A stretch of 46,143 nucleotides of DNA from an uncultured Verrucomicrobiae bacterium. Lineage in GTDB: Bacteria > Verrucomicrobiota > Verrucomicrobiia > Limisphaerales > J093. The notes beneath the pieces are model-generated. The model saw only the letters and a list, made by a program, of their open reading frames with translations, did not search any database and was not told the origin of the DNA. The stretch spans positions 1 to 46,143 of the forward strand of contig CALJWR010000240.1 in NCBI GenBank assembly GCA_937976685.1, given 5' to 3'. A program made the position numbers and the translations under genes. Below, piece after piece: positions 1 through 46,143 of this stretch (position 1 is the first letter of the stretch; each line of letters begins with the position of its first letter).

Positions 1-521
1 ACAAACTGCCGGAAGACCTCGTTGGCCACGGTTGTTTCTTGGGTGGCCCCAACTTCCACCAGCACGCCCACCTTCGCACCCGTGTGGATATAGGCGGCGA
101 TCAGTCCGTTACCCTGCACTTCGAGACGACGGGTGCGCGCAATGCGAATGTTTTCGCGGATGCGGGAAACGGCATCCGTCCGCAAGGCCTCGAGGTCGGC
201 CGCCGGGTTTTCGGCCACCGCCCTGGCCACCTGATCGGCAAAAGCGCGGAAGAGATCATTCTTGGCGACGAAGTCCGTTTCGCAGTTGACCTCGGCAAGC
301 ACCCCAACCCGGGCACCTGGCAGCACGGCGGCCGCGATGACGCCCTGGTTGGCTTCCCGGGTCGCCTTTTTCGCTGCGGTGGCGATGCCGCGCTTGCGAA
401 GCAAATCCATCGCGGCGTTGAGATCTCCGTTGCACTCGAGGAGCGCCTTCTTGCAGTCCATCATCCCCGCGTTGGTCATCTCGCGGAGCTTCATTACGGT
501 CGTTGCGGCAATGTCAGCCAT
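1..521 (-). CDS. tsf: Elongation factor Ts, N-terminal part (cut by window start)
   Basis: EF-Ts is the guanine-nucleotide exchange factor that recharges EF-Tu with GTP during translation. Reading the minus strand from an ATG at 521 gives an uninterrupted frame of about 173 residues to the window edge. The N-terminal UBA-like helix carries the family motif AGMMDCKKALLE, followed by the core signature EVNCETDFVAKND that contacts EF-Tu. The C-terminal dimerisation part lies outside the window. It follows rpsB on the same strand after 85 bases, the classic rpsB-tsf order. Identity is secure from the two signatures. Only completeness is unknown. Confidence 0.96.
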   Translation of the reverse strand, partial: MADIAATTVMKLREMTNAGMMDCKKALLECNGDLNAAMDLLRKRGIATAAKKATREANQGVIAAAVLPGARVGVLAEVNCETDFVAKNDLFRAFADQVARAVAENPAADLEALRTDAVSRIRENIRIARTRRLEVQGNGLIAAYIHTGAKVGVLVEVGATQETTVANEVFRQF

Positions 522-563
522 AGCAGTCGTTGGTTTCGGATTGGTGTCAGTGAAGGTGGGGTG

Positions 564-578
564 CCGGCCGGCGGCCGG
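564..578 (-). terminator. GC hairpin between rpsB and tsf
   Basis: A perfect 6-bp stem (CCGGCC/GGCCGG) with a 3-base loop lies in the rpsB-tsf spacer. There is no U-tract, so if it acts in transcription it would be an attenuator or mRNA stabiliser rather than a strong terminator. Partial read-through between rpsB and tsf is known in other bacteria, and assigning that role here is inference. Confidence 0.35.
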
Positions 579-606
579 TGATTCAAATTCGGTTCACCCC
601 GGGGAA

Positions 607-1416
607 TCAGTTCGCCGTGTCGCCAGTCGCGGGCGCTTGGGTTGCCGCGCCGGCTTCGACGGCGGGCGCAGCCGCCGCGACCGGCGTTTCATCCTTCCGC
701 TCGTCTTTTTGGGCGCGGGCGGCGCGGGCCTCGTGTTCGGTGCGGCCGTGTGTCACGGCTTGAACGATTGCCGCCAGGATGACGCGGATGGATCGAATCG
801 CATCGTCGTTGCCGGCAATGGGGTAAGTCGTGAGGTCGGGATCGCAATTGGTGTCCACGATGGCGACCACGGGAATCTTGAGCCGAAGTGCTTCGGCCAC
901 CGCGTTCTTCTCCCGCTTGATGTCCACGACGAACATCGCTCCGGGCAGCGAATCCATCGCGCGGATGCCGTCCAGGTTCTTCACTAGTCGCGCCAACTCG
1001 CGGCGGAGCATAGACTGTTCCTGCTTGACGTAGCCGTTGATCGAACCATCCGCCTCCATCTTCTCGATTTCACGCAGCCGCCCCATCGAGCGTTTAATCG
1101 TCTTCATGTTGGTGAGCGTACCGCCCAACCAACGCTCGGTCACATAGGGCTGGCCGCAAGCCTTGGCCGCCTCTTTCACCGCTTCCTGCGCCTGCTTCTT
1201 CGTGCCGACAAAAAGCACCTGGCCACCCTTGGCCGCCAGCTTGGAGAGGAACTGGCACGCGGCATCGAGCTGGGCCACCGTCTTGCTCAGATCAATGATG
1301 TGGATGCCGTTCCGGGAATCAAAGATGAACGGTTTCATCTTGGGATTCCAACGCCGTGTTTGGTGTCCGAAGTGGACGCCGGCTTCGAGAAGCTCTTTGA
1401 GACCGATGCTGATCAC
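607..1416 (-). CDS. rpsB: 30S ribosomal protein S2
   Basis: S2 is a protein of the small ribosomal subunit, joins late in assembly and helps recruit S1. The 269-residue product opens with the family's signature HFGHQTRRWNPKMK and carries GTKKQAQEAVKEAA, the YVTERWLGGTLTN motif and the conserved PVVAIVDTNCDP block. The last 45 residues or so form an Ala/Lys/Glu-rich low-complexity tail typical of S2 in high-GC bacteria. The start is a GTG at 1416, supported by an SD-like AAAGGAA a few bases upstream, one of the few clear ribosome-binding sites here. It leads the rpsB-tsf operon. The 260 bases upstream (1417-1676) contain no gene and should hold its promoter. Confidence 0.97.
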   Translation of the reverse strand: MISIGLKELLEAGVHFGHQTRRWNPKMKPFIFDSRNGIHIIDLSKTVAQLDAACQFLSKLAAKGGQVLFVGTKKQAQEAVKEAAKACGQPYVTERWLGGTLTNMKTIKRSMGRLREIEKMEADGSINGYVKQEQSMLRRELARLVKNLDGIRAMDSLPGAMFVVDIKREKNAVAEALRLKIPVVAIVDTNCDPDLTTYPIAGNDDAIRSIRVILAAIVQAVTHGRTEHEARAARAQKDERKDETPVAAAAPAVEAGAATQAPATGDTAN

Positions 1417-1420
1417 AGAT

Positions 1421-1427
1421 TTCCTTT
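1421..1427 (-). promoter_or_regulatory. Shine-Dalgarno site of rpsB
   Basis: On the minus strand AAAGGAA lies four bases before the GTG at 1416 and fixes that start. It is notable because most genes in the window, including the whole BMC operon, lack such a site. Confidence 0.6.
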
Positions 1428-1676
1428 GGTTGTCAGCCTGGCTTGCTGGGCCAGACCATCCCGCGGATCACGGGATTCTGGTTCGATGTTGTTGTGGCCG
1501 GCCGGCGTCCACCCGGACGCGGCAGTTTGATGGCCGTTTTCCGCTTCCGGGATCCGGTTTGAAACGATTCCCCTCGGCAGGAGAGCGCGGAAGGTAACAA
1601 TGCCGTCCCGCACCGCAACAGTTATTTGTGTCGGCGCGCGGGTGAACGGGGGTTCCCCGGAGTCTCGAGCGCCCGG

Positions 1677-2666
1677 TCACTGGGGCAGAAGATCTTTGAC
1701 CATCTGCCGCTCTTCGGCCAGTTCCTGGACAGAGGCGTCAATCTTCGCGCGGGCGTGGCTATTCAAGTTGAGTCCCTGAACGATCTCCCAGCGCTTCCCG
1801 TCGCTGCGGACCGGGAACGAGCAGATCAGCCCCTTCTCGATCCCATAGCTCCCGTCCGAGCAGACACAGACGCTGTGCCAGTCGCCGTCAGGAGTGGGCT
1901 CGACAATCGAACGCACGCTGTCCACCACGGCATTGGCGGCACTGGCAGCGCTGGAGGCTCCACGCGCCTTGATGATAGCCGCCCCGCGCTGGCCGACGGT
2001 GGGAACAAAGGTGTTCCGCAGCCATTCCTCGTCTCGAATGACCTCGTAGGCTGGCACGCCGTTGATGCGGGCGTGATAGTAGTCCGGGAACATCGTGGGA
2101 CTGTGATTGCCCCAAACCGCCACATTTGAGACCTCGGTCACCTCTGCGCCGGCCTTCTTGGCGAGCTGGGTCTTGGCCCGGTTTTCATCCAGCCGTGTCA
2201 TCGCCATCCAGCGGTCGGCGGGGATTTCCTTCGCGTTGTTCATCGCGATCAGACAGTTGGTGTTGCAGGGATTGCCCACCACCAAGATCCGCACGTCGCT
2301 GGCCGCGTTACGCGCAATGGCCTGGCCCTGACCGATGAAGATCTTGCCGTTGATACCCAGCAGGTCCTTGCGCTCCATCCCCTGCTTCCGGGGAACGCTG
2401 CCCACGAGCAGAGCCCAGTTCACGCCCCGGAACCCTTCGTCCAAGTTGGCGGTGGGAATCACCCCCTTGAGCAGTGGAAAGGCGCAATCATCAAGTTCCA
2501 TGACCACGCCGCCGAGGGCCGGCAGGGCCGGCTCGATCTCGATCAAGTGCAAGACCACCGGCTGGTTCGGGCCGAACATCGCGCCGGAAGCTATGCGAAA
2601 CAAGAGGGCGTATCCAATCTGGCCGGCGGCGCCCGTGACCGCCACGTGGATGGGTGTTGTGTTCAT
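1677..2666 (-). CDS. mdh: Malate dehydrogenase (NAD-dependent, type 2)
   Basis: The enzyme interconverts malate and oxaloacetate with NAD in the TCA cycle, in the cytoplasm. The 329-residue product has the Rossmann signature [19 protein letters not shown], which is the cytosolic/Thermus-type MDH form (GAAGQI, long family). It also has [13 protein letters not shown] with the substrate arginines, [21 protein letters not shown] with the catalytic Asp region, and [12 protein letters not shown] with the catalytic His. The start was set at ATG 2666. A TTG one codon upstream (2669) is the alternative. It is divergent from the large sigma-like gene and is not related in sequence type to the second dehydrogenase in the BMC operon. 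Confidence 0.95.
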
Positions 2667-2671
2667 CAAGA

Positions 2672-2694
2672 ATCCCGCCTCGCGGGAGCGGGAT
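2672..2694 (-). promoter_or_regulatory. Hairpin abutting the mdh start codon
   Basis: A 7-bp inverted repeat (ATCCCGC/GCGGGAT) with a 9-base loop ends five bases before the mdh ATG. An alternative 5-bp stem (CCCGC/GCGGG, 2674-2686) shares one arm. Such a leader could hide the translation start, but a regulatory role is inference. Confidence 0.3.
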
Positions 2695-2835
2695 CATTGC
2701 GGGGAACGGGGGCCCGCGCAAGCACGGCCATCTGGAAAGAATTCGTTGGCCAAACGGATCGGGTTCAAACGACTTAACGGTTGTGGTTGCATTTCCGGCG
2801 ATGATTGACAACCCTCAAGGAGTCGGTTGCGTTTA

Positions 2836-5800
2836 ATGGATTCATCCGCACAGGTTGAGTTGGTGAGACGTTGCCAGCGCGGTGACAGCGCGGCGTGGGA
2901 AGAATTGGTTTCCGCCTTCTACGCCGAAGTGGGTCGTTTCATCTTTCTTCTGAATCCGGCCTATGCCGAAACTGAAGTGGAAGAAGTGGCGGCCGGTGTG
3001 TTCTTGGATTCGGTCCGGGCGGTGGCTTTCTTCGGCGGCCGAAATCCCGCGCGCGTTGGCTTGTTCTATGCCGCCCTGCGGAAAGCAGCCACCCATCATC
3101 CGCGGCGGGAAAGCAGGGTTCAGAATCCTCCGCAGCCAGCCGGTGGCGGGAACCCGAACGGGCGGTCCGGCCCCCCAGCCCATCTCGCGCTGTTTCTCGC
3201 CTTGGACCATCTCGGCGGACCCTGCCGGGATTTGATCGTCCTCCGATACTTTGGAAATTTGGAGTTGGCCGACCTGGCTCCCGAGTTCGAGGTGAGCGAG
3301 GCGACGCTCGCCATCAGAATTGCCAAGTGTCTCGGAACCTTGGGCGGACTGATGGCGTTGGAGGCCCCGGGCGGCGACCGGCAGGCTGCGGAGGAGGCCG
3401 AGGATGGGGCCTCCGCAGAACTGATTACTGCGGCGCTTCTGAGTTACCGCGAGTGGCGCCTTGGGCAACTGCCGCCAAGTCTCCAGCCTCCGGATTCCCT
3501 GCTCCCCCAAATTCGCGCGGCGCTTACCCGCTCGCCCGAAGCGCGGTCGCGCGTCGAGCTGCGCCGGGCGGCCCGGTTCGTTAAACCCGACATCGTGGCC
3601 AAGGCCATCGGTGCTGCCGCCGGCGTTGTCACCGTCGCCACAGGTATCGCGTTGGTCGCCAGCAGGACTGGGCGGGATGCCGGCGCGGGCGGAGGCTCGG
3701 CCCACGACAACCGGATGACGGGACTTGGCCTCAGCACGATAACGCCTCCCGGTCAGGAAACGAGCTTGAACCGCGGGACCGAGCGCGAGTTCGAGGAGTT
3801 TGTCAGCCGGCTGCTGCCGGTGAATCCCCTCCCTAGTCCGGCGCCGATTGCGGCCGGGGCTTCGACGGTCAACACCAGCGCACCGGAGCCGACGGAACCT
3901 TCTAGCGCTGGTGCCAGCTTGACCAGCCCATCCCCCTCTGCACCGACGGACGCGAAGCTGCAAGTCGCCAAGGACCCGTCTCGCAGCGCGGAAGCACCGT
4001 TGTCCAACAGTTCAGCAGCTACCCCAACGCTGACGACGGGCCGGGTAACCTCGAACGGCGACCCGACGGCGCCATCCGGAAGCGAGGCTTCTGGATTGAC
4101 CGTGACGGCATCCGGAGGTGCCGGCTCCAGCCAGCCACCGTGGACCGCCGAACAGGCGGAGGGGATGGCGCCCGCGTGGATGTTACGGGGATCCGGACCA
4201 GTCGCGCGTGCAGCGATGGAACTGCGGACGTTTGCCCATTACGGTGCCACCCCGCTGCTGGAAAATGTGCCGGCGACTTTTGGACGGGCTCTGAATTCTC
4301 CAGCGTTTCCGTTCGGTCAATCCGACGCCCAAGTGGCAGGGGGGGCGACCAACGTCCCCGCCGTCCCGAGCGCTCCCCGGAAGCCGGAGCCAATGCCCCT
4401 TTCCGCGGGGGACCAGCTTGCTGCCACCAAGGCGGAACCGGCCACCGGACCGGTTGGCGACTCGCTGGCCGCCGCCGTGGACGGAGTGGTCTCAGCGGCT
4501 GGCAGGCAACCGGATTCCGGCGGTTCCCCGGCCGTGGGAACCGGGGTTGCGGAGTTCTCAAATCAGACGGACTGGACGGTAGAAGTCGTCGCTGCGAGGC
4601 CCAGCGCCGGGGCTGCGGAGGTAGCGCCTCCAGAATTGACTGCGGCCTCCTCGGCGGCCACCGCAGCGGCGGTCAGCTCGATTGGGGAAGCGGCCCAAAG
4701 TGGCGACTCGGGATTGGCGTCTTCGCAAGCGAGGACCGACGTGGAGATTGCCCGCCAGCCGCTTGCGCCGAAGACCGACCGGAACGTGGAGACCCCGGAG
4801 CAGCTCGCAGCGACCGCGGCAGCCGAGTCCAACCTGCCCCAGGAGAACTCGCTCGTGGACGACTCGGTTCCCAAGACAGCGCCTCCTGATTCGATTGCGA
4901 CTGCAGTGGAACCGGTCCGGCGGCAGGAAGCGTCATCGCAGGCCTTCCAAATGCAGCTAGTCGCGGTCCCGGGCTCGAACAACGGCGGAAAGCGGGAGCA
5001 GAGTACCGACTCAGACGCTTCGCCACTCGCTCGTGCCGACACCCGTTCAAAGGTGGATTCTGACTCTGAGGTGGCGTTTTCAACTTCGGCTCCAAGTGAG
5101 GCAGAGGCGAAGCCGGCAGGCGGTCTCGCGTCCCGTCCCCTCATCGGGCTGAACCTGAACTTTCGCGTTCACCTGGGCGGCAAGCCGGTGGGTACCGTGG
5201 GTATCAGCGGTTCGAGGCCCTTCGCCGAGCCATCGGTTGCCGATTCACGGAATCCGACTTCCGGCGAAACCGGGGTTTCGGAGGGCGTTACTCTCGCTCC
5301 CGCTTCAGCGCCGAAGCCGATGCCAATCGCAGGCCGGGCGGAGAATTGGAACCGCCGGGTGACCCCGCTGCATCCGTTGGCGGAGCGAACCCACGCGTCG
5401 CGTCCCGCCCCGATCGCCTCGGCCTACCGATCGTCCGATCGCCCTTACCAAGCCAATCAGCCTCCCGTTCTGAGGGTTGCGAGTGTGAGGCCGGCAGCGG
5501 GCACGGCAAACGATTTTCTCTCAACCGATCCCGACGAGAAGGCTTTGGCCGCTGTCAATTCAGGGATGCTGCCGGAAACCGGAAGCGCGTCGGCGAAGTT
5601 CGTGAGGGAGGAGATCACCCGCAGCCTCCGAAGAAATCTCAACTCCCCGCCGATGCCCCAAGTCTTGGAGGAATTCCGCTTTGCTGACCGGGCCGGCCGG
5701 TTGGTGCTTCTTGACAGCGATGGGTCGGAGTTCCCGGTGGTATCAGAGTCAGGAGAGGAAGCGTTTGCCTCCCTCGCGTCGTTGGCGCGCACGCTTCGGA

Positions 5801-6027
5801 CGTTTGGCCTGCCGCTGCGGTTCTCGGCATCCGGCCTCAGCCTTTCCACCGGTGAAATCGTGACTTTTGAGGGCTGGGTGGAGCCGGAGGACGATTCGGT
5901 CTCCGAAGTTCCGCGCACCGCCAGCGAAGGCGGCCCCGAGGTTCTGGCGGCGGCACAGGTTCGCGGCGAGGTCCAAGTCGGCGCCCGGCAGCGCTTTCCG
6001 ATTAGTGCCACGAGCGGCCGGGATTGA
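2836..6027 (+). CDS. ECF-sigma-like protein with membrane segment and long disordered tail
   Basis: This 1063-residue protein begins with a sigma-70 region 2-like segment (about residues 5-95: VRRCQRGDSAAWEELVSAFY), a Pro/Gly linker and a region 4-like helix-turn-helix (about 125-180: RDLIVLRYFGNLELADLA). After a helical stretch there is one hydrophobic segment around residues 260-280. Then follow more than 600 residues rich in Ala, Ser, Thr, Pro and Glu with no visible fold, and a C-terminal block of about 110 residues (from LEEFRFADRAGRLVLLDSDG) that looks globular. ATG 2836 follows an AAGGAG by 13 bases. TTG 2827 is the alternative start. No anti-sigma gene is adjacent. It may be a membrane-tethered sigma factor, or a signalling protein that has lost sigma activity. 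The C-terminal block is unrecognised. Confidence 0.8.
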   Translation: MDSSAQVELVRRCQRGDSAAWEELVSAFYAEVGRFIFLLNPAYAETEVEEVAAGVFLDSVRAVAFFGGRNPARVGLFYAALRKAATHHPRRESRVQNPPQPAGGGNPNGRSGPPAHLALFLALDHLGGPCRDLIVLRYFGNLELADLAPEFEVSEATLAIRIAKCLGTLGGLMALEAPGGDRQAAEEAEDGASAELITAALLSYREWRLGQLPPSLQPPDSLLPQIRAALTRSPEARSRVELRRAARFVKPDIVAKAIGAAAGVVTVATGIALVASRTGRDAGAGGGSAHDNRMTGLGLSTITPPGQETSLNRGTEREFEEFVSRLLPVNPLPSPAPIAAGASTVNTSAPEPTEPSSAGASLTSPSPSAPTDAKLQVAKDPSRSAEAPLSNSSAATPTLTTGRVTSNGDPTAPSGSEASGLTVTASGGAGSSQPPWTAEQAEGMAPAWMLRGSGPVARAAMELRTFAHYGATPLLENVPATFGRALNSPAFPFGQSDAQVAGGATNVPAVPSAPRKPEPMPLSAGDQLAATKAEPATGPVGDSLAAAVDGVVSAAGRQPDSGGSPAVGTGVAEFSNQTDWTVEVVAARPSAGAAEVAPPELTAASSAATAAAVSSIGEAAQSGDSGLASSQARTDVEIARQPLAPKTDRNVETPEQLAATAAAESNLPQENSLVDDSVPKTAPPDSIATAVEPVRRQEASSQAFQMQLVAVPGSNNGGKREQSTDSDASPLARADTRSKVDSDSEVAFSTSAPSEAEAKPAGGLASRPLIGLNLNFRVHLGGKPVGTVGISGSRPFAEPSVADSRNPTSGETGVSEGVTLAPASAPKPMPIAGRAENWNRRVTPLHPLAERTHASRPAPIASAYRSSDRPYQANQPPVLRVASVRPAAGTANDFLSTDPDEKALAAVNSGMLPETGSASAKFVREEITRSLRRNLNSPPMPQVLEEFRFADRAGRLVLLDSDGSEFPVVSESGEEAFASLASLARTLRTFGLPLRFSASGLSLSTGEIVTFEGWVEPEDDSVSEVPRTASEGGPEVLAAAQVRGEVQVGARQRFPISATSGRD

Positions 6028-6029
6028 GG

Positions 6030-6043
6030 CCCCGTTAACGGGG
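6030..6043. terminator. Palindrome between convergent genes
   Basis: A perfect 14-base palindrome (CCCCGTTAACGGGG) starts two bases after the stop of the sigma-like gene and covers the stop codon of the deoR gene read from the other strand. It can fold as a 5-bp stem with a TTAA loop in either transcript, but neither side has a U-tract. Confidence 0.4.
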
Positions 6044-6808
6044 AGGCGCGGCGCTGGCAACAATCACTTCGACCCGGCGGCTGCGGAGTTGCTCCACTAA
6101 CTCACCGGGCGCTCCCGCGTCGGTGACCACGGCGTGGACTTGCTGGAGGTCGCACACGAAGCCCATCGAGCGGCGCCCGAACTTGGTGTGATCCAGGCAG
6201 TAAATTACCCGCTGGGCAGCCCGCATCATCGCCACTTGAATCTCGATCAGCAAGGCGTGCGAGTTGGTAATTCCGTCCGTGGTGATGCCGCCAGCCCCCA
6301 TCACGGCCACGTCCGCGTGCATCTTCGAGAATGATTCCACGGCCAGCGGCCCCACCAAGACACCCAGCCGCGGATAGAGCACGCCCCCGGACAGCACCAC
6401 CTCGACCTGGCTGGAAGCCGCGTAGAGGTTCGCCACTGGCAGGGAATTGGTGATGATCTGCGGCTTCCGTGACTCCAAGTAACGGGCCGCGTGGTACGGC
6501 GTGGTGCCAGCGTCAATGATCACACTTTGCCCCGCACCAATCAGGTCCGCGCACGCGCGTCCAATCGCCTCCTTTTCGTCGAGCTGATGCGTGTCCCGGG
6601 CGTTAAACACAAACTCGTCCGAACGCGGATTCACCAAACGGGCCCCTCCGTGGGTCCGCCGTACGGACCCACCGCCTTCCAGCGCGGTGAGATCGCGGCG
6701 GACGGTGGACTGAGAAACTCCCAACTGGTTGGCCAGCTCCTCCAAGGAGGCGAATTCCACCTTTTGAAGGTATTCCTCGATTCGAGCTTGGCGTTCTTCG
6801 GCCTGCAC
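6035..6808 (-). CDS. DeoR-family transcriptional regulator of the BMC operon
   Basis: DeoR-family proteins repress sugar catabolic genes and release DNA on binding a phosphorylated sugar. The 257-residue product has an N-terminal winged helix-turn-helix (about residues 8-60, ELANQLGVSQSTVRRDLTAL) with the family hallmark THGGA. The C-terminal sensor domain shows DAGTTPYHAARYL, TNSLPVANLY, LSGGVLYP and the GAGGI element. The start is a GTG at 6808. It is transcribed away from the BMC genes, with 86 bases between the two starts, so local control of the operon is the natural reading. A deoxy-sugar phosphate such as fuculose- or rhamnulose-1-phosphate is the likely effector by context, and this is inference. 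Confidence 0.92.
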   Translation of the reverse strand: MQAEERQARIEEYLQKVEFASLEELANQLGVSQSTVRRDLTALEGGGSVRRTHGGARLVNPRSDEFVFNARDTHQLDEKEAIGRACADLIGAGQSVIIDAGTTPYHAARYLESRKPQIITNSLPVANLYAASSQVEVVLSGGVLYPRLGVLVGPLAVESFSKMHADVAVMGAGGITTDGITNSHALLIEIQVAMMRAAQRVIYCLDHTKFGRRSMGFVCDLQQVHAVVTDAGAPGELVEQLRSRRVEVIVASAAPPR

Positions 6809-6843
6809 GTTGGCAAATTGTTGGAAGATATTGAAAGATTATG

Positions 6844-6860
6844 CAAGAAATTTCTTGACG
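6844..6860 (+). promoter_or_regulatory. Putative DeoR operator overlapping a -35 element
   Basis: The deoR-pduL spacer holds a perfect 14-base palindrome, CAAGAAATTTCTTG (6844-6857). Its right end overlaps TTGACG (6855-6860), a good -35 hexamer. Further GAAA steps occur at 6832 and 6893, in keeping with the repeated GAAA/TTTC motifs bound by many DeoR proteins. No convincing -10 is visible (TCATTT at 17-base spacing). The position suits a repressor that blocks polymerase. Confidence 0.5.
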
Positions 6861-6894
6861 CAGCCAGCGGCCTATGGTCATTTGTCATCCAGAA

Positions 6895-7572
6895 ATGACT
6901 CCTCCCGGATCATCTCTGCCCCGTGCCGTGGTCGAACATCTGGTTCGGCAACTCGTGTACGAGCGTTTGGGAAAGCCGCTGCCCCGCGTGGCTTCGGCAC
7001 CGAACCCTCTGGTTGTCAACGTCAGCGCGCGCCATTGCCACCTCACCCAGGCGGCGGTGGAGGCGTTGTTTGGAAAGGGGCATCAATTAGGCGTCCACAA
7101 ATGGCTCTACCAGGACGGCCAGTTCGCCGCCAAGGAGACCGTGACGTTGATTGGTCCCCGGAGCCGCGTGATTTCGAATCTGCGAATTCTGGGTCCCTGC
7201 CGCAGCTTAAACCAGGTGGAACTCGCCTACACCGATTCCATTGCTCTGGGGTTCGAGATTCCGCTGAGGATTTCGGGTGACATCAAGGGCACGCCCGGCT
7301 GCATGTTGATGGGGCCGGCCGGTTTTTTTGAGATGAAGGAAGGCGTGATCCGGGCCTTGCGGCATGTTCACATGCATCCGGAGGACGCCGCCTTTTACGG
7401 AGTGAAAGCCGGTGACGCGATGAAACTGCGCATTGGCGGTCCCTGCGCCCTCACGCTGGAGCGCATGCTCTGCCGGGTGGACCCGAGCTTCAAACTGGAA
7501 GTCCACGTTGACACCGACGAGGGCAACGCCTGCAACTTGCAGCCGAACACCCCTTGCGAACTGATCAAATGA
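6895..7572 (+). CDS. pduL: PduL-type phosphotransacylase of the BMC
   Basis: PduL (PTAC) converts acyl-CoA plus phosphate to acyl phosphate and CoA inside catabolic microcompartments, regenerating the CoA used by the aldehyde dehydrogenase. The 225-residue protein shows both metal-binding clusters of the family: ARHCHLT (His47, His49) and RHVHMHPEDA (His157, His159, His161). Residues 7-26 form an amphipathic helix (LPRAVVEHLVRQLVYERLG) followed by a Pro-containing linker, which is the expected encapsulation peptide. ATG 6895 was chosen because it places this helix at the N-terminus. ATG 6874 would add seven residues. No SD precedes it, and with the -35 at 6855 the transcript would have a very short leader. 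It is the first gene of the operon. Confidence 0.93.
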   Translation: MTPPGSSLPRAVVEHLVRQLVYERLGKPLPRVASAPNPLVVNVSARHCHLTQAAVEALFGKGHQLGVHKWLYQDGQFAAKETVTLIGPRSRVISNLRILGPCRSLNQVELAYTDSIALGFEIPLRISGDIKGTPGCMLMGPAGFFEMKEGVIRALRHVHMHPEDAAFYGVKAGDAMKLRIGGPCALTLERMLCRVDPSFKLEVHVDTDEGNACNLQPNTPCELIK

Positions 7573-7627
7573 GAAACTGATTTCTCCTCCGTAGCGACTG
7601 ACTCCAAACTCCCAACTCCTGACACTT

Positions 7628-7918
7628 ATGAGCGAAGCACTCGGCATGATCGAAACCAAAGGCTACGTCGGCGCTGTTGAAGCCAGCGACGCGATGGTCA
7701 AGGCGGCCAACGTAACCCTCGTCAAAACCATCCCCATCGGCGGCGGTCTGATCACCGTCCTCGCCAAAGGGGACGTCGGCAGCGTCAAGGCGGCCGTAGA
7801 TGCCGGCTCGAAAGCGGCCGCGAAGGTGGGCGAACTCATCAGTTCGCACATTATCGCGCGCCCGCATGAGGACCTGCTCAAGTCGTTCCTGGGCGAATCC
7901 GCGCCAGCGAAGAAGTAG
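7628..7918 (+). CDS. BMC-H shell protein 1
   Basis: This 96-residue single-domain BMC protein (pfam00936 fold) would form the flat hexamers that tile the facets of the shell. It opens with the diagnostic ALGMIETKGYVGAVEASDAMVKAANV and has the conserved RPHEDL end. The pore loop reads PIGGGL, so three glycines line the hexamer pore instead of the common GSG. A short Lys/Ala tail follows. It has no SD. The leader before the ATG is C/T-rich, as for the other shell genes. It lies 55 bases after pduL. Confidence 0.95.
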   Translation: MSEALGMIETKGYVGAVEASDAMVKAANVTLVKTIPIGGGLITVLAKGDVGSVKAAVDAGSKAAAKVGELISSHIIARPHEDLLKSFLGESAPAKK

Positions 7919-7957
7919 CGGCGACCGCAACCTCGACTCTCATCCCTCTCAAACTCT

Positions 7958-8236
7958 ATGGCACAACAAGCGATTGGCATGATCGAATGCAAGGGTCTGT
8001 GCGCGCTGCTCGAAGCCAGCGATGCCGCCCTCAAAGCCGCGAACGTCACCCTCGTCGGCTGGGAAAAGATTGGCAGCGGTTACGTGACGTCCTTCTTCCG
8101 CGGCGATGTGGCTGCGGTCAAGGCGGCCACCGACGCCGGCGCGGCGGCGGCGGCCCAAGTGGGGCAGGTCATCAGCGTACAAGTCATTCCCCGGCCACAC
8201 GAAGGTCTGAGCGCCCTCGGGAAGTGGCTGCAATAA
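7958..8236 (+). CDS. BMC-H shell protein 2
   Basis: This is a 92-residue BMC-H hexamer-forming shell protein. It starts [20 protein letters not shown] and has the canonical pore loop KIGSG seen in PduA-like hexamers that pass small polar metabolites. A single Cys in the first strand (MIECKG) and a bulky Trp/Glu just before the pore loop distinguish it from its two paralogues here. It follows BMC-H 1 after 39 bases and most likely arose by tandem duplication. Confidence 0.95.
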
Positions 8237-8330
8237 CCGAGCGTGCCAGCCGGCAGCGGGAGTTCAACGGATTTCGACCGCACGGTCCCCGCCGACTTCG
8301 AATGCTGGCGCCAGACATTGACTCAGCCCC

Positions 8331-9515
8331 TTGAAGATCCTCGTCGCCAACATCGGCTCCACTTCGCTGAAGTGGCGGCTGTTTGACTTCGCCAACGGCG
8401 GCGAAGCGATGCTGCACAAAGGCGGTTTCGAGCGGGTCAGCGACTATGCGGCTGCCATCGAGGATTGTCTGTCAGAGCTCAAACAAGCCGGAGTTCTGTC
8501 AAACGAGGCCGAGTTGGCCGGGGTTGGTTTCAAGACCGTCATTGCCAGGGACGTGACCGGTTGCGTCCGGTTGACGGAGGGCGTCCTGCGCGCGATGGAG
8601 GCCTACAACGGTCTCGCCCCGGCGCACAATCCACCGTACATCGCGGGCATTCGGCAATTCGCCCGGCGGATGCCGGCGACGCCGTTGGTGGGCCTCTTTG
8701 AGACCGCATTCTATCAGTGGGCGCCCGAGCCGGCGAAACGGTACGCGGTGCCCGTCTCGTGGCACGACCTCGGTGTGCGCCGCTGGGGTTTCCACGGTGC
8801 CAGCCACAAATTCATCGCCGAGCGCAGCGCCGAATTGCTCGGCCGGCCCGACGTGGCGCAGCGGGTGCAGAATCTTTATCGGGACGGGGGTGCCTCGCCG
8901 GTCAACTCTCCTGCGCTTCGCGTGATTTCGTGCCACCTGGGAGGCAGTTCCTCGGTGACGGGGATCCTGAACGGCGTGGCCCTCGGCAACAGCCTTGGCA
9001 TGAGCCCGCAATCGGGATTGCCGCACAACAATCGCGTCGGCGATCTGGACGCCTTTGCCCTCGGCTACGTGATGCGTTCGACCGGCCTGTCCCTCGATGA
9101 GGCGGAGCGCCTTCTCAGCAAAGAGGCGGGCCTGAAGGGATTGAGCGGTGGTTACGCCGACCTGCGCGATCTTCAGGCGCAGATCGCCGCGGGCAACCAC
9201 CGCGCCCGGCTTGCGGTGGACTTTCTCGCGCATGAGGCGCGGCGCTGGATCGGATCGTATTACCTCCAACTGAACGGACTGGACGCGCTCGTGTTCACGG
9301 CGGGCATGGGGGAAAACGAACCGGAGATCCGGTCGCTCATCACCGCCAACCTGGATCAACTGGGCATCCTGCTCGATCCCGCCAAGAACGCGACGGCCCG
9401 GGCCCGGGAGGCCGACATCAGCGCACCGGATTCCCGGGTCAAGGTGTGGGTCATTCCCACCAACGAAGAACTGGTCGTGGCGCGCGAAGTGCGACGCCTC
9501 CTGGAGGCGCAGTAA
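8331..9515 (+). CDS. Acetate kinase-family acyl kinase of the BMC
   Basis: Acetokinases transfer phosphate from an acyl phosphate to ADP, giving ATP and the free acid. By context this one would act on the product of PduL, for example lactyl phosphate. The 394-residue product keeps the ASKHA fold marks: N-terminal NIGSTSLKWRLFDF, the GFHGASHKFIAERSAELL segment with its catalytic His region, and FTAGMGENEPEIR near the end. Other usually fixed motifs differ: HLGGSSSV replaces HLGNGAS, and the MGTRSGD loop reads HNNRVGDLD, keeping the Arg. The start is a TTG at 8331. The carbonic anhydrase gene follows after four bases, so the two are almost certainly co-transcribed. A role in housekeeping acetate metabolism is less likely. 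Confidence 0.9.
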   Translation: MKILVANIGSTSLKWRLFDFANGGEAMLHKGGFERVSDYAAAIEDCLSELKQAGVLSNEAELAGVGFKTVIARDVTGCVRLTEGVLRAMEAYNGLAPAHNPPYIAGIRQFARRMPATPLVGLFETAFYQWAPEPAKRYAVPVSWHDLGVRRWGFHGASHKFIAERSAELLGRPDVAQRVQNLYRDGGASPVNSPALRVISCHLGGSSSVTGILNGVALGNSLGMSPQSGLPHNNRVGDLDAFALGYVMRSTGLSLDEAERLLSKEAGLKGLSGGYADLRDLQAQIAAGNHRARLAVDFLAHEARRWIGSYYLQLNGLDALVFTAGMGENEPEIRSLITANLDQLGILLDPAKNATARAREADISAPDSRVKVWVIPTNEELVVAREVRRLLEAQ

Positions 9516-9519
9516 TCCC

Positions 9520-10236
9520 ATGCGATCGCTCCGTCATCTCTTTGAGAACAACCGGGCCTGGTCGGAGGACCTCCGGCGGCGCGATCCCCAATTCTTCGCG
9601 CGGCTGACGCGGCAGCAAAAACCGCAATACCTCTGGATCGGTTGCTCGGACAGCCGCGTGCCGGCCAACGAGATTGTCGGGCTGCTTCCCGGGGAGATCT
9701 TTGTACACCGGAATGTCGCCAACGTCGTGGTGCATACCGACCTCAACTGTCTGTCCGTGTTGCAGTACGCGGTGGACGTTCTGGGCGTGCGCGACGTGAT
9801 CGTCTGCGGACACTACGGTTGTGGCGGCGTGCTCTCGGCCTTGCGGGGAGACCGTTTGGGCCTGGCGAGCAACTGGCTGCGCCACGTCCAGGACGTCTAT
9901 CGGAAGCACCAAGCTCGCATTGACGGACTGGGCGGCGAGTCAGCGCGCTGCAACCGGCTCTGCGAGCTCAACGTGGTCGAGCAGGTCATGAACGTGTGCC
10001 AAACCACGGTGGTGGCGGAAGCGTGGGGCCGCGGTCAGCGCCTCGCGGTGCATGGCTGGATTTACGGCCTGCATGATGGCCTGCTGCGCGATCTCGGACT
10101 CTGTGTCACCGGCCCGGAGCAAATGGCTGCGGCCCTCGCGGCCGCACTGGCTCTCATCGGTGATTCCCCCGAAAAGATCTCACCCCGAGCCGGCCCCCCG
10201 GGCCACCCATTCTTGTCAACGACCTTAGCCCGTTAA
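9520..10236 (+). CDS. Beta-class carbonic anhydrase inside the BMC operon
   Basis: Beta carbonic anhydrases interconvert CO2 and bicarbonate with a zinc ion. The 238-residue product has the full metal and catalytic set: Cys42-Ser-Asp44-Ser-Arg46 (CSDSR) and His98-Tyr-Gly-Cys101 (HYGCGG), with HRNVANVV and VHGWIYGLHDG further along. This is the layout of bacterial Can-type enzymes. After the domain there is an Ala-rich helix (EQMAAALAAALALIG, about residues 203-217) and a loose Pro/Gly tail, which could be a C-terminal targeting peptide. It sits four bases after the kinase and 19 before a BMC-H gene, so it is part of the operon. Its role is unclear, since the known pathway neither makes nor uses CO2. 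Confidence 0.93.
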   Translation: MRSLRHLFENNRAWSEDLRRRDPQFFARLTRQQKPQYLWIGCSDSRVPANEIVGLLPGEIFVHRNVANVVVHTDLNCLSVLQYAVDVLGVRDVIVCGHYGCGGVLSALRGDRLGLASNWLRHVQDVYRKHQARIDGLGGESARCNRLCELNVVEQVMNVCQTTVVAEAWGRGQRLAVHGWIYGLHDGLLRDLGLCVTGPEQMAAALAAALALIGDSPEKISPRAGPPGHPFLSTTLAR

Positions 10237-10255
10237 CCTCATCCCAAAAAACATT

Positions 10256-10537
10256 ATGCCTCAAGCCATTGGAATGCTCGAAACCCGCGGCCTCGTCGCC
10301 CTGGTGGAAGGAACCGACGCCATGCTGAAAGCCGCGAACGTGGAACTCGCCGGCCCGATGACCCAGGTCGGCAACGCACTGGTCACCGCGGTCGTGGTGG
10401 GCGATGTCGCCGCCGTGAAAGCCGCCGTGGACGCCGGCGCCCAAGCCGTAAAGTCCATCAGCGGTGAGGTGGTCAGCGTTCACGTCATCGCCCGACCGCA
10501 CGCTGATGTTGAAGCGGTGCTGCCGAAGAAAAAGTAG
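10256..10537 (+). CDS. BMC-H shell protein 3
   Basis: This 93-residue BMC-H protein begins PQAIGMLETRGLVALVEGTDA and ends with the usual VHVIARPHADV followed by a Lys-rich tail. Its pore loop departs from both paralogues: where they have IGGG or IGSG it has QVGNAL, putting Asn/Ala at the constriction. The substituted loop suggests a different selectivity. It may be the hexamer that handles the substrate of the adjacent carbonic anhydrase, but that is only a positional guess. Confidence 0.94.
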   Translation: MPQAIGMLETRGLVALVEGTDAMLKAANVELAGPMTQVGNALVTAVVVGDVAAVKAAVDAGAQAVKSISGEVVSVHVIARPHADVEAVLPKKK

Positions 10538-10621
10538 GCGGACGGCGGAAGCCAGACGCCTGACCGTGGCCGCTGGGGCACCGTTCCAGACCTTGGCTTC
10601 TGAACCCTGACTTCTCCCGCC

Positions 10622-10939
10622 ATGTTCCTCGCCAAAGTCGAAGGTTCGGTCGTCGCGACAAAGAAGGACCCGGGCATGACCGGCCGCAAGCTGCTTCTGC
10701 TCCGCCCCATGCTCGTGGACGAGAAGGATCCGGCCAGGTTCCGCCCGGGGGCGAACACGATCGTCGCCGTGGACAGCGTGGGCGCCGGCGAAGGCGAACT
10801 GGTCCTGTTCTGCCAGGGGAGCTCGGCACGACTCGCGCCGGGACTCAAGGACTGCCCCGTGGACGCCGTGGTGATCGGCATTGTGGACACCGTGGATGTC
10901 CTCGGTCGGCAGGTTTTCAACGCCCGGACCCAAGCCTGA
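10622..10939 (+). CDS. BMC-P shell protein 1 (EutN/CcmL family)
   Basis: BMC-P proteins form the pentamers that cap the vertices of the icosahedral shell. The 105-residue product has the family start MFLAKVEGSVVATKKD, the central GRKLLLLRP strand, a TIVAVDSVGAGEGELV segment and the closing DAVVIGIVDTVDV. The C-terminal extension is short. It follows BMC-H 3 after 84 bases and precedes the aldehyde dehydrogenase gene. Confidence 0.94.
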   Translation: MFLAKVEGSVVATKKDPGMTGRKLLLLRPMLVDEKDPARFRPGANTIVAVDSVGAGEGELVLFCQGSSARLAPGLKDCPVDAVVIGIVDTVDVLGRQVFNARTQA

Positions 10940-11010
10940 TGGCACGCTGACTCCTGGCCACTCGTCGAACCGCTACGCCGCATCTGGAACCCCCAACTCC
11001 CCCTCCCCGC

Positions 11011-12504
11011 ATGAGCACATCTCTCCCGGTCAACGAAGCCCTCATCCGTGACGTCGTCAGCGAAGTTCTCAGCCGCCTGGGCAAGGGCGCTCCCCCAGCC
11101 GCGTCGCCCGCGGTCAACCCCGCCTGCGGTTGTCCGACTGGCGCGAAGCCAGCCGCAGCACCGCCCCGCGGCACTTTTGGGGTTTTTCAGAACGCCGATG
11201 AGGCGTGCGCCGCGGCGCATGCGGCCTATCTGCAGCTTTCCGAAAAGGGGGTCGCCGGGCGGGTCAAGGTGGTGCAGATCGTCAAGGATCTCTGCTTCGC
11301 CCACGCCAAGGAGTGGGGTCGGATCGAACTGGAGGAAACGAAGATCGGCCGGCTGGACCACAAGATTGAGAAGCTCCTCGGGCAGCGAGGCATTCCGGGC
11401 GTGGAGTTCCTGAATCCCTACGGTCTCAGTGGCGACCACGGCATCACGCTCGAGGAGTACGCCCCGTTCGGTGTGATCGGCGCGGTGACGCCGAGCACGC
11501 ATTCAATTCCGACGATGGCCTGCAACATCATCAGCATGGTCGCCGCAGGCAATGCGATTGTCTTCAACGCGCATCCCGGAGCCTACAAGTGCGCGGTCAT
11601 GGCGGCGCGCGTCTTCAATGAGGCCATCCATCGCGAGCTGGGCATCGAGAACCTCGCCTGCATTGTGGATCCGCCAACCCTCGACTCCTTCAACGCCATC
11701 GCGAAAAACGAGCACGTCCGGCTCCTCTGCGTGACGGGCGGGCCGGGCGTCGTGAAGGCTGCCATGGCCAGTGGCAAGCGCGCCATCTGCGCGGGGCCGG
11801 GCAACCCTCCCGTGCTGGTGGACGGAACCAGTTGCCTTGCTAACGCGGCGCGCTGCGTCGTCCTAGGCGCCGCCTACGACAACAATCTGCTTTGCATCGG
11901 CGAGAAGCAGGTCTTCGTGTTGGAACCGTACTTCGACAAGTTCACGGCGGAGCTTGAGAAGGCAGGTGGCTATCGCCTCACGGACGCCCAGGTCGAACGG
12001 CTGACCAAGGCGGCGTTCGTGATTCCGCCGGGCACCGGCGCGGGCTGCGGTCATCCGGTGGTGAATCGCGATCTCGTGGGACGCGACCCCGAGGTGCTCG
12101 CCCGGGCGGCGGGGGCGAGCATCCCCGCCGGCACGCAACTGCTCTTCGCCGAAACACCCCCCGATCACCTGTTCGTGGACGAGGAGCAGATGATGCCGTT
12201 TCTGCCCATCGTGCGTGTCAAGACGGTCGAGGAGGGAATTGCGCACGCCAAACGGTCAGAGCGGGGCTACAAACACTCGGCCATGATTCACTCGCACGAC
12301 GTGGCGAACATGACGGCGATGGCCAGGGCCCTTGAGACCACGCTCTTCGTGAAGAACGGCGCCTGCGTGGCAGGCCTTGGCCATGGCGGCGAGGGCTATG
12401 CCAACTTCAGCATCGCCACGACCACCGGCGAGGGCATCTGCAACCCGCGCACCTTCACGCGCGTTCGCCGCTGCGTGATGGTGGACAAGCTGAGGATCTT
12501 CTGA
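11011..12504 (+). CDS. CoA-acylating aldehyde dehydrogenase of the BMC (PduP/EutE-like)
   Basis: This enzyme oxidises an aldehyde with NAD and CoA to the acyl-CoA; here the substrate is probably L-lactaldehyde. The 497-residue protein has an N-terminal amphipathic helix (NEALIRDVVSEVLSRLG, about residues 8-24), then an Ala/Pro linker, which is a clear encapsulation peptide. The dehydrogenase domain follows with VTPSTHSIPTMACNIISM, CVTGGPGVVKAAMASGKR and the catalytic cysteine Cys295 in NNLLCIGEKQ. CAGPGNPPVLVDG and the C-terminal TGEGICNPRTFTR are typical of the PduP/EutE branch. No SD is present; the upstream 25 bases are mostly C. A GC hairpin follows the gene at 12542. Confidence 0.94.
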   Translation: MSTSLPVNEALIRDVVSEVLSRLGKGAPPAASPAVNPACGCPTGAKPAAAPPRGTFGVFQNADEACAAAHAAYLQLSEKGVAGRVKVVQIVKDLCFAHAKEWGRIELEETKIGRLDHKIEKLLGQRGIPGVEFLNPYGLSGDHGITLEEYAPFGVIGAVTPSTHSIPTMACNIISMVAAGNAIVFNAHPGAYKCAVMAARVFNEAIHRELGIENLACIVDPPTLDSFNAIAKNEHVRLLCVTGGPGVVKAAMASGKRAICAGPGNPPVLVDGTSCLANAARCVVLGAAYDNNLLCIGEKQVFVLEPYFDKFTAELEKAGGYRLTDAQVERLTKAAFVIPPGTGAGCGHPVVNRDLVGRDPEVLARAAGASIPAGTQLLFAETPPDHLFVDEEQMMPFLPIVRVKTVEEGIAHAKRSERGYKHSAMIHSHDVANMTAMARALETTLFVKNGACVAGLGHGGEGYANFSIATTTGEGICNPRTFTRVRRCVMVDKLRIF

Positions 12505-12541
12505 TGCGCGCACACGGTCCTTGGTTGGCGGTCCCCCGTCG

Positions 12542-12563
12542 GCCGCGGAAGACAACCCGCGGC
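12542..12563 (+). promoter_or_regulatory. Intra-operon GC hairpin after the aldehyde dehydrogenase gene
   Basis: A perfect 7-bp stem (GCCGCGG/CCGCGGC) with an 8-base A-rich loop lies 38 bases past the stop codon, in the longest gap of the operon (150 bases). No U-run follows. It may protect the upstream mRNA 3' end or lower expression of the downstream BMC-P genes, since pentamers are needed in far smaller numbers. Confidence 0.4.
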
Positions 12564-12654
12564 GGCCTCGCCGGAGCTCCAGCCGGGAAGCTCCCGCGAC
12601 TGGCTGACGAAACCACCCGCCAGGAACGCGGACCCCAGAGCAACCTGTCAACCC

Positions 12655-12963
12655 ATGCTCCTCGCCCGTGTTGAAGGTTCGGTGATCGCCACCCGGAAGC
12701 ATCCCAGCTACGAGGGCTGGCGGCTGTTGATCTGTCAGCCGATCGCTGCTTCTGGTGAGCCCGAAGGAACGCCCCAGATCGCGATTGATCCCCACGGCGC
12801 CGGCCTGCACGAACGCGTCATCATCTCGTCCGACGGCATGGCCGCGCGTCTGGCGGTGGGCGATCCGAAAAGCCCGGCCCGCTGGATGATCATCGGGTTA
12901 GTGGATGAGCCCGAGTCGCTCGCCGCCGCTGTCCCGCAGACGTCAAGGAGTCCTGCAGCATGA
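12655..12963 (+). CDS. BMC-P shell protein 2
   Basis: This 102-residue vertex protein of the EutN/CcmL family begins MLLARVEGSVIATRKHPSYE and has the WRLLICQP strand and IAIDPHGAGLHERVIISSDG core. The end is a loose Pro/Ser/Ala tail. Its stop codon overlaps the start of the next BMC-P gene (ATGA), so the two are translationally coupled and probably made in fixed proportion. Confidence 0.94.
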   Translation: MLLARVEGSVIATRKHPSYEGWRLLICQPIAASGEPEGTPQIAIDPHGAGLHERVIISSDGMAARLAVGDPKSPARWMIIGLVDEPESLAAAVPQTSRSPAA

Positions 12964-13262
12964 GACTTGGCACCGTCATCGGGCGGGTGACGCTCAGCAA
13001 GACGATCCCTCCCTTCAAGGGGGGGCGCTGGCTGGTGATCAGTCCCTTCACGCGACAACATTTTCAGCATCGGCGCGAACCGCCCGTGGGCTTGAGTCGC
13101 GATCCTTCCTTGGTGGCTTACGACAGTCTCGGTGGCGGCGTGGGCGATACCGTCGGCTTCAGCGAGGGACGCGAGGCGGCCATGCCCTTTGACCAGCCGA
13201 CGCCCGTGGACGCGATCACGGTGGCGATCATTGACGACGTGTTCTATTCACCCCAGACCTGA
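12960..13262 (+). CDS. BMC-P shell protein 3
   Basis: This 100-residue BMC-P protein is the most divergent of the three. It begins MRLGTVIGRVTLSKTIPPFK with GGRWLVISPF next, and ends with the family's closing strand DAITVAIIDDVFY. An insertion rich in Arg and Pro around residues 36-50 replaces the short loop of its paralogues. Three different pentamer proteins in one locus is a known feature of PVM-type loci. It overlaps the preceding gene by four bases. Confidence 0.93.
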   Translation: MRLGTVIGRVTLSKTIPPFKGGRWLVISPFTRQHFQHRREPPVGLSRDPSLVAYDSLGGGVGDTVGFSEGREAAMPFDQPTPVDAITVAIIDDVFYSPQT

Positions 13263-13293
13263 AGGCCGTGGCTCACGGCTCCATGCCTGACCT

Positions 13294-14361
13294 ATGAAGA
13301 AAGTCCTCAGTCAACGTGACGTGGAAGAGATGCTCCGTCAGGGAGCGGATCTCACCGCCATCCCAGCGGACACCATTCTCACACCGTCCGCCCGCGACCT
13401 GCTCCGCGACGTGCTGGAAAACGTCCGCACTCCGTCCAGCCTTACGACTCCGACCAGGGTCGCCGTCGCGGCCGCCAGTTCGACGCAGCCGCCGGCGAAG
13501 CCTCTGAACTCAAAGTCGCCCAAGGCCGAACTGGAGGCCTTCTTCCACTCGGCTCACGCCCTCGATCTCAAGCAGCAAATCTGCGAGATGGGCCGCCGTC
13601 TGTGGCAGCGTGCGTATGTGGATGGCAACGGCGGCAACATGGCCATCCGCGTTGGCGAAGACATCGCCCTTTGTACCCCGACGCTGGTCAGCAAAGGCTC
13701 GCTCAAGCTCGAAGACATGTGCCTCGTGGACTTCGAGGGGAATCAGTTGCTCGGCATCAAGAAGCGCACCAGCGAGATCCTGATGCACCTGCAAATCATG
13801 AAGCGGCAGCCCAAAGCCATCGCCACGTGCCACTGCCATCCGCCCTACGCCACGGGCTTCGCGGTGGCCGGCATCGTGCCCCCGACGTGCATGCTGCCGG
13901 AGTACGAGGTCTTTTGCGCGGTGGCCGTCGCACCGTACCGGACGCCCGGCACGCCGGAGATGGGCAAACTCGTGGCCGACCTCGTGGACCAGCACAACAC
14001 CATCCTCATGGCCAACCACGGTGTCGTCACGTGGAGCCACAACAACATCGAGGAGGCCTACTGGCGGATGGAAATCATCGAGGCGTACTGCCGCACCTTG
14101 ATGGTCGCGGCCCAGCTCGGCGTGAAGCCCAACACATTCTCGCCCCAGCAGCTTCAGGATCTGCTCAAGATCAAGCAGAGCCTCGGCTACGTGGACCCGC
14201 GTTACGGGCTGAAGGAATGCGAACTTTGCGACAATGACGAGTGGCGCCCGGGGGTCACCTGCCAGGTCCCGGCCCAATCCGAGACCACGACCGGCTACGA
14301 CGCCGAGGCGGAAGCGGTTGTCCAGGCCGTGACCGATCAGATCATGGCGCAGCTCAAGTGA
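13294..14361 (+). CDS. Class II aldolase (fuculose/rhamnulose-1-phosphate type) with targeting helices
   Basis: This enzyme cleaves L-fuculose-1-phosphate or L-rhamnulose-1-phosphate to DHAP and L-lactaldehyde, the signature step of the PVM microcompartment. The 355-residue protein has a zinc site in HCHPPYATG (His180, His182) and NHGVV (His242) and a catalytic Glu at 161 (TSEILMH). The aldolase domain spans about 85-275. Before it come two predicted helices (residues 5-17 and SARDLLRDVLENVR near 35-48) and a Thr/Pro/Ala linker. After it is a Cys-containing segment (KECELCDND) and a terminal helix, EAVVQAVTDQIMAQLK. Both ends therefore resemble encapsulation peptides. No sugar kinase or isomerase gene accompanies it, so the exact sugar cannot be fixed. 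Confidence 0.9.
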   Translation: MKKVLSQRDVEEMLRQGADLTAIPADTILTPSARDLLRDVLENVRTPSSLTTPTRVAVAAASSTQPPAKPLNSKSPKAELEAFFHSAHALDLKQQICEMGRRLWQRAYVDGNGGNMAIRVGEDIALCTPTLVSKGSLKLEDMCLVDFEGNQLLGIKKRTSEILMHLQIMKRQPKAIATCHCHPPYATGFAVAGIVPPTCMLPEYEVFCAVAVAPYRTPGTPEMGKLVADLVDQHNTILMANHGVVTWSHNNIEEAYWRMEIIEAYCRTLMVAAQLGVKPNTFSPQQLQDLLKIKQSLGYVDPRYGLKECELCDNDEWRPGVTCQVPAQSETTTGYDAEAEAVVQAVTDQIMAQLK

Positions 14362-14413
14362 GCCTCGCGTCGCTCCAGTTCCGTCCCTGTTGCTGCTTGA
14401 TCCCTCCTTGCCC

Positions 14414-15340
14414 ATGAAAGTCACAATCATCGGTGGCGGCGGCCGCGTCGGCTCCTGCGCCGCCTTCGCCCTTCAGTGCGGCGGCGTGGTCGCCGAAATC
14501 CAGTTGATGGACGCCAACCAGGCGGCCGCCGAAGGCGAGGCGCTCGATCTGCTGCACGGCGCGGCATTCACGGCCGATCAACGCCTGTACGCGGGCGACT
14601 ACGCGCGGGCGGCCGACAGCGACCTGTTCCTCATCACGGCCGGCCTGCGGCGCAAACCCGACGAGTCCAGGCTCGACCTCATCAACCGTAACGTCGCGCT
14701 CTTCACCCAGATCCTCGACGCGATCAAGGCGGCCGGTTTTCGCAGGGACGCTCACGTGTTCGTCGTGTCAAACCCGGTGGACATTCTCACCCAGCTCGCC
14801 GTGGGGCGACTGGGTCTGCCTTGGTCGCAGGTCTATGGCTTGGGCACCATGCTGGACAGCGCCCGGTTCAGCTCCCTGATCGCGGACGAATTCAAGCTGG
14901 CCCCCACCCAGGTCAAAGCCCTCATCCTGGGCGAACACGGCGATTCGATGGTGCCCATCTGGTCCAGCGCCACGGTCAATGGCCTGCCGCTGGCGGGCCT
15001 GCCGCAGTTCACGCCGGGTTTTCAGAACGCGGTCTTCGAACGGACCAAGGGCAGCGGCGCCGAGGTGATCAAGCGCAAGGGCGGTGCGGGCTGGGCGGTG
15101 GCCGTCGCCATCCGGGACGTGATCCACGCCGTGGCGTTGAACCAGCGGCGGTTGCTGCCCGTGTCCTCCCTGGTGCAGGGCGCGTACGGCATTCGCAACG
15201 TTTGTCTCAGTGTGCCGTCGGTCGTGGGACGCGCCGGCGTCGAGAAGCACGTCGAGATCAAACTCTGGCCGAAGGAGATTACCGGCCTGCAGAACTCGGC
15301 GCGGGCCCTGGAGGACACCCTGGCCAAGGTCAGGGCGTAA
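14414..15340 (+). CDS. Lactate/malate-type dehydrogenase of the BMC operon
   Basis: This is a 308-residue NAD-dependent 2-hydroxyacid dehydrogenase of the LDH/MDH superfamily. It shows the nucleotide fold (IIGGGGRVGS, acidic Asp in LMDANQ favouring NAD), SNPVDILTQLA, GTMLDSARF with the catalytic Asp and substrate Arg, and GEHGDSMVPIWS with the catalytic His. The specificity loop reads AGLRRKPDESRLDL. An Arg stands where lactate enzymes have Gln102, as in malate enzymes, while the rest of the loop looks lactate-like. ATG 14414 (MKVTIIGG) was preferred over TTG 14390. It probably recycles NADH or processes the lactate made by the compartment; which of the two is not shown by the sequence. Confidence 0.88.
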   Translation: MKVTIIGGGGRVGSCAAFALQCGGVVAEIQLMDANQAAAEGEALDLLHGAAFTADQRLYAGDYARAADSDLFLITAGLRRKPDESRLDLINRNVALFTQILDAIKAAGFRRDAHVFVVSNPVDILTQLAVGRLGLPWSQVYGLGTMLDSARFSSLIADEFKLAPTQVKALILGEHGDSMVPIWSSATVNGLPLAGLPQFTPGFQNAVFERTKGSGAEVIKRKGGAGWAVAVAIRDVIHAVALNQRRLLPVSSLVQGAYGIRNVCLSVPSVVGRAGVEKHVEIKLWPKEITGLQNSARALEDTLAKVRA

Positions 15341-15343
15341 CCC

Positions 15344-16627
15344 GTGAAATCGCTCGACGCCAAGCTGGCTGAGATCAGGGCCAACCCCCGCTCGCGCGCC
15401 TTCATCATCGCGGACGCCAAAGACGCAGACATGGCCTTCGGCGTGAAGGCCCCCGGGCCCCGGTCCTATTTATCAGCGCAGGGCGCGCGGCCGGCGCAGT
15501 TTTCGCCCGAGGTGTGGACGCGCGAGGAGTTCGGCTACCGCAACCTGCCCGAGTTCCTCGACATCATCCGCGAAGTGACCCGCCAGGGCTTGGTGGACAT
15601 CATGCTCATGTCCGCCTACGTCAACGACCTCCTCACGATCAAGGAGGGCCTCTTCAAGGACTCTCACGTCACGCCTGCGGCCCGCGCCAACGACACCACG
15701 GACGTGTGGGCCGCCCGCCACGGGAGCTACACCAAGGAACCGGCGCAGCCTTTCCGGAGCGCGAGCATTGACCAGATCCAATGCGGGCGCGTGGAGTGCG
15801 ACCGGACGACCGAGGAGTTTCCCGGGGCCAACCTCGGCCTGTACAGCGTGACCTGGGTCAACGATCTCGAACAGGACCGCCGCACGCTGCTCGAGTACAA
15901 AGCCTTCCGCGATGAGGCCGAGCGAAAACGGTTCCGCCATTTCCTCGAAGTCTTCGATCCGAACGTGGACAGCGGCATTCCGCCGGAAAAACTCGGCGAG
16001 TTCATCAACGACCAGATCCTCCGCACGCTCGCCGGTGTGCCCGAGACCGGACGGCCGCTCTTTCTCAAGATCGTCTATCACGGTCCGCGCGCGATGGAGG
16101 AGCTCTGCCAGTACGACCCAAACATGGTCGTCGGCATTCTGGGCGGCGGGGCGGGCACCACGTACGATGCCTTCAAGCTCATCCACGAGGCGCAAAAGTA
16201 CGGCGCGCGGGTGGCGTTGTTCGGGCGCAAGATCAACCACGCCGAGCACCAGCTTGCGTTCATCGAGATGCTGCGGCTGATCACGGATGGCCACGTCACG
16301 CCGGAAGAGGCCGTACGTGCCTACCACGGTGTGCTTCAAGCCAAGGGCATCCAGCCGCATCGCCCGCTCGACGAGGACTTGGAACTCACCGACCAAGCCA
16401 TGAGCTACGGCGGTGGAGGGACGCGGACCACGGTGCAAATCCGGGCCAATCCCCTCGTCGGGCCGGCGCGACCGACGGTACCCAAAAGCGCAAGTGCGTC
16501 CGCGAAGGCGGAATTGACCGCACCCGTCTGGCCCACCCGGCCCGACGGCTCGCCTGACTTCGCCGCGATGAATTCCGCCCAGCGTGCGGCGTTCGATGCC
16601 TGGCGCCTCAAGCGGCGGTTCGGTTGA
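15344..16627 (+). CDS. Putative class I aldolase-like TIM-barrel protein, last gene of BMC operon
   Basis: This 427-residue protein is not recognised as a named family. It starts from GTG 15344, three bases after the dehydrogenase stop. The first strand reads SRAFIIADAKDADMAFGVKAPG. The segment PLFLKIVYHGPRAMEEL followed by VVGILGGGAGTTYDAF and ARVALFGRKIN resembles strands 6-8 of class I aldolases of the DhnA/LacD/DeoC group, with the Lys of FLKIVYHG where those enzymes form a Schiff base and the GG and GR turns at the phosphate site. After the barrel a Pro/Ala/Ser linker leads to a terminal helix (SAQRAAFDAWRLKRRFG) that could be an encapsulation peptide. It may be a second aldolase for another sugar phosphate, or a regulatory or inactive relative. 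Confidence 0.6.
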   Translation: MKSLDAKLAEIRANPRSRAFIIADAKDADMAFGVKAPGPRSYLSAQGARPAQFSPEVWTREEFGYRNLPEFLDIIREVTRQGLVDIMLMSAYVNDLLTIKEGLFKDSHVTPAARANDTTDVWAARHGSYTKEPAQPFRSASIDQIQCGRVECDRTTEEFPGANLGLYSVTWVNDLEQDRRTLLEYKAFRDEAERKRFRHFLEVFDPNVDSGIPPEKLGEFINDQILRTLAGVPETGRPLFLKIVYHGPRAMEELCQYDPNMVVGILGGGAGTTYDAFKLIHEAQKYGARVALFGRKINHAEHQLAFIEMLRLITDGHVTPEEAVRAYHGVLQAKGIQPHRPLDEDLELTDQAMSYGGGGTRTTVQIRANPLVGPARPTVPKSASASAKAELTAPVWPTRPDGSPDFAAMNSAQRAAFDAWRLKRRFG

Positions 16628-16640
16628 ATCCCGGAAGTCA

Positions 16641-16678
16641 ATCGGGCCAGCCCGCGGCCGGGGCAATCGCTGCCCGAT
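16641..16678. terminator. Inverted repeat at the end of the BMC operon
   Basis: ATCGGGC (16641-16647) pairs with GCCCGAT (16672-16678). A smaller nested stem, GGGCA/TGCCC (16661-16675), is an alternative. It lies between the last BMC gene and a convergent small gene and could stop transcription from both sides. No U-tract is present. Confidence 0.4.
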
Positions 16679-16875
16679 CAACCCAGTGAGCGGCCTTGAG
16701 CCGCCCACCCTCGGCGCATCAAGCCCAGCAAGTGCGCCAAGGCATCCTCATAGGCCCGTCCTTTGGCGGCAGCGAGCTGCCGGGCGCGTTTGTCGAGTTG
16801 GGCCGCCATCCCGGCGCATTTCGCCGCCGGACAGCCCATCACCGCGAGCAGTTGCGCGAGTTCGGCAAGGTCCAT
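16678..16875 (-). CDS. Small hypothetical protein (65 residues)
   Basis: This is a helical 65-residue product beginning MDLAELAQLLAVMGCPAAK, with two Cys five residues apart (CPAAKC), a basic middle (LDKRARQLAAAKG) and a C-terminal LAHLLGLMRRGWAAQ. No family is recognised. It is kept as a real gene because it is 50 bases downstream of a cyclophilin gene on the same strand and has a sensible amphipathic pattern. The short length leaves some doubt. Confidence 0.5.
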   Translation of the reverse strand: MDLAELAQLLAVMGCPAAKCAGMAAQLDKRARQLAAAKGRAYEDALAHLLGLMRRGWAAQGRSLG

Positions 16876-16925
16876 CTAACGAAGCATCCCGGGTGAGGCA
16901 CCCCGCCCGCGCCGGCAAGCGTCGC

Positions 16926-17426
16926 TTACCCCGCCTGCTCGGCCGGGACGATCTTCACGCTGACCAGCGTCTGTTTGGTGGTCGGACGATCGCCGGGTTG
17001 GGTGGGTGTCGTGGCGATCTTGTCGAGCACGTCGTCGCCCTTGATCAACCGGCCAAACGCCGTGTACTGACGATCCAGGAAACGGGCGTCGGCGTGGCAG
17101 ATGAAGAACTGGCTGCCGGCGGAATCGGGGTCCTGCGCACGGGCCATCGAGAGGACCCCGCGGACGTGCGGCCGGTCGTTGAACTCGGCCTTGATCTGAT
17201 AGTTCGGCCCGCCGGTGCCCCAGCGACGCTGCTGGGAATCGTCCCTAGTCAGCGGGTCGCCTCCCTGGATCATGAAACCCTTGATGACCCGGTGGAAGCA
17301 GGTGCCGTCGTAAAAGCCCTGCCGGGCCAGCTTCTTGAAGTTCTCGACGTGGCCGGGCGCGACGTCCGGCCAGAACTCGAGGACCATTTCGCCGGCACTG
17401 GTGGTGAGGATGGCGACTTCGTTCAT
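16926..17426 (-). CDS. Peptidyl-prolyl cis-trans isomerase, cytoplasmic cyclophilin
   Basis: Cyclophilins speed cis-trans isomerisation of peptidyl-proline bonds in folding proteins. The 166-residue product has the whole domain with the catalytic motif FHRVIKGFMIQGGDP (Arg of FHRV), the SQFFICHAD motif and the closing FGRLIKGDDVLDKI. The usual Trp of the cyclosporin site is not seen in the HADARFLD segment. It lacks a signal peptide, so it acts in the cytoplasm. It follows the secreted paralogue after 19 bases. Confidence 0.95.
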   Translation of the reverse strand: MNEVAILTTSAGEMVLEFWPDVAPGHVENFKKLARQGFYDGTCFHRVIKGFMIQGGDPLTRDDSQQRRWGTGGPNYQIKAEFNDRPHVRGVLSMARAQDPDSAGSQFFICHADARFLDRQYTAFGRLIKGDDVLDKIATTPTQPGDRPTTKQTLVSVKIVPAEQAG

Positions 17427-17445
17427 GGGATGGATGGCTGGGTAA

Positions 17446-18180
17446 TTACTTGGTGGCTTCGGCGGGTAACAGGGTGACGGACTTGATGTAGTCCAGGTTC
17501 GGGAAGTCCTTCTTCAGGTAGGCGTTGCCCTCCATCTGGATGCGGCTCTGGTCCGGACCCCGGCCGCGGGGCGCGCCTTCGCCGTACTCGGCGTTGATCT
17601 TGTCCACCACGTCCATGCCCTCGACCACTTTGCCGAACTGCGAAAAGCCCATCGTGTCGAGCCGCGTGTTGTCGGCGAAGTTGATGAAAAACTGGGTGGT
17701 GCGGGTGTTGGGGCCTGCCATGGCGTAGGTCAGCGTCCCGCGTTTGTTGCTGCCTTTGACGGGGTCGTCCGGGATCGGCGCCCCGCGCCATCTGGCGGCT
17801 ACCTTCGGATCACCGTGAATCCCGAACTGGCACATGAAACCGGAAATCACCCGGAAGAACGCCATATCCGTAAAGTACCCAGCCCGGACGAGGTTGTAGA
17901 AGCGGTCCGCCCCGTTGGGCGACAAGGAGCGGGTGACCTCGACGGTGAACTTGCCCTTGGTGGTGTCGAACTGGACCCGGTATGTCTCGGGTGCCTTCTC
18001 GGTGAGCTTGGCCGGGTCCATCAGGTCGGCGGCAGGCGTGGCATTCGGAACCGCGCTGGCTTGCAGCTTCGGAACGGGCGGTGCGGGTGGCGCATCGCCC
18101 TTCGACGGAGCGTCGGCAGCGTGGCTCCACGCCGCCGTGAGGTTCAGGCAAAGAAAGGCGGTCAACAGCGTTTTCATCAT
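17446..18180 (-). CDS. Secreted cyclophilin-type peptidyl-prolyl isomerase
   Basis: This 244-residue paralogue of the neighbouring cyclophilin is exported: residues 1-22 (MMKTLLTAFLCLNLTAAWSHA) are a Sec signal peptide, followed by a Pro/Ala-rich spacer to about residue 65. The catalytic region reads FFRVISGFMCQFGIHG and TQFFINFADN, so the central Arg is kept but the FMIQGGD motif is altered to FMCQFGIHGD. The double ATG at 18180/18177 gives the start. A frame continuing further upstream has no signal peptide and was dropped. It probably helps folding of the many exported proteins of this organism. Confidence 0.92.
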   Translation of the reverse strand: MMKTLLTAFLCLNLTAAWSHAADAPSKGDAPPAPPVPKLQASAVPNATPAADLMDPAKLTEKAPETYRVQFDTTKGKFTVEVTRSLSPNGADRFYNLVRAGYFTDMAFFRVISGFMCQFGIHGDPKVAARWRGAPIPDDPVKGSNKRGTLTYAMAGPNTRTTQFFINFADNTRLDTMGFSQFGKVVEGMDVVDKINAEYGEGAPRGRGPDQSRIQMEGNAYLKKDFPNLDYIKSVTLLPAEATK

Positions 18181-18190
18181 GCGCGGAAGG

Positions 18191-18215
18191 GTGACACAAG
18201 CTGGCCGGCTGTCAC
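18191..18215 (-). promoter_or_regulatory. Inverted repeat in the leader of the secreted cyclophilin
   Basis: GTGACA (18191-18196) and TGTCAC (18210-18215) form an inverted repeat with a 13-base spacer that ends ten bases before the start codon. It could be an operator or a leader hairpin; nothing more can be said. Confidence 0.25.
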
Positions 18216-18290
18216 GCGCGGAGGTGTGTGAGCGGCCCACCTGTCGCTGCGCAGCCCTCCCGCGTCCGTCCTGCCGGGCGGGCTCCCCCA

Positions 18291-18312
18291 CGGCGGGCGG
18301 TTTCGCCCGCCG
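18291..18312 (-). terminator. Strong 9-bp hairpin downstream of the 18336 gene
   Basis: A perfect 9-bp stem (CGGCGGGCG/CGCCCGCCG) with a 4-base loop lies 23 bases after the stop of the minus-strand gene that ends at 18336. It is the tightest hairpin in the window, though it lacks a U-tract. Confidence 0.5.
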
Positions 18313-18335
18313 ATCGGCCCCGGTGCGTTCATCGC

Positions 18336-19355
18336 CTAATCCAGCCGGTAGAAGTCGTAGTTCAAGCGCCACGTGAACTCGGCCCCCGGCTCGATCCGCA
18401 TGGCGATGAAGGGCTCGATCGAGTGCGGCGCGCGGATGGTCCATAGCGCGACTTTCGCAAGCGGTCGGTCACCGGTGATCCGCAGGCCCACGCCAGTGTC
18501 GTGGCTCTCGACGCGGAAGTCGTAGTCCTTCGCGTCCGGTCCGAAACCGGATATCACGGTGTACACGCGTTCCTCACCGGCCAGCGGCTTCTTGAGGAGC
18601 AACTGGTTGCCGCGCACCTCGGCGAGCGCGGGATCCAGCGGCGGATCGGTTTTGATCGGGAAGCGGGTGGTGAGTGAGAGCCCGGGACCGGGCGGCTGCC
18701 GGTCGAGGTAGAGGAAGTTGTGGTTGTACACGCTCGTCTCGATCGTCCGGCGGCCGGTGTTGCGGAGGACATGGCCGAGAACCATCTGGGACTGTTCACC
18801 CGTCAGGGCCACCGTCTTGCGGTAGTCGTAGCCGTAACCCATGGCGGGGTCGGTCAGTTCATGTCGGAACTCCACCGCGTCGCTCCGCGACGAAACTGTC
18901 CAGCGGCCGCCGTTCACGATGGGATAGAGGCGGTACGGATCGTAGGGTTTGTCGTCCGGCCGCCGGAGCACACCCACGCCGATCTTGATGAAGGTGCCGC
19001 CGGGCGGAGCTTGGTCGAAGCCCAGCGCCTTGCCGTCCGCGACGAACTCCTCGGCTGGGCCGGTGATCGCCGTGCAGGGGCCGGCCACGATGTCTGGCCC
19101 GTCGTAGATGAAGTCGTGAACCTCCGCCACCCGCTGGAACCATGGTGCGTAGAACTCGCGCCCGGCGAACCGCAGACTGCCGACGACCCCGGACCAGTCG
19201 AAACGGGTGCCGTGGTAGAACCCTCGCTCGGCGTCGGGCAGATAGAGCTTCACCCGGAGCTGGCTGTTGGCGATTTCGACGGCGGGTGGATCGGCGGAGG
19301 CGCCGACGCCGGTGGCGAGCGGGACTCCGAGGACAAGACAGGCGGTGGTATTCAT
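18336..19355 (-). CDS. Exported beta-sandwich protein, galactose-mutarotase-like
   Basis: This is a 339-residue protein with a short signal peptide ([19 protein letters not shown]). The mature part starts [20 protein letters not shown] and contains [24 protein letters not shown] and a long series of beta strands, a pattern like the aldose-1-epimerase/galactose-mutarotase fold. Near the end, [29 protein letters not shown] fits the last strands of that fold. The catalytic His/Glu of true mutarotases cannot be assigned, so its substrate is unknown. ATG 19355 was used; ATG 19367 adds four residues. It diverges from hypD, with 121 bases between the starts. Confidence 0.65.
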
Positions 19356-19476
19356 AGGCGCGATCATGGACGAGCCCGCGCCCGGCGGCAATCCCGGCCT
19401 CCGCCCGACGAGCCAGCGACGTCCGGGACAGGCGACACTTGACGCTCGGCACCTCGTTCGCAACGGTCACGGCCGC

Positions 19477-20567
<1,091 letters not shown>

Positions 20568-20568
<1 letters not shown>

Positions 20569-21635
20569 TGACCGAGCTCATGGATGCTTCCGCCGATTTC
20601 ACCGCCAGTTGCCCGTTACCAATCGGCAACTATCCGCACGTCCTGCTGGCTCACGGTGGCGGGGGCCGCCTGATGCAGCAGCTCATTGACGGCGTCTTTG
20701 GCCCGGCCTTTGCCAACCCCGCGCTGGACGAGCGCCACGATGGCGCGCATCTGACGCTCGGCGGGCAACGGCTGGCGTTCACCACCGACTCGTACGTGGT
20801 GCGACCACTCTTTTTTCCGGGCGGCGACATCGGCGCGATGGCGGTGAACGGCACGGTCAACGATCTGGCCATGTGCGGCGCGCGCCCGCGCTGGCTGAGT
20901 GCCGGCTTCATCCTCGAGGAGGGACTGCCGATGGAGACGCTGCAACGCGTTGTCGCGTCCATGCAGACGGCAGCGGCGGCGGCCGGCGTCGAGATTGTCA
21001 CCGGCGACACCAAGGTGGTGGACAAGGGCAGGGGCGACGGTCTTTTCATCACCACCGCCGGCCTCGGAGTCATTGAGAGTCCCGGGCGGATTGGTCCGGG
21101 GCAGGTTCGGGTGGGCGACGTGGTGTTGTTGAGCGGCGACGTGGGCCGGCATGGCATGGCGATCATGTCCGTGCGCGAAGGGCTGGAATTCGAAAGCCCG
21201 ATCGAAAGCGATTGCGCGCCGTTGGTGGCGCCGGTGATGGCCTTGCTGGACGCGGGCGTGAAGGTGTCCTGCCTGCGCGACCTGACCCGCGGCGGATTGG
21301 TCGCGGCGCTGAACGAGATCGCGGACGCCAGCGGCCTGCAGATTGACATTGTGGAGTCCGCCGTGCCCGTGATCGAGCCGGTGCGGGGAGCGTGCGAGAT
21401 TCTTGGCTTTGACCCGCTCTACGTGGCGAACGAAGGACGATTCGTCGCGTTCGTATCCCCGGACACCGCCGAGTTGGCGCTGACGGTCTTGCAGCGCGCC
21501 CTGCCGGACATCCGCCCCGCCCGCATTGGCGACGTTGTCACCGGCCGGCCGGGCCTGGTTACGCTGCGCAGTGCGATCGGAGCGACCCGGATCCTCGATC
21601 TCCTGAGCGGCGAGCAGTTGCCGCGCATTTGCTGA
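20568..21635 (+). CDS. hypE: [NiFe]-hydrogenase maturation protein HypE
   Basis: HypE dehydrates the thiocarbamoyl group on its own C-terminal cysteine to the cyanide ligand used in hydrogenase assembly, spending ATP. The 355-residue product has the PurM/AIRS-type fold: [12 protein letters not shown] near the N-terminus, [19 protein letters not shown], the nucleotide-binding [29 protein letters not shown], and the invariant end PRIC. The ATG lies inside the hypD stop codon, so the two are translationally coupled. Confidence 0.96.
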
Positions 21636-21676
21636 GCCGCCCAGGGTCCGGAGGGGGGCGCCGAAGCGGCCGGTCC

Positions 21677-22351
21677 TTATCGCGGACCGTAGCGGAAGTC
21701 GTCGAACGCCACCACGCTGTCGGCCTTCGTCCACAAGCCGACATTCCCCGCCTCGGCAAAAGTTGAATCCTCCACCTCAAACAGTCGCTGCCCGTTGAGC
21801 GACACCGCGAAGCGAGGGCCTTGGAACTCGACGCGGAGCGTATTCCACACGTTGGCTGGCACGAGTGCGTCCACGCCGTAGCCGCCAATCCGTCCCAGGA
21901 TGTCGAGCGCCTGGCGTTTGCCGTTCTCCACTTTGTAGAGCACGACGTTGTCCTCCAGCGCATTGGCCCGGCAGATGTAGTAGTTGGCGGCGTCGCGGGC
22001 ACGCCACACCAGTCCAGCGGCCTGGTCAAGCTGGCCGCGGATCGTGCGGAACTTCACCTCCACAAAGCCGTCGCGCAGCATCGTGCCCCGATTCAGGCAC
22101 AGCGGGAAGGAAGGTTTCGGCACGGTGCCCGATTGCCGCAGGACGCGGGGAGGACTGGGAGCCAACGCATCCGCGACAACCTCCCAAATGGGGTTGCCTT
22201 CACCGGTAACGGTCGAGACCCAACCCGCCGGCAAACGGCCTTCCGCAGTCGCGTCAAACGTCTCCATCCCGGCGGAGGACTGCCGCGGCGGGCTGGCGCA
22301 GGAGCCAATCGCAAGGCACACCAAAGCGCCAAGGGAGCCGCGCATTGCCAT
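21677..22351 (-). CDS. Lipoprotein with a concanavalin-like (DUF1080-type) domain
   Basis: Starting at ATG 22351 the 224-residue product has a lipoprotein signal (GALVCLAIGSC, lipobox Cys18). The mature domain begins METFDATAEGRLPAGWVSTV and has GLVWRARDAANYYICRANALEDNVVLYKV and NTLRVEFQGPRFAVSLNGQRLFEV. These strand patterns are typical of laminin-G/DUF1080 carbohydrate-linked beta-sandwiches common in PVC genomes. Substrate binding cannot be judged. An in-frame ATG at 22465 would add a 38-residue arm before the lipobox and is less likely. The 259 bases upstream to the next gene show no other feature. Confidence 0.7.
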   Translation of the reverse strand: MAMRGSLGALVCLAIGSCASPPRQSSAGMETFDATAEGRLPAGWVSTVTGEGNPIWEVVADALAPSPPRVLRQSGTVPKPSFPLCLNRGTMLRDGFVEVKFRTIRGQLDQAAGLVWRARDAANYYICRANALEDNVVLYKVENGKRQALDILGRIGGYGVDALVPANVWNTLRVEFQGPRFAVSLNGQRLFEVEDSTFAEAGNVGLWTKADSVVAFDDFRYGPR

Positions 22352-22610
22352 CCGGAACCGACGCCTCGCCGCAGTCAATCGGACGGTCTCGCGGGGCGTC
22401 CCGGCGGAGGGTGATTTGCCGAGGTGTTTCGCGTTGGGTGGAATTTCGACAAGGCTACGGTTCATGCCAGCGGTGTGATGAGATGGTGCTTGGGCGTTGA
22501 TCGAGCATTCACCCATGCCCGGAAAAATTACCCGCGATGGCTCTGTGCGGAAGCCGGGAATTGCGGGATCTTCGGCGACCGACCTGCTGGGCGGATGCTG
22601 GTTCAGTGGT

Positions 22611-23963
22611 TCAGTCGCCCTTCACCTTGGCCATCACCTCGCGAATGGCAGCGAAGACGGATTCCTCGACCGTCTCGGCGAACGGTCCGGGCTGGCCGTA
22701 GTAAATCATGCTGTCCACCGCCTCGTAGCCACCCTCGCGCAAGACGCGCAGCGACGGGATGTAGCAGGCCACGTCGTGGCAGTAGGCGGCGACCACGACG
22801 TTTTCCGCCGGAAACTCCCCCTGGACGCGCAGTCCGTAATCAATGACAACCTCGCCGCCGAGGGCCAGGAGGGTGAGGCCCCGGCCGAGTCGAAGCGCCT
22901 GAACGGGCAGGTCAAGCTGGCGAACGGGCTGGCCCCGGTCATACGCCTCCAACATCAGTCGGGCGCGCCGTTGCTTGAAGAGGTTGGCGTCCTGTAACTC
23001 AGCTTCGAAGGTCTCCCGGGTGTGGGGAGCGAAGTCCAGCCGCGCTGTTTGGTGTGCCGCGCGAATCGGCGGACTGACTTGCACCAGCTCTTTTCTCAGC
23101 GCGGCTGCGACGGCGTCGGCGAGTTCGCGACCGTATTGTTCGACATGCTCGATCTTTCCTCGCGGATGGGGGTTTTGGTCGCCGCCGCAAAGCATGAGGA
23201 AAAGGGCGGTTGCGCCGGGGAATTCCCGTTCGAGATTTCTTTGCGCCGCGCCAGCGTGGTCGCCGTCCACTTCGTAAAAATCGCCACCCAGGGTGGTGTT
23301 GTGGCAGGCGTAACCGAACAAGACGGCGAGGAGCGAGCCGTCTGCCCGGCGGACGCGGAGGACCGGGACGGAGTGATCCACTGGGCCGTCGGGATTCACG
23401 CCCAGCCGCACGCCATCGGGCGTCGGTTGCCGGCGATTAACTGCAAAGCCCGCTTCGCCGCGCCCGAACGAAAGCGCCGCAGGCTCCAACCGCTTCAGGG
23501 CGTCGCCCGCCACCTGCCCCAATTGGTCAGTGAGGCGCAGCGCGTACTGCTTCACCCGTTCTGCCTCAGCGGCGGGAAAGTCGAACATCACGCGCAGGTT
23601 GGGCCAGATGGCCGGGCCCGCATGGGTATGGGACGAGTTCACAACGAGCGCCCCCCGCGGCAGGCGATGTTCCCGCGCCAGACTCCGGGCGACCGTGTCC
23701 GAGATTTCCGCCGGGAGCCCGATGAGATCCGTTGTGACGATGACCGCACGACTGCCGGTGCGGTCCTCCAGCGCGAGGGCCTTGGCCCACAGATCGGTGC
23801 GAATTTTCGGCGCGGGATTCGTGCGCGCCGCGTAGCCACTCAGCCAAAACGGCGTGGGCGGGGTGATTGGCACGCGGGCGACGCCGGCCTTGAAGTCCGC
23901 GGCGTGAATCAGGGAGGCGCAGGCGAGGAACACCGCAAGTGAACGGAGATGGATAAGCTTCAT
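22611..23963 (-). CDS. Neutral ceramidase-like secreted hydrolase
   Basis: This 450-residue protein has a Sec signal peptide (LRSLAVFLACASLIHA). The mature part starts FKAGVARVPITPPTPFWLSGY, the hallmark opening of the neutral/alkaline ceramidase-like family. It goes on with VIVTTDLIGLP, NSSHTHAGPAIWP (zinc His pair), FGYACHNTTLGG (another zinc His) and CGGDQNP. Family members split amide bonds of sphingolipids or related molecules, but the many PVC paralogues are mostly uncharacterised, so the substrate is open. The C-terminal immunoglobulin-like domain of full ceramidases is missing, as in most bacterial short forms. Confidence 0.85.
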   Translation of the reverse strand: MKLIHLRSLAVFLACASLIHAADFKAGVARVPITPPTPFWLSGYAARTNPAPKIRTDLWAKALALEDRTGSRAVIVTTDLIGLPAEISDTVARSLAREHRLPRGALVVNSSHTHAGPAIWPNLRVMFDFPAAEAERVKQYALRLTDQLGQVAGDALKRLEPAALSFGRGEAGFAVNRRQPTPDGVRLGVNPDGPVDHSVPVLRVRRADGSLLAVLFGYACHNTTLGGDFYEVDGDHAGAAQRNLEREFPGATALFLMLCGGDQNPHPRGKIEHVEQYGRELADAVAAALRKELVQVSPPIRAAHQTARLDFAPHTRETFEAELQDANLFKQRRARLMLEAYDRGQPVRQLDLPVQALRLGRGLTLLALGGEVVIDYGLRVQGEFPAENVVVAAYCHDVACYIPSLRVLREGGYEAVDSMIYYGQPGPFAETVEESVFAAIREVMAKVKGD

Positions 23964-23994
23964 GGCGGGGTGGGAGGTGGATGGTTGGATCGCT

Positions 23995-25338
23995 TCAAGC
24001 GGACTTTGCGAGTTCCGCGGCGTGCTCGCGGATTTTGAGGATCGCCGCCGCGATCTGTTCCATGTCCTCGGCGGTGCCCAATAACAGGTTCTGCGCGAAC
24101 CAGACCGCTTCAGCGCACAGCCGGCGATTGGCGGGACACGCGGTGCGTTCGGCCCAGTGCTCGAGCAGGTCCGTCGGGAAGAGCCGTTGGTAGGCCCGTG
24201 TTCGCAGGGTCGCCCGGATGAAAGGTTCTTCGTTCAGAGGCGAATAACCCGGCGAGCACGGAATGCCCTCCGCTCTCAGCGCGTCGAGAAACCGCCCGCG
24301 CGGCAGCCCGGCAAAAGCTCGATTGTCATAGCGGAACATGAAGAGATGGCAGGCGTTGCGCGTGCAACCCTCGTACGATTTCGCCGGAATGATGCCGGGG
24401 ATCGCGCGGAGCAGGCGCGTGAGGCGGGCGGCGTTCTGCTCGCGGACCCGGCTTTGCGCCTCAAGCCGTGCCATCTGCGCCAGCAGGAGCGCTCCTTGAA
24501 ATTCCGTCAGCCGCAGATTCGCGCCCCGGCTGCCGAGATATGTGAAGTCGTAGCCCGCCGTGCCACGGCCGCGGCAGTTGTTGTGGAAGGCGTAGCATTT
24601 CTCGGCCAGTTCGGGATCGTTGGTCAAGACGGCGCCGCCCTCGCCGCAGTTGAGGTTCTTACTGGCTTGGAAACTGAAGCAGCCGGTCGCTCCCAACGTG
24701 CCCACCCGCCGGCCACGCCACTCGGCCAGGTGGGCCTGACAGGCGTCCTCGACCACGGGGATGCGGCGCTCGCCCGCCACAGCGAGAATGGTGTCGAGAT
24801 CGCAGGCGCTGCCGCCGAGATGAACGGGAATGATGGCCGTGGTCCGCTCCGTGATCGCCGCCTGCAGCCGACGAGCGTCCATCTGAAACGTCTCGGGATC
24901 GCTGTCCACGAAAATGGGCAGGGCGTATTGCAGCAGGATGACGTTCAGCGTCGCCACGAACGTGTACGGCGGAAGGATGACCTCGTCTCCGGGACTGATC
25001 CCGAGGCCACCCAGGGAGGCGAACAGCGCGCTCGTGCCGTTGGCGGTCGCGAGGCAATGCTGCGCGCCCATCAGGCGGCCGAACTCAGCCTCGAAGCGCG
25101 CCACCTGGCGCCCGCTCCCACGTCCCCAACGCCCACTGCGAAGCGCACCCGCTACCGCGGCCTCGTCGTGTTCGTCGAACACCGGCCAGCCTGGAAAGGG
25201 CGCGGTGCGGACGGGACGGCCACCCAACAGGGCCGGCTTGTCAGCGGCCGCGAGGAGCAGGTGCGGCATGCCGCCCAACAAGGTCGCCGACGAAACCACG
25301 GTCTTGACGAAGGCGCGTCGTGGCAGGACTGGAGACAT
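23995..25338 (-). CDS. DegT/DnrJ/EryC1/StrS-family aminotransferase with a Tat signal
   Basis: This is a PLP-dependent sugar aminotransferase-type protein, 447 residues. The N-terminus has a twin-arginine motif followed by a hydrophobic stretch ([17 protein letters not shown], residues 7-23), so it appears to be exported folded. The PLP lysine is in [21 protein letters not shown], the Asp of [13 protein letters not shown] contacts the pyridine, and [15 protein letters not shown] and [14 protein letters not shown] are conserved. DegT proteins usually act in the cytoplasm on nucleotide sugars, so an exported form probably has another substrate or a non-catalytic function. It lies 31 bases upstream of the ceramidase-like gene, transcribed in the same direction. 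Confidence 0.88.
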
Positions 25339-25496
25339 GGGGCAAACAGCCTGCCGGGCTCGCGATGAAGTTCAATCATTTGTTCGCGACCGGCCACGCC
25401 TGCGATTCAAGACCGGGACCCGGGTCCACGCTTGCTGGTGGCGGCAGCCGCAGCGGCCCCAAAAGCGCCCGAGCCCCCCTGCGGCGGCAAGTGAAG

Positions 25497-25509
25497 CGGG
25501 CAAAGCCCG
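25497..25509 (-). terminator. Short hairpin after the CRTAC1-type gene
   Basis: CGGGC/GCCCG with a 3-base loop lies 23 bases downstream of the stop at 25533. The stem is only 5 bp and there is no U-run. The 194-base gap also holds a 12-base palindrome (25416-25427) but no gene. Confidence 0.3.
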
Positions 25510-25532
25510 GGCCGGCTCGAGTTGGCGGCCGT

Positions 25533-27407
25533 TCAGTCGGCCTGGCGAACGACGTTGAGGCGACCGGCGACCGCGCCTCTCACCGACTTGACCTTCCCGT
25601 TGGGCCAGCGCACTTCGACGGAATCAATCCGCTCGCTGTTGCCGAGCCCAAATGTCACGGGCAACTCTGATTGGGACAGGTAGCCGCGGGTCGGCATCAC
25701 CGTCCGGTACATGGTTCGGCCGGCCGAAGTCAGTTTGATCTCGGCCCCGATGGCGTCGCGATTGTCCGGATTGCCAACGAGCCGGAAGCGCACCCACCGG
25801 TGCCCGAGCCGTTGATCATTGCGCAGCAGCAGCGGCGGGCCGCCGGTTTGCATCAGGACGACATCCAAGTCACCATCGCCGTCAATGTCCGCATAGGCGG
25901 ACCCACGGCCCACGATCGGCTGGAACAGGTCTTCCCCCACCTTGGCCGGTGGCACGGCCACGAAGCTGGGACCGCGCGCCCGTCCGGCGTTCCAGAATAG
26001 TTGCGCCGGTTGCTCGTACGTCTGGCTTTGCTGGACCTTGGCGATGTCCGTCTCCAGATGCCCGTTGGCCGCGAGCACATCGAGCCGGCCGTCGAGGTCG
26101 TAGTCGAAGAAGAAGATGCCGAAGGTCAGCAGCAACCGACTGGCCGGACCGATGCCCTCGGTGATCGCCTCGTCCGCAAAGGTGAGCGGTTGGACCTGCG
26201 ACACGTACAAGGCGGTCATTTCGTTGGCGAAGTTCCCGATGGCCACGCCCAAGGCTTCATCATTGCGAAACCGGGCCACATCAATACCCATGGCGCCCCG
26301 AGTCTGTCCGTAGGAATCGAAGGCAATGCCCGACAGGGCGCCAATCTCCTTGAAGGTGCCGTCGCGGTTGTTGTGGAAGACGTAGTTCTGTACCGTGTCA
26401 TTCGCCACAATCAGGTCCGGCCAGCCGTCATGGTCGAGGTCAGCCACCACCACGCCCAGCGACTTGGCTGCCGGGACGCCGGTGACCGGGTTTTTGACTT
26501 GGATGCCCGCCCACTTCGAGACATCCGTGAACGTGCCGTCGCCGTTGTTCTGATACAGGAAAGGGAAGGTGCCCGGAAAGTCCCGCGGCTGGCCGTAGGC
26601 GCGGCCGATCCCAACCAGCTTGTAGCCCACCTCAAAGTCAATCTCCTTGCTCCACTGGACGTAATTGACCACGAAAAGGTCGAGGTCCCCATCGCGGTCA
26701 TAATCGAAGAAAGCGCAACTGGTGCTCCAATCCAACCCGGAACCACCAACGCCAGCTTTCGCCGTGACATCCTCGAAGCGGCCCTCGCCGTGGTTGCGAA
26801 AGAGGCGATTGCCGTGGACCCCGCTGATGAAGATGTCCACGAACCCGTCGTTATCGTAGTCGCCGACCGCACAGCCCTGGCCGTACATCACGATGTCGAG
26901 CCCCGAGCCGGTGGTCACGTCGCGGAAGTGCCCGGTCCCGTCGTTTTCGTACAACGCCATGGTCGGCGGCTTGGCGCCTTCCGGCATCTTGCCGGGCCAA
27001 TAACATGAGTTCACAAAGAACAGGTCCTGGTCCCCGTCGTTGTCGAAGTCGAAGAACGCTCCGCCGCCGCCCATGGATTCCGGCAGCAATTTGTCGCCGT
27101 AAGCGCCGTTGACGTGGGTAAAAGTGATCCCCGCCTCGGCGGTGATGTCGGTGAAGCGCACGGCGGGGATTTCGCTGATCAACGAGGGAGGAACCTGCGG
27201 AGCCGAAAGCTGGGTCAACCGAGGCGTCGGGGCCGGCGACTGGCGTTTGAGCCACCAGAGAGCGCCTCCGCCAGCGACCACGAGAACGCCGAGTAACACC
27301 AGCGAGAAGCGGAATGCCTTGCCGATGACCGCGTCGTCGTAAGTCTCAACGTCCGGTGGCGCCGGCTGGTTGACGTTTTGTTCTTTCGCTTCTTCGTTCG
27401 TTCGCAT
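25533..27407 (-). CDS. Membrane-anchored VCBS/FG-GAP repeat protein with ASPIC/UnbV C-terminus
   Basis: This 624-residue protein has a cytoplasmic N-terminus, one transmembrane helix (about residues 32-53, FSLVLLGVLVVAGGGALWWL) and a large external beta-propeller. The propeller is made of FG-GAP/VCBS repeats with calcium-binding D-x-D-x-D-G-type loops: FFDFDNDGDQDLFFVN, VGDYDNDGFVDIFIS, FFDYDRDGDLDLFVVN, VADLDHDGWPDLIVAN, FFDYDLDGRLDVLAAN, YADIDGDGDLDVVLM. The C-terminal ASPIC/UnbV motif (GYLSQSELPVTFGLG, VEVRWPNGK) marks it as a CRTAC1 relative. It is 18 bases downstream of the cytochrome gene, so the two are almost certainly co-expressed. Function in this family is unknown; binding to proteins or polysaccharide at the cell surface is likely. 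Confidence 0.88.
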   Translation of the reverse strand: MRTNEEAKEQNVNQPAPPDVETYDDAVIGKAFRFSLVLLGVLVVAGGGALWWLKRQSPAPTPRLTQLSAPQVPPSLISEIPAVRFTDITAEAGITFTHVNGAYGDKLLPESMGGGGAFFDFDNDGDQDLFFVNSCYWPGKMPEGAKPPTMALYENDGTGHFRDVTTGSGLDIVMYGQGCAVGDYDNDGFVDIFISGVHGNRLFRNHGEGRFEDVTAKAGVGGSGLDWSTSCAFFDYDRDGDLDLFVVNYVQWSKEIDFEVGYKLVGIGRAYGQPRDFPGTFPFLYQNNGDGTFTDVSKWAGIQVKNPVTGVPAAKSLGVVVADLDHDGWPDLIVANDTVQNYVFHNNRDGTFKEIGALSGIAFDSYGQTRGAMGIDVARFRNDEALGVAIGNFANEMTALYVSQVQPLTFADEAITEGIGPASRLLLTFGIFFFDYDLDGRLDVLAANGHLETDIAKVQQSQTYEQPAQLFWNAGRARGPSFVAVPPAKVGEDLFQPIVGRGSAYADIDGDGDLDVVLMQTGGPPLLLRNDQRLGHRWVRFRLVGNPDNRDAIGAEIKLTSAGRTMYRTVMPTRGYLSQSELPVTFGLGNSERIDSVEVRWPNGKVKSVRGAVAGRLNVVRQAD

Positions 27408-27425
27408 CGAGTGACAATTGCGGGC

Positions 27426-30290
27426 TTAAGGGTTGAAGGCCACCGTCGAATCCGGCCACCCGGTCGTCAATTCCGGTGCGCTGGACCGTTGCAGCGAGTA
27501 GATCACAATGGATTGAGCGGCATGGTCGGCCGCGGGATTGCGCCTTCGTTCCGCGGTAATTGCGCGATCCCGAGCGTTGTCATCCGGCCGGTATTTTTCG
27601 TGCAGCCGACGGTGCCGGTCGGCCGCTTCAGTGTCGCCGAGCTGCCGATAGATGAGCGCCAGATTGTAATGGGCGGCGAGGTTCTCCGAATCGAGTGTCA
27701 AGGTCTGGTTAAACCGTCGGACGGCCTCCCCCAGGAATTCCCGCTGGCGGACCGGGTCACCCCGCTCCGCTTTGGCGCGTTCGAAAAGTGTCTGCCCGAG
27801 TTCGTTGATGACCTCGTAGTCTTTGCCGAAATCAAAGCCCCGCGCGATCAGCGCGGGATCGCGATCCTCCAAAATGCTGGTGAATTCGCGGATCGCCTCG
27901 TCAAGAAACCCGTTCTGCTTGTTCACCAAGCCGGTGAACCACGCGACCAGCCATCGGGGCGCGGGCGGATCAAACCGCGCCGCGCGTTGGAGGGCGGCCA
28001 CGGCATCCTCCAGCCGTCCCTCCTTGAAGTACACGCGGGCCAGGTTCACGGAACCGTCCCAGCGCCCCAGCCGCTCGACCTCGCGAAACGCCTCCTCGGC
28101 CTGCCGGAGTTCCCCCTTTTCGCTTCCGCGGTCTCCCTCGAGGAACAGACCAATCCCGTAATCATTCCAGCGCTCCCACTCCGGAATGCCCGAGGGCGGA
28201 TTCGCCGTGGACACCTCTGCCGCCCCGGCGACCGGGAACACCACCACGTCGGACACGATCGTGGTGATCGGCAGATCGTTGGTAATCACGAACGGAATTC
28301 CATTGGTCCAACCCTGGCCAAGGAAGTAATTGACGTAAATCGTGTCGAACTTGCGGTACTGCAGCTTGACCTCGACTCGCACCGAATCGGCGGCGTTTTC
28401 CGGCACGGTGAATGAGTAATGCGAGACTCGGGCTGCCCCGGGATTGATCTGGTTGTTGTAAAGCGGCGTGAAAATGTCCTGGGGATTCCGGCGATCAATC
28501 CGGTACCCATCCTTGTCGAGCATGTACACGTTCAGGAAGTGGGCTCCCGGATCCACCTCCTTGTGCGGACCGAGCCCCCCGCTGCGACCGATGGTTCTCC
28601 CGCCGCTGACGGCCTTCACGTCGAGCCACGTCTCGTTCGAGTCCGCGGTTCCCTGCGTGTATTGATGCCCCAGCCCCAGCGTTCGCACGACGACCTCCAA
28701 CAAGTACGTCGCCCCGCGCTTGAGCGTCGGCACCTGTGGGCGCAACGGCGCGGTCAGCGGGCTGTCCACCGTGCCCCCTTCCTTGATCCCGAAGATGTCC
28801 ACCCGCAGCGAATTCGTCAGGAAGTCCTGGTGCCTTTTGATGATGTTCGTTTCGCCGCGCAAGTACGGCAGAGCGGTGTTGGCGGCGGGGAACAGGTGGT
28901 CATGCACGCTGAGCACCTTGTTGGTCGGGTTGAAAAACCGCGCGCCAAAATCCTGCGAAGGCTGCAACGGCATGTGGCAGTCGGCGCAATTCCCCTTGGC
29001 GTGGTCCGGGTAGTAGAAGCTGCGCGCACCGTGGCCAGAAACGCCGCTCAGGAGAAAGCTGTCATAGCTGTTCTGACCCCGAAGCCAGTCTTTGTAGTGA
29101 TTGAGCTCCTTGGGGACGCTGACCTTGTGGCAGGTCGAACAGAATTCAGCCGTTTTGTGAAGCGGCTTGAGGAAAGTCTTGTTGTGAAACGCCGGTTTCG
29201 CCTTCACGAGTTGCCGGTTGAGAAACGCCAGCGCCTTGTTTGTGCTGAAGGCGAACGGGTAGTGGACCGGCTCCTCGATGGTGTAGTCGGCGTTCCCGAT
29301 CGTGCTGTTCACATTCACGATCGAGTGGCACGCCGTGCAGGTGATGCCCGCCTGCGACGTGGGGTGGTTCTCCAGATCGAAATTCGGATCGTCGAAGGCA
29401 CCACTAAAAAACGGCACCGGGTCGTGGCAGCCCGCGCACCATCGCGAAGCGTTCACGTTGCCATCCCGGGCAAGGGCCACCGCTCGCGTCTCCTTGATGC
29501 TGAACAAATACGCCGGATTGTTGAATGAGCTAAACCGATGGGAACTGTGGAACCACGAATCGTACACGTCCGGATGACACTCCATGCAGTAACGGTCCAT
29601 CATGAGGGTTTCGGCCGGAATGAAATTACCCGTGGCCGTGCGCGCGGCGGACGGGTGGAAATACTTTGCGCCTTCCTCGGGTCCCCGTACGTTCCACGTC
29701 CGCGGGTCGGTCGTGTGCAGGGCCACCATCGCGCCCACCACCACCAGCATCGCCGCACTCCAAGCAAGGCCCACCTTCCACTTGATCTTCACGCCGGAGA
29801 GACGATGCAGAATGTACAACCACACCACCGCCACCGGTAGCACCACGTGCGCCCAGTACGCCACCGCGCGGGCGTTCGGGTTCTTCAACTCGAAGCCCTC
29901 CACGCGCATCAAGGCGATGCCGCTGACCAGCACCACGACGCTCGCCCAGAACACCCCCCACCCAAGGCGGACGGCCAAGCGGTTCTTCCGCCCGCGCGTG
30001 TTGCGAATATGAACGAAGCAAAAAACGATGAACGGCAGCAGCAGCACCAGCCCGAGGAGCAGGTGCGCGAGGAACATGAGCTGGTAAAAGTAATTCTGGT
30101 ACGACAGCCCGTTCAGCCACTCCAGGAAGCTGATCGCCAGCAGATACAACGAATTGGCGCCGAGGATCGCCACCAACCCGAAGAGGCAATAGAGCACCCA
30201 GCGGAGTTTTGGCCCGACCGCCCGCTGGTAAGGGCGACGGGCCCGCAGCGTGGGCGAAGTAACCTCCGGGGGTGAACTGCTTTCGGTCAT
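27426..30290 (-). CDS. Membrane pentaheme cytochrome c with TPR C-terminal domain
   Basis: This is a 954-residue, three-part protein. Residues 28-200 hold about five transmembrane helices, like a small cytochrome-b-type membrane module. The middle carries five CXXCH haem c sites: CMECH (235), CAGCH (285), CTACH (318), CSTCH (384) and CADCH (435). Extra His residues nearby (for example WFHSSH, VHDHLFP) could serve as distal ligands. Then follows a beta-rich segment and, from about residue 720, tetratricopeptide-like repeats (AEEAFREVERLG, AVAALQRAARFDP, NLAAHYNLALIYRQLGDTEAA). It would pass electrons between a membrane quinone pool and an external partner. It is co-oriented with the CRTAC1-type gene and divergent from hemH. 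The natural electron partner is unknown. Confidence 0.88.
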   Translation of the reverse strand: MTESSSPPEVTSPTLRARRPYQRAVGPKLRWVLYCLFGLVAILGANSLYLLAISFLEWLNGLSYQNYFYQLMFLAHLLLGLVLLLPFIVFCFVHIRNTRGRKNRLAVRLGWGVFWASVVVLVSGIALMRVEGFELKNPNARAVAYWAHVVLPVAVVWLYILHRLSGVKIKWKVGLAWSAAMLVVVGAMVALHTTDPRTWNVRGPEEGAKYFHPSAARTATGNFIPAETLMMDRYCMECHPDVYDSWFHSSHRFSSFNNPAYLFSIKETRAVALARDGNVNASRWCAGCHDPVPFFSGAFDDPNFDLENHPTSQAGITCTACHSIVNVNSTIGNADYTIEEPVHYPFAFSTNKALAFLNRQLVKAKPAFHNKTFLKPLHKTAEFCSTCHKVSVPKELNHYKDWLRGQNSYDSFLLSGVSGHGARSFYYPDHAKGNCADCHMPLQPSQDFGARFFNPTNKVLSVHDHLFPAANTALPYLRGETNIIKRHQDFLTNSLRVDIFGIKEGGTVDSPLTAPLRPQVPTLKRGATYLLEVVVRTLGLGHQYTQGTADSNETWLDVKAVSGGRTIGRSGGLGPHKEVDPGAHFLNVYMLDKDGYRIDRRNPQDIFTPLYNNQINPGAARVSHYSFTVPENAADSVRVEVKLQYRKFDTIYVNYFLGQGWTNGIPFVITNDLPITTIVSDVVVFPVAGAAEVSTANPPSGIPEWERWNDYGIGLFLEGDRGSEKGELRQAEEAFREVERLGRWDGSVNLARVYFKEGRLEDAVAALQRAARFDPPAPRWLVAWFTGLVNKQNGFLDEAIREFTSILEDRDPALIARGFDFGKDYEVINELGQTLFERAKAERGDPVRQREFLGEAVRRFNQTLTLDSENLAAHYNLALIYRQLGDTEAADRHRRLHEKYRPDDNARDRAITAERRRNPAADHAAQSIVIYSLQRSSAPELTTGWPDSTVAFNP

Positions 30291-30425
30291 AGAGTCGAAT
30301 CACTTACGCTATTGCCGAACCTTACTTATCACGAGAGCCGGCGCGCTCCCCTGCCGGCCGGGACCAGTTGCTGTCTCCTGGGGGCGAAATGCAGTCTTCG
30401 AGGGGCGAGAACGAATCACGTCGTC

Positions 30426-30470
30426 CGGAGGTGTCACGCTGCCACCCGCGCCCCGCGGCGCCAACCTCCG
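30426..30470 (+). promoter_or_regulatory. Stem-loop in the hemH leader region
   Basis: CGGAGGT (30426-30432) pairs perfectly with ACCTCCG (30464-30470) across a GC-rich 31-base loop, in the 253-base spacer between the divergent cytochrome and hemH genes and 74 bases before the hemH ATG. It may be an RNA structure of the leader. No known riboswitch is recognised. Confidence 0.3.
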
Positions 30471-30543
30471 TTTCCCTTGGCCCGACGATGGCGCGGCTTT
30501 GGCTGGCAGATCCCTGATCCGCGGCTACTTTCCCCCGCTTTCG

Positions 30544-31602
30544 ATGAGCAAACAAGGCGTTCTCCTGGTCAACCTCGGCTCCCCCGATTCCCCGTCGGTT
30601 CCCGACGTGCGGCGTTACCTGCGCGAGTTCCTGATGGACGGCCGCGTGCTCGATGCGCCGTGGCCGATTCGCTTCGCGGTGGTCCATTTCGCCATCCTGC
30701 CCTCGCGTCCCAAGCAATCCGCGGAAGCCTATCACCAAGTCTGGACACCCGAAGGCTCGCCCCTGGTGGTCACGAGCCGAAAAGTCCAGGCCGCTCTGGC
30801 CGCCCGCGTGCCGGTGCCGGTCGAGCTGGCCATGCGCTACCAGAATCCGTCCATTACGTCCGCCGTGGAGCGATTGGCAGGGCAAGGCGTGGAGCGCCTG
30901 CTGCTCATTCCGCTGTTCCCGCATTTTGCGATGTCCAGCTACGAAACGGCGGTCGAACGCGTTCGCGAGCTGGTCGCCCGTGAGTGCCCTGGCATGACGA
31001 TCGAGGTTCAGGCGCCGTATTATGACCATCCGGACTATCTCGACGCCCTGGTGGAGAGCGCGCAACCGTACCTCGCTCGAGGCTTCGACCACCTGCTGTT
31101 CAGTTTCCACGGCATCCCGGAGCGCCACCTGCGCAAGTCGGACCCCACCCGTGGCCACTGCCTCCAGGTGCCGAACTGCTGCGAAGTCGCCAGCCCGGCC
31201 CACGCGACCTGTTACCGCGCGCAATGTCTGAAGACCGTAGCCGGATTTGTCCAACGCACGAACCTGCCCAAGGAGCGCTACTCGATTGCCTTTCAGTCAC
31301 GGCTCGGACGCGATCCCTGGCTGAAACCCTACACGGACCAGGAATTGGAGCGCTTCGGCAGGGCCGGCGTGAAGCGACTGCTCGTCATCTGCCCGGCGTT
31401 CGTTTCCGACTGCCTTGAGACCCTCGAAGAAATCGGCATGCGCGGCCGCGAGACGTTCCAGCACGCCGGCGGCGGCGAGTATGAACAGATTCCCTGCCTC
31501 AACGAACACCCGCGCTGGATTGCCGCCCTCGAAAGCATGGTCAAACGATTTCTCAGCGCCGCCCCCTCCACGCCAGCCCCGCCTCAATCGGTCATGCCAT
31601 GA
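30544..31602 (+). CDS. hemH: Ferrochelatase
   Basis: Ferrochelatase inserts Fe2+ into protoporphyrin IX, the last step of haem b synthesis. The 352-residue product starts at ATG 30544 (GVLLVNLGSPDSP, the family opening). It holds the catalytic His in SFHGIPERHLRKSDP, GSPLVVTSRKVQ, and the active-site region QSRLGRDPWLKPYTDQEL and VICPAFVSDCLETLEEI. Between them lies a cysteine cluster, HCLQVPNCCE and TCYRAQC, seen in a subset of bacterial ferrochelatases and possibly metal- or iron-sulfur-binding. Its position opposite the pentaheme cytochrome fits a haem-supply role. It overlaps the thioesterase gene by four bases. Confidence 0.95.
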   Translation: MSKQGVLLVNLGSPDSPSVPDVRRYLREFLMDGRVLDAPWPIRFAVVHFAILPSRPKQSAEAYHQVWTPEGSPLVVTSRKVQAALAARVPVPVELAMRYQNPSITSAVERLAGQGVERLLLIPLFPHFAMSSYETAVERVRELVARECPGMTIEVQAPYYDHPDYLDALVESAQPYLARGFDHLLFSFHGIPERHLRKSDPTRGHCLQVPNCCEVASPAHATCYRAQCLKTVAGFVQRTNLPKERYSIAFQSRLGRDPWLKPYTDQELERFGRAGVKRLLVICPAFVSDCLETLEEIGMRGRETFQHAGGGEYEQIPCLNEHPRWIAALESMVKRFLSAAPSTPAPPQSVMP

Positions 31603-32060
31603 AACTGCCTCGCACCCGAAGTTGCTTTGTTTGTGGCGTCGAAAACCCGGTGGGGTTGAATTTGGAATTTCAGTCGGCTGCCGACGGAGTCGAGACCACG
31701 GTGACGTTCCGGCCGGAACACGCAGGCTTCCGCGCGACCGTCCACGGCGGCCTGCTGGCAACCGTGCTGGACGAAGCCATGGTCTGGGCCTGCGGCGTTC
31801 AAGCCAGGGCCTTTGCCTACTGCGCCGAACTCACCACGCGGTTTGTTCATCCCGTCACCCCCGGAGTGCCACTGCGCCTCACCGCTCACCTCACGGCCAA
31901 CAAGCGAGGCCGCCTGTTTGAAGCAGCGGGGGAATTGCGGGCGGCGGATGGCTCGATTCACGCCACCGCCAGCGGCAAGTACCTGCCCATCCCCGCAGCC
32001 GCGCTCGAACCGATGCTGTCTGACTTTGTGGGTGACGTGAGTTGTTTCTTGCGGCGGTAA
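31599..32060 (+). CDS. PaaI-type hotdog-fold thioesterase
   Basis: This 153-residue single hotdog domain hydrolyses acyl-CoA or related thioesters. The N-terminal SCFVCGVENPVGLNLEF is a short CxxC-bearing lead seen in many members. The catalytic part follows as VHGGLLATVLDEAMVWA, with the central helix Asp/Glu and the HGG turn. The substrate cannot be told from sequence. The ATG overlaps the hemH stop codon, so translation is coupled, but no functional link to haem synthesis is evident. Confidence 0.85.
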   Translation: MKLPRTRSCFVCGVENPVGLNLEFQSAADGVETTVTFRPEHAGFRATVHGGLLATVLDEAMVWACGVQARAFAYCAELTTRFVHPVTPGVPLRLTAHLTANKRGRLFEAAGELRAADGSIHATASGKYLPIPAAALEPMLSDFVGDVSCFLRR

Positions 32061-32157
32061 CTGCCGCGAAAACCCTGCCCCGGACCCCTCCGGTGCCCGG
32101 GTGGAGAGACCGATGAAAAACTGCCCGGCAAGCTCCGCGTCTGGTTGCCCTGGCCGC

Positions 32158-32961
32158 TTACACGCCCGCCAGGATTTCCCTCACTCTTTGCCACGCCGCG
32201 TCGCGGGCTTTCCGGTTCGCTTCGCTGGCATCGGGCGCTTCACCGGCCCGCATGAACCCGTGGCCCGCGCCCTCGTAGATGACGGGCTCGAACTTCTTCC
32301 CGGCCTTCTTCATCAACTCTTTCGTCTTGGGGAGCGTCGCATTCACGCGGGCATCGTTGCCGCCGTAGAAGCCGTACACGGGCGCCGTGATGCGGCTGAG
32401 TTCGGCCTCGGACTCCGGCCCTGATCCGTAAAAGACGAGGCCGGCTCTGATGGACTTCGAGTTGGTTGCGAAGCTAAAGGTCTGCAAACCTCCCCAGCAA
32501 AAGCCGACCACCACCACCTTGCCGTTGGCGGCCGGCAGTTTTCTCACGAAGTCAACGACCGCTTCGAGGTCCGCCGTAATCTGCGCGGGAGGCAGCGCTG
32601 AAATCGCGCGCCGTACCGCGTCGCCCGAGCCCAACTCCTCCGTCCCTCCGCCGCCCGGCGCCGTGCCGGACAGGAGATCCGGCGCGATGGCGATGTACCC
32701 GGCCTCGGCCAGTTGGTCGGCCACGCCCCGGACCCACTCTGTCACGCCAAGGATCTCGTGAATCACCACCACCGCAGTCGCCTTGTCCTTCACCTCCGGG
32801 AAAGCGATGAAGCACCGCACCTCCCGGTCTGCCTGCTTGACCTTCAGCCACTCCAGGTGTCGCGGGGAATTCTCGAGCCGCGGTTTAGCCCAATCCTGGG
32901 CCCGAGTGCCTGAGCCAGCGAAGGCGACCGCGGCCACGACGATTACACTGAAGCGCTTCAT
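32158..32961 (-). CDS. Exported dienelactone hydrolase-family protein
   Basis: This is an alpha/beta-hydrolase of 267 residues with a Sec signal peptide (RFSVIVVAAVAFAGSGTRA). The catalytic nucleophile is a cysteine in VVVGFCWGG, as in true dienelactone hydrolases. The Asp lies in GGNDARVN and the His in EGAGHGFMR. VVVIHEILGVTEWVRG gives the oxyanion-side segment. A periplasmic role in opening lactones or cleaving esters is likely; the exact substrate is unknown. ATG 32961 is preferred to 32973 because it leaves a compact signal peptide. Confidence 0.87.
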   Translation of the reverse strand: MKRFSVIVVAAVAFAGSGTRAQDWAKPRLENSPRHLEWLKVKQADREVRCFIAFPEVKDKATAVVVIHEILGVTEWVRGVADQLAEAGYIAIAPDLLSGTAPGGGGTEELGSGDAVRRAISALPPAQITADLEAVVDFVRKLPAANGKVVVVGFCWGGLQTFSFATNSKSIRAGLVFYGSGPESEAELSRITAPVYGFYGGNDARVNATLPKTKELMKKAGKKFEPVIYEGAGHGFMRAGEAPDASEANRKARDAAWQRVREILAGV

Positions 32962-33114
32962 ATTGGTTCGCATTAACGATGAGGTGTTCGCCTCGACATC
33001 GAAAGGTGCAGCGAATCAGCGCGTTGTCGAATGGAGGCCGTTCAACCCAGAACCAACAGCCAGCGCCGAATTAAAATGCGGTGTGCCGGCGCCGCCGGAC
33101 CTTGGCAACGCCGC

Positions 33115-33144
33115 TTGACCGCGGTCGCTTCAGACCTTTCAAAT
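33115..33144 (+). promoter_or_regulatory. Possible promoter of the UroD-like gene
   Basis: TTGACC (33115-33120) and TCAAAT (33139-33144) are 18 bases apart, about 40 bases before the ATG at 33185. The match to sigma-70 sites is moderate (five and four of six), so this is tentative. Confidence 0.3.
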
Positions 33145-33184
33145 TGCCCGTCCACTGGCCGCCACGATGCATCATCTTGCCGAA

Positions 33185-34624
33185 ATGAACGCCGAACAGC
33201 TCTACCAGGAACGCCTCAGCCGTTACGTCGCGGCCATGCGCAACGAGAAACCGGATCGTGTGCCCATCCGCCCGTTTGTCGCGGAGTTCACGGCGCGGCA
33301 CGCAGGGTTTACCTGCCAGGAGGTCGCGCACGACTACACCAAGGCGTTCGAAGCGGCGATTCGGACGGCGAAGGATTTCCAGTGGGATGCGATCGTCCCG
33401 AACATGGTCTATGTGTGGACCGGCCTGGCCCAGGCCACCGGCCTGCGCTACTACGGCATTCCCGGCATCGGCATTCCCCACACCACCGGCTTCAACTACA
33501 TCGAACCGCCGGAGGGCGAGGCGTTCATGCGCGAGGACGAATACGACGCGCTCATCGCTGACCCCACGGGCTTCCTCTACGAAGTCTGGCTGCCGCGGGT
33601 TTCCACCGAGGTGTGCCGGATGGGCGTGCCCGCCAGCAAGCGCAACAACCTGGCGCTCGTGAAGAGTGCGATGGCCATGCTCTCGTACTTCTACGCCTTC
33701 GGCCCCCAGATCCGACGGATGCGTACCGAGTGCGGTTGCGCCTCGGCCATCGCCGGCATTTTCAAGGCACCGTTCGACATCCTCGCCGACAAACTGCGCG
33801 GCTACGTGGGGCTGATGATGGACATGCACACGCAGCCGGACAAGGTGCTGCGGGCCTGCGAAGCATTGATGCCGCATCTGGTCCACGTGGGTCTGACCAC
33901 CGCCGATCCCGCCAAACTGGTACCGATCGGCTTCTGGATGCACCGCGGCTGCGTGCCGTTCACCAACCCCAAACAATTCGAGTCCCACAACTGGGCCACG
34001 CTCAAGCCGTGCATCGAGGAATTCTGGAAACACGGCCACCAAACGCTCTTCTACGCCGAGGGCAAATGGCATCACCACTTCGACGCCTTTCGCGAGCTGC
34101 CCGAGCGCAGCATCGTCTTCCACTGCGACCAGGACGACATCTTCGAGGTCCATCGCCGGCTGCATGACCGTTTCGCCATCAGTGGGGGCATCCCGAACGT
34201 CCTGCTGAGCTTCGGCACGGAACAGGAGGTCCGCGACTTCACGGCGCGCGTGATGCGCGAAGTCGCGCCCTCGGGCGGCTACATCCTGGACGCCGGGGCC
34301 ATCATGCAGGACGACACCAAGAGCGAGAACCTGCGGGCCATGACCGAGGTGGGACGCGAACTGGGGCTCTATGCCACACCGGCCTACAACCCTGCCCTCG
34401 TGCCGCCGGCCGAACTGCCGTCGTCCGTCGAGTCGCGGCGGCAGGTCCAGGGAATGGCCGGCCGGCCCGTGCCGCAGCCGCGTCCCGGCGTGTGCTACCC
34501 GTGGGAGGACAAGGTCAAGGAACTGCCGGAGATCACGGGTGACAAGGACCTCATCAAGCGGGTCTGGGAGGACATTGACGCCTTCGGCAGCGTCTATATC
34601 TGGCAGTTGCTGCTGAGCTTCTGA
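33185..34624 (+). CDS. Uroporphyrinogen decarboxylase-like protein
   Basis: This 479-residue protein has the UroD/methyltransferase TIM-barrel layout. It starts QLYQERLSRYVAAMRNEKPDRVPIRPFVAEF, and later has FHCDQDDIFEVHRRL and APSGGYILDAGAIMQDD with SENLRAMTEVGRE, matching the last strands of the family. The hemE signature of true uroporphyrinogen decarboxylases (RQAGRY) is absent, so it is not the haem enzyme. It is more like the corrinoid-linked methyltransferase branch, though the usual HxC zinc motif reads HCD here. PVC genomes carry many such paralogues of unknown role. ATG 33185 was chosen; ATG 33167 is in frame upstream. Confidence 0.75.
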   Translation: MNAEQLYQERLSRYVAAMRNEKPDRVPIRPFVAEFTARHAGFTCQEVAHDYTKAFEAAIRTAKDFQWDAIVPNMVYVWTGLAQATGLRYYGIPGIGIPHTTGFNYIEPPEGEAFMREDEYDALIADPTGFLYEVWLPRVSTEVCRMGVPASKRNNLALVKSAMAMLSYFYAFGPQIRRMRTECGCASAIAGIFKAPFDILADKLRGYVGLMMDMHTQPDKVLRACEALMPHLVHVGLTTADPAKLVPIGFWMHRGCVPFTNPKQFESHNWATLKPCIEEFWKHGHQTLFYAEGKWHHHFDAFRELPERSIVFHCDQDDIFEVHRRLHDRFAISGGIPNVLLSFGTEQEVRDFTARVMREVAPSGGYILDAGAIMQDDTKSENLRAMTEVGRELGLYATPAYNPALVPPAELPSSVESRRQVQGMAGRPVPQPRPGVCYPWEDKVKELPEITGDKDLIKRVWEDIDAFGSVYIWQLLLSF

Positions 34625-34643
34625 AACGGCGGTGATCGTGAGG

Positions 34644-34695
34644 CGGGCCACCGACGGTCATTCCTCCCCCAAGCGGAACCGGGAGCGGTGGCCCG
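34644..34695. terminator. 10-bp inverted repeat between convergent UroD-like and folA genes
   Basis: CGGGCCACCG (34644-34653) is perfectly complementary to CGGTGGCCCG (34686-34695) across 32 bases. It lies in the 81-base gap between two convergent genes and probably ends both transcripts. Confidence 0.5.
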
Positions 34696-34705
34696 GGGAG
34701 CAGCG

Positions 34706-35194
34706 TCACCGTAAAGCCAGACCACCGGACAGGCTCCGGTTCCGGTAATGCAGGATGTCGAATTCCGGTGTCTGCCGCAGCGTGCCTACGAGTTCGAAGT
34801 CCTCTTCAAAAGACGGAAAGAAGGCATCCCCCTCGACCTCCCGTTTCACGAGGGTGAGGTAAAGATCCGCACATCGTGGCAGGGCCTGCGCGTACACCTG
34901 CGCTCCGCCGCAGATGAACACCGGTTCGGGCAGAGCGAGCGACTCCAGGGCCGCCCAGTCACTCACCGTGCGGATGCGCTCATCCGCAAAACCGCGGCGG
35001 CTCAGCACCACGGTGGTTCTGCCCGGCAGCGGCCTGCCGATGGACTCGTACGTCTTCCGCCCCATCACCAGCGAGCCTCCCATGGTCACTTGTTTGAACC
35101 ACTGGAAATCCTCGGGCAGGTGCCACGGAATCTGATTGCCTCGTCCGATCACGCGGTTCAGCGACATCGCCGCAATGGCTTTGAACTGTCTCAT
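34706..35194 (-). CDS. folA: Dihydrofolate reductase
   Basis: DHFR reduces dihydrofolate to tetrahydrofolate with NADPH, refilling the pool drained by thymidylate synthase. From ATG 35194 the 162-residue product opens FKAIAAMSLNRVIGRGNQIPWHLPEDFQWFK, with the active-site acidic residue in HLPEDF (Glu/Asp), and has MGRKTYESIGRPLPGRTTVVLSR and FICGGAQVYAQAL. The ATG overlaps the stop of the amidase gene, so it is coupled to it. thyA is encoded three genes upstream on the same strand, separated by the amidase and an aminotransferase. Confidence 0.95.
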   Translation of the reverse strand: MRQFKAIAAMSLNRVIGRGNQIPWHLPEDFQWFKQVTMGGSLVMGRKTYESIGRPLPGRTTVVLSRRGFADERIRTVSDWAALESLALPEPVFICGGAQVYAQALPRCADLYLTLVKREVEGDAFFPSFEEDFELVGTLRQTPEFDILHYRNRSLSGGLALR

Positions 35195-36351
35195 GGCGGG
35201 TCCCCTGCCCCACCGCCAAATTGCGGCCGCCCGGCCCGACTGGCCTGGCCTTTCGGTGATTCCACGGCTCGCGCGGGTCGGCTCAATTCGCGCGCCTCGC
35301 GGACCAGCTTGTCCCATTGAAACGCCGGCCCCGGATCCACCTTGTCCATCTGAATGTGCCAGTGGCCGAGCAGGCCCTGATAGCGGCCCAGTTCCTCGTC
35401 CGGCAGCTTGACCGGCACCACCCGACCCGCGCTGTCGCGTGGGTAGTCGCACGTCAGCTTGGGGAAGATGCGACAGAGGGCGGCCGTCAGGTGCGCCAAC
35501 GCGCGGTATTGCTCTGGGGTGAAATCGTACTGCTCGAGCTCGACGCCCTGGATCCGGCCCCGCACTCGCTCGTGGCGGACAGGCCGCCCGACAAAGCCCG
35601 GCGTGCGCACCCCGCCGTCTCCGAAACGCTCAGGGATGGTGAGCCGGACCCTCCCATCCGGCTCTGTGTGGTACCACTCGTCCAGTACCTTGGCGCGCGT
35701 GGCCGGGTAGGCACCGATCTGGGCGATTTCGATCCCCACCGAGCGCGAGTTGGACGTGGTCGCGTGCCATGCGCGCTCCTTGAGATCGAGCGTCTGGTAA
35801 ATCGTGCCGTCCACATCGAGCAGGAAATGGACGCTCAAACCCCGCAGGTCGTGCAGCACCTTGAAACACTGGCGGCTGGTACCACAGGCGTCGAAGTGAA
35901 TGACGAACTGGTCCACCACGTTGGTCAGCAACGCCAACTCCCACCCGCCGCCGCGCACTTGTTCGATCTGCTCGGGGGTGAGCCGATCGCGCCGCAGTCC
36001 GTAGCGGTTCGGCGTTTCCAGGGCCTTCACCTCCCGCGCGGAGGATGCCCAGTCGGCGTTGGTCAGGGCACTGAAGCGCCGCTCGACCCGGTAGGCATCG
36101 TAGCCGCCGGCGTCGAGCCACGTTACGACCGGCGTGCCCGTGTGAAACAACTGGCCGGCCACGATGATTTCGTCGCCGGTCCGCTTGGCCCGGGAGCCCG
36201 GCACCGGAGTCGTCTGGCACGCCGTCAGAAGGATCAGGAGGGCAAGGCCGGTCAGGAGGCAAGGTACACCGCCGCGAACCGGCCAGCGCGAGCGCGGTAG
36301 TGTGCCGGCGCAATGGGAAGCCGGGGCGGGCAATTGAGGGCAGCGGATCAT
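35191..36351 (-). CDS. N-acetylmuramoyl-L-alanine amidase, lipoprotein
   Basis: This 386-residue protein cuts the bond between muramic acid and L-Ala in peptidoglycan. It has a lipoprotein signal ending LILLTACQT. The amidase_2 domain has VIHFDACGTSRQCF with the first zinc His, WHATTSNSRSVGIEIAQIG with the HAT motif, and GHWHIQMDKVDPGPAF at the C-terminal zinc/catalytic end. Before the domain there are about 120 residues (DEIIVAGQLFHTG) often found in large PVC amidases. ATG 36351 overlaps the preceding aminotransferase stop, so translation is coupled. A longer frame to 36921 is mostly antisense to that gene and was not used. Confidence 0.88.
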   Translation of the reverse strand: MIRCPQLPAPASHCAGTLPRSRWPVRGGVPCLLTGLALLILLTACQTTPVPGSRAKRTGDEIIVAGQLFHTGTPVVTWLDAGGYDAYRVERRFSALTNADWASSAREVKALETPNRYGLRRDRLTPEQIEQVRGGGWELALLTNVVDQFVIHFDACGTSRQCFKVLHDLRGLSVHFLLDVDGTIYQTLDLKERAWHATTSNSRSVGIEIAQIGAYPATRAKVLDEWYHTEPDGRVRLTIPERFGDGGVRTPGFVGRPVRHERVRGRIQGVELEQYDFTPEQYRALAHLTAALCRIFPKLTCDYPRDSAGRVVPVKLPDEELGRYQGLLGHWHIQMDKVDPGPAFQWDKLVREARELSRPARAVESPKGQASRAGRPQFGGGAGDPP

Positions 36352-37556
36352 GCCAACTCTTTCTTCAGTGCGTGGGCGAGACGTTCGTACTGGGGCAGCG
36401 AGTTGTAAAGCTGCGCGGAGATTCGCAGCAGCCGTTTGGGCGGTGCCGGCCACGGGATCACCGGGACTTCGATGCCATGCCGCGCCAGCAAACGGTCTTG
36501 GAGCGGATCGAGATACAGCGGCGACGTTGGCGGCGTCTCGCGCAGCGCATCCGGCAACGGCACGGCCGCCAGCGCGCCGATCATGCTGTCCGGGCATGGC
36601 AACGGAACCCCAAGGCGGCGGCACAACACCCGGCGGGCAGCCAGCGCGAGCTGTCGGTTGCGGCGGCGAATCGCCGGCCAGCCTCCGGGCACCAGTGCCC
36701 CGACCACCTCGATCGCCTTGGGCACCGACAGAAAGGCCGACGGATCGCCCGTACCGGTCCAGTCGAACTCGATCAGGAACCGCGAGCGGTCCGCGCGCGG
36801 CGAATTCGCCCCGTGGCTGATGATGAGCGGCCGGACTTCTGCCTGCCGGTCGCGGCGCACGTGCAGGAATGCCGCGCCTTTCGGCGCGCACAGCCACTTG
36901 TGGCAATTCCCCGTGTACCACGTCGCCCCCAACCGCCGCAGGTTGAGCGGGACCATCCCCGGCGCGTGGGCCCCGTCCACCAGCGTGTCCACCCCACGGT
37001 CGGCGAGTTCGCGTACGAGCTGCTCAATCGGCAGGACCAGACCGGTCTGGCTGGTGACATGATCCAGCAACGCCAGCCGCGTCTTCGCCGACACCCTCCG
37101 CAGTACCGCCTCGGTTACTTGGTCCGCATGGAGCAGAGGAAACGGGACGCGGGCGACCACCACCCGCGCCCGTGCTCGGGCGGCCACGAAGTCCAGGGCG
37201 TTGCGGCAGGCGTTGTATTCGTGGTCCGTCACCAGCAACTCGTCGTTCGCCCGCAGCCGCAACGACCGCAACGCGGTGTTCACGCCGGCGGTCGCGTTGG
37301 GCACGAAGACCACGTCTCGGGCATCTGCGCCCACGAATGCGGCCAGGGCGGAGCGCGCTTCGTCCAACAGCGCTTCGAGATCGCGCACGAAAAACTGCAC
37401 GGGCTGGCGTTCGAGCCGGTCGCGGAGGGTTTGCTGATATTCGAGCACCGGCCGCGGACAACTGCCGAACGAGCCGTGATTGAGGAACGTCACCCGAGGA
37501 TCGAGCGGCCAGAGAGAAACGCCCACGCCCGGTTCCGAACGGTCTGCCCCGGACAA
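36348..37556 (-). CDS. Class V aminotransferase, isopenicillin-N-epimerase-like
   Basis: This is a PLP enzyme of about 402 residues starting at TTG 37556, or 392 if GTG 37526 is used. The hallmark opening is LWPLDPRVTFLNHGSFGSCPRPVLE. VPNATAGVNTALRSL binds the cofactor phosphate, DHVTSQTGLVLPI and LVDGAHAPGMVPL carry the pyridine contacts, and GNCHKWLCAPKGAAFLHV holds the Schiff-base Lys. Relatives include isopenicillin N epimerases and cysteine desulfurase-like enzymes, so the reaction is uncertain. The gene follows thyA after 53 bases and overlaps the amidase. Confidence 0.85.
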   Translation of the reverse strand: MSGADRSEPGVGVSLWPLDPRVTFLNHGSFGSCPRPVLEYQQTLRDRLERQPVQFFVRDLEALLDEARSALAAFVGADARDVVFVPNATAGVNTALRSLRLRANDELLVTDHEYNACRNALDFVAARARARVVVARVPFPLLHADQVTEAVLRRVSAKTRLALLDHVTSQTGLVLPIEQLVRELADRGVDTLVDGAHAPGMVPLNLRRLGATWYTGNCHKWLCAPKGAAFLHVRRDRQAEVRPLIISHGANSPRADRSRFLIEFDWTGTGDPSAFLSVPKAIEVVGALVPGGWPAIRRRNRQLALAARRVLCRRLGVPLPCPDSMIGALAAVPLPDALRETPPTSPLYLDPLQDRLLARHGIEVPVIPWPAPPKRLLRISAQLYNSLPQYERLAHALKKELA

Positions 37557-37609
37557 GCGGGAGGCGGCCGGAAGTTTCCGTAACCTTTTTTGCTTTTGGC
37601 CGGGCTGCG

Positions 37610-38404
37610 TCACACCGCCACGGGCGCCTTGATCGCGGGGTGGGAGACGTAGCCCACCAGTTCGAAGTCCTCGAATTCGTAGTCGTGGATCTCTTTGCAG
37701 GCGGGATTCAGCTTCATCGTCGGCAACGGGAACGGTTCCCGGCTGAGCTGCAACCGCGCCTGCTCGACGTGGTTCGCGTACAGGTGCAGATCGCCAAAGG
37801 TGTGGACGAAATCGCCCGGACGCAGACCGGTCACCTGCGCGATCATCAGCGTCAGCAGCGCATAACTGGCGATGTTGAACGGCACGCCCAGAAAGATGTC
37901 CGCGCTGCGCTGGTAAAGCTGGCAACTCAGTTCGCCCTCGCTGACGTAGAATTGGAACAAGGTGTGGCACGGCGGCAGCGCCATCGCCTCGAGTTCGCCG
38001 GGATTCCACGCGGTGACGATCAGCCGCCGACTGTCCGGGTTGCGGCAGATCTGATTGATGACTTCGTTGAGTTGGTGGATGGATCGTCCGTCGGCGGTCC
38101 GCCAGTCGCACCATTGCGCGCCGTAGATACGGCCCAAATCGCCATTCGCATCGGCCCATTCATCCCAGATGGTGACCCCCCGCTCCTGCAGCCAGCGGAC
38201 GTTGGTCTCGCCACGGATGAACCAGAGCAGCTCGTGAATGATGGACTTCAGGTGCAGGCGCTTGGTGGTAACCAGCGGAAATCCATCGGCCAGACGGTAT
38301 CGAGTCTGGGCGCCGAAAACCGAATAGGTGCCCGTCCCGGTGCGGTCGGCTTTGAACCGGCCGTGTTCGAGCACGTGGCGGAGAAGGTCGAGATACTGGC
38401 GCAT
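37610..38404 (-). CDS. thyA: Thymidylate synthase
   Basis: The enzyme methylates dUMP to dTMP using methylenetetrahydrofolate and releases dihydrofolate. From ATG 38404 the product is 264 residues, the same length as E. coli ThyA. It has [33 protein letters not shown], the catalytic cysteine in [32 protein letters not shown] and the C-terminal IKAPVAV. A GTG at 38446 would add an unusual 14-residue lead, so the ATG is preferred. Its partner folA is in the same gene group. Confidence 0.96.
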
Positions 38405-38473
38405 CAGGTTGGCTCGCGTTGCGGCGTCCGTTTTGGGGGAAACCACCTTTGATGCAAGCGCAGATTCGCGCCG

Positions 38474-38493
38474 GGCCGGCTTTTTGGCCGGCC
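38474..38493 (-). terminator. Hairpin between the sialate esterase and thyA genes
   Basis: A 7-bp stem (GGCCGGC/GCCGGCC) with the loop TTTTTG (plus strand) lies 51 bases downstream of the esterase stop. It could end that transcript before thyA. The A/T run is in the loop and not after the stem, so strength is uncertain. Confidence 0.45.
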
Positions 38494-38544
38494 TTGCGTC
38501 CAGCCAGTCGGGCCAAGGGCGGCTCTGAAGTCCCCGACCGATGT

Positions 38545-40110
38545 TTAGGGCTTCGGTTGCGTCAGCAGCGGCCAGTCATCTGTGCGGAAGGGGGACACCG
38601 GCAACCCGTCGGCGCTGAAGAGATTGACGATTGGGTAGTCGGCCCACCCAAAGCGCACGGCCACCGGCTCCGGGATGTCCGGATGGCTGACGACCACCTC
38701 GTTGCCGATCAGCCTGGCCTCGGCGCGAACGAATTTTTGGTCCGGGCCGGCGATGACGAATCCCACCAGCCGGTCGCCGCGCACCACGAGCTCGCGCCCG
38801 ACGTTGGCGAAGCGGAGGACGGCCTTGCCATTCTTGAAGGTCGCCGAGTCGAACTCGGGACTCAAACCGTGAATCCGCTGGTGGTAAGCGATGACGCGTG
38901 CCGCCAGCGCCAACCGCTCGCCAACCGGACGCTTCTGCGGCGGGTGGATGTCATCCTTGTGGCCGACATCCGTGATCACCGCGTGCCCCACCCCCTTGAG
39001 CTTCTTGGCGACGATTCCTTGCGCCTCGCGCAATTCCGCCCAATCACTGGCCACCGGATCACTGAGGATCTGGGCGACGTTGCGGTTCTTGTTGCGGTCC
39101 CATGGCGCCAACTGCACGCCGAGGAAATAGAAGTCCGGCTGGTTCCAGTCACGACGCCAGTTTTCGATCAGGTCCGCGTACAGCCGGCGGTATTGCCAGG
39201 CCCGGCCGGCGTTGGACTCGCCCTGGTACCAGATCACGCCCTTCACCGCGAACGGCACCAAGGGTGCAATCATGCCGTTGTACAACTCCGAAGGCCGCCA
39301 CGGCTCCCGCGGCCGGCCCTTCTCGAAACGCTTCCCGGCAACCTCGGCGTCCGCCTTTTCCCTCTCCCACTGGGCGAGCGCCTCCTGATAGCGCGCCAGA
39401 GAGCCGGCATACGTGTCCACGATTTGCCGCCGATACTCATCATCGCCCCGTAACACATCCTCACTCATCCAGACCTCCGCCGGCGAACCGCCCCACGAAG
39501 TGTGAATCATCCCCACCGGCACCTTGAGCGCCGTCTGAAGTGCCCGCCCAAAATAGAATCCAACCGCCGAGAAACTCGGCACCGTGGCCGGGGAACACAA
39601 CTGCCACGAAGCCTTCACGTCAGCCACCGGCTCGCGCGCCTTGAGCTTGGGCACCGTGAACAACCGCAGATTCGGGTTTCCCGCGCTCGCAATGTCCGCC
39701 TCGGATGCCGCGGAGGCACTCAGGGGCCATTCCATGTTCGACTGGCCACTGCACAGCCACACCTCACCGACCAGGACATCCTTCACCTCAACGCGATTGC
39801 GGCCGGTCACCGTCAGGACAAACGGCCCACCCGCCGATGCCGATTTCAGCGTCGCATCCCACCGGCCACCGACACCCGGCGCCGCCACGACTCTTTGCCC
39901 GCGGAACTCGACCGTGACGCCTTCGCCTTCGTCCGCCCAACCCCAGACCTTGATCGGAATACCGCGCTGCAAAACCATGTGATCGCTGAACAGGGCCGGA
40001 AGGCGGACGTCCGCAAGGCCGCGAGGCGCGACCGCGGCCAACACCACACCGGCGAATCCCGCCACCAAGGCGGGTTGGAAACCGGGGAAAAAACGAGAAC
40101 GTGCTTGCAT
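38545..40110 (-). CDS. Sialate O-acetylesterase-like SGNH hydrolase
   Basis: This is a 521-residue exported enzyme with a Sec signal peptide (residues 1-33, ending PRGLADV). It begins [25 protein letters not shown], the usual opening of the family, and has the catalytic block [14 protein letters not shown] (nucleophile Ser), [11 protein letters not shown], and [12 protein letters not shown]. Later [24 protein letters not shown] holds the Asp-x-x-His pair of the SGNH triad. The enzyme removes O-acetyl groups from sialic acids or related acetylated glycans, and suits an organism that degrades host or algal polysaccharides. It is followed by a hairpin and thyA. Confidence 0.92.
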
Positions 40111-40280
40111 GGCCCGACTCCAACGGAAGTACGCGGTGCCGTCAACACCGGGTCTGGCCTTCCCCGGCGGCGGGATCAGGGTCGCCGTCCGCGAGGCGAT
40201 ATTGCTTTGCGGCCCACAGGGTCTGTGCTAGTAGAACGGCCCGTTTGTTCGAAACAGCGGGGAATAATCGCGACACTCTT

Positions 40281-40430
40281 ATGTCACAGCATCGTAGTTT
40301 GCGGGCCGCCAGCACGCTCGGAGCCAAGCGCAACGTCTTGAAGCGTTTCGAGCGCGTCGAGATTTTGAAGAAACGCGGCGAATGGAAGGACGGCGACCGG
40401 GTTACCGGTTTGCGCAAGACCAAGGCGTGA
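40281..40430 (+). CDS. Chlamydia/Verrucomicrobia-type small basic protein
   Basis: This 49-residue, strongly basic protein begins MSQHRSLRAASTLGAKRNVL, continues with KRFERVEILKKRGEWKDGDR and ends VTGLRKTKA. It matches the pattern of the conserved small basic protein known from chlamydiae and verrucomicrobia (TIGR04137-type, recalled from memory and not searched). It may bind RNA or ribosomes. The ATG at 40281 is well placed, and the frame upstream of it is non-homologous. Its 170-base upstream spacer probably holds the promoter, but no clear boxes are visible. It is a good taxonomic marker. Confidence 0.8.
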   Translation: MSQHRSLRAASTLGAKRNVLKRFERVEILKKRGEWKDGDRVTGLRKTKA

Positions 40431-40554
40431 TCGGCCACTTGGCGCCACGCGGCGAACCGTCGCGCACCGGTCCGCCCTCCCGCTCCCGACTCCATTGGCG
40501 ACCGCCTTCCGGTTCGCCCCCCCCCGCACTTGGCTTTCCACCGCGCCCTGAACC

Positions 40555-41286
40555 GTGAGTTCAGACGCCGGCATACGCCTGCAGAAGTTCCTCGCCGAGG
40601 CGGGTGTGGCCTCCCGGCGCGCGGCGGAGAAGTTGATCCGCGCCGGGGACGTGACCGTCAACGGCGAGGTGGTCAAGGAGTTGGGCAGTCGCGTGGACCC
40701 GGTGCATGACGTCGTTCGTGTGAACGGCGCGCCCGTCCGGCCGAAACGCAAGCTGATCGTCGCGCTCAACAAACCGGTCGGCGTGATCTGTACGCGCCGC
40801 GATGAGGCCAATCGGCCGATCGTCCTGGACCTGCTCCCGACCGAATGGCACGGCCTGTACCCTGTGGGCCGGCTTGACCGGGACAGCGAGGGATTGTTGC
40901 TGCTGACCAACGACGGCGAATTGTGCCTCCACCTCACGCACCCGCGTTTCCAGGTTCACAAGCACTACGCGGCCCGGGTGCGGGGCAAGGTGTTGGAGCC
41001 AGAGCTTGCCCGGCTTCAACGCGGCATCCGGCACGATGGCGAGACCCTGCGCGCGGTGGCATCCCGCCTGATCTCGGCCAACGCCTCGCACAGCGTGGTA
41101 GAGCTGGAGTTGACCGAAGGACGGAATCGCGAGGTCCGGCGGATGTTCGAAGCGCTGGGGTACGAGGTCGAATCGCTGCGCCGCACGCAGATCGGACCCA
41201 TCAAGCTGGGCGAACTCAAACCGGGCCGGTGGCGCGTGTTGACGCCCTCGGAAGTCGCGACCCTCCGCCGGCTGACGGCGGATTGA
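40555..41286 (+). CDS. RsuA/RluB-family 16S/23S rRNA pseudouridine synthase
   Basis: The enzyme isomerises uridine to pseudouridine in rRNA. The 243-residue product has an N-terminal S4 RNA-binding domain (IRLQKFLAEAGVASRRAAEKLI, DVTVNGEVVKELG). The catalytic domain follows with LYPVGRLDRDSEGLLLLTNDG (catalytic Asp in GRLDRDSEG) and EGRNREVRRMFEALGY near the end. The start is GTG at 40555 without an SD. Whether it is RluB- or RsuA-like cannot be settled without alignment. A run of nine C residues lies about 30 bases upstream. Confidence 0.92.
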   Translation: MSSDAGIRLQKFLAEAGVASRRAAEKLIRAGDVTVNGEVVKELGSRVDPVHDVVRVNGAPVRPKRKLIVALNKPVGVICTRRDEANRPIVLDLLPTEWHGLYPVGRLDRDSEGLLLLTNDGELCLHLTHPRFQVHKHYAARVRGKVLEPELARLQRGIRHDGETLRAVASRLISANASHSVVELELTEGRNREVRRMFEALGYEVESLRRTQIGPIKLGELKPGRWRVLTPSEVATLRRLTAD

Positions 41287-41308
41287 GCAACCCGAACCGC
41301 GGGTCGCT

Positions 41309-41362
41309 GCTCCCGCGTCCAGCCAGCGCCCGCCGGTCTGACTGCCGGCGTCGAGCGGGAGC
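41309..41362. terminator. Nested double hairpin between convergent genes
   Basis: GCTCCCGC (41309-41316) pairs with GCGGGAGC (41355-41362). Inside it, CGCCGG (41331-41336) pairs with CCGGCG (41345-41350). This symmetric structure fills the 109-base gap between the pseudouridine synthase and the ASPIC/UnbV gene and is a good candidate for a bidirectional terminator. Confidence 0.5.
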
Positions 41363-41395
41363 CACGCACCCGCATCGCCTGGTCCCGGAACGCAT

Positions 41396-43717
41396 TCACC
41401 GCGCCGGAAACGAATGGTAGCGACCAGGAATCCGTTCCCCCAGTTCGACGGCGGCGCCCCCGACCGGCTCGATGCACAGCCTCACCGGCCCAGCGTTGGT
41501 TCCCAACCCGAAATGCACAACGCCAGACCGCTGGGACCGATGCGAGTCTCCTGCCAAAACCGCGCGGGGCGTTGAACGACCGCCCGCCGCCAGTTGGACT
41601 CGCCCCCCAAGGACGGGCGGAACGCCGATCGCCGTCCGAAGTCGTAATCCAATCCACTGGCCCGCGTCGGGTAGCCGGTTCTGCCAGACCTGCAGGGTCT
41701 GCTGCTTGCGAGGCCAGGCCTCAAAGGTGGTGAAGATCAGGTCCACCCGGCCGTCGCCATCGAAGTCGTCGGCCACCAGATTCCGCGAATCGGTTTCCAC
41801 CGCGACGCCCAACAGGTGGGCCACCTCCACGAAGCTCTGGCCGGCCAGGTTGAGGTAAAGCCGGTTCTTTTCGTAGCCGCCATAGGACATGCCGTGGCCC
41901 CGGGTGCGGCCCAGTTTGGAAGTGAAGTAGGCCAGCACGACGGGGTTCTCCTTCGAGTCGCCCACGTACATGTCATGCCGCCAGAACTCGGCGTCGTAGT
42001 CGCGGGTTTGATGCCGGGTTTCGTGGCCATTGGTGATGTACACGTCCAGGAAACCGTCGTTGTCGAAATCCGCCGCGGCGCAGCCCCACGACCAGCCGGA
42101 ATGCGCGATGGAGGATTGGGCCGGAGCGTCGCTGAATCGGCCGCTGCCCAGCCCGCGCCAAAGCCGGTTGCCCCGCACCATGGCCCCCCGCATCGCGGCG
42201 TAATCGGGGCGTTCGGGACGCGACAGCCCCAATGCGTCCAACCGCAGCGCGGTCGGGCAGTGCATCCCGGTCACCAGCAAATCGAGGCGGCCATCCGAAT
42301 CGAAATCGGCCAGGGCGTGGGACATGCCGAATACCTTCGGATCCGCCAGCCAGCGCGAGGTCACTTCTTCAAATCGGCCACGCCCGTTGTTGGCGTAAAG
42401 GTCCACGCCGGCGAAATCGTTCACGACGACCAGGTCGGCGTCGCCGTCCTCATCGAGGTCCGTCAATGATGCGCTGTAAGTGCGCCGCCAGCGCTTCGCT
42501 GCCAGCCCGGCCGCCTCGGTGGCATCCGTGAACCGGCCGCGGCCGTCATTCAAAAGCAGGTATGCGGGATGCCCGTCGTTGGCGTCATAGTAGGGCGTCG
42601 GCATTTGACCCCCGTCATAAGGGTTCTTGTATTGCCCGAGCCACACGTCGAGGTCGCCGTCGCCATCCACGTCCGCTGCCGTAATGACCTGGCCGTAACG
42701 CAGCCGCGCCGGGGCCGGCCACACGAATTCCGGCGCGCTCGAAAAGCCGCCGGTGCCATCACCGCGAAACAGGAACAAACCCTCAAAGCGGGCGCCCAGA
42801 AAATCATCCCGTCCATCGCCATCGAAATCGGCGATGGCGCCCGTGAAAATGAGGCCTGGTCCATCCGCGCAGAAGCGCGAGCGCACGAACTGCCCCCCGC
42901 GCCAGTGGAAGACGGCGTTGGCCGACGCGAGAATGATCTCGTTGGTGCCATCGCCATCGAGGTCGTGGACGATCAGCGGATCAATGAAATGGGATTTCGG
43001 CGGCGGCGCGACGACTTCATACAAAACCCGGCTGAACGCCGGCGGCCCATCGCGGGTCATGAGTTGCAGCCGGCGGGCGTCCACTCGGCGGACGCGCGGC
43101 AAGCCGTCCTCGTCCTGCTCCTCGCTCCACTCCACGTGAAGGTCGCCGGTCAGGCTGGCGCGCTGGATCAGCCGTTCGTTCACGAGATGGGCGGAGAACC
43201 AAAACCGGCTGCGACCGGGCCGGCCTTCGGCCGCGGGCTCGAAGCGGTTGTGGCGGAACTCACATTGCGCCATCTCCCAGCCTTCGCCGGCGAGTGCGGC
43301 GAGCCGTTCGCGCCAGTCCGATGCCGGAGGCGCCGGGAACTCCGGGGCCATCGGATCGAACATCTGAATGCCGTGCGGGAGTCGTTTCGGCGAGAGGAAG
43401 TCCGGCAACCACACCTCGCCCACCGCGAAAGCCACAGCCACCCCGAGGGGATCGGAACTCGCGTTTAGCGAGTCCCAGAGGCGCTCGAACACAGCCCCCG
43501 CCCGCTCAGCCATCATTTCGGGCGCCCAATAAGTCTCGGCCGCCTGCCGCTCGCGCGCCTCGAGCGCCGTCAGTTCGGTGGCCAGTTGGCGCAGTTGCTC
43601 GGGTGTCGGAACCGCCCCTCGGCCGTCGTCCGACGGGTGTTGCCGCCAGCGGGCAACCGCGATCAACCCGGCCAGCAGCACAAGCAGCAGAATCAGCCGA
43701 CAAGGGAAAGCGCGCAT
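41396..43717 (-). CDS. Exported FG-GAP/VCBS repeat protein with ASPIC/UnbV C-terminus
   Basis: This 773-residue protein starts with a signal or anchor helix (RLILLLVLLAGLIAVARW). Residues 35-230 are a helical/mixed domain not seen in the 25533 paralogue. FG-GAP repeats follow with calcium-type loops (VHDLDGDGTNEIILA, IADFDGDGRDDFLGA, AADVDGDGDLDVWLG, LTDLDEDGDADLVVV, LADFDSDGRLDLLVT, AADFDNDGFLDVYIT). The end bears the UnbV-like block WIGLRLRTAIGV and SQRSGVVHFGLG. It lies 27 bases downstream of the haloperoxidase-like gene and is probably co-transcribed with it. Function in this family is unknown; a binding partner or scaffold for the enzyme is a plausible guess. Confidence 0.87.
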   Translation of the reverse strand: MRAFPCRLILLLVLLAGLIAVARWRQHPSDDGRGAVPTPEQLRQLATELTALEARERQAAETYWAPEMMAERAGAVFERLWDSLNASSDPLGVAVAFAVGEVWLPDFLSPKRLPHGIQMFDPMAPEFPAPPASDWRERLAALAGEGWEMAQCEFRHNRFEPAAEGRPGRSRFWFSAHLVNERLIQRASLTGDLHVEWSEEQDEDGLPRVRRVDARRLQLMTRDGPPAFSRVLYEVVAPPPKSHFIDPLIVHDLDGDGTNEIILASANAVFHWRGGQFVRSRFCADGPGLIFTGAIADFDGDGRDDFLGARFEGLFLFRGDGTGGFSSAPEFVWPAPARLRYGQVITAADVDGDGDLDVWLGQYKNPYDGGQMPTPYYDANDGHPAYLLLNDGRGRFTDATEAAGLAAKRWRRTYSASLTDLDEDGDADLVVVNDFAGVDLYANNGRGRFEEVTSRWLADPKVFGMSHALADFDSDGRLDLLVTGMHCPTALRLDALGLSRPERPDYAAMRGAMVRGNRLWRGLGSGRFSDAPAQSSIAHSGWSWGCAAADFDNDGFLDVYITNGHETRHQTRDYDAEFWRHDMYVGDSKENPVVLAYFTSKLGRTRGHGMSYGGYEKNRLYLNLAGQSFVEVAHLLGVAVETDSRNLVADDFDGDGRVDLIFTTFEAWPRKQQTLQVWQNRLPDAGQWIGLRLRTAIGVPPVLGGRVQLAAGGRSTPRAVLAGDSHRSQRSGVVHFGLGTNAGPVRLCIEPVGGAAVELGERIPGRYHSFPAR

Positions 43718-43744
43718 GATCGGCCCTGCGGAGGCGGCCGGCGG

Positions 43745-45208
43745 TCATTGCTCCCGCGCGCGGAAGAAACGGTTGCCGCCCCCGCCGGTTACGTCGGCCA
43801 CCACGAAACCGCCCGGCACTGCGGTGTTCGTTGTGACAGGCTGCCAGGCGCCGAGGTCTTCCGACGCCTGCAATACGTACCGCCGGCCCACGATGCCGTG
43901 GAGCCGGACTTGGAGCGCCTCCGGCGAAAGGCGCTCGATCCGTACCTGGGGCAGATCGCTGTTGGACAGCAGGAAATTGTCTGACACGTAATTCCCGATT
44001 TTCTCGCCGCAGCGCTTGCCCTCCCGGTTGGCAAACTGAAAGTGGATGCCGCCATAGATGCGGCTCATGCCCACTTCGTCCGCGCCGGCGGCCAGACTGT
44101 CGAACCGCCGTACCACGCCCGGCAGCGAGTCCGAAAACGTGTCAAAGGTAATCGCGTCCGTGCCAAAGAAGCGGGTGATCACCTGCGCCGCAGCCTTGCT
44201 GAAAGTGCTGTGACCGCTGGTGTACTCGGGAAACGGCGGCGAGACGAGGTAGTGGTCCCAGTTGGGATCGGCCTCCGTGGCCGGATTGCCATCCTCAGCC
44301 GCGCGCTGAATAGCGGTCACCGGGCGCCACAGGTTGTAGCGATACTTGGCCTCCCAGCAAACGATGCCGCCGTCGGCCTGGGCGAGACTGACCAGCGCCA
44401 TCAGCCGGGCGCTGTCGGCCAGGGTCAGCCGCCGGTCGCGGGCAATATTGGCGGCGATTTCGTTCCAGTGGCCGGGCGGCATGGCCGTGTAGCTGAAGTC
44501 CGACCAGAAGACCGCGATCTGCGATTGCTCCGCCGAGCGGACCGCACTGTTCCACGCACCCAGCCTCTTCACCTCGTCGAAGTCCCGCGCATACTCCTCA
44601 CTGTCGAGCGGCGGCGGCGGCGGTGGCACAAACGGTTCGAGTTCGGGCAGGGTGAACAGCCTGACGTAACGCCAGTGCGGATCGAGCGGTGGCCGAAAAA
44701 ACGGCGGTGTTCGCCGCCAGGCTCCGGGCGCACTGCTGGGGATGTAAGGCACCTGGGTGTTGGCCCCGTCGTTGGCTCGCGCGAACAGCATGGCGTCGGC
44801 CACTGCCGTTCCCCAGGCCAGTCCGTTGGTGGTGGCCTCGGTGTTCGGCAACGCGGCGCGCTGCCAACGGAACAGCTCCTCCACCGCCGCGCGGAACGAG
44901 GGATACAAGGTGACGCAGATTCGATAACCTGCGGCGCTGGCAGCCGCCTCCGGCAAGGTTTCCGGCGGGGCGGGCGCGGTCACCTGATACGGCTGGTGGG
45001 TTCGGAGAATGCCGTTCACCGCGTCGTAAATCGCGCCGTGCAGCATGGCGAGGTTCCGGGAAGAAAGCGTGGGCGCCGAATCGTCGCCGCGGATGCAGCG
45101 CATCATCATGCCGTCCCAATCGAGGCATGGATTTCCTCGCGCCGCCGACACCACCCACGCCGCCAGTACGACCGCCAGCGCACGACAACACCTCGAAAGC
45201 CCGATCAT
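43745..45208 (-). CDS. Vanadium-dependent haloperoxidase-like (PAP2-family) protein
   Basis: This is a 487-residue exported protein with a signal peptide (residues 1-24, ending VSAARG). Vanadate-binding motifs of the PAP2/haloperoxidase family are visible: Lys and Arg-Pro in EAKYRYNLWRPVTAI, FPEYTSGHSTFSKAA with the Ser-Gly-His triad, and SRIYGGIHFQFAN with the second Arg and His. The enzyme oxidises halides with peroxide, or acts as an acid phosphatase, since both share this site; sequence alone cannot choose. The last 60 residues or so (RIERLSPEALQVRLHGIVGRR) look like an added beta domain. The gene is followed by the ASPIC/UnbV gene. Confidence 0.87.
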   Translation of the reverse strand: MIGLSRCCRALAVVLAAWVVSAARGNPCLDWDGMMMRCIRGDDSAPTLSSRNLAMLHGAIYDAVNGILRTHQPYQVTAPAPPETLPEAAASAAGYRICVTLYPSFRAAVEELFRWQRAALPNTEATTNGLAWGTAVADAMLFARANDGANTQVPYIPSSAPGAWRRTPPFFRPPLDPHWRYVRLFTLPELEPFVPPPPPPLDSEEYARDFDEVKRLGAWNSAVRSAEQSQIAVFWSDFSYTAMPPGHWNEIAANIARDRRLTLADSARLMALVSLAQADGGIVCWEAKYRYNLWRPVTAIQRAAEDGNPATEADPNWDHYLVSPPFPEYTSGHSTFSKAAAQVITRFFGTDAITFDTFSDSLPGVVRRFDSLAAGADEVGMSRIYGGIHFQFANREGKRCGEKIGNYVSDNFLLSNSDLPQVRIERLSPEALQVRLHGIVGRRYVLQASEDLGAWQPVTTNTAVPGGFVVADVTGGGGNRFFRAREQ

Positions 45209-45301
45209 AGGTACAGATTATGAGCCAGCCACCAGCGGGGCAATGGCAAAGCTCGCTCGCGGGCTCTCGCGAGACAGGCGTTTGAGAGGAAGCCTCCCGA
45301 A

Positions 45302-45319
45302 CCCACGGCAGCCCGTGGG
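45302..45319 (-). terminator. Hairpin after lipA
   Basis: A perfect 7-bp stem (CCCACGG/CCGTGGG) with a 4-base loop lies 18 bases after the lipA stop. A further 6-bp stem occurs at 45256-45273. There is no strong U-tract. Confidence 0.45.
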
Positions 45320-45337
45320 AAACTTACCGAGTGGCTT

Positions 45338-46143
45338 TCAGCACCCGCCGCTCCCGAATTCCTCGGCGTGGTAGGAACTGCGAACCAGCGGACCGGAAGC
45401 GACATGGACGAAGCCCATCCCCCGTGCGGTGGCGCCCAGCTCCTCGAAACGCGCCGGCGGCACAAACTCCACCACCGGTAAATGACTTAGGGTAGGTTGA
45501 AGATACTGACCCAGCGTCAGAATCTGGCAGCCGACCGACCGCAAATCGCGCATCGCCTCGATGACTTCGCCGGGGTGTTCGCCGAGACCGAGCATCAGAC
45601 CGGACTTGGTGAAGATCTCCGGGGCGCGCTCCTTCACCTTGCGCAGCACAGACAAGGAGCGGTCATAGGTGGCCCGATGTCGCACCGAGGGGGCCAGACG
45701 ACGCACGGTCTCGAGGTTGTGGTTGAAGACCTGGGGCCGGGCGGCAATGACCTCCGCCAACGCCTCATCCCGATCGTTGAAGTCGGGCGTCAGCACTTCG
45801 ATGACGATGGACGGGTTGAGTCCTCGGACCGCCTCGATGGTCGCTCGAAAATGCGCGGCGCCGCCGTCGGGGAGATCGTCGCGGGCGACGGCCGTGATGA
45901 CAACGTGCTTGAGTCTCATCCGGCGGGCTGCTTCGGCCACGCGGCGCGGCTCGTCCGCCTCGAGTGGCAGCGGCTTGGCAGTATCCACGGCGCAAAATCC
46001 GCAGGCGCGCGTGCAGCGGTCGCCGGCGATCATGAACGTCGCCGTGCCCCGGCTCCAGCACTCCCAATGATTCGGACACTTCGCGCTCTCGCAGACGGTG
46101 TGGAGCCGCAGTTCTTCCAGCAGTCCCCGGGTGACCGCGAAGC
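45338..46143 (-). CDS. lipA: Lipoyl synthase, N-terminus cut by window end
   Basis: LipA is a radical-SAM enzyme that inserts two sulfur atoms into octanoyl groups to make lipoyl cofactor on the E2 and GcvH proteins. The frame remains open to the window edge, giving about 268 residues. It contains both iron-sulfur motifs: the auxiliary cluster CESAKCPNHWEC and the radical-SAM CTRACGFC. FNHNLETVRRLAPSVR, KSGLMLGLGEHPGEVIEAM and the C-terminal SSYHAEEFGSGG are conserved. The beginning of the protein lies beyond the window. It is upstream of the haloperoxidase-like gene on the same strand, with a hairpin between. Confidence 0.97.
   Translation of the reverse strand, partial: FAVTRGLLEELRLHTVCESAKCPNHWECWSRGTATFMIAGDRCTRACGFCAVDTAKPLPLEADEPRRVAEAARRMRLKHVVITAVARDDLPDGGAAHFRATIEAVRGLNPSIVIEVLTPDFNDRDEALAEVIAARPQVFNHNLETVRRLAPSVRHRATYDRSLSVLRKVKERAPEIFTKSGLMLGLGEHPGEVIEAMRDLRSVGCQILTLGQYLQPTLSHLPVVEFVPPARFEELGATARGMGFVHVASGPLVRSSYHAEEFGSGGC

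Follow-up and report, generated by a model that had tools for sequence, protein, structure and literature searches.

A candidate second aldolase with a C-terminal tail closes a PVM-type microcompartment operon of Verrucomicrobiota

Microcompartments of the PVM (Planctomycetes-Verrucomicrobia) type are regarded as organelles for fucose and rhamnose with a single aldolase at their entry step. The PVM locus as described (PMC4207490, PMC8217296, PMC8857213) comprises three BMC-H and three BMC-P genes together with genes for PduL, an AckA-type kinase, a CoA-acylating aldehyde dehydrogenase (AldDH), a class II aldolase, a lactate/malate dehydrogenase (LDH/MDH)-type dehydrogenase, and a DeoR regulator. 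The same core is present in the window analyzed here, a contig of 46,143 nucleotides (C240) from a Verrucomicrobiota genome (G000). In contrast to the published loci, the window locus carries an extra gene at its 3' end, which encodes a class I aldolase-like protein with a C-terminal tail and is referred to as gene X. A tailed aldolase-like gene is not mentioned in the main text of the three reports. The literature was also searched for gene X and for fructose-1-phosphate microcompartments, and nothing was found.

The operon is compact (positions 6874 to 16627) and, with its class II aldolase, AldDH, PduL, AckA, three BMC-P, and BMC-H genes and its DeoR-type regulator, belongs to the PVM (fucose/rhamnose) type. 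The regulator gene is positioned upstream in the divergent orientation (6035 to 6808, reverse strand). Its helix-turn-helix was read directly in the sequence, and its homologues occupy the equivalent position in most PVM loci. All genes of the operon lie on the forward strand. The first encodes the phosphotransacylase PduL (6874 to 7572; PF06130, 6e-70), followed by two BMC-H shell protein genes (7628 to 7918 and 7958 to 8236; PF00936), genes for an acetate/propionate-type kinase (8331 to 9515; PF00871) and a beta-carbonic anhydrase (9520 to 10236), a third BMC-H gene (10256 to 10537; PF00936), and a first BMC-P vertex protein gene (10622 to 10939; PF03319). These are followed by the gene for the CoA-acylating AldDH (11011 to 12504; NF011927, 4e-167), two further BMC-P genes (12655 to 12963 and 12960 to 13262; PF03319), the gene for the class II aldolase, the signature enzyme of PVM microcompartments (13294 to 14361; PF00596, 3.7e-41), an LDH/MDH family gene (14390 to 15340; PF00056/PF02866), and gene X (15344 to 16627). 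The class II aldolase had already been recognized in a preliminary description of this DNA. Neither a sugar kinase nor an isomerase is encoded in the operon.

Among the 80 related loci described below, the beta-carbonic anhydrase gene was otherwise found only in L014, at the same place, and in L015, between the class II aldolase gene and gene X; a bicarbonate/CO2 role in the compartment would be hypothetical. The PduL of the window carries Gln at the position equivalent to Gln77 of rPduL. Most PVM PduLs were reported to have Tyr or Phe at this position, and these residues were proposed as a lactyl-CoA marker (PMC4784909). In all readable PVM loci of the order the residue is Gln, His, or Ser; Tyr was seen only in some Opitutales-like loci. 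The position did not help to tell whether another acyl group is used, because Gln occurs in loci with and without gene X alike. Away from the operon, a 351-amino-acid frame with two BMC domains (G000:C174:5117-5626) represents a satellite BMC-T shell gene; such two-domain frames are divergent from the PVM locus in other genomes. The window also contains an open reading frame of 1,066 amino acids (2827 to 6027, forward strand), the first approximately 150 residues of which resemble an ECF sigma factor and precede a long low-complexity region; this frame has no Pfam match.

Gene X is an open frame with a GTG start located 3 bp past the stop of the LDH/MDH family gene, and it encodes a protein of 427 amino acids, which bears out the earlier placement of a 427-residue protein at the end of the operon. 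A genome scan revealed at least 576 relatives, and the best 80 were fetched, all of which are labelled as or evidently belong to Verrucomicrobiota. Records L024, L029, L032, L034, L036, L040, and L069, which are titled Klebsiella pneumoniae, Akkermansia muciniphila, or Proteobacteria, are misnamed metagenome bins with Verrucomicrobiota PVM loci. On nearly all long-enough contigs among the fetched loci, gene X lies directly 3' of the class II aldolase gene or after the LDH gene. The junction between the class II aldolase gene and gene X or the LDH gene looks like an insertion hotspot, with an inserted DUF3368 family upstream of gene X in L002, L004, L020, and L077 and a PD-(D/E)XK_3 family protein in L001, L013, and L038.

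Two further homologue groups lack the tail. One occurs in Verrucomicrobiota (50 to 58% identity, approximately 345 amino acids), and the other is encoded on rhizobial, agrobacterial, and Vibrio plasmids (41 to 49% identity, 330 to 343 amino acids) and annotated as "hypothetical protein," the label that public homologues of gene X carry in general. Since homologues with 41 to 82% identity are found in more than 570 genome contigs as well as on plasmids and 50 positions are invariant in 104 sequences, gene X is, judging from its conservation, a real coding sequence and no chance open reading frame. The antisense frame of 411 amino acids (15473 to 16708, reverse strand) results from the GC richness of the gene X coding sequence.

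The structure of the gene X protein was modeled by AlphaFold using 45 sequences, with plasmid-derived rows left out. The model revealed a TIM barrel (mean pLDDT of 80.9). A Foldseek comparison with the PDB gave 133 matches at an E value of 0.001 or below, and the top 50 were exclusively LsrF, the archaeal (Thermoproteus) fructose-1,6-bisphosphate (FBP) aldolase, LacD, and ADH synthase. The target-normalized TM score for the Thermoproteus FBP aldolase was 0.76. The preliminary description had expected an (alpha/beta)8 barrel with a conserved active-site lysine, and the predicted fold and its best matches, which are aldolases of the DhnA/LacD type, agree with this expectation. The sequence landmarks that it had listed, FLKIVYHG with its lysine and the GGG and GR turns, were all found, at residues 240 to 247, 267 to 269, and 294 to 295, respectively.

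Lys242 (codon at 16067 to 16069), the candidate Schiff-base lysine, is located on predicted strand 6 (residues 241 to 243) in a K-[IT]-x-Y-x-G motif and is invariant in all 104 homologues from Verrucomicrobiota and Proteobacteria. Equally invariant are D24, D27, D29, R114, N116, E202, N207, G267, G268, G294, and R295. The three aspartates belong to the strand 1 motif DAKDAD (residues 24 to 29, positions 15413 to 15430; strand at residues 21 to 26 in the model). The GGG turn after strand 7 (16142 to 16150) and the GR turn after strand 8 (16223 to 16228) align with the GG and GR of LsrF and are candidate phosphate-binding loops. The motif K-I-V-Y-H-G of gene X matches K-T-Y-Y of LsrF. Automatic alignment placed Lys203 of LsrF one residue off Lys242, and the K-x-x-Y motif restores the register at the sequence level. 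The motifs around the lysine in the FBP aldolase of archaea (K-I-K-Y-T-G) and in ADH synthase (K-T-N-Y-T-G) agree with that of gene X as well.

Analysis of gene X with Pfam gave no family match, and across 44 homologues it gave scattered noise alone, with no match naming an aldolase. In NCBIfam, gene X by itself matched weakly (0.006 to 0.19), in the C-terminal half of the barrel, and all matches were models for DhnA-type aldolases or for LsrF, a related thiolase; 44 of 44 homologues matched DhnA-type models (best value, 3.6e-6). The scores of the family were below every NCBIfam cut-off, and PF01791 was not matched. Since no curated model scored above its cut-off, gene X was assigned to a new family of the superfamily and not to a named one. 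A phmmer search of the PDB with the single gene X sequence revealed nothing relevant, and a search with the family profile revealed LsrF (0.016) and ADH synthase. Alignment by hhalign with FbaB and YihT was not usable. A DeoC-type aldolase and an SPU-type microcompartment were rejected for lack of a Pfam DeoC/LacD match.

By every test run, on predicted fold and on conservation, the gene X protein is a class I (Schiff-base) aldolase, and it very probably acts as an aldolase of the DhnA/LacD superfamily on a ketose phosphate. It represents a new, unnamed family within a known enzyme superfamily, probably serving a known type of organelle as an accessory module. The preliminary description had offered a second cargo aldolase or a new enzyme family as alternatives. 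Both apply, the former probably and the latter in the sense that the family lies outside Pfam, and the earlier interpretation is thus largely supported. It had named no substrate, for which the neighboring genes suggest a ketose-1-phosphate.

The distribution of gene X was compared with that of shell genes in 245 sampled genomes of the order. Gene X was found in 137 genomes, 131 of which encode BMC-P vertex proteins, whereas 27 genomes have BMC-P without gene X and 81 have neither (Fisher, 2e-33, a value inflated by kinship among the genomes). Two of the six genomes with gene X alone have BMC-H genes, and the six are for the most part incomplete or contaminated bins. Shell genes were present in all 18 checked genomes with a tailed gene X; in 17 of these, the contig that carries gene X lacks the PVM locus. 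PVM loci were detected in 11 of 15 genomes with a tail-less copy, and the association with gene X is therefore not universal. PVM loci without gene X are otherwise gene-for-gene identical to those with it, which characterizes gene X as an accessory module added to a core that stays constant. Since gene X is part of a shell operon and is inherited together with shell genes, as expected of microcompartment cargo, it probably encodes a cargo protein.

A C-terminal linker followed by an amphipathic helix had been described for this protein, and both were recovered in the model. Residues 352 to 391 (16397 to 16516) are predicted to be disordered (pLDDT below 50), and a helix is predicted at residues 411 to 426 (block means of approximately 88). 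The tail (16523 to 16624) has the consensus WPxxxxGxPDFxxMTSxQRxAYDxxRLxRxFG, which includes the conserved helix PDFxxM...RxAY..RL. Majority-residue conservation in 104 sequences was 0.87 for the barrel, 0.63 for the tail, and 0.38 for the linker (residues 362 to 392). The barrel sequences were used for a maximum-likelihood tree, in which the tailed proteins form one clade (SH-aLRT of 99) with a single change of the tail state; the tail arose once. Its motif was confined to gene X in the seven genomes searched. Nine genomes with a relocated tailed gene X have a complete PVM locus without gene X, and copies outside the microcompartment locus keep the tail. The helix of the tail, MNSAQRAAFDAWRLKRRF, is amphipathic (moment of 0.59). 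It is basic, and its hydrophobicity is lower than that of the presumed encapsulation peptides in PduL and AldDH from the same operon. Because of this basic character and dissimilarity, the tail is considered a candidate encapsulation peptide, and it could be a docking or oligomerization element instead.

The neighbors of gene X homologues were inspected for indications of a substrate. A gene for a D-lyxose/D-mannose isomerase (PF07385) and/or a PfkB/ketohexokinase lies within approximately 2 kb on the same strand in 13 of 14 loci with tail-less Verrucomicrobiota copies, and in 6 of the 14 the isomerase gene is within 20 bp of the homologue. One of these operons has the order DeoR, gene X homologue, isomerase, PfkB, and a GH2 beta-mannosidase-like gene. 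The proteobacterial copies of rhizobia and Vibrio are accompanied by an FGGY kinase together with PfkB, with an ADP-dependent PFK and an SDR, or with a GlpD-like dehydrogenase, and sugar ABC importers adjoin them. Tailed copies away from the microcompartment locus follow a ketohexokinase gene in L033, L037, and L042 and lie between PfkB and mannose/lyxose isomerase genes, with a spacing of 3 to 17 bp, in L044 and L046. These isomerase and kinase neighbors in three separate settings argue for a ketose phosphate as the substrate. The ketohexokinase evidence is limited to such direct adjacency with gene X. As a specific partner of gene X across the order, ketohexokinase was rejected, since the PF25270 family occurs in 159 of 245 genomes irrespective of gene X and the copy of G000 is located elsewhere, beside ParB-like and peptide-deformylase-like frames read from their translations.

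The layout of an isomerase, one kinase, and an aldolase is that of the Escherichia coli sulfoquinovose operon, and its simplest reading is therefore a conversion of mannose via fructose and fructose-1-phosphate to dihydroxyacetone phosphate (DHAP) and D-glyceraldehyde. From this gene context, a substrate like fructose-1-phosphate is tentatively proposed; xylulose-1-phosphate derived from lyxose is possible, as is rhamnulose- or fuculose-1-phosphate in genomes with those pathways. On balance, we favor a role for gene X as a second, accessory cargo aldolase of the PVM-type microcompartment that splits a ketose-1-phosphate, with fructose-1-phosphate as the likeliest one. Lys242 would form an imine with the C2 carbonyl of the ketose-1-phosphate, the GG and GR loops would hold its phosphate, and cleavage would yield DHAP and a short aldehyde, which would be D-glyceraldehyde in the case of fructose-1-phosphate. 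If the tail docks the enzyme to the shell or core, the aldehyde would be released beside the encapsulated AldDH, PduL, and kinase. Substrates would then enter the compartment by two reactions, one catalyzed by the class II aldolase on deoxy-ketose-1-phosphates, yielding lactaldehyde, and one catalyzed by the gene X enzyme on another ketose-1-phosphate.

The sugar isomerases of the host genomes bear on an alternative in which gene X encodes a cargo aldolase of the deoxy-sugar route itself, cleaving L-rhamnulose-1-phosphate and/or L-fuculose-1-phosphate, so that two aldolases would share lactaldehyde as one product. L-Rhamnose isomerase (RhaA) or L-fucose isomerase (FucI) is encoded in 20 of 20 PVM genomes without gene X, whereas neither is encoded in 50 of 126 PVM genomes with it (P = 1.8e-4, uncorrected for species relatedness). 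For FucI the counts are 16 of 20 and 16 of 126, respectively (P = 2e-9). L-Rhamnose isomerase is nevertheless present in 74 of the 126, the AldDH-PduL-kinase core is gene-for-gene equal with and without gene X, and LacD-type enzymes might be promiscuous and handle both phosphates. A TIGR02632 bifunctional rhamnulose-1-phosphate aldolase/dehydrogenase gene, representing a non-compartment rhamnose route that adjoins the compartment locus, lies directly 3' of gene X on the opposite strand in three loci (L025, 11348 to 13561; L026; L030). A RhaI-type isomerase is encoded in 6 of the 20 genomes without RhaA and FucI that are at least 90% complete, which weakens the absence of RhaA alone as proof that rhamnose is not used; the other 14, among them the single-contig genome G284, have no recognized isomerase. 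The relatives of gene X adjoin mannose/lyxose isomerase and ketohexokinase genes and not rhamnose or fucose genes, and we consider cleavage of the deoxy-sugar phosphates by the gene X enzyme unlikely.

In G000 (approximately 80% complete), RhaA and full-length FucI were not found, and RhaI models matched weakly, so that genes for fucose or rhamnose supply were not found in this genome. A Pedosphaeraceae symbiont was reported to carry PV microcompartment genes and, apart from a rhamnulokinase, to lack a fucose/rhamnose pathway (PMC9600693). This symbiont and the genomes with gene X and no recognized isomerase are consistent with an additional entry reaction for a different sugar. An extended version of this proposal is a widespread PVM subtype fed mainly or only by the gene X enzyme, in which glyceraldehyde from fructose-1-phosphate (from fructose or mannose) would be oxidized by way of glyceryl-CoA, yielding glycerate and ATP; such organelles would be ketohexose and not fucose/rhamnose metabolosomes. 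We regard this extension as doubtful.

A cytosolic class I FBP aldolase of glycolysis or gluconeogenesis, which would recycle DHAP from the compartment and use its tail as an oligomer or partner-docking element, would account for the archaeal FBP aldolase among the best fold matches, for a glpX-type FBPase gene near gene X in L033 and L042, and for a tail unlike a classical encapsulation peptide. This function is improbable, however: a free-sugar isomerase with a single ketose kinase delivers a monophosphate and not FBP, the tail has a single origin and tracks microcompartment genomes, and gene X is located in the PVM operon and not in glycolytic clusters. A non-catabolic Schiff-base enzyme of the superfamily, such as an LsrF-like thiolase or a synthase/transaldolase acting on compartment products, is highly improbable even though LsrF (a thiolase) and ADH synthase are among the top fold and profile matches, since ketose phosphate cleavage is the simplest role for a gene found with an isomerase and a kinase and in polyol/ketose operons of distant phyla, a layout shared by yihS (isomerase), yihV (kinase), and yihT (aldolase) of E. 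coli.

If a second cargo aldolase unrelated to the first operates in these organelles, which would concern 137 of 245 genomes of the order, the entry step of PVM microcompartments would be modular and other sugars would be taken in. The relatives in fructose/mannose operons suggest that the organelle may also accept products of such sugars. A second entry aldolase would help to explain the Pedosphaeraceae with a PV microcompartment and no fucose/rhamnose pathway (PMC9600693). It would also provide a candidate function for a family of "hypothetical proteins" that occurs in Verrucomicrobiota, rhizobia, agrobacteria, and Vibrio.

Compared with the fucose/rhamnose type of PVM microcompartment, some genomes with gene X differ in having no recognized rhamnose or fucose isomerase. 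The gene X protein shares with DhnA-type aldolases (LsrF, archaeal FBP aldolase, and ADH synthase) the predicted TIM barrel, the strand 6 lysine in K-[IT]-x-Y, and the GG (strand 7) and GR (strand 8) loops. It differs from them in its low identity (11 to 17% in fold alignments), long inserts, its own set of invariant residues, and, in the microcompartment clade, the C-terminal tail. The context of gene X resembles that of LacD/YihT in the sulfoquinovose operon yihS-yihV-yihT, where an isomerase, a sugar kinase, and a class I aldolase lead to DHAP and a C3 aldehyde, and the fold matches include LacD structures; YihT has no sequence-level match to gene X, and the sugar genes beside gene X are different. 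SPU microcompartments employ a DeoC-type aldolase (pfam01791), whereas gene X has no Pfam DeoC/LacD match, its operon includes a class II aldolase, and no RpiB isomerase was recognized in the operon. The proposal made here for gene X and the SPU systems have in common a class I aldolase as the aldehyde-generating cargo.
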